Source: a virus. From it: 22,968 nt of DNA. How positions within the stretch are numbered: position 1 is the first letter of the stretch; every line of letters starts with the position of its first letter. The notes beneath the pieces were generated by a model. That model was not told the DNA's origin, searched no databases, and worked only from the letters and a program-made list of their open reading frames with translations. Below are positions 1-22,968 of the stretch, piece by piece. A program made the translations under genes and the position numbers. Location of the stretch: positions 1 through 22,968 of IMG/VR virus record IMGVR_UViG_3300020438_000291, one strand, 5' to 3'.

Positions 1-306
1 ACCATCCCTCCAATCATCACCAAGTAATAATATATCAGGTTGATATAGTTCAATTAGATCTTCTAACTCTTTCCTACACCCAAAGGTATGTACCACATCA
101 ATATACTTGATTGCCTCAAGCATAGCAACCCTATAACAAAGATCGTTTATAGGGCGATGCTCACCTTTGTCAGTCCGAATCTTCTCATCCGTATCCGTAG
201 CAACTATTACCTTATCTCCTAGAGATCTAGCAACTTTGAATAATTCTATGTGACCTGGATGAAGAATATCGAATGTGCCGTTGCACCAAACAATATCATT
301 CTGCAT
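1..306 (-). CDS. Cytidylyltransferase-like nucleotidyltransferase, 3' end cut by window edge
   Basis: The first 102 residues are visible and the rest lies beyond position 1. The N-terminus has the nucleotidyltransferase signature GTFDILHPGH, the HxGH ATP/CTP-binding motif, at residues 10-19. A K-G-x-x-R-P segment and the later LLGDDW motif follow. This pattern belongs to the family of glycerol-3-phosphate cytidylyltransferase (TagD) and the adenylyltransferase domain of HldE/RfaE. KG..RP favours the HldE type and GDDW favours the TagD type, so the substrate cannot be fixed. The reaction would be activation of a phosphorylated sugar or polyol to an NMP-sugar. The ATG shares its A with the TAA of the carbamoyltransferase gene (TAATG), which suggests coupled translation; no strong ribosome binding site is seen. 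The GT9-like transferase in the same operon fits a nucleotide-sugar supply role. Confidence 0.85.
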   Translation of the reverse strand, partial: MQNDIVWCNGTFDILHPGHIELFKVARSLGDKVIVATDTDEKIRTDKGEHRPINDLCYRVAMLEAIKYIDVVHTFGCRKELEDLIELYQPDILLLGDDWRDG

Positions 307-2102
307 TATAACTTAGTATCATCTACTTCAGTTAATATATTTACAGGTTGTTGTCTTTTATCTACCATTTCTCTAGTCGATATTTCAACTAACTTTTGAA
401 TTTCAGGCAAATACATGTAATTAATATCACTAGTTGATAGTGTATCTAATGCATCATCAATATCTTCAACCAAAGGATCTCCACCTAGATTAAATGATGT
501 GTTAAAGAGAATAGGAGTATCAGAAAGTTTTTCAAAAGCACTGATCAAATTATAATAATGTTCATTCTGTTCTTTAGTAACAGTTTGAATTCTACAGGTA
601 TTATCAACATGAATTACTGAGGGAATCTTTTCATCAACTCCTGGTAACGCATCTACAGCATACATCATACTTGGAGACTCATCCATACCAGCAAGATCAA
701 ACCATTCATGCACATTCTCTTTCTTAATAGAGCAAGCAAAAGGTCTAAAGAACTCACGACGCTTTATTCTATTAACTATATCCTTACCATCTTTAATAGT
801 AGGATCAAATAATATAGAACGATTGCCAAGTGCTCTTGGACCTGCTTCAGACCTACCTTGGAATATAGTTACAATATTACCTTCACGAATTAACCTAGCA
901 ACACTATCATATGAAGCATCAGTAACTTTAGCACTTGGATACTCATGAATATAATCTAAGTATGTATCTGGGTCATATTGGGGACCATAGTATATTGTTT
1001 TTGGTGGTTCAACAAGATTAGTTTCCAATCCTGGTTTTACATAATCATTATAATAAACATGATAAGCACCACCCATAGATGTTCCACCATCATGAGAAAT
1101 TGGCTCAACATATATGTTTAGATTTGGGAATCTTTGCTTAAATTTATAGTTAGCAACACAATTTAAACCATACCCACCACATATAACAATATTAGTTTCG
1201 CCAGTTTTTTCATGTGCCTTTTGAATCAAAGCACACATTTGATCCTCAGATTCTTTTTGAATAGCATATGCTAGATCTTTTTGAACCTGTGTATACTCTC
1301 CCGTATCTACTTCTCCATTATGGGAATGATAGTCATCTCTAATTATTTTATATCGATCCTCTATAACATAAGCACCATTTGGATAATTTGGTTTAAATAA
1401 ATTTCTATTACCAAATCCATTCACAAACATTGGAGGTATATTTTTATTTGGTTGTCCATATGGAGATAAACCCATTGTTTTTCCAGCTTCAATAGAATTA
1501 AATCCACAATATCTTGTTATTGCTTCATATTCTTTTACTATACCAGGAAACTCAGTAAGAATAATATCTGGGTTATCTGCATCTAAAAGCATATATCCAC
1601 ATGGTTCATCTGTTCCATAGTGCTTATACACAATTTTAGTATCTAAACCTTTCTTAACATGATATATTGATTCAAATTCATATATTGTATTGTCAAAAGC
1701 TTCAATATGTAAAAAACTTCCAGCACCATCAGCTATAACAGAAGCAGCACTATCAAATCCAGAATTTATAAATGCTATATCAGAATGCATTTCATGGTGA
1801 ATACTATCAATAAAAGTTATTTTATATGGAGTTTTTCTCTTACATAATTTTCTCATCCAAGATTTATAAAGATCTTCAGTAGTCCAATCAACTGTAGGAG
1901 CACCTCTATGTGTATGACAGACAACTAAATGATCAATGTGATCAACATATTCATATACTTTAGCCATCCCCAACAAAGGAGTACCATCACGCTTAAACCT
2001 AGATAAACGTTCTTCCTCAAGATAAAAAATTACTTTACCATCAATCATCAACGTGGTACTAGCATTATGACCACGAGAAATAGAACAGATAATATTACTC
2101 AT
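306..2102 (-). CDS. Carbamoyltransferase, NodU/CmcH/TobZ family
   Basis: This 598-residue protein has the full two-domain layout of the O-carbamoyltransferase family, which uses carbamoyl phosphate and ATP to carbamoylate a hydroxyl group. The N-terminal Kae1-like domain has the GHNAS motif near residue 11 and EEERLSRFK near 29. It also has the metal-site motif HHEMH at 102-106 and a matching Asp in HDGG at about 338. A GGYGLNCVAN segment lies near 309. The C-terminal domain shows GRSEAGPRALGNRS (416-429), FRPFA (452-456), RIQTV (504-508) and LFNTSFN (532-538). Length is normal for the family and nothing key is missing. It starts two bases after the glycosyltransferase stop codon. Known substrates of the family include Nod factors, antibiotics and, for some phage enzymes, 5-hydroxymethylcytosine in DNA. 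The neighbouring sugar genes favour a glycan, but DNA modification cannot be excluded. Confidence 0.93.
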   Translation of the reverse strand: MSNIICSISRGHNASTTLMIDGKVIFYLEEERLSRFKRDGTPLLGMAKVYEYVDHIDHLVVCHTHRGAPTVDWTTEDLYKSWMRKLCKRKTPYKITFIDSIHHEMHSDIAFINSGFDSAASVIADGAGSFLHIEAFDNTIYEFESIYHVKKGLDTKIVYKHYGTDEPCGYMLLDADNPDIILTEFPGIVKEYEAITRYCGFNSIEAGKTMGLSPYGQPNKNIPPMFVNGFGNRNLFKPNYPNGAYVIEDRYKIIRDDYHSHNGEVDTGEYTQVQKDLAYAIQKESEDQMCALIQKAHEKTGETNIVICGGYGLNCVANYKFKQRFPNLNIYVEPISHDGGTSMGGAYHVYYNDYVKPGLETNLVEPPKTIYYGPQYDPDTYLDYIHEYPSAKVTDASYDSVARLIREGNIVTIFQGRSEAGPRALGNRSILFDPTIKDGKDIVNRIKRREFFRPFACSIKKENVHEWFDLAGMDESPSMMYAVDALPGVDEKIPSVIHVDNTCRIQTVTKEQNEHYYNLISAFEKLSDTPILFNTSFNLGGDPLVEDIDDALDTLSTSDINYMYLPEIQKLVEISTREMVDKRQQPVNILTEVDDTKL

Positions 2103-2104
2103 AA

Positions 2105-3211
2105 TTAACCCAATCCTTTTTTAGTAGTTTCTAAAGTCAATAACTCTTCAATTGGTTTCTTCTTTTTCTTTTTTGAATTTGAGTCAAGAGAAATAGAATA
2201 TTTTGAAGGTGCAATTGCATTATTAGGTTTCTTAGGTTCTAGTATAGGAGATTGATTTTTAGGAGTTACACCAACTCCAACATTTACTGCTTTACTTACA
2301 CCTATTTTATCCTTAATAGTTTTAACAATCTTACTAATTTTATCCTTATCGAGCACCATAAGATCTTCATTATTTCTATCAACATTCAAATCCATTGTTA
2401 ATCTTATTGGACTATACTTACGTTTTCCTTCTCCATTATCAATAACAGCAAACCTATCAGTATCTGGGTAAGAAATATTTTCAGGGAAAGTAGATCCAAT
2501 CACAACGGTGGCAGGTTTCTTCAAAGCATATGCCATATGTTGTCCAATACTATCACATCCTAAGAAATAATCTGCAGAATTAATAATACCCATCCAACCA
2601 TTCAATCCCATACCTTGAGGACATGCTACACCCATAGATTGCCATCCTGGAATTTCTATGGTTGTCATAAGAATTAAACAATAATTCTTATTCAACTGTT
2701 CAATTAACGATACTATATTAGAAACTTCAAAACTTCTACCACTACTATCGTATATAAAATTACCTTCAGATTTAGAACCTTGTCCAAATGGTTGAAATAC
2801 TATTACTTTATCTTTACCTAAAGTACCTTTTACTTCAGAAGTTAAATTATGTCCAAGTATTTGATCTTCCTTATTAAGATCTATACTAATATTTCTAGTT
2901 TCTGGGATCTCATCCAATTCATTAATTTCAATATCAAATGCTTGTATTAGATTACATTTCTGATTGAAATATTGATTTACTCTGTAAGGTTCTGGTGATA
3001 CTATCTGTTTATCCTTCAGATAGTTTTCAAACAAATCCTTATGACCGAAAGGAAAAACCTTTTCTCGTAATACTTTACTATTTAAATATAACTCATGCCA
3101 CGATTCAGATACTATAACAAAATCGTCATGTGTTTCTGCAAATCTCTCTAATGCAGGAATAGAACAAAGTACACGCCCTGCTCCACCATTGATAAAAAAT
3201 GCTTTATTCAT
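2105..3211 (-). CDS. Glycosyltransferase family 9-like (heptosyltransferase-like) protein
   Basis: The 368-residue protein resembles GT-B heptosyltransferases. It has an N-terminal glycine loop (NGGAGRVLCSIPALERF, residues 8-24) equivalent to the GGIGDVL-type opening of GT9. The second domain begins around VIVFQPFGQGS (136-146). The nucleotide-sugar site is GCDSIGQHMAYALKKP (218-233), followed by TVVIGST. GT9 enzymes move ADP-heptose onto lipopolysaccharide core; the substrate here is unknown. Residues beyond about 305 form a polar tail with a run of six lysines (347-352), which is unusual for GT9 and could be a nucleic acid or membrane contact. The start is supported by GAGG ten bases upstream of the ATG. 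It is the first gene of a three-gene operon with its own sigma-70-like promoter. Confidence 0.75.
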   Translation of the reverse strand: MNKAFFINGGAGRVLCSIPALERFAETHDDFVIVSESWHELYLNSKVLREKVFPFGHKDLFENYLKDKQIVSPEPYRVNQYFNQKCNLIQAFDIEINELDEIPETRNISIDLNKEDQILGHNLTSEVKGTLGKDKVIVFQPFGQGSKSEGNFIYDSSGRSFEVSNIVSLIEQLNKNYCLILMTTIEIPGWQSMGVACPQGMGLNGWMGIINSADYFLGCDSIGQHMAYALKKPATVVIGSTFPENISYPDTDRFAVIDNGEGKRKYSPIRLTMDLNVDRNNEDLMVLDKDKISKIVKTIKDKIGVSKAVNVGVGVTPKNQSPILEPKKPNNAIAPSKYSISLDSNSKKKKKKPIEELLTLETTKKGLG

Positions 3212-3235
3212 TCAAGTCAAACCTCAATGTTTAAT

Positions 3236-3264
3236 ATTATATCATTATTGACTTATATAGTCAA
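3236..3264 (-). promoter_or_regulatory. Sigma-70-type promoter of the glycan operon
   Basis: On the minus strand there is TTGACT at 3264-3259, exactly 17 bases of spacer, then TATAAT at 3241-3236. Transcription should start near 3229, giving a leader of about 18 bases before the ATG at 3211. The -35 box is the left arm of a perfect inverted repeat, TTGACT-ATATA-AGTCAA (3248-3264), which could be an operator or chance. The element differs from the TATAAATA late promoters in front of the virion genes, so this operon is probably read by host RNA polymerase, early in infection. Confidence 0.8.
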
Positions 3265-3311
3265 CCAAACGAAGAATGTTAGGTTATGATTACACTACAT
3301 CATTACATTAT

Positions 3312-3342
3312 AAAACCCTCAACCGAATAAGTCAAGGGTTTT
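3312..3342 (-). terminator. Hairpin terminator after the virion gene block
   Basis: Read on the minus strand, the arms starting AAAACCCTTGAC and ending GTTGAGGGTTTT pair over 12 bases, with two G-T wobbles, around a 7-base loop. Four T residues end the right arm. It lies 24 bases past the stop of the Cys-rich gene and before the promoter of the glycosyltransferase operon, where a boundary between transcription units is expected. The plus-strand side is also T-rich, so it may work in both directions. The rest of the 3212-3366 gap holds only the promoter. Confidence 0.8.
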
Positions 3343-3366
3343 AATTTTTATATTTAAATTATTATA

Positions 3367-4434
3367 CTACTTCCAAGATACGCAAACCATACCAAACTTA
3401 CCAGAGTCACCACAGTGACCAGTACCACCACCCATAGCATGTGATGCAAATCCACCAGCACCAGGATATCTTAAACAAGAGTTCTGCCAAGCACTACACT
3501 GGTATCCACAACAGTTACCAGAAGTATAGCAGGGGCAACATTGGGTAGCAAGTTCAAATCCATATACAGGAGGATGCATTTCATATCCATAATGGTCACT
3601 ATTGAAACACATCTTAGACCACATTCCCCGAACACCATAAATTACATTCTCGAATGTTGGGCAAGTAATATCGTGAAGAGATCCAGAAGTATGAGATCCA
3701 GGAATATTACATATCTCACCAAAGTTAGGTCCAGTGAAACACCAGTCACCACCTTGATTACATATGTAACCACCCTCAGAATCTTGGCTTGAATTAGCAA
3801 TTCTACAAACACATCTTCCACCTCTCATGGACATCCAAGTACCTAGAGATCCTTGTCCTCCATCTGCACAGAAATTACAGAAGTGGCATCCATCTACCCA
3901 TGTTTGGCATCCAGTTAGTCTGTGTGATCCAGATGTAGTATATGCATAGCAGCAATAAGCACAACCAGTACACATACAATAAGTCCAACCAGCAGTTACT
4001 GGAATAATAACAGATGCATAAGCACCAGTAGATCCGAATGGTGTATGTCCACAGCAGCAAGGTCCTTTGTTTGCACCACCACCAGCACCCCATAATTGGA
4101 ATCTAGCACTTGTTACACCAGAAGGAACAGTCCAGTTACAACTACAGTTACATCTATAGTAACCAGTACCATCACAAACTTTTAGACCACCAGTCCAACC
4201 TTCTCCTTCCCAAACATGCCATTTAGTTGTATCAGCAGGTTCAAGCCAATGACCCTTTTCACCTTTACCATCCTCACGATTTAACCATGCCTTAGCACAA
4301 CTTTCAGCAGAACCAGATCCACCACCGCCAGCAGCAGCATTCTGTTTAAGATCGAATAAACAGGCTTGCTTCGCAGCAACCTCTTTCTTTAGTGCAGCTT
4401 GCTCATTCAGAGCACTATAAACTAATACATCCAT
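3367..4434 (-). CDS. Cys/Gly-rich virion fibre-like protein, paralogue A
   Basis: The 355-residue protein opens with a short Ala/Lys/Glu helix (1-33) and a Gly/Ser linker. It then has the phage Gly-rich fibre signature WTVPSGVTSARFQLWGAGGG (101-120). I count 34 cysteines, nearly one residue in ten, in clusters such as RCNCSC (94-99), CCCG (126-129), CMCTGCAYCC (153-162) and QCCPC. It ends in GKFGMVCVSWK. It aligns along most of its length with the 358-residue protein at 5159-6235. No signal peptide or membrane segment is seen. Its start codon follows the stop of the 225-residue gene directly (TAAATG), so translation is probably coupled. A tail fibre or tip role is inferred from the Gly-rich motif and the virion gene context; the cysteines suggest metal binding or disulfide bonding. 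It is the last gene before the terminator. Confidence 0.8.
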   Translation of the reverse strand: MDVLVYSALNEQAALKKEVAAKQACLFDLKQNAAAGGGGSGSAESCAKAWLNREDGKGEKGHWLEPADTTKWHVWEGEGWTGGLKVCDGTGYYRCNCSCNWTVPSGVTSARFQLWGAGGGANKGPCCCGHTPFGSTGAYASVIIPVTAGWTYCMCTGCAYCCYAYTTSGSHRLTGCQTWVDGCHFCNFCADGGQGSLGTWMSMRGGRCVCRIANSSQDSEGGYICNQGGDWCFTGPNFGEICNIPGSHTSGSLHDITCPTFENVIYGVRGMWSKMCFNSDHYGYEMHPPVYGFELATQCCPCYTSGNCCGYQCSAWQNSCLRYPGAGGFASHAMGGGTGHCGDSGKFGMVCVSWK

Positions 4435-5112
4435 TTAGACAATACCTCCAACTCCTTGAATAGAGACTTTATTTAATTCAATTTGAACATCAATAGGAAT
4501 TTTTGGTATAGTTCCTACTGATGCTGGAAGTGTTATGTACTTCCATGTTTCATAATATGGATTATTTCCTAGATATGTTCCAATACCAGCAACGTAATGA
4601 TCTGCTTTAGTATTAATAGTATCACCAAAATCATATTGATCGGTAAATGTCTTTACATAATCTCTTCTTTTCTTTGCTTCATCAGCATTTTCATTCTCTA
4701 AGGGTTTTAATATCTGTCTAAATGCCCATTTATCTGCAGAGAAGTCCCAATAAACTTCGTATGCATCCCTTAAATCTGGGTTATCAATCTTCTTATACAC
4801 ATCACCATTACTCATGGTTACATTAGTATAAGTATAATTATACGTATAATCATCATGGAATTGATGTGACAACGCATATGCCATCGGTAGTGAATCACTA
4901 CTTAATGCAGAAATAGTCTTCCTAATATCAGCATTCTCAGGTGGATCGGTAGTAACGGCAACTTTAGTTACTCCTCCATCTGCTCTGTCAACCCACACAT
5001 CAAATGTTTCAGGTCCAACGTATGTATAACTTCCTGTTACATTAGTAGAGATGCCAGCGACATACAATTCAGTAGGAAGAAGTTGAGTAAAAGATGATGT
5101 AATGTTTGCCAT
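4435..5112 (-). CDS. Unrecognised virion-region protein, 225 residues
   Basis: I do not recognise a family. The N-terminus is Ser/Thr/Tyr-rich and beta-like (residues 1-60). The middle is Tyr-rich with YTYNYTYTN near 89-97 and an aromatic DFSADKWAFRQ segment. A charged helical stretch (ENADEAKKRRD) follows, and the C-terminus is hydrophobic and beta-like, ending in VGGIV. No signal peptide, membrane segment or catalytic motif stands out. It has its own late promoter about 34 bases upstream and abuts the Cys-rich gene downstream without a spacer. A partner, chaperone or adaptor for that fibre is possible, but this rests only on gene order. Confidence 0.75.
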   Translation of the reverse strand: MANITSSFTQLLPTELYVAGISTNVTGSYTYVGPETFDVWVDRADGGVTKVAVTTDPPENADIRKTISALSSDSLPMAYALSHQFHDDYTYNYTYTNVTMSNGDVYKKIDNPDLRDAYEVYWDFSADKWAFRQILKPLENENADEAKKRRDYVKTFTDQYDFGDTINTKADHYVAGIGTYLGNNPYYETWKYITLPASVGTIPKIPIDVQIELNKVSIQGVGGIV

Positions 5113-5145
5113 TGTTTTTTACGATCTCTGTTTTTTTACTTTAGT

Positions 5146-5153
5146 TATTTATA
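5146..5153 (-). promoter_or_regulatory. T4-type late promoter TATAAATA
   Basis: An exact TATAAATA octamer on the minus strand sits in the 46-base gap, about 34 bases upstream of the ATG at 5112. T4-like phages read this element with the gp55/gp33/gp45 late transcription machinery. It would drive the 225-residue gene and the Cys-rich gene that follows. Confidence 0.75.
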
Positions 5154-5158
5154 ATGTA

Positions 5159-6235
5159 TTAACAGTATGATACACAAACCATACCTGTCTTGCCGATGTC
5201 AGCAAATCCACTATTGTCTCCACCACAAGTAGAGTAACCCCATGCACCAGCACCAGGCATACAGCACATTGCTTGACAAGAACATGCTTGATAACAACAT
5301 CCACCATTCTCATTGTTAAATGTTGCCTGACAACAAGAACATTGTGGGAATCCATAAACACCAGGATGTTTCACACACTGGTTATATGCTCCATGATTAT
5401 ACTTGAAGAATGAAAATTGTCCAGGTATACCATATACAGTTCCACCTGTCGCTGATCCATAGTGAGTCTTACAACTCGCAGCTACAGGCATCTGGGCATC
5501 CATTCTATTTTGTGGATATCCAGGAGAAGGAGTTTGTACATTATGAGAACAATAATCTGTTCCACTATTACAAATACATCCACCCATATATTGGCATATA
5601 TTATCTTGGTTTGGTATATAATGACATCTAGTTTTTCTTTCACAGAAAATATTAGATTCACCACCTTCAGCACAGAAGTTTGTTAATCCTTGACCTTGAA
5701 CATAAGATGGGCATCCATCAGCAGTCATCTGGGCTCTTTCTGTATGACAACAGTAGGCACAACCAGCACAAAGAGTATAACTTTGTCCTGATGTTACAGG
5801 CATAATAACAGACGCATATGCACCAGATCCACCATTAGGTGATCCACCACAACAACAACTAGTACCAGATCCACCACCTGCACCCCAAATTTGGAATCGA
5901 GCACAAGTTATGCCACCAGGAACAGTCCATTGACAGCAGCAACCACATCTATGATACTGAGAAGTATCACAAACTTGAATTCCACCACTCCAACCGCCAG
6001 CAGCAGGATCTGCTTCGCTAGAAGCACTTCCTTTTGGAATCATACACCATAATCCAGCATTTGGAGATACTGCATTCTTCATGATTTCAGTTGTGGAAGT
6101 TGTTTCTGCACCGCCACCACCGCCACCACCGCCGCTTTCAGCAGCAGTAATAGCTTCAGTCAATGCTGCAGATTCAGCCTTTAACTCTTGATTAACTTCT
6201 GCGAGAGCATTATAGGTTAATACGTCTGCTGCCAT
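5159..6235 (-). CDS. Cys/Gly-rich virion fibre-like protein, paralogue B
   Basis: The 358-residue protein shares the plan of the one at 3367-4434: a helical N-terminus (1-33), a run of eight glycines (35-42), and the fibre motif WTVPGGITCARFQIWGAGGG (103-122). Cysteine clusters follow. I count 36 cysteines, including CGCCC (97-101), CCCG (127-130), CAGCAYCC (156-163), CSCC, and YQACSCQAMCC (315-325). The end is GKTGMVCVSYC. Shared blocks with the paralogue include GAYASVIxPVT, NFCAxGG, GxICNxGxDxC and VYGF. The start is supported by GAGG seven bases upstream, inside the end of the preceding gene. Gly-rich fibre domains of this type occur in phage tails; the cysteine load is the odd part. Metal binding, disulfide cross-linking or both are inferences. 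Confidence 0.8.
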   Translation of the reverse strand: MAADVLTYNALAEVNQELKAESAALTEAITAAESGGGGGGGGAETTSTTEIMKNAVSPNAGLWCMIPKGSASSEADPAAGGWSGGIQVCDTSQYHRCGCCCQWTVPGGITCARFQIWGAGGGSGTSCCCGGSPNGGSGAYASVIMPVTSGQSYTLCAGCAYCCHTERAQMTADGCPSYVQGQGLTNFCAEGGESNIFCERKTRCHYIPNQDNICQYMGGCICNSGTDYCSHNVQTPSPGYPQNRMDAQMPVAASCKTHYGSATGGTVYGIPGQFSFFKYNHGAYNQCVKHPGVYGFPQCSCCQATFNNENGGCCYQACSCQAMCCMPGAGAWGYSTCGGDNSGFADIGKTGMVCVSYC

Positions 6236-6238
6236 TTC

Positions 6239-6514
6239 TTATACCTCAGTAATTGCTGTAACTAAATTTTCGGAATTATATGTAAGTTGCCAATTTTTAT
6301 CAACACCACCTATAGTTTCAGTATAGGATGTTATAAGATTGGATGCATTGTATGCAATACTACTATAATTATTGTCACCTAGCGTAATAGCTGTTACATT
6401 ATTAGAAGCATTAGTAGTAATACCTGTTGCTCTGGTAAAGGAATCGGTTCCAACGATAGTTCCACCACCACCACCTTTTCCTTTGTTTATACTAAGACCT
6501 ACAAATCTTCCCAT
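6239..6514 (-). CDS. Small Gly-rich virion protein, 91 residues
   Basis: The protein begins MGRFVGLSINKGKGGGGG and is then beta-like. It holds short Asn-rich repeats of the form NNVTAIT, SNLITSY and ENLVTAIT spaced about 20 residues apart, recalling YD/RHS-type repeats. There is no signal peptide or membrane segment. GAGG seven bases before the ATG supports the start. It lies 11 bases after the upstream small gene and 3 bases before the Cys-rich gene, so the three are one transcription unit. A small tail or fibre-cap protein is the best guess from context; I do not recognise a named family. Confidence 0.7.
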   Translation of the reverse strand: MGRFVGLSINKGKGGGGGTIVGTDSFTRATGITTNASNNVTAITLGDNNYSSIAYNASNLITSYTETIGGVDKNWQLTYNSENLVTAITEV

Positions 6515-6525
6515 TTTAATACCTC

Positions 6526-6846
6526 TTATACTGCTTGTTCGATACCATAGACACTTATACTAACATCTGATCCAGATGCATAAGCGACTATGTTTTTACC
6601 TGCATCCAAAGATATTGCAGTTCGTTCAAGAACAGCACTCTTAGGAACAGATACATCATATTCAATCCACTCTCCATTACCAGGAGAACCTGATGAAGAT
6701 AATGCAAGTCTTACTGTGGAAGCAGCCGAACTTGATCGATTCAATATACTTACATTGACAACAGCGTGAGTTGATGCAGGAACCGTATACACAGTAGTAT
6801 TAGTAGTTGCAGCCAACGCATTTTGTCCTAAAATACCAGATGCCAT
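6526..6846 (-). CDS. Small beta-sandwich-like virion protein, 106 residues
   Basis: The sequence has alternating hydrophobic and polar strands typical of a small all-beta protein. It begins ATTNTTVYTVPASTHAVVNVSILNRS and ends with SDVSISVYGIEQAV. The VYTVPASTHAVV stretch resembles IYTAPVGYSGVI in the 113-residue protein at 21453-21794, so the two may be distant relatives. No enzyme motif, signal peptide or membrane segment is present. AAGGAAAG upstream serves as ribosome binding site, and a late promoter lies 26 bases before the ATG. It is probably a small structural tail protein; the exact place in the virion is unknown. Confidence 0.7.
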   Translation of the reverse strand: MASGILGQNALAATTNTTVYTVPASTHAVVNVSILNRSSSAASTVRLALSSSGSPGNGEWIEYDVSVPKSAVLERTAISLDAGKNIVAYASGSDVSISVYGIEQAV

Positions 6847-6871
6847 TTTTTAAACTTTCCTTTGTCTTGAT

Positions 6872-6879
6872 TATTTATA
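6872..6879 (-). promoter_or_regulatory. T4-type late promoter TATAAATA
   Basis: An exact TATAAATA on the minus strand lies in the 52-base gap between the 1319-residue gene and the 106-residue gene, 26 bases before the ATG at 6846. It would start the unit that ends with Cys-rich paralogue B. Confidence 0.75.
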
Positions 6880-6898
6880 ATTTATAGATATACTCTCT

Positions 6899-9800
6899 TT
6901 AGATTTGTCCAACAAAGAACTCAGAAATCTGAACTCCTTTTGCTGTATCATTTCTAAGAGTAGTTATACCAGCGTTAGCGTGTGCTAATGCAGTTGCTAT
7001 ACCCAAGTTTGCTGCGTTTGATGCCATTACTAAATGTTCAGCATCTTTAGTGCCAACATAAGTTCTAACTGCAGCCTGTGTTGGCACTTTCTCATTACTG
7101 TTTTGTGCCATCGTTCCGTCAGTTGAGAACTCATTAACTTGAGCACCTAACTGAGCACCGATAGAACCCAATCGAATTGAGGTCAAACCAGATAGATCGA
7201 AACTGTTAGCATTCAATGTTGCAGCACCAGTTGCCTGGTTAACACGGAAATACTTACCAACCCTGAAGTTACCTTGTTCATCAGTAGAAACATAGAATAC
7301 CCTTCCTGGGAAGTCTTCTGTAATTTCCTGTGTCTGAACAGGATCTTGTGTTGGAACATCAGGCCAATTAGTTGTATATGTTCCACCAGTTCCTACTTGT
7401 AAGAAGTCATGTCCAGTTAATCTTGCCTGACTGAAGATGTAACGAATTTTGATATCCTGTTCATCAAACGCTTTAGCAGCTTTTTCTTCAACAAGAGTTA
7501 CAATAGTAGTACCGTAAGTATCAGTAGTAACACCAGTTACTTTAGTAAATTCATTATCAATCTTCATATAAGAACCAACAACATCTTCAAATCTATTTGA
7601 AATCGTTGCTCTAAAGTCAGTAGAAACACCAGTAAAGTCTTTATTAACTTCAGCAGAAGTAACAAAACTAGTTGTTCCAATTGAAGTAAAGGCATCACCA
7701 ATACTATATGCAGATGCAACAGCAGCACCATCTTGTGCTCTTAACACAGTCATAGAGTTTGCAGTTGGGAATGCTTGAATCTTACACAATTCATTAGTTG
7801 GTGATAAACAATATTCACCAGGATTAAATCCACTAATGGTACTCGTACTAAGAGTAACATCTCCAGCTTGTGCTGGAGTTAGTAATGTAAATGAAGCACC
7901 AATATTAACTGGATACTTAATAAATGTTGTGCTTCCACCTGTATGTGCTGCACCAGCAGTAGCCCACTGTCCTCTGTCAATCTGTACATTACCCTTACCA
8001 ACAGGACCTGACTGACTTACACCAGAGATCACAAAAGTAAATGGATCTGATCCAGTAATATTATCACTATTATATCCACCGTTACCTAATCCAGTAACAA
8101 ATTCAATACTACCATTGAGTTCAAGGGTTGGTGATGTTCCTAATCCAGCAAGAACAAGAATACGTCCAGATTGTCCTTCGTTTGCACTTGTGTTGTTAAG
8201 AAGAGGAGCAGTTGTTCCTGAAGTCATAGCAGTAATTGTTTCTCCAGCAGAGAATCCTGATCCAACTCCAACAGCACCTTCACTAATTACTGAATAATAT
8301 ATTTTTTCTTGAAGGGTTCCTTGAACTGAGTTAATTTTTCCCCAAGCTTCAGAAGTATTACCTCGGATTCTTTCTCCAACTTGGAATCCTGATCCAGTAA
8401 CACTAGTATGATCATACGTAAGAACTAATCCTTCTAATTGACCTTCTCTTGCCTTCTCAAGTGGACTAAATCCAGAACTTACAACACCATACTTACCCCA
8501 TGAACTGTTTCCAACAAGAGATCTAAGTCTTCCACCACGAGTAGCAGCATAACTTATATGGTTATAGTATGTGAAACAAGAAACTGTTTCTGCCACAGCA
8601 CCATCTGTGATCCAGAATGCCATTCCTTCATCGTGAATGTTTGTGAATGAGTCAAACACGATAGATTTGTTAGAAGGTGTTGCTGATCCATCAACAAATT
8701 GTCTATGAACCCCACCATCTACGATTGCACCAATACCTTTAACAGATTTTGCAGAACAGTTTGATACGTATGGTGATTTAACAACTCTACTTTCTGGGTT
8801 TAAAGCAACAAAGGTTCCTTTAATATGTGCATTATTAGGATCATACTGTTGTGCTGTGAATGTAAGATCAGTTGCACCAAGAGTTTGAATCTTATCAACT
8901 TCTAAAGTAGAACCATCAATAAATCCACTAACTTTTGTTCCAGTCGAAACACCAGAACCAGTTATAGTTGTTCCAACTAAGTCTGGGAATAAATCAGAAC
9001 CAGTTATCTTAGATCCAGCAATACTACAACTTATAGTTGTAACTATACCTGCTGGACTGAAACCAGTCATACCTTCCATCAACAAGTCTTTAAGCATCGT
9101 TGAGTTGCTTAACATAAACATTGTCGATTCTTCATTCGGTCTTGTAGTAACCGAAGTAATACCTATATCTGTTCCACCATTTTCCCACTCATCTGATGTT
9201 GTCCATTCTCCACCAGAAAGCCATCTGATTTGAATCTGCTTCTCAGCGTAATCTGAATCTAAGATAACAGCACACTTAGTTCCAGCACCGTTAAAGATTG
9301 AAGAACCATATGCAACAGCAGAAGGAGCAGATGCTAATGTTATATCTTGATGCCTAGATGCATTTCCCTGACCAACTCTAACTGTAATTGTAGTTCCAGT
9401 TGTCGCAATAATTGGTATTGTAGTATTACCATAAACTGGATCTTTTGGTCTCGGATAAGTATGCTGAGTAGCATAATTATCCTGTGAACAAGTAAATGTT
9501 AATGAATTACCATTAATACCAATAGTATTAGAAGTAGTTAAACTATGTGTTCCAATCTCTAATACAAGATCCCCTGATACAGAATCGTAAGTTGTTCCAC
9601 CACCAGCAGTAAAAGGACCACCAGAATCTGCTGTAACAGATCCAGTAAGACCACTTATAAAGGTATGTGCATAATGAATACCTGGTTTAACCCTAGATGT
9701 TCTTAAGTTATCTCCAACAAGTGATACGCCAGGTGGTACAACAATTGGAAGAGTTTCTGAATATGTTCCTGCTTTTACGTAAATACTTGCTGGTCCAGAT

Positions 9801-10858
9801 GCTATACCACAAGCATGTCTTACAGAAGCAAATGCCCTACTTATATTTGAACCATCATTAGTATCACTTCCTTCTTCTGTTACATAGAAAACTGGATGTG
9901 TTACGCTATTTGATTCCCAATTAGGTACTCCACCAGTACTCATAGCGAGTACTTGACCATTAGTTCCTTTAGGTAATCTAGCAGAACCAGTGGTGTAATA
10001 GACCATATCACCTTGAGTGGTCATCACATTATTGGCAGCACCCTCAGCCAACATACTCCAATAAGTACTTGTACCGTCAGTTGAAGGATCTTCGTTTAGA
10101 CTACCAACAGTAGCAACACCAATATAACTATTACTTAATCTCTTTACAGCATCTCCTAATTCATACTTTACACTAGAATCCCAGTTACCTTTCCAAGCAA
10201 CACCTTTATTAACTAAAGTCCAATTTGCTGGTGTTGTTGGGATAGTATTTGTACTAGTTGTAATTGCAACATAGGTGTATCCACCATATTGAACTACATC
10301 ACCTTGCTTATAATCTGTTGATGCGGAATAATAACCAACTACATTAAATCCTGTAGTTATAATATCCCAATCATTCGTTAGATTGTATGAAGGTGCTTTA
10401 TCTGTATTAACACTCTTTGAAACGTAAGTGTATCCACCGTAAGTTACAACATCTCCATCTTGATATTGTGTTGAAGAACTCCAAGTATCTTCATAATTAA
10501 ATGATTGTAAGTACTCAACTACATTTGTAGTACTAGCAGCTTCATCAAAACTAGCACCAGAAGTAAATCCAGTAGTTACTCTATACTGAGTATTACCATA
10601 TTTGAATATATCATTTACCTTATACCAATAACTTGCAGCCCAATCTCCCTTATTTACTATACCTTCAGTATGTAAGGACCAATTAAGTGTTAGATCTGCA
10701 CTATAAAAAGATTCTTCAGCAGCAGCAGAAGTGTGATTCTTCTTACAAACATAAGTATTTGCACCATACTTTATGATGTCATCTATAACATACGCAGTAC
10801 TTATAGTCCAGTCACTACGCCAGTTAAATTTTAATCTGCCAAGTCTAAATTCAGCCAT
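6899..10858 (-). CDS. Large adhesin: tandem sugar-binding-like repeats plus beta-helix, 1319 residues
   Basis: Residues 12-272 hold five repeats with the pattern W...Y..GD.V.YG..TYV, resembling carbohydrate-binding module family 5/12. From about 322 the segment VFYVTEEGSDTNDGS, then SIYVKAGTYSETLPIVVPPG and VGDNLRTS, is typical of a right-handed beta-helix of the pectate-lyase-like type. A long Thr/Ser/Gly-rich body follows. The C-terminal 135 residues begin GRVFYVSTDEQGNFRVG and end with an Ala-rich helical tail, a module partly shared with the truncated protein at 21799-22968. The repeats suggest binding to a surface polysaccharide, and the helix may bind or cut it; I see no certain catalytic residues. 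It starts 15 bases after the preceding stop codon and shares that gene's transcript. Confidence 0.85.
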   Translation of the reverse strand: MAEFRLGRLKFNWRSDWTISTAYVIDDIIKYGANTYVCKKNHTSAAAEESFYSADLTLNWSLHTEGIVNKGDWAASYWYKVNDIFKYGNTQYRVTTGFTSGASFDEAASTTNVVEYLQSFNYEDTWSSSTQYQDGDVVTYGGYTYVSKSVNTDKAPSYNLTNDWDIITTGFNVVGYYSASTDYKQGDVVQYGGYTYVAITTSTNTIPTTPANWTLVNKGVAWKGNWDSSVKYELGDAVKRLSNSYIGVATVGSLNEDPSTDGTSTYWSMLAEGAANNVMTTQGDMVYYTTGSARLPKGTNGQVLAMSTGGVPNWESNSVTHPVFYVTEEGSDTNDGSNISRAFASVRHACGIASGPASIYVKAGTYSETLPIVVPPGVSLVGDNLRTSRVKPGIHYAHTFISGLTGSVTADSGGPFTAGGGTTYDSVSGDLVLEIGTHSLTTSNTIGINGNSLTFTCSQDNYATQHTYPRPKDPVYGNTTIPIIATTGTTITVRVGQGNASRHQDITLASAPSAVAYGSSIFNGAGTKCAVILDSDYAEKQIQIRWLSGGEWTTSDEWENGGTDIGITSVTTRPNEESTMFMLSNSTMLKDLLMEGMTGFSPAGIVTTISCSIAGSKITGSDLFPDLVGTTITGSGVSTGTKVSGFIDGSTLEVDKIQTLGATDLTFTAQQYDPNNAHIKGTFVALNPESRVVKSPYVSNCSAKSVKGIGAIVDGGVHRQFVDGSATPSNKSIVFDSFTNIHDEGMAFWITDGAVAETVSCFTYYNHISYAATRGGRLRSLVGNSSWGKYGVVSSGFSPLEKAREGQLEGLVLTYDHTSVTGSGFQVGERIRGNTSEAWGKINSVQGTLQEKIYYSVISEGAVGVGSGFSAGETITAMTSGTTAPLLNNTSANEGQSGRILVLAGLGTSPTLELNGSIEFVTGLGNGGYNSDNITGSDPFTFVISGVSQSGPVGKGNVQIDRGQWATAGAAHTGGSTTFIKYPVNIGASFTLLTPAQAGDVTLSTSTISGFNPGEYCLSPTNELCKIQAFPTANSMTVLRAQDGAAVASAYSIGDAFTSIGTTSFVTSAEVNKDFTGVSTDFRATISNRFEDVVGSYMKIDNEFTKVTGVTTDTYGTTIVTLVEEKAAKAFDEQDIKIRYIFSQARLTGHDFLQVGTGGTYTTNWPDVPTQDPVQTQEITEDFPGRVFYVSTDEQGNFRVGKYFRVNQATGAATLNANSFDLSGLTSIRLGSIGAQLGAQVNEFSTDGTMAQNSNEKVPTQAAVRTYVGTKDAEHLVMASNAANLGIATALAHANAGITTLRNDTAKGVQISEFFVGQI
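10043..10825 (-). repeat. Five tandem CBM5/12-like repeats (protein level)
   Basis: Repeats of roughly 50 residues start near residues 12, 68, 121, 172 and 221 of the 1319-residue protein. Each has a Trp or aromatic residue, then a Y..(G/D)D.(V/I) turn, then YG..(T/S)Y. Repeats 3 and 4 are closest (GDVVTYGGYTYV and GDVVQYGGYTYV). Repeat 5 has drifted most. Confidence 0.7.
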
Positions 10859-10873
10859 TGTTTTTTTTAAATC

Positions 10874-11254
10874 CTATTTTGGTCCTACGGTATAATCATA
10901 ATCACTAAAAGATACAGTTAGATATCCATCATCATCAACATAATAGGATGTTCTCCTAAAATCAAACCTGAACTGCTGGTATTTATCGAAGTCATTGTTC
11001 CTATAAGTTTTTTCTTCAGTGGTTTCATCCACATAATCCAATCCTTCTAAGAACTCTGGGTATGCTGTTCCATCGAGTCTATGTGATACATCAACTACAT
11101 CAGGATCAGAAGTTTTTACCTTAGTATAACGAAGCATACCGTCATCATCTCTTCTTAGAGCGTGAACGGTAAAGTTATCTTGTTGACCGAATGAAAGTCC
11201 ACCACCGCCACCAGATGATCCTGATAGCATACTTCCACTTAAGAACATTGTCAT
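10874..11254 (-). CDS. Acidic virion-region protein, 126 residues
   Basis: The N-terminus MTMFLSGSMLSGSSGGGGG is followed by an acidic, Tyr-rich body with LRRDDDGMLRY, LDYVDETTEEKTYRNNDFDKY and a C-terminal YYVDDDGYLTVSFSDYDYTVG. I chose the ATG at 11254, not the one ten codons upstream. The 11254 start overlaps the previous stop as ATGA and has GGAGGG seven bases before it; the upstream Met has no such site. No enzyme motif, membrane segment or signal is certain. The Gly-rich start resembles those of fibre proteins. It is probably a small structural or fibre-attachment protein, a guess from gene order. Confidence 0.7.
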   Translation of the reverse strand: MTMFLSGSMLSGSSGGGGGLSFGQQDNFTVHALRRDDDGMLRYTKVKTSDPDVVDVSHRLDGTAYPEFLEGLDYVDETTEEKTYRNNDFDKYQQFRFDFRRTSYYVDDDGYLTVSFSDYDYTVGPK

Positions 11255-11916
11255 GCAAATACCCTCCAATAAGTGCTGGTCCAAACTAATTTGACAGTAG
11301 CACCATCGACATCACATGCTAAAGGAGAATCAATCACGCCTGAAAAGTTTTTAAACTGCTCATTATTTTGGGTTGCAACCATAAGATTATTTATGCCCCA
11401 ACTTACTTCCGTATCATTGAGTTCAATAAAGTCTCCAGGGTTCTTAGTTAATGGAAGAGTTACAGTAAATCCTGCACCTACAGTATTAGTAAGATATTGC
11501 GTATTAGAAGATACGTTAGAACTAGAACTTAATATAGTTAATGATGGTATAGTAGCGTCTGCTTTAACAGCAAGGTTAGTAAAGTCAACAACTATCGTGG
11601 TTCCATAACCAGTAACAGTCATACCAGCACCAACAAAGTTAATGTCAGTAAAACCTACACCAACTTTATTACTAATCTCTGCCGAAACTGGATTACTTGT
11701 TGTTGATCCAATACCAACACCAGAAGTAAATTTTTCACCCTGACGATAAAGATCACCAGTAAAGTTAATATCACCAGCAACATCAACCTTAAACTGAGGG
11801 TTTGTATTACCAAATCCAATATTAGGAGTTGTTGTACTGGTAATAGCAATCTTACCAGTAGTGTCATCAACTACTATATAATGACCAAATTGTGACAGCT
11901 CTCTATTGAATGCCAT
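11251..11916 (-). CDS. Fibre-like virion protein, 221 residues
   Basis: The N-terminus MAFNRELSQFGHYIVVDDTTGKIAITS, followed by IGFGNTNPQFKVDVAGDINFTGDLYRQG, resembles marine T4-like phage tail fibres. In these the G(F/I)GNTNPQ.K motif opens a fibre shaft. The middle is beta-rich with Val/Thr/Ser repeats. The C-terminus (from TLPLTKNPGDFIELND to KLVWTSTYWRVFA) looks like a small beta-domain cap. It ends by overlapping the acidic 126-residue gene (ATGA). A variant late promoter, AATAAATA, lies 21 bases upstream. The protein is too short for a whole long fibre, so a short fibre or a fibre subunit is more likely. Confidence 0.75.
   Translation of the reverse strand: MAFNRELSQFGHYIVVDDTTGKIAITSTTTPNIGFGNTNPQFKVDVAGDINFTGDLYRQGEKFTSGVGIGSTTSNPVSAEISNKVGVGFTDINFVGAGMTVTGYGTTIVVDFTNLAVKADATIPSLTILSSSSNVSSNTQYLTNTVGAGFTVTLPLTKNPGDFIELNDTEVSWGINNLMVATQNNEQFKNFSGVIDSPLACDVDGATVKLVWTSTYWRVFA
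11262..11267 (-). promoter_or_regulatory. Ribosome binding site GGAGGG that decides the 11254 start
   Basis: GGAGGG lies within the last codons of the upstream gene, seven bases before the ATG at 11254. It makes this start much more likely than the in-frame ATG at 11284. Confidence 0.75.
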
Positions 11917-11936
11917 TATATGATTACTTTATTAGG

Positions 11937-11944
11937 TATTTATT
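11937..11944 (-). promoter_or_regulatory. Possible late promoter AATAAATA
   Basis: One base away from TATAAATA, it sits in the 43-base gap 21 bases before the ATG at 11916. Position and spacing match the exact copies at 5146 and 6872. Confidence 0.5.
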
Positions 11945-11959
11945 GAGGTTACACATCTA

Positions 11960-14900
11960 CTATTCTGCTATTTTTGCCTTCAACGTATCTATCTCACTAG
12001 ATAATTCCTTAATTGCATTTACAAGAACTGGAATTAATCTTTCATACTTCATACCATATGAAGGATCAGCATCATCCTCATCTTGGTTAGTGATAAGCAT
12101 ATTGTCCTTTGTATCTCCATAACCAAATTTTTTCTCAACTTCAATTGCTTCTTGTGCTATGAAACCTACATGAATACGATTAGTCTTCCTACTTCCATCA
12201 GGTGTTCCTTTAGTAGCTGGATCTTCAGTATACCAAGAACGCTTATCCCAACGATAAGTAACAGGTCTTAACTCCTTAATCCACGCTAATCCATGATCAA
12301 AATTTTGTATATCAGCCTTATCTCTCAGATCCGAAGAACTAATTGATGTATCATTACAATATATATTTTGAACAGAATTATCTCCTAAACAAACAATATT
12401 ACTATTACTATTAACAGAACCTGATGGTGATGATCCAGTTCCTGACTGATAACCGAGCATAGTATTATTACTACCCGTATTAACAAAATATCCAGCCCAT
12501 TTACCCACAGCAGTATTTGAATATCCTGTATCAAGGGAATAATGTGCCATATGTCCCACAGAGACGCAGTCGTATGCTGAATGAGTTGATCCACTATTAC
12601 CATAATGTGTTAGCTGACCTATCGCAGTATTGTTATAACCTGACTGGTTTAGATACATCGAAAACTTACCAACAGCTGCGTTATTACCTCCAACTGTGTT
12701 GCTGTATAACGCAGCATATCCCATAGCAGTACTTGCTTGAGGTGGATCCTGAACAACAATTTGTCCCTGCATAGACACATGATTTTGGCAAACATAATAA
12801 TAAGTACCAGCAGTTTTAGGTGTGAAAGTAACATCACCATTATCTTGTCCATTATTAGTTACACCCTCGTTTGTTCCAAGAACATTTGAAGCATTATATC
12901 CACCAGAACTTGACTGAATCCAGAATGGATGTCCAATAGCACTTATACTAATTGTAGCAGTATCTCCTATATTAAGAGTAATAGTTGGGTTGTTTCCAGC
13001 AGCAGGTCCTCCTACTCTATCATTACCACTCATAGTATATGAACTTGCTCCAGAATTAACAACTGCTATAGCAAATGATGCAGTTGTACCTGTACTGCTA
13101 AGGCAAAAACTACCAACCGCAGTATTAGTATCGGAACCGTTATTCATGTTCGTCAGTGCTTTATATCCCACTGCAGTATTATCAGAACCAATTCCACTTT
13201 TTGCTAATGCTTCATTACCAAAGGCACAATTCTGACCACCTATGGTGTTATATCCCATTGCTAACGCACCAAAGGACGAATTATATTGTCCTGTTAAGGT
13301 AGAAAACTGACTACTTTGTCCAAAAGCAGAATTACCATTACCTGCTGTCAAGCTAACTAATGCATTAAATCCAAATGCAGATGTATTATAAGAATCCGTA
13401 GCTATACCAGCAGCTTTATAACCTACTGCAGTATTTTGAGCTGTCGTAATTTCTTGTAATGCTTTATAACCTACTGCAGTATTATAGTTATTATTATTTT
13501 TTTGTAATGCATAAGAACCAACTGCAACATTTAAACTACCAGTCGTTCCAATACCAATTGCTTCATATCCCACGGCAACATTATTATCACCATCAATATT
13601 TTCCCGTAAACTGTTATTTCCAACCGCAGTATTAGCAATACCTCTTATAGTCTGAAGTTGACTAGCATATCCAATAGCAGTATTTGATGAAGTCACAGTA
13701 CTCATACCTAATGCAAATGCACCAAGAGCAACTTGATAACTTCCACTAGTTTGAGACTCAAGTGTATTATGTCCTACGGCAGTATTATAATCACCAGTTT
13801 TTAGAGATTTTAAACTCTCATATCCGATTGCAACATTATAACTAGCATCAGTAGAAACTCCAAGTGCTTGATATCCCATTACATTATTAGATTGACCTGT
13901 TATATTATCATTTAAAGCAGCATATCCAAACGCATTATTCCAACTTCCTGTCGTGGTATTTTCTCCTGCATAAGCACCGAAAGAACAATTCAAAGCTCCT
14001 GTTGTATTCTGTAGCGATGCATAAGAACCTGTTGCTGTGTTAAAATCTGCTATATTATTCTGTAATGCACCATTTCCAACAGCAGTGACATAGTTTGAAG
14101 TAGTTCCAACACCAACAGCATAATTACCAATTAATGTATTATAGCTAGATCCACCAGTTAAATACCTTCCTGCATCAGATCCTAAAACAGCATTTTGCCC
14201 TCCAGAGGTAATTGTTCTTAATGCATTCCTCCCAAAAGCTGAATTATAATCACCACTCACATTAGCGTATAATGAAGAATCACCACTCGAAGTATTATAA
14301 CTACCACTCACATTAGAGTATAATGCAGTATAACCACTCGCACTATTATTAGTTCCATCAACATTATTGACTAATGTATAACCACCCAGTCCAGTATTAA
14401 AACTTCCATTTATATTTTGCTGTAAAGAATATAGACCCAGTCCTGTATTTTGTGATCCAATATTATTAAAGAGAGTATAGTAACCAAATCCAGAATTATC
14501 ATTTCCATTATTCTTATACCCAGAAGCATATCCAAAGAAACTATTATTTGCTGCAGTGCTAATGCCAGTAGTAGTACTAAATCCAGCGTAAGATCCAACT
14601 GCAGTATTATAACTTCCACCAACATTTTCTAAAGATCTTTGTCCAACAGCAGTATTATCACCGCCAGGAGATACATTTAATGAACTATATCCAATACCAA
14701 CATCTCCACCAGCCATACTAGTGTTAGCTGCACCAGCAGAAGTTCCTAAGTAAACACTTGTACCACTAGTCTTTCCATCTAAAGTTGTATCAGTATCAGA
14801 AATTACACCTACTATATTAATCTTAGCACCCATATTAGGGTGTGCTGTACATTGATAGTACAACGTATCTGGTGCATCTTGTGGAACTTCAAATATAATA

Positions 14901-15301
14901 TCTGTTGGTGCAGAACCATCATTATTAGTTACACCAATATTGTATTGTGTACCTGGAGATGGAGTTCCATTAACAGTGCTTTGAATCCTAAACGGATGCC
15001 CTGAAGATCTATTATGAAAAATATATTTTTGTCCTTTATAAAGAGTTAATTCTGGATCATTTACTTGAGTTGAAATACCTGATCCTATAAAAGTGTAATG
15101 ATCTGTTCCATCATTACCAACCATCCAACTAGCAGTAGCACCACTAAATTCATATGCAGTACAAGTTCCACCGATTGATACATCAGTACTTATAGCAACG
15201 TTTACTGCGTTTAAATTTAGATTATTTGGACTTGTAAGTGTTGGAGTACCAGATGCTCCAATCAGATTGATTTTCTTTACGCCAAATCCTTTATCTGCCA
15301 T
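11960..15301 (-). CDS. Tail fibre: YadA-head-like repeats, two cupredoxin-like domains, C-terminal S74 chaperone
   Basis: The 1113-residue protein has five parts. Residues 1-60 begin with a KKINLIGASGTP fibre-like opening. Residues 66-166 are a cupredoxin-like domain. Residues 186-735 hold about 33 repeats of 16-18 residues with the pattern NTAVGY.AL. Residues 742-851 are a second cupredoxin-like domain, followed by about six more repeats. The end (988-1113) is the intramolecular chaperone of the endosialidase type (Peptidase_S74), with SDLRDKADI, VTYRWD, HVGFIAQE and a helical tail. S74 domains trimerise fibres and then cut themselves off. The candidate Ser990 and Lys995 keep the spacing of the endosialidase dyad. 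A host-binding fibre is likely. A weak variant late promoter lies upstream. Confidence 0.9.
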   Translation of the reverse strand: MADKGFGVKKINLIGASGTPTLTSPNNLNLNAVNVAISTDVSIGGTCTAYEFSGATASWMVGNDGTDHYTFIGSGISTQVNDPELTLYKGQKYIFHNRSSGHPFRIQSTVNGTPSPGTQYNIGVTNNDGSAPTDIIFEVPQDAPDTLYYQCTAHPNMGAKINIVGVISDTDTTLDGKTSGTSVYLGTSAGAANTSMAGGDVGIGYSSLNVSPGGDNTAVGQRSLENVGGSYNTAVGSYAGFSTTTGISTAANNSFFGYASGYKNNGNDNSGFGYYTLFNNIGSQNTGLGLYSLQQNINGSFNTGLGGYTLVNNVDGTNNSASGYTALYSNVSGSYNTSSGDSSLYANVSGDYNSAFGRNALRTITSGGQNAVLGSDAGRYLTGGSSYNTLIGNYAVGVGTTSNYVTAVGNGALQNNIADFNTATGSYASLQNTTGALNCSFGAYAGENTTTGSWNNAFGYAALNDNITGQSNNVMGYQALGVSTDASYNVAIGYESLKSLKTGDYNTAVGHNTLESQTSGSYQVALGAFALGMSTVTSSNTAIGYASQLQTIRGIANTAVGNNSLRENIDGDNNVAVGYEAIGIGTTGSLNVAVGSYALQKNNNNYNTAVGYKALQEITTAQNTAVGYKAAGIATDSYNTSAFGFNALVSLTAGNGNSAFGQSSQFSTLTGQYNSSFGALAMGYNTIGGQNCAFGNEALAKSGIGSDNTAVGYKALTNMNNGSDTNTAVGSFCLSSTGTTASFAIAVVNSGASSYTMSGNDRVGGPAAGNNPTITLNIGDTATISISAIGHPFWIQSSSGGYNASNVLGTNEGVTNNGQDNGDVTFTPKTAGTYYYVCQNHVSMQGQIVVQDPPQASTAMGYAALYSNTVGGNNAAVGKFSMYLNQSGYNNTAIGQLTHYGNSGSTHSAYDCVSVGHMAHYSLDTGYSNTAVGKWAGYFVNTGSNNTMLGYQSGTGSSPSGSVNSNSNIVCLGDNSVQNIYCNDTSISSSDLRDKADIQNFDHGLAWIKELRPVTYRWDKRSWYTEDPATKGTPDGSRKTNRIHVGFIAQEAIEVEKKFGYGDTKDNMLITNQDEDDADPSYGMKYERLIPVLVNAIKELSSEIDTLKAKIAE
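11963..12340 (-). other. C-terminal S74 intramolecular chaperone domain
   Basis: Residues 988-1113 show Ser-Asp-x-Arg-x-Lys (S990, K995), VTYRWD, HVGFIAQE and a helical end (YERLIPVLVNAIKEL). In this family the chaperone folds the fibre trimer and is cleaved off just before the Ser. Confidence 0.88.
12446..12736 (-). repeat. Second block of YadA-head-like repeats, about six units
   Basis: Residues 856-952 resume the same pattern (for example TAVGKWAGYFVNTGSNN) between cupredoxin-like domain 2 and the S74 chaperone. The units are less regular here, at 16-20 residues. Confidence 0.7.
12749..13078 (-). other. Cupredoxin-like domain 2 of the 1113-residue fibre
   Basis: Residues 742-851 include ITLNIGDTATI, HPFWIQ (His791) and YYYVCQNHVSMQG (Cys838, His841, Met844). 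The ligand set and spacing match domain 1. It splits the repeat array, with repeats on both sides. Confidence 0.75.
13097..14746 (-). repeat. YadA-head-like repeat array, about 33 units
   Basis: Units of 16-18 residues, most often 17 (51 bases), follow the pattern (T/S/V)A(V/F/I)G..(A/S)L....(T/S)G..N. Examples are TAVGYKALQEITTAQN and NAFGYAALNDNITGQSN. The array should form a trimeric beta-roll shaft like YadA and related adhesins. Confidence 0.85.
14804..15106 (-). other. Cupredoxin-like domain 1 of the 1113-residue fibre
   Basis: Residues 66-166 form a beta-rich segment with LTLYKGQKYIF and HPFRIQ (His102). The loop YYQCTAHPNMG supplies Cys151, His154 and Met157. The Cys-x2-His-x2-Met spacing equals that of amicyanin, a blue copper protein. 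Copper binding is inferred. Confidence 0.75.
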
Positions 15302-15318
15302 TTGCTTTATTTTTTAAA

Positions 15319-15326
15319 TATTTAGA
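15319..15326 (-). promoter_or_regulatory. Weak late-promoter-like TCTAAATA
   Basis: One base off TATAAATA, it overlaps the stop codon of the protease gene 18 bases before the ATG at 15301. The first genes' transcript may simply read through instead. Confidence 0.3.
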
Positions 15327-17157
15327 ATGAAATGCCAGTAATGGATGATTCACCATTATTAGCGAAAGGATTAAATAAAATCCTACGAGGAGAACTCTTC
15401 AAACTATAAGTATTACCCCAGTAGTCTGAATCAGTATCACCATTACTTTGGTATGGATCATAATATTCAGTGGCAGCAACTTCACAAGATCCATGAGTAT
15501 GTAACCATTTTCTAGCATCTGCTCTAGTTGCCTGTGGTTGAGACTCCAAATACAACGCCATCACACCACATACTTGAGGTGTTGCCATACTAGTTCCACT
15601 TATAGCATAGTTATAAAAACCATTATTTCTTGGGTCAGCATATCCAGTTGCATATGGACTTAAGATAATAGATCCACCAGCCCAAACATCAATTCTTGGA
15701 CCTCTATTACTGAAAGAGGAACATCTTTCTTGCCCTCCAGTTGTCTGTCTTGCAGCATCAATAGAACCAACAACTATCGCAGCATCATCTCTTCCTTCCC
15801 CAGATATAGCAGGTGTTCCAGATCTATTATAATAATGATCATACCCAGAACCATAATAAAAAGTAGCAGAAGTCATTTCATTATGATAATCTCTCCCTGA
15901 AGGAATCTCCTGTTTATCATTAGAATTACCTGCAGCAAAACAGAATACTATATCCTTACAATCAGGATCATTAAATAATTCATCTGCTTCTGATTGACCA
16001 TATGTTTGTTTAGCAGTAAACTCATTATAGGTACTGAAACCATAAGACATATGATGTACTGCAGGTGCAGTAGTAGAATTTATTTGACTCTGGTCATAAC
16101 TAGTTCCTCTAAAGGTTGCAGTATGATTATTATTATAATTCCAAAATTGCCTATTTCCCCAACTACCATTAACAACTGTAGGATTTCTTCTACCAGTTAA
16201 TGGATTAATTGGTTTATTCTTATGCCAAACTTTAATATAATCAAATCCATCAGAAGGATTTGACCATCCAAGATCACTTCTATCAACACAAGCAATAGAC
16301 CATATATTTGCTTCAAAGGCATGTCCAAATTGATTGCCAGCAGAAGTTCCAGCACAGTGCGAACCATGATGGTTTGCTAAACTATTACTTTGATTACCAT
16401 TATTATGCATTAATAAAGCACCAGCAACATTATAATTTGCAAATGATCCTGATCCAGGTGCAGTTAATCCATTAGCAGACCAATTGATTCCATATTCAGA
16501 TTCACCATGAATTAATATATCTCTAACTCTACTCTCATCTTCACAAGCTAAAATACTAGTAACAGATGTGAATCCTGGTTTTAAAAATTCTGGGTGATTC
16601 CAACGAACTCCAGTATCCATAATAACAACATCAACATTTTTCCCTGATAAAGTATACTGTAGATCTTCAGTTATAGTTGTAGCATTAATAAACTTATTAC
16701 TCCTATGAGAATGGCGATACAAACCCCACTGAGTAAAATCTAAAGTGTTTCCTGGATTACCTCCACCACTAGTAGATGTTCTCCTATTAGTAACATCATA
16801 TTTAAATCTATTAGTAGTAATGTGTTGATCAAACTCTTGATCATATTTTCTCTGTTCCAGTTCATATTCATTATGTAAAGTAGATCTCAATACCCATTCA
16901 ATCTTAGGGTGATTCTTTAATACATCTGCCTCTGCAGGAGAGATTTCATATACACCTCTCTTAGGAGAACACTGCATCTCTGATGTGCAATCAATCTTCC
17001 TATTTGGAATATCATCTATATTATTTTCGTTGATTATATAATTATGAATCTCTGTCCAATCTGCAGCATCTTTTACACAAACAGTATATGCTTGAGCAGA
17101 AGTGCTATGAACAACAAGAACTCTTCCAGTATTTGAATCTAAAGTTGTGCTAATCAT
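15322..17157 (-). CDS. Subtilisin-like serine protease (S8 family), 611 residues
   Basis: All catalytic blocks of subtilases are present in order. The Asp is in DVVIMDTG (Asp181), the His in HHGSHCAGT (His264), the oxyanion Asn in CFAAGNSND (Asn411), and the Ser in ISGTSMATP (Ser523). Residues 1 to about 95 precede the catalytic domain and could be a short prodomain. Residues 100-170 are a polar linker with a Gly-rich patch, and the last 60 residues form a tail. The insert between the Asp and His is long (about 80 residues). No secretory signal peptide is seen, so it probably acts in the infected cell or on the virion. The ATG overlaps the collagen-like gene's stop (ATGA) with GGAGG upstream. 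It may mature tail proteins or cut host-surface proteins. Confidence 0.92.
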   Translation of the reverse strand: MISTTLDSNTGRVLVVHSTSAQAYTVCVKDAADWTEIHNYIINENNIDDIPNRKIDCTSEMQCSPKRGVYEISPAEADVLKNHPKIEWVLRSTLHNEYELEQRKYDQEFDQHITTNRFKYDVTNRRTSTSGGGNPGNTLDFTQWGLYRHSHRSNKFINATTITEDLQYTLSGKNVDVVIMDTGVRWNHPEFLKPGFTSVTSILACEDESRVRDILIHGESEYGINWSANGLTAPGSGSFANYNVAGALLMHNNGNQSNSLANHHGSHCAGTSAGNQFGHAFEANIWSIACVDRSDLGWSNPSDGFDYIKVWHKNKPINPLTGRRNPTVVNGSWGNRQFWNYNNNHTATFRGTSYDQSQINSTTAPAVHHMSYGFSTYNEFTAKQTYGQSEADELFNDPDCKDIVFCFAAGNSNDKQEIPSGRDYHNEMTSATFYYGSGYDHYYNRSGTPAISGEGRDDAAIVVGSIDAARQTTGGQERCSSFSNRGPRIDVWAGGSIILSPYATGYADPRNNGFYNYAISGTSMATPQVCGVMALYLESQPQATRADARKWLHTHGSCEVAATEYYDPYQSNGDTDSDYWGNTYSLKSSPRRILFNPFANNGESSITGISF

Positions 17158-17918
17158 GATACCTCCGTTCTAAGGAACTTATACGTTACTGTGCCAGTTA
17201 TTCCAGACTCTGGTGTAGCATTTATAGTTAAATTATTATTATGAATAGATGATCCAATAGAAACAAGTAAGTTATTATTAAACATAATACCAAATTGTTG
17301 AGAATGTGCAGTAGTTCCACCACCATTTAATACTGTAACTTTTTGAGATTGTGTACCAGCACTATGACTGAAGTACATATCATAATCAGATAGTAAATGA
17401 CTGTTTGTGACACTATCTAATTGAACTGCTTGACCTGCAACTGCATTAAAGGATCCACTACCAATAGTTCCACCCGTTCCACCACCAGCAGGACCAGGAG
17501 GACCTGGAGGACCAGCAGGACCACCAGAAGGACCAGGAGGACCTTCACTACCAATAGGACCAGTTGCACCAGCAGGACCAGTTGAACCAGGTGAACCTTG
17601 AGGACCAGTTCCACCAGCAGGACCAGCAGGACCAGGAGCACCAGCAGGACCAGAAGGACCAGTAGTACCAGCAACATTTGTTAAACCAGCACCATCACCA
17701 AAATAAGTACCAGCAGTTACAGAAGAACCTACAGATACATTATGAGCAACATCTAAATCATAAAAATATGATGTCCCCGATGTACTAATACCTGGAATAT
17801 TGGCAGCATTAAAAGTGGTTATGCCAACTTTCCAAGTTGCTCCATCCCACTTCCATGTAATACTATTTGCGGTGTGAGTATCGTTTACGCTAGGATTGCT
17901 TGGAAAATTAATAGCCAT
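17154..17918 (-). CDS. Collagen-like fibre protein, 254 residues
   Basis: Residues 1-83 are a fibre-type head with WKWDGATWKVGI and SVTAGTYFGDGAGLTN, related to the YGDGSNLTGI repeats of the 1170-residue fibre upstream. Residues 84-147 are collagen-like Gly-X-Y triplets, many Gly-Pro-Ala or Gly-Pro-Pro. The C-terminal 100 residues form a beta-like globular cap (DMYFSHSAG to TVTYKFLRTEVS). Collagen-like segments in phage fibres trimerise as a triple helix. A late structural role is likely. The ATG follows AGAGG and comes 10 bases after the previous stop. Confidence 0.85.
   Translation of the reverse strand: MAINFPSNPSVNDTHTANSITWKWDGATWKVGITTFNAANIPGISTSGTSYFYDLDVAHNVSVGSSVTAGTYFGDGAGLTNVAGTTGPSGPAGAPGPAGPAGGTGPQGSPGSTGPAGATGPIGSEGPPGPSGGPAGPPGPPGPAGGGTGGTIGSGSFNAVAGQAVQLDSVTNSHLLSDYDMYFSHSAGTQSQKVTVLNGGGTTAHSQQFGIMFNNNLLVSIGSSIHNNNLTINATPESGITGTVTYKFLRTEVS
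17162..17166 (-). promoter_or_regulatory. Ribosome binding site GGAGG of the protease gene
   Basis: GGAGG lies four bases before the ATG at 17157, inside the last codons of the collagen-like gene. Together with the ATGA overlap it makes coupled translation of the two products likely. Confidence 0.7.
17478..17669 (-). repeat. Collagen-like Gly-X-Y repeat
   Basis: Sixteen uninterrupted triplets run from residue 84 to 131. A single extra Gly (132) breaks the register, and about five more triplets follow to residue 147. Proline is frequent in position X. Confidence 0.85.
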
Positions 17919-17928
17919 TTATTTACCT

Positions 17929-20900
17929 CTATAACTGTGCTTGAACATCAGCATGTTTTGTATCTGCTGCTGGTTGATCTGGTTCAACAATTAAGTTACC
18001 CTCACTATCAGTCATATCTAATGCCTTAACAGTATCATCCTGTCTTTCACCAACAACCATCCAAGAAATAGTATCAGTACAACTATTATCTTGTGCAACT
18101 ATAGTAATCTCATTACCAGTTACAGAACCCTTCACTGCTGTCCACCCAGTTTCATTTGTAGTAAAGCATTGAACATCTCTATTTAATAAAATAAATGTCC
18201 CTTCAGTCATACCAGCCTTAGTATCAATATTAACTGTAGCAGTGCCACCAACCAAATCAACCTTACCACGATAGATAAGATCCATTTGTGGACCTTCAAG
18301 GAAAGAATGAACTAAGTGCTTAGTTGTAGATAGTCCTGATACTGGATGAGGAATCTTAAATGATCCACCACTCTTACTCAGAGTTCCAATAATATTAACA
18401 CCACCAGAAGTCGTCTCCAATCTCTTAGTGTTATTATTTCCGTAGAATAATTCTGTAGCACCACCCCACCAACAAGCAACTCCACTAAAGTTACTTAGAT
18501 AAGGTCTAATGAATACGTTACCCCAAGTTCCAGTAGTATCATTACCAGTTATAAAGAGGTTTGTATCTGCTTTATTTTGAAGATAGGTTGCATATGCAGC
18601 AGGTCTATGGAAAATTTCTAATGCACTAGATCCTACCTTTATAGTATTATCAGATCCTTGAGTGGTACAATTACCAAGTTCAATATTTTGATTATTAACA
18701 TTTACATTTCCATAATAACCGTTAGTTGCAGTTATAATTCCAGTAGATATGTTAGTAACACTAATACTTGGGGATCCACTTAAATTAGAAGCAGTAGCAG
18801 CATTACCAGTTAAAGGTCCAACAAAACCTGTGGCAGTAGCAACACCAGAAATATTTACATTATCTAATTCTGAATGACCAACTACATTAACAGTTGCGAG
18901 CGTAGATACACCAGTTACATTTGTATTGCCATTAATAGTTGCATTATTAAGAGTAACTGGTCCTGTATTAGCACTTAAAGCACCTTGGAATGTTGCAGCA
19001 GCAGATACAATAACATCATCAAGGATAGATTGACCATCTACTTCTAAGTATCCACCACAGAATAAATTTGTTAATCCAGTATATCCCGTAGTACTAATAC
19101 CTTGTGGAGGTGCAGAATATATGTTAGTTAAATATTGTCCATCACCGTGAAACTCTACAGCAGTTACTGCAGTAGAAACATTTATACTATGTGCATCAAC
19201 CCTATCAGTTACATCAAGAGCACCAGTTAAAGTAGATGCACCACTAACATTAACATCACCATTTATATCAACGGTAGTAAAAGTAGATAATCCAGTAGCA
19301 TTAACAGTTCCAGTTACATTACCAGTAGAAGTACCACTAAGATCACCTACAATGTTTCCATAGAAAGTTGCTGCAGTTACAATACCAGTCGAATATACAT
19401 TCCCTATATTACTTGTACCACCAATTAAAGTTAAACCTCCATTAATGGATATATTACCAGTTCCAGTAATATCACGGTTATTAAGATCTAGTGTTCCTCC
19501 CAACTGTGGTGTTGTGTCATTTAATAGATCGCTAGATCCACCAGAAGAACCAGCTCCACCACTAGCATTTGCATCTACCCATTGAGCACTATCAGCATCT
19601 TGATAATATATTTTTAATTGACCTTCATCAGATTTCCACCAAAGATTACCATCGGTAGGATTACTTGGTGCGGTGTCTGAGGTTACAACAAGATTTGTTA
19701 TATTAGAACCATCACCATAGAATCCATTTCCTGCTGTTACTGATTGACCAGCACTTACATTTTGACCAGCACTTACATTGTTAGATGCAGTTGAATCATA
19801 TCCACCCCAATTACCACCAGCAACACCACCAACTAAGTTGCCAACAAAAGTACCAGCAGTACATAATCCAGTCATCTGCAATCCTGTTGCAGTTATACCA
19901 GAGAATGAAGCATTTGGAGATCCTGTTATCCCTTCAGCAACAGTAGCAATACCAGCAACATTTGAATAATCATTATATATTGCAATTGTTGCAATATCAT
20001 CAGTAACCGATGCTGTTACACCAACACCAACAAAATTAATTGTTCCAGCAGTACCTACAGCACCACCCTCTTCTTGTATTACAAGTTGAGATTGTACTCC
20101 ACTTAGATATGTTCCATCACCATAATATCTAAATGCAGTTATAATACCTGTTGTGTCTATAGATGCTGCTGTTGCAATTCCAATAGCTTGTCCACTATTA
20201 ACCTGAACCGCATTACCCATATAAGGATGGTTTACGCATTGATAATAAAGTATTGTAGGTGTAATATCAAGTACTTGAATTTCAGTATAAGAACCATTAG
20301 AACCTGCTGCCCCACTATAAACAATCTCACCAGGAGTTCTAAAATATTCTATACTTCTCTCAGCATCTAAGTAAAATCTTAACTGATGTGTAAGGTTTGA
20401 ATTATCTGACTGGTCAAATCTATAAGTTCTACCAGGTGTTAACGTGAGAAAAGGTGATTCAACACCATCAAAAGTATATCCTTTTGAACTACCATTACCA
20501 AAATATCTGTGTGCTGTAGTTTTAGTTACTACTTTTACTATTATTGTTTCTACGGTATTATTATGCGGTGCTTCAAGGTAATCAAATCCTTTTATAGAAC
20601 CACTTACATCTATACCATCTCTAGCAGTTATAAGTCCAACTGAATCTATATTTGTTACATCTTCATATGTTAATGTTCCACCGATAGATACATTTCCACT
20701 AAAGGAAGCATCACCAGCATTAAGATCCCCAGTAAAAGTTGCAATACCAACATTTATATTTCCTACTGTAATATCAGGTGTTCCAGTTAACCCTTGAGAG
20801 ATAGTTGAGATACCAGATACATCTGCATACTCAGAACGTAAAGCAGTTGTTATCCCTGTTAAATTAGAACCATCACCATAATAAGTTGTAGCAGTTACAA

Positions 20901-21441
20901 CTCCACTTGCACCTATATGAGTAAAGGTTGATGTGGCAAAGGTGTTAATACCAATAGTGCTTCCACCAGTACCATTAGTAATTTGATTTGTATTATATGA
21001 AATTAATTCAACAATATCTCCAGCAAAACAAGCAGATTCTAGAACAACGTTAGATCCATTATATGCAGCATATTCACTGTTAATTAATTTAACACCATTA
21101 ACATATACATCAATAAAATTTGGATTATATTGATTGAGTTCGTTTGCTGTAAATACAAATGTAGTTTGTCCTGCAGTTGCAACAAAGGATTGAGAATCTC
21201 TTACATCAGCAAAATCAGCCCACGTAACTCCAACACCAGTAGATTTTAAATACTGTCCTACTGTTCCAGTAGTTCCACCAATACTAATATTACCATTACC
21301 GCTATTATCAGTTCCAACACCAACAGTTAAAGTACCACTAATCTGAGCATGACCAATTACATCAAGGACAAGCTTATCTTCGGTAAAAGAACTTATACCT
21401 ATATGTTGATGTGTTAATCTACCGCTTCTGAACCTTGTCAT
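17929..21441 (-). CDS. Large tail fibre with YGDGSNLTGI-type repeats and one cupredoxin-like domain, 1170 residues
   Basis: The N-terminus (MTRFRSGRLT) starts a fibre shaft. Repeats of the kind VVTATTYYGDGSNLTGI recur near residues 181, 434, 574 and 760. Between them lie NV/ST-rich stretches such as GDVNVSGASTLTGALDV. Residues 82-152 hold a DVYVNGVKL phage fibre domain. Residues 300-416 are a cupredoxin-like domain. A DGNLWWKSDEGQLKIYYQD motif lies near 597. The C-terminus (about 1025-1136) has SFKIPHP, LIYRGKVDLVGGTATVNIDT and a conserved-looking Cys/Trp-containing block (QCFTTNETGW). Such domains occur in marine T4-like phage tail fibres. It lies 10-11 bases from its neighbours, in the same transcription unit. 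A host-recognition fibre is the likely role. Confidence 0.88.
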   Translation of the reverse strand: MTRFRSGRLTHQHIGISSFTEDKLVLDVIGHAQISGTLTVGVGTDNSGNGNISIGGTTGTVGQYLKSTGVGVTWADFADVRDSQSFVATAGQTTFVFTANELNQYNPNFIDVYVNGVKLINSEYAAYNGSNVVLESACFAGDIVELISYNTNQITNGTGGSTIGINTFATSTFTHIGASGVVTATTYYGDGSNLTGITTALRSEYADVSGISTISQGLTGTPDITVGNINVGIATFTGDLNAGDASFSGNVSIGGTLTYEDVTNIDSVGLITARDGIDVSGSIKGFDYLEAPHNNTVETIIVKVVTKTTAHRYFGNGSSKGYTFDGVESPFLTLTPGRTYRFDQSDNSNLTHQLRFYLDAERSIEYFRTPGEIVYSGAAGSNGSYTEIQVLDITPTILYYQCVNHPYMGNAVQVNSGQAIGIATAASIDTTGIITAFRYYGDGTYLSGVQSQLVIQEEGGAVGTAGTINFVGVGVTASVTDDIATIAIYNDYSNVAGIATVAEGITGSPNASFSGITATGLQMTGLCTAGTFVGNLVGGVAGGNWGGYDSTASNNVSAGQNVSAGQSVTAGNGFYGDGSNITNLVVTSDTAPSNPTDGNLWWKSDEGQLKIYYQDADSAQWVDANASGGAGSSGGSSDLLNDTTPQLGGTLDLNNRDITGTGNISINGGLTLIGGTSNIGNVYSTGIVTAATFYGNIVGDLSGTSTGNVTGTVNATGLSTFTTVDINGDVNVSGASTLTGALDVTDRVDAHSINVSTAVTAVEFHGDGQYLTNIYSAPPQGISTTGYTGLTNLFCGGYLEVDGQSILDDVIVSAAATFQGALSANTGPVTLNNATINGNTNVTGVSTLATVNVVGHSELDNVNISGVATATGFVGPLTGNAATASNLSGSPSISVTNISTGIITATNGYYGNVNVNNQNIELGNCTTQGSDNTIKVGSSALEIFHRPAAYATYLQNKADTNLFITGNDTTGTWGNVFIRPYLSNFSGVACWWGGATELFYGNNNTKRLETTSGGVNIIGTLSKSGGSFKIPHPVSGLSTTKHLVHSFLEGPQMDLIYRGKVDLVGGTATVNIDTKAGMTEGTFILLNRDVQCFTTNETGWTAVKGSVTGNEITIVAQDNSCTDTISWMVVGERQDDTVKALDMTDSEGNLIVEPDQPAADTKHADVQAQL
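20194..20544 (-). other. Cupredoxin-like domain of the 1170-residue fibre
   Basis: Residues 300-416 include FLTLTPGRTYRF, THQLRFYLD (His352) and LYYQCVNHPYMG (Cys402, His405, Met408). The Cys-x2-His-x2-Met loop matches the two domains in the 1113-residue fibre. Confidence 0.7.
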
Positions 21442-21452
21442 TACTTGATATA

Positions 21453-21794
21453 CTAATTAAGGGTTTCTAATATACTTCCAATAAATTTTACATGATCAGG
21501 ATTGCTTGCAGATAATTTAAGTTCATCACCAGTCTCAAGCACAATCTTTCCAGAGGTCAAATTCATAGTATCATGACCTTGAATAGGCATTTGCTTCACA
21601 ATTTCTGTAGTAACCGCAATACCAGTCCTACTTCTTACATGATCTAATGATACTGTATGGGATGTAGAATCTACATTCGTTGCTTGACAACCTAAAATAA
21701 CACCACTATATCCAACTGGAGCAGTATAAATTCCAACTGGATCGGATGATGCTACAAATGTTATTGTTTGAAATACGTTTAATGGTAATGCCAT
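21453..21794 (-). CDS. Small virion protein, 113 residues
   Basis: It starts MALPLNVFQTITFVASSDPVGIYTAPVGYSGVILGCQATN and is all-beta in look, ending VKFIGSILETLN. Small proteins of this form occur beside large tail fibres in marine T4-like phages. No enzyme motif, signal peptide or membrane segment is seen. A strong GGAGGAG lies nine bases before the ATG and ends the preceding gene. The TAPVGY stretch resembles the 106-residue protein at 6526-6846. A baseplate or fibre-linking role is inferred from context. Confidence 0.75.
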   Translation of the reverse strand: MALPLNVFQTITFVASSDPVGIYTAPVGYSGVILGCQATNVDSTSHTVSLDHVRSRTGIAVTTEIVKQMPIQGHDTMNLTSGKIVLETGDELKLSASNPDHVKFIGSILETLN

Positions 21795-21798
21795 TTTA

Positions 21799-22968
21799 TT
21801 ATTCTCCTCCTAGTGCTAGAATTAATGGTGTAACATTGGCAAATAAACTTTTAGAATAAGAAGTACCAGTAATAGTTCCGCTAATTTGGTCTATTTGAAC
21901 ACCATCACCGATTCTAAAGTTTCCACCTTGATCAGTACTAGTGTATACAACTAATCCACCATTACGGTTATCAACTTCATTCTCCTGTATAGTAACACCT
22001 CCACGAGAAGGAAGAGAATTAATAGGATCAACACCACTTCCAATATATTGGAAGGAATGACTGGATGCTAATATTCTACTTTGCCTAAAGAAAGGAACTG
22101 TTATTCCAACACCAACCGAATATGGAAGGGTTTCGTTTATTGTAATAGTACAAATTCCAGCAGAAATTGGAGTTGATTCTTTAACAGTATAATAAGTTGG
22201 GAGTAATTCTACGGTAGCTGTTGCTGTATTTATCCCAACATCAGGGGAAGAAATTGTAACAGATGGTAAAGAAGTATATCCTCTACCATTTGAAAGAATT
22301 TGAATCTCGTCAACCTTACTACCAATTATAGTTGCTAATGCTGTCGCAGTAACACCAAAAGTACTTGAAGTACTAGGATCTCCTATAGTAACGGTAGGTG
22401 CAGTATTGTATCCACTACCAGGATTAGTAAGTTTTATTTTTCCAATAGTATTATATTCATTATCAAAATAAACAGCCTTGCCATCAAAAGGTCTAATCAA
22501 ATTAACCTTTGCATTACCACCACCAAAATAAGAATGAGCAACAGTTGATATTCCTATATTTGTAGTAAAGGATGTTGTGTTTGGAACAGTATCAATTGTA
22601 AACACATATGGAGCTTGATGTGGATATGTCTTTGTTCCATAAGGGCAAGTTAATTGAACATCTGCAATAGTAACTCCCATTCCAACACTGAATCCGTGAG
22701 GAGAACTAGTCGTTACAGTCGATAATCCACTTACATGATCATAAACAAAGTTTGAAATATTAATTGAAGATGTACTTAAACTAACCTCAAACTTATCAGT
22801 ATTCTCTTTAGATTCTGATGCTATCGTTCCAGTATATTGAAGTGCTCCTACACCATCAGCAACTAATCCATAATTACCAAATGAAGAGTTGGAGTTTGTT
22901 ACATCACATTGTCCACCAGAATGACAAGCAACTGCCTCGTCAAGGTTCATCGTAAATAATGAAACTAT
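21799..22968 (-). CDS. C-terminal part of a large virion protein, 5' end beyond the window
   Basis: 389 residues are visible. The frame stays open from the ATG at 22950 to the window edge (six more codons without a stop), so that Met is probably internal. The sequence has ACHSGGQCDVTNSNSSFGNYG, a calcium-free Ser/Thr/Gly beta body with SPHGFSVGMGVTI, and two SYxxxPxVTI-like strands (GSGYNTAPTVTI, GRGYTSLPSVTI). Its C-terminal YTSTDQGGNFRIGDG, then TPLILALGGE, recurs at the end of large marine T4-like phage structural proteins and partly in the 1319-residue protein. The role is structural; the missing part prevents a closer call. Confidence 0.8.
   Translation of the reverse strand: MVSLFTMNLDEAVACHSGGQCDVTNSNSSFGNYGLVADGVGALQYTGTIASESKENTDKFEVSLSTSSINISNFVYDHVSGLSTVTTSSPHGFSVGMGVTIADVQLTCPYGTKTYPHQAPYVFTIDTVPNTTSFTTNIGISTVAHSYFGGGNAKVNLIRPFDGKAVYFDNEYNTIGKIKLTNPGSGYNTAPTVTIGDPSTSSTFGVTATALATIIGSKVDEIQILSNGRGYTSLPSVTISSPDVGINTATATVELLPTYYTVKESTPISAGICTITINETLPYSVGVGITVPFFRQSRILASSHSFQYIGSGVDPINSLPSRGGVTIQENEVDNRNGGLVVYTSTDQGGNFRIGDGVQIDQISGTITGTSYSKSLFANVTPLILALGGE
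21804..21810 (-). promoter_or_regulatory. Strong ribosome binding site GGAGGAG
   Basis: The site forms the last two codons of the upstream gene and lies nine bases before the ATG at 21794. It is the best match to the anti-Shine-Dalgarno sequence I found in the window. Confidence 0.7.

Follow-up and report, generated by a model that had tools for sequence, protein, structure and literature searches.

Cysteine-rich tail proteins of cyanophages and the glycosyltransferase and carbamoyltransferase genes that accompany them

A gene pair encoding a GT9-like glycosyltransferase and a NodU-type carbamoyltransferase accompanies several unrelated families of Cys-rich phage tail proteins, and tracks the cysteine-richness of these proteins rather than their fold. 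The window analysed here, the whole stretch of 22,968 nucleotides of IMG/VR record IMGVR_UViG_3300020438_000291, comes from a Prochlorococcus myovirus resembling P-SSM2, of which it covers the tail-fibre region with genes on the minus strand (Table 1), and carries the enzyme pair beside two Cys-rich proteins, A and B. Tail-fibre tips determine which cell a phage infects, and proteins with 10% cysteine are rare in phages. We suggest, with a confidence a little short of even, that A and B are tips that serve as dedicated substrates of the enzyme pair, their Cys thiols being the likely acceptors (S-glycosylation).

Table 1. Features of the 22,968-nucleotide window discussed in the text.
Feature	Position	Strand	Remarks
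Gene start at window end, cut	1..306	-	Position of PSSM2_309, by synteny with locus L001
NodU/CmcH-type carbamoyltransferase	306..2102	-	PF16861 E 1.2e-56, PF02543 E 9.6e-20
GT9-like (heptosyltransferase-like) protein	2105..3211	-	phrog_8954 E 5e-160; Glyco_transf_9 E 0.017
Cys-rich protein B (probable tip)	3367..4434	-	355 aa, 34 Cys, 9.6%; 88% identity to PSSM2_306; paralogue of A
Spacer protein, between the probable tips	4435..5112	-	225 aa, Cys-free; candidate tail-fibre assembly chaperone
Cys-rich protein A (probable tip)	5159..6235	-	358 aa, 36 Cys, 10.1%; 85% identity to PSSM2_304
CAGCAYCC cluster of A, residues 156-163	5747..5770	-	C156, C163 near-invariant; C159, C162 long (two-copy) lineage only
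N-terminal helix of A, residues 5-34	6134..6223	-	AF2 secondary structure
Large tail fibre, upstream of the probable tips	6899..10858	-	phrog_9851 tail fiber protein, E 0

The earlier note on this DNA had described positions 3367-6235 as two paralogous, virion-like proteins with 34 and 36 cysteines, about one residue in ten. Both ORFs were found on the minus strand with these counts, and the clusters it quoted, CMCTGCAYCC and QACSCQAMCC, are present in the translations; the interval does comprise the two Cys-rich genes, but it also holds the Cys-free gene at 4435-5112, which the note had missed. A and B share 36% identity across their length (E=8e-52), which bears out their paralogy, and they are ancient paralogues with separate orthologues in P-SSM2, PSSM2_304 for A and PSSM2_306 for B. 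Their composition (~16% Gly, ~10% Cys) is set apart from that of the remaining long ORFs in the window, which contain 0-1.8% Cys; in the complete P-SSM2 genome, 166 ORFs reach at least 150 aa (median 1.1% Cys), and the two orthologues are the sole ones above 4%. Within the tip family, CC, CxC and CxxC are enriched ~1.4-1.7-fold over shuffles of the same composition, and CCC is ~3.5 times more frequent than in such shuffles. A reading-frame artefact was ruled out, as the frames are kept in ~200 relatives collected by IMG/VR scans, and dN/dS values of 0.31 and 0.45 for the two ORFs against P-SSM2, both below 1, indicate constrained frames.

Loci of this family are almost always of two types, (i) two long copies (~355 aa) flanking a gene of 210-290 aa, and (ii) three short copies (~260 aa) in tandem, with two or three Cys-rich paralogues per locus in nearly all cases. 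In the tree, positions A/B and 1/2/3 mostly form separate clades (16 label changes versus 89 in shuffles), and the paralogue set is therefore old and has been kept together. The AlphaFold (AF2) model of A, calculated from a 119-row alignment (pLDDT 83, pTM 0.81), shows an N-terminal helix that is joined through a Gly linker to a beta domain of the glycine-rich tip fold. Among solved structures its best match is the Pam3 cyanophage fibre 7ypx (VIA-align Z 12.7 over 200 residues, rmsd 3.9; Foldseek E 3.8e-6), with further solved matches to the Bxb1 tail tip (Z 11.3) and to the glycine-rich domains of ALK/LTK. No Pfam match was obtained for A and B themselves; Gly_rich_2 (PF21722) matches 39 of the 119 relatives, the strongest at E 5.1e-9 and some of them above the cut-off. 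Among PHROGs, A and B belong to phrog_35878 (E 1.7e-172 or better) and likewise to phrog_4205, both of which are recorded as of function unknown, with no description there of the Cys-richness or the enzyme linkage. A search for cellular homologues yielded four MAG contigs only, all with the phage cassette.

We consider A and B very probably to be tail-tip adhesins, with fold and synteny pointing to the tip position and the large fibre at 6899-10858 as their candidate carrier. The Gly-rich frame and tail association proposed in the earlier note are supported by the fold match and by Gly_rich_2 in the relatives, and its term "virion-like" is consistent with fold, synteny and homology. The closest structural parallel is Pam3 gp24, in which a helical stem, a TNF-like domain and a glycine-rich distal domain recognising the receptor have been described (PMC9608196). 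Like A and B, gp24 combines a helical N-terminus, a beta domain and a glycine-rich distal domain, and has a proposed receptor-binding role (PMC9608196); its dedicated chaperone gene nearby (gp25; 7ypx/7yfw) would be paralleled by the probable chaperone gene beside A and B. By analogy, the N-terminal helix of A would probably serve in oligomerisation or docking. The Pam3 domain, however, contains 39% Gly and belongs to a single protein, as opposed to ~16% Gly, 10% Cys and two or three paralogues here. Homology is also detectable to Gly_rich_2 tips such as syn9 gp38, and the syn9 Gly-rich proteins come after the large fibre gene in the same order as in the window. Canonical Gly_rich_2 members found in the same viral genomes differ in having 0-2 Cys and 29-38% Gly. 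Since the Gly content of A and B lies well below the 30-40% of a polyglycine lattice and their Cys content is so high, we call them a Cys-rich variant rather than canonical members. No description of Cys-rich cyanophage tips was found in the literature, and likewise no virion proteomics of P-SSM2. Virion proteomics has been published for S-SM1, Syn9 and S-PM2.

The spacer protein is modelled as a beta domain with helices (pLDDT 93.5). Its family aligns with that of the gene following the three-copy arrays (hhalign probability 97.3, E 2.7e-11), members of which match PF16778, Phage_tail_APC, at 35-43 bits (cut-off 26.6). The spacer gene itself has no Pfam match of note and is linked to PF16778 through this second family, by which its product is probably a tail-fibre assembly chaperone. 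One of the two chaperone profiles is present in 159 of 166 loci. A fold search with the spacer model gave no convincing match, an absence that does not show the folds to differ.

The assignment of the two enzymes is of unequal strength. Both domains of the carbamoyltransferase score far above their Pfam cut-offs (Carbam_trans_N 71.7 bits, cut-off 24; Carbam_trans_C 191.3 bits, cut-off 27). The glycosyltransferase reaches 14.9 bits against Glyco_transf_9, below the curated cut-off of 22, and has weak NCBIfam matches to heptosyltransferases and no PDB match. The N-terminus of its family alignment reads GGAGR at a site where heptosyltransferases have a catalytic Asp, and it may therefore not be a classical enzyme. 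PSSM2_309, whose position the cut gene occupies, is a putative nucleotidyltransferase of an ADP-heptose-like pathway.

The linkage between these enzymes and the Cys-rich proteins was followed across loci. A carbamoyltransferase gene is present in all 88 tip-family loci with at least 4.5 kb of downstream sequence. Two single-virus genomes hold the glycosyltransferase and carbamoyltransferase but no member of the Gly-rich family; there, Cys-rich proteins of other kinds occupy the corresponding position: one of 282 aa with 26 Cys in the first genome, and two in the second, of 758 aa with 73 Cys and 290 aa with 31 Cys. As these substitutes are related in sequence neither to the tip family nor to each other, IMG/VR contigs were fetched by homology to the glycosyltransferase alone, yielding 121 viral contigs with at least 2.5 kb upstream. 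With thresholds that we set at 6% Cys and 150 aa, 115 of the 121 hold a Cys-rich protein in the tail region, a locus count that overstates the number of independent events as many contigs are related. By the strict profile, 53 contain the tip family, 62 contain other Cys-rich proteins, and six (L191, L228, L229, L242, L253 and L256) have no ORF at 6% Cys, the best in L256 reaching 5.6%; the carbamoyltransferase is present in 120. After a more sensitive re-classification of all glycosyltransferase loci in which the strict profile had found no family member, including loci with little upstream sequence, 62 of 70 remained without any Gly-rich relative. The non-family Cys-rich proteins (n=103, in 36 blastp clusters) extend up to 1156 aa and up to 145 Cys, against a baseline of 1.07% Cys in the other ORFs. 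Some of them start with a segment common to Cys-poor virion structural or tail-fibre proteins, as expected for tail proteins. No strong acceptor motif stands out around the Cys residues.

The same co-occurrence is seen in isolates, where the close glycosyltransferase and its partner carbamoyltransferase are found with Cys-rich proteins. As controls, S-CAM8 and S-RIM44 have a distant carbamoyltransferase without the glycosyltransferase and no ORF of at least 150 aa above 4.4% Cys nearby, and no such ORF is present in the fibre region of syn9. Homologues of the glycosyltransferase at 25-29% identity occur in tail gene clusters of Vibrio and Aeromonas phages, next to proteins with 2.3-4.4% Cys overall and 7.6-8.0% in the densest 250 residues. 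The Vibrio tail proteins have these Cys dispersed along a repeat of helical appearance, for which a disulfide fold seems unlikely. That the Cys-richness of unrelated tail families travels with the two enzymes points to a chemical modification.

The enzymes could, alternatively, belong to a host-range cassette, in which they would act on host LPS, for receptor masking or superinfection exclusion, and simply accompany LPS-reading tips, the Cys-richness having a separate cause. Heptose-pathway genes do lie downstream in many loci, and a cyanophage genome comparison names such genes LPS clusters (PMC3037559). Such a cassette would, however, tie the enzymes to receptor specificity rather than to a single amino acid shared by unrelated families, and we regard it as improbable. 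The LPS of marine Synechococcus is not known to contain heptose.

Among relatives at 55-85% identity, Cys is the best retained residue (89%, with Gly at 83% and Trp at 76%), so the Cys load that had struck the earlier reader is genuine, and selection on it is strong. Retention reaches 99% at eight positions and 85% at the other Cys; these eight near-invariant residues look structural rather than decorative. In the wider family the non-core Cys positions turn over repeatedly, and Cys-less columns in the long lineage are mostly enriched in Lys, Arg, Gln, Met or Tyr. Cys 97, 128, 159 and 162 are gained or lost as a group at the deepest split, and the motif CxxCxxCC is present in the long lineage and absent in the three-copy lineage.

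These patterns could reflect tips stapled by cross-strand and loop disulfides, formed after lysis in oxygenated sea water, which would replace the hydrogen-bonded polyglycine lattice and hold hypervariable receptor-binding loops. Such stapling would suit the extracellular adhesin fold, the retention of Cys with its eight near-invariant positions, the enrichment of CC and CCC, and the joint gain or loss of the four positions across the deepest split. Yet no excess of even Cys counts was observed in single chains, pairs or triples, although a few free Cys would hide such parity, and branch-wise paired gain and loss showed no global excess; simple full disulfide pairing is therefore disfavoured. 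Neither the linkage to the glycosyltransferase and carbamoyltransferase nor the scattered Cys of the helical-looking Vibrio tail proteins would be explained by disulfides, and we hold stapling to be rather unlikely. The case against full pairing is bounded by the limited power of the parity and co-change tests, both of which were negative. Of the disulfides envisaged in the earlier note, a complete network is thus weakened, and some, chiefly among the eight near-invariant Cys, are likely; a structural core together with many independent, mostly exposed thiols fits the data better than a closed disulfide network. A search for the sulfhydryl oxidase Evr1_Alr (PF04777) gave no match; the control of that search gave none either, which leaves the result uninformative. 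Glutaredoxin is found in six of nine genomes and is ordinary among T4-like phages.

Metal binding had also been suggested, the Cys clusters serving either stability (Zn or Cu) or as an iron bait of the Ferrojan type. The clusters are dense, including the CxxCxxCC of the long lineage, and the four co-varying Cys could form one tetrahedral site. This motif is missing from the three-copy lineage, however, and Cys is replaced by Lys, Arg, Gln, Met or Tyr rather than by His or Asp; the Cys/His exchange signature typical of metal sites was not observed and nothing indicates iron. Metallothionein-like and other known metal families were rejected, with no sequence match in Pfam, NCBIfam or PDB. As metal would also leave the enzyme linkage unexplained, we judge metal-binding tips quite improbable, and the idea of metal carriage found no direct support.

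Modification of the thiols, the reading we prefer, would proceed as follows. In a T4-like cyanophage, A and B would be adhesins at the distal tips of the tail fibres, folded with a Pam3 gp24-like glycine-rich tip domain and made as an obligate set with the adjacent assembly chaperone. The GT9-like glycosyltransferase would put a sugar on numerous Cys side chains. This sugar would in turn be carbamoylated by the NodU-type enzyme, for which the thiol is a less likely target; the product would be an S-glycosylated tip coated with carbamoyl sugars. The downstream heptose-pathway genes suggest a donor of the ADP-heptose type, which they could supply in many genomes; they are absent from part of the loci. 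The unpaired gains and losses of Cys, the lack of parity and the long polar replacements fit independent, mostly exposed acceptor sites. The benefit of such a coat may lie in protection, receptor specificity or chemical stability.

Precedents exist for parts of this scheme. Sugars are attached to Cys thiols by the SunS-type S-glycosyltransferases of glycocins; the thiol sugar is shared with our proposal, but their substrates are small bacteriocins, which are secreted and carry the modification on one or two Cys. TibC is a GT-B heptosyltransferase dedicated to adhesins that requires a four-Cys iron finger (PMC4358343). As a GT-B type enzyme that uses ADP-heptose and is paired genetically with its adhesin, TibC/AAH (BAHT; PMC4358343) offers a model of how the phage enzyme might work, although TibC modifies Ser on beta-helix autotransporters. 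The phage glycosyltransferase family has two conserved Cys only, C18 and C226, in place of the finger; it is therefore not a member of the BAHT group and may still work like one.

A broader form of the proposal, which we put forward more tentatively, is that of a mobile tail-decoration system in cyanobacterial phages, with a weaker form in Vibrio and Aeromonas phages, in which the glycosyltransferase and carbamoyltransferase S-glycosylate dozens to more than 100 Cys, and unrelated tail families have independently become Cys-saturated as substrates. The cultured phages P-SSM2, S-SSM7, S-CAM1 and S-CAM3 are relevant to this question. If true, the proposal would mean a new post-translational modification of virions in abundant ocean viruses, one that brings a new level to host recognition or to the chemistry of the virion surface. 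Part of the cyanophage "LPS gene clusters", for which a role as stuffer DNA has been suspected (PMC3037559), would then also have a use.

Four cysteines of tip A (protein P0002, encoded at window 5159–6235), at positions 97, 128, 159 and 162, occur as a group in the long, two-copy lineage and are missing as a group from the short, three-copy one (phi 0.74–0.91), and could form two disulfides or one metal site. Directly upstream of tip A lies a gene for a 91-aa protein, with weak matches to RHS-repeat and DUF6567 that fall under the cut-offs (E ~0.001–0.002). Elsewhere in the tail-fibre cluster, the proximal tail-fibre-like gene evolves fast relative to P-SSM2 (dN/dS 0.91, against 0.12–0.55 in all remaining genes compared), and another product has a protease-type PHROG match (phrog_3677), with PF00082 (subtilase) noted in its P-SSM2 orthologue.

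Positions of the features discussed
Locus	Position	Feature
L175	6729–11996	Vibrio phage tail proteins adjoining distant glycosyltransferase homologue
L176	6733–9507	Vibrio phage tail proteins adjoining distant glycosyltransferase homologue
L003	9588–10220	Oxygenase-like gene
Window	6239–6514	91-aa protein
Window	11960–15301	Proximal tail-fibre-like gene
Window	15322–17157	Protein with protease-type match

The Vibrio phage tail proteins carry an Ala/Thr-rich, helical-looking repeat with interspersed cysteines, whose density reaches 7.6–8.0% over 250 aa. Five loci (L191, L228, L229, L242 and L253) are exceptions to the linkage of enzymes and Cys-rich proteins, encoding glycosyltransferase and carbamoyltransferase without a Cys-rich ORF of at least 150 aa close by. 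The entire phage cassette also occurs on four contigs (L086–L089) that are catalogued under MAGs of Flavobacteriales, Actinomycetota, Euryarchaeota and Rhodobacteraceae but are probably phage contigs binned in error.

In the three-copy lineage (L003 and L061–L083), the chaperone gene is followed, ahead of the glycosyltransferase gene, by a gene annotated as a prolyl 4-hydroxylase-like 2OG-Fe(II) oxygenase (Sf-FS3) or by a similar-sized ORF. Its product is a candidate for a third modifying enzyme.
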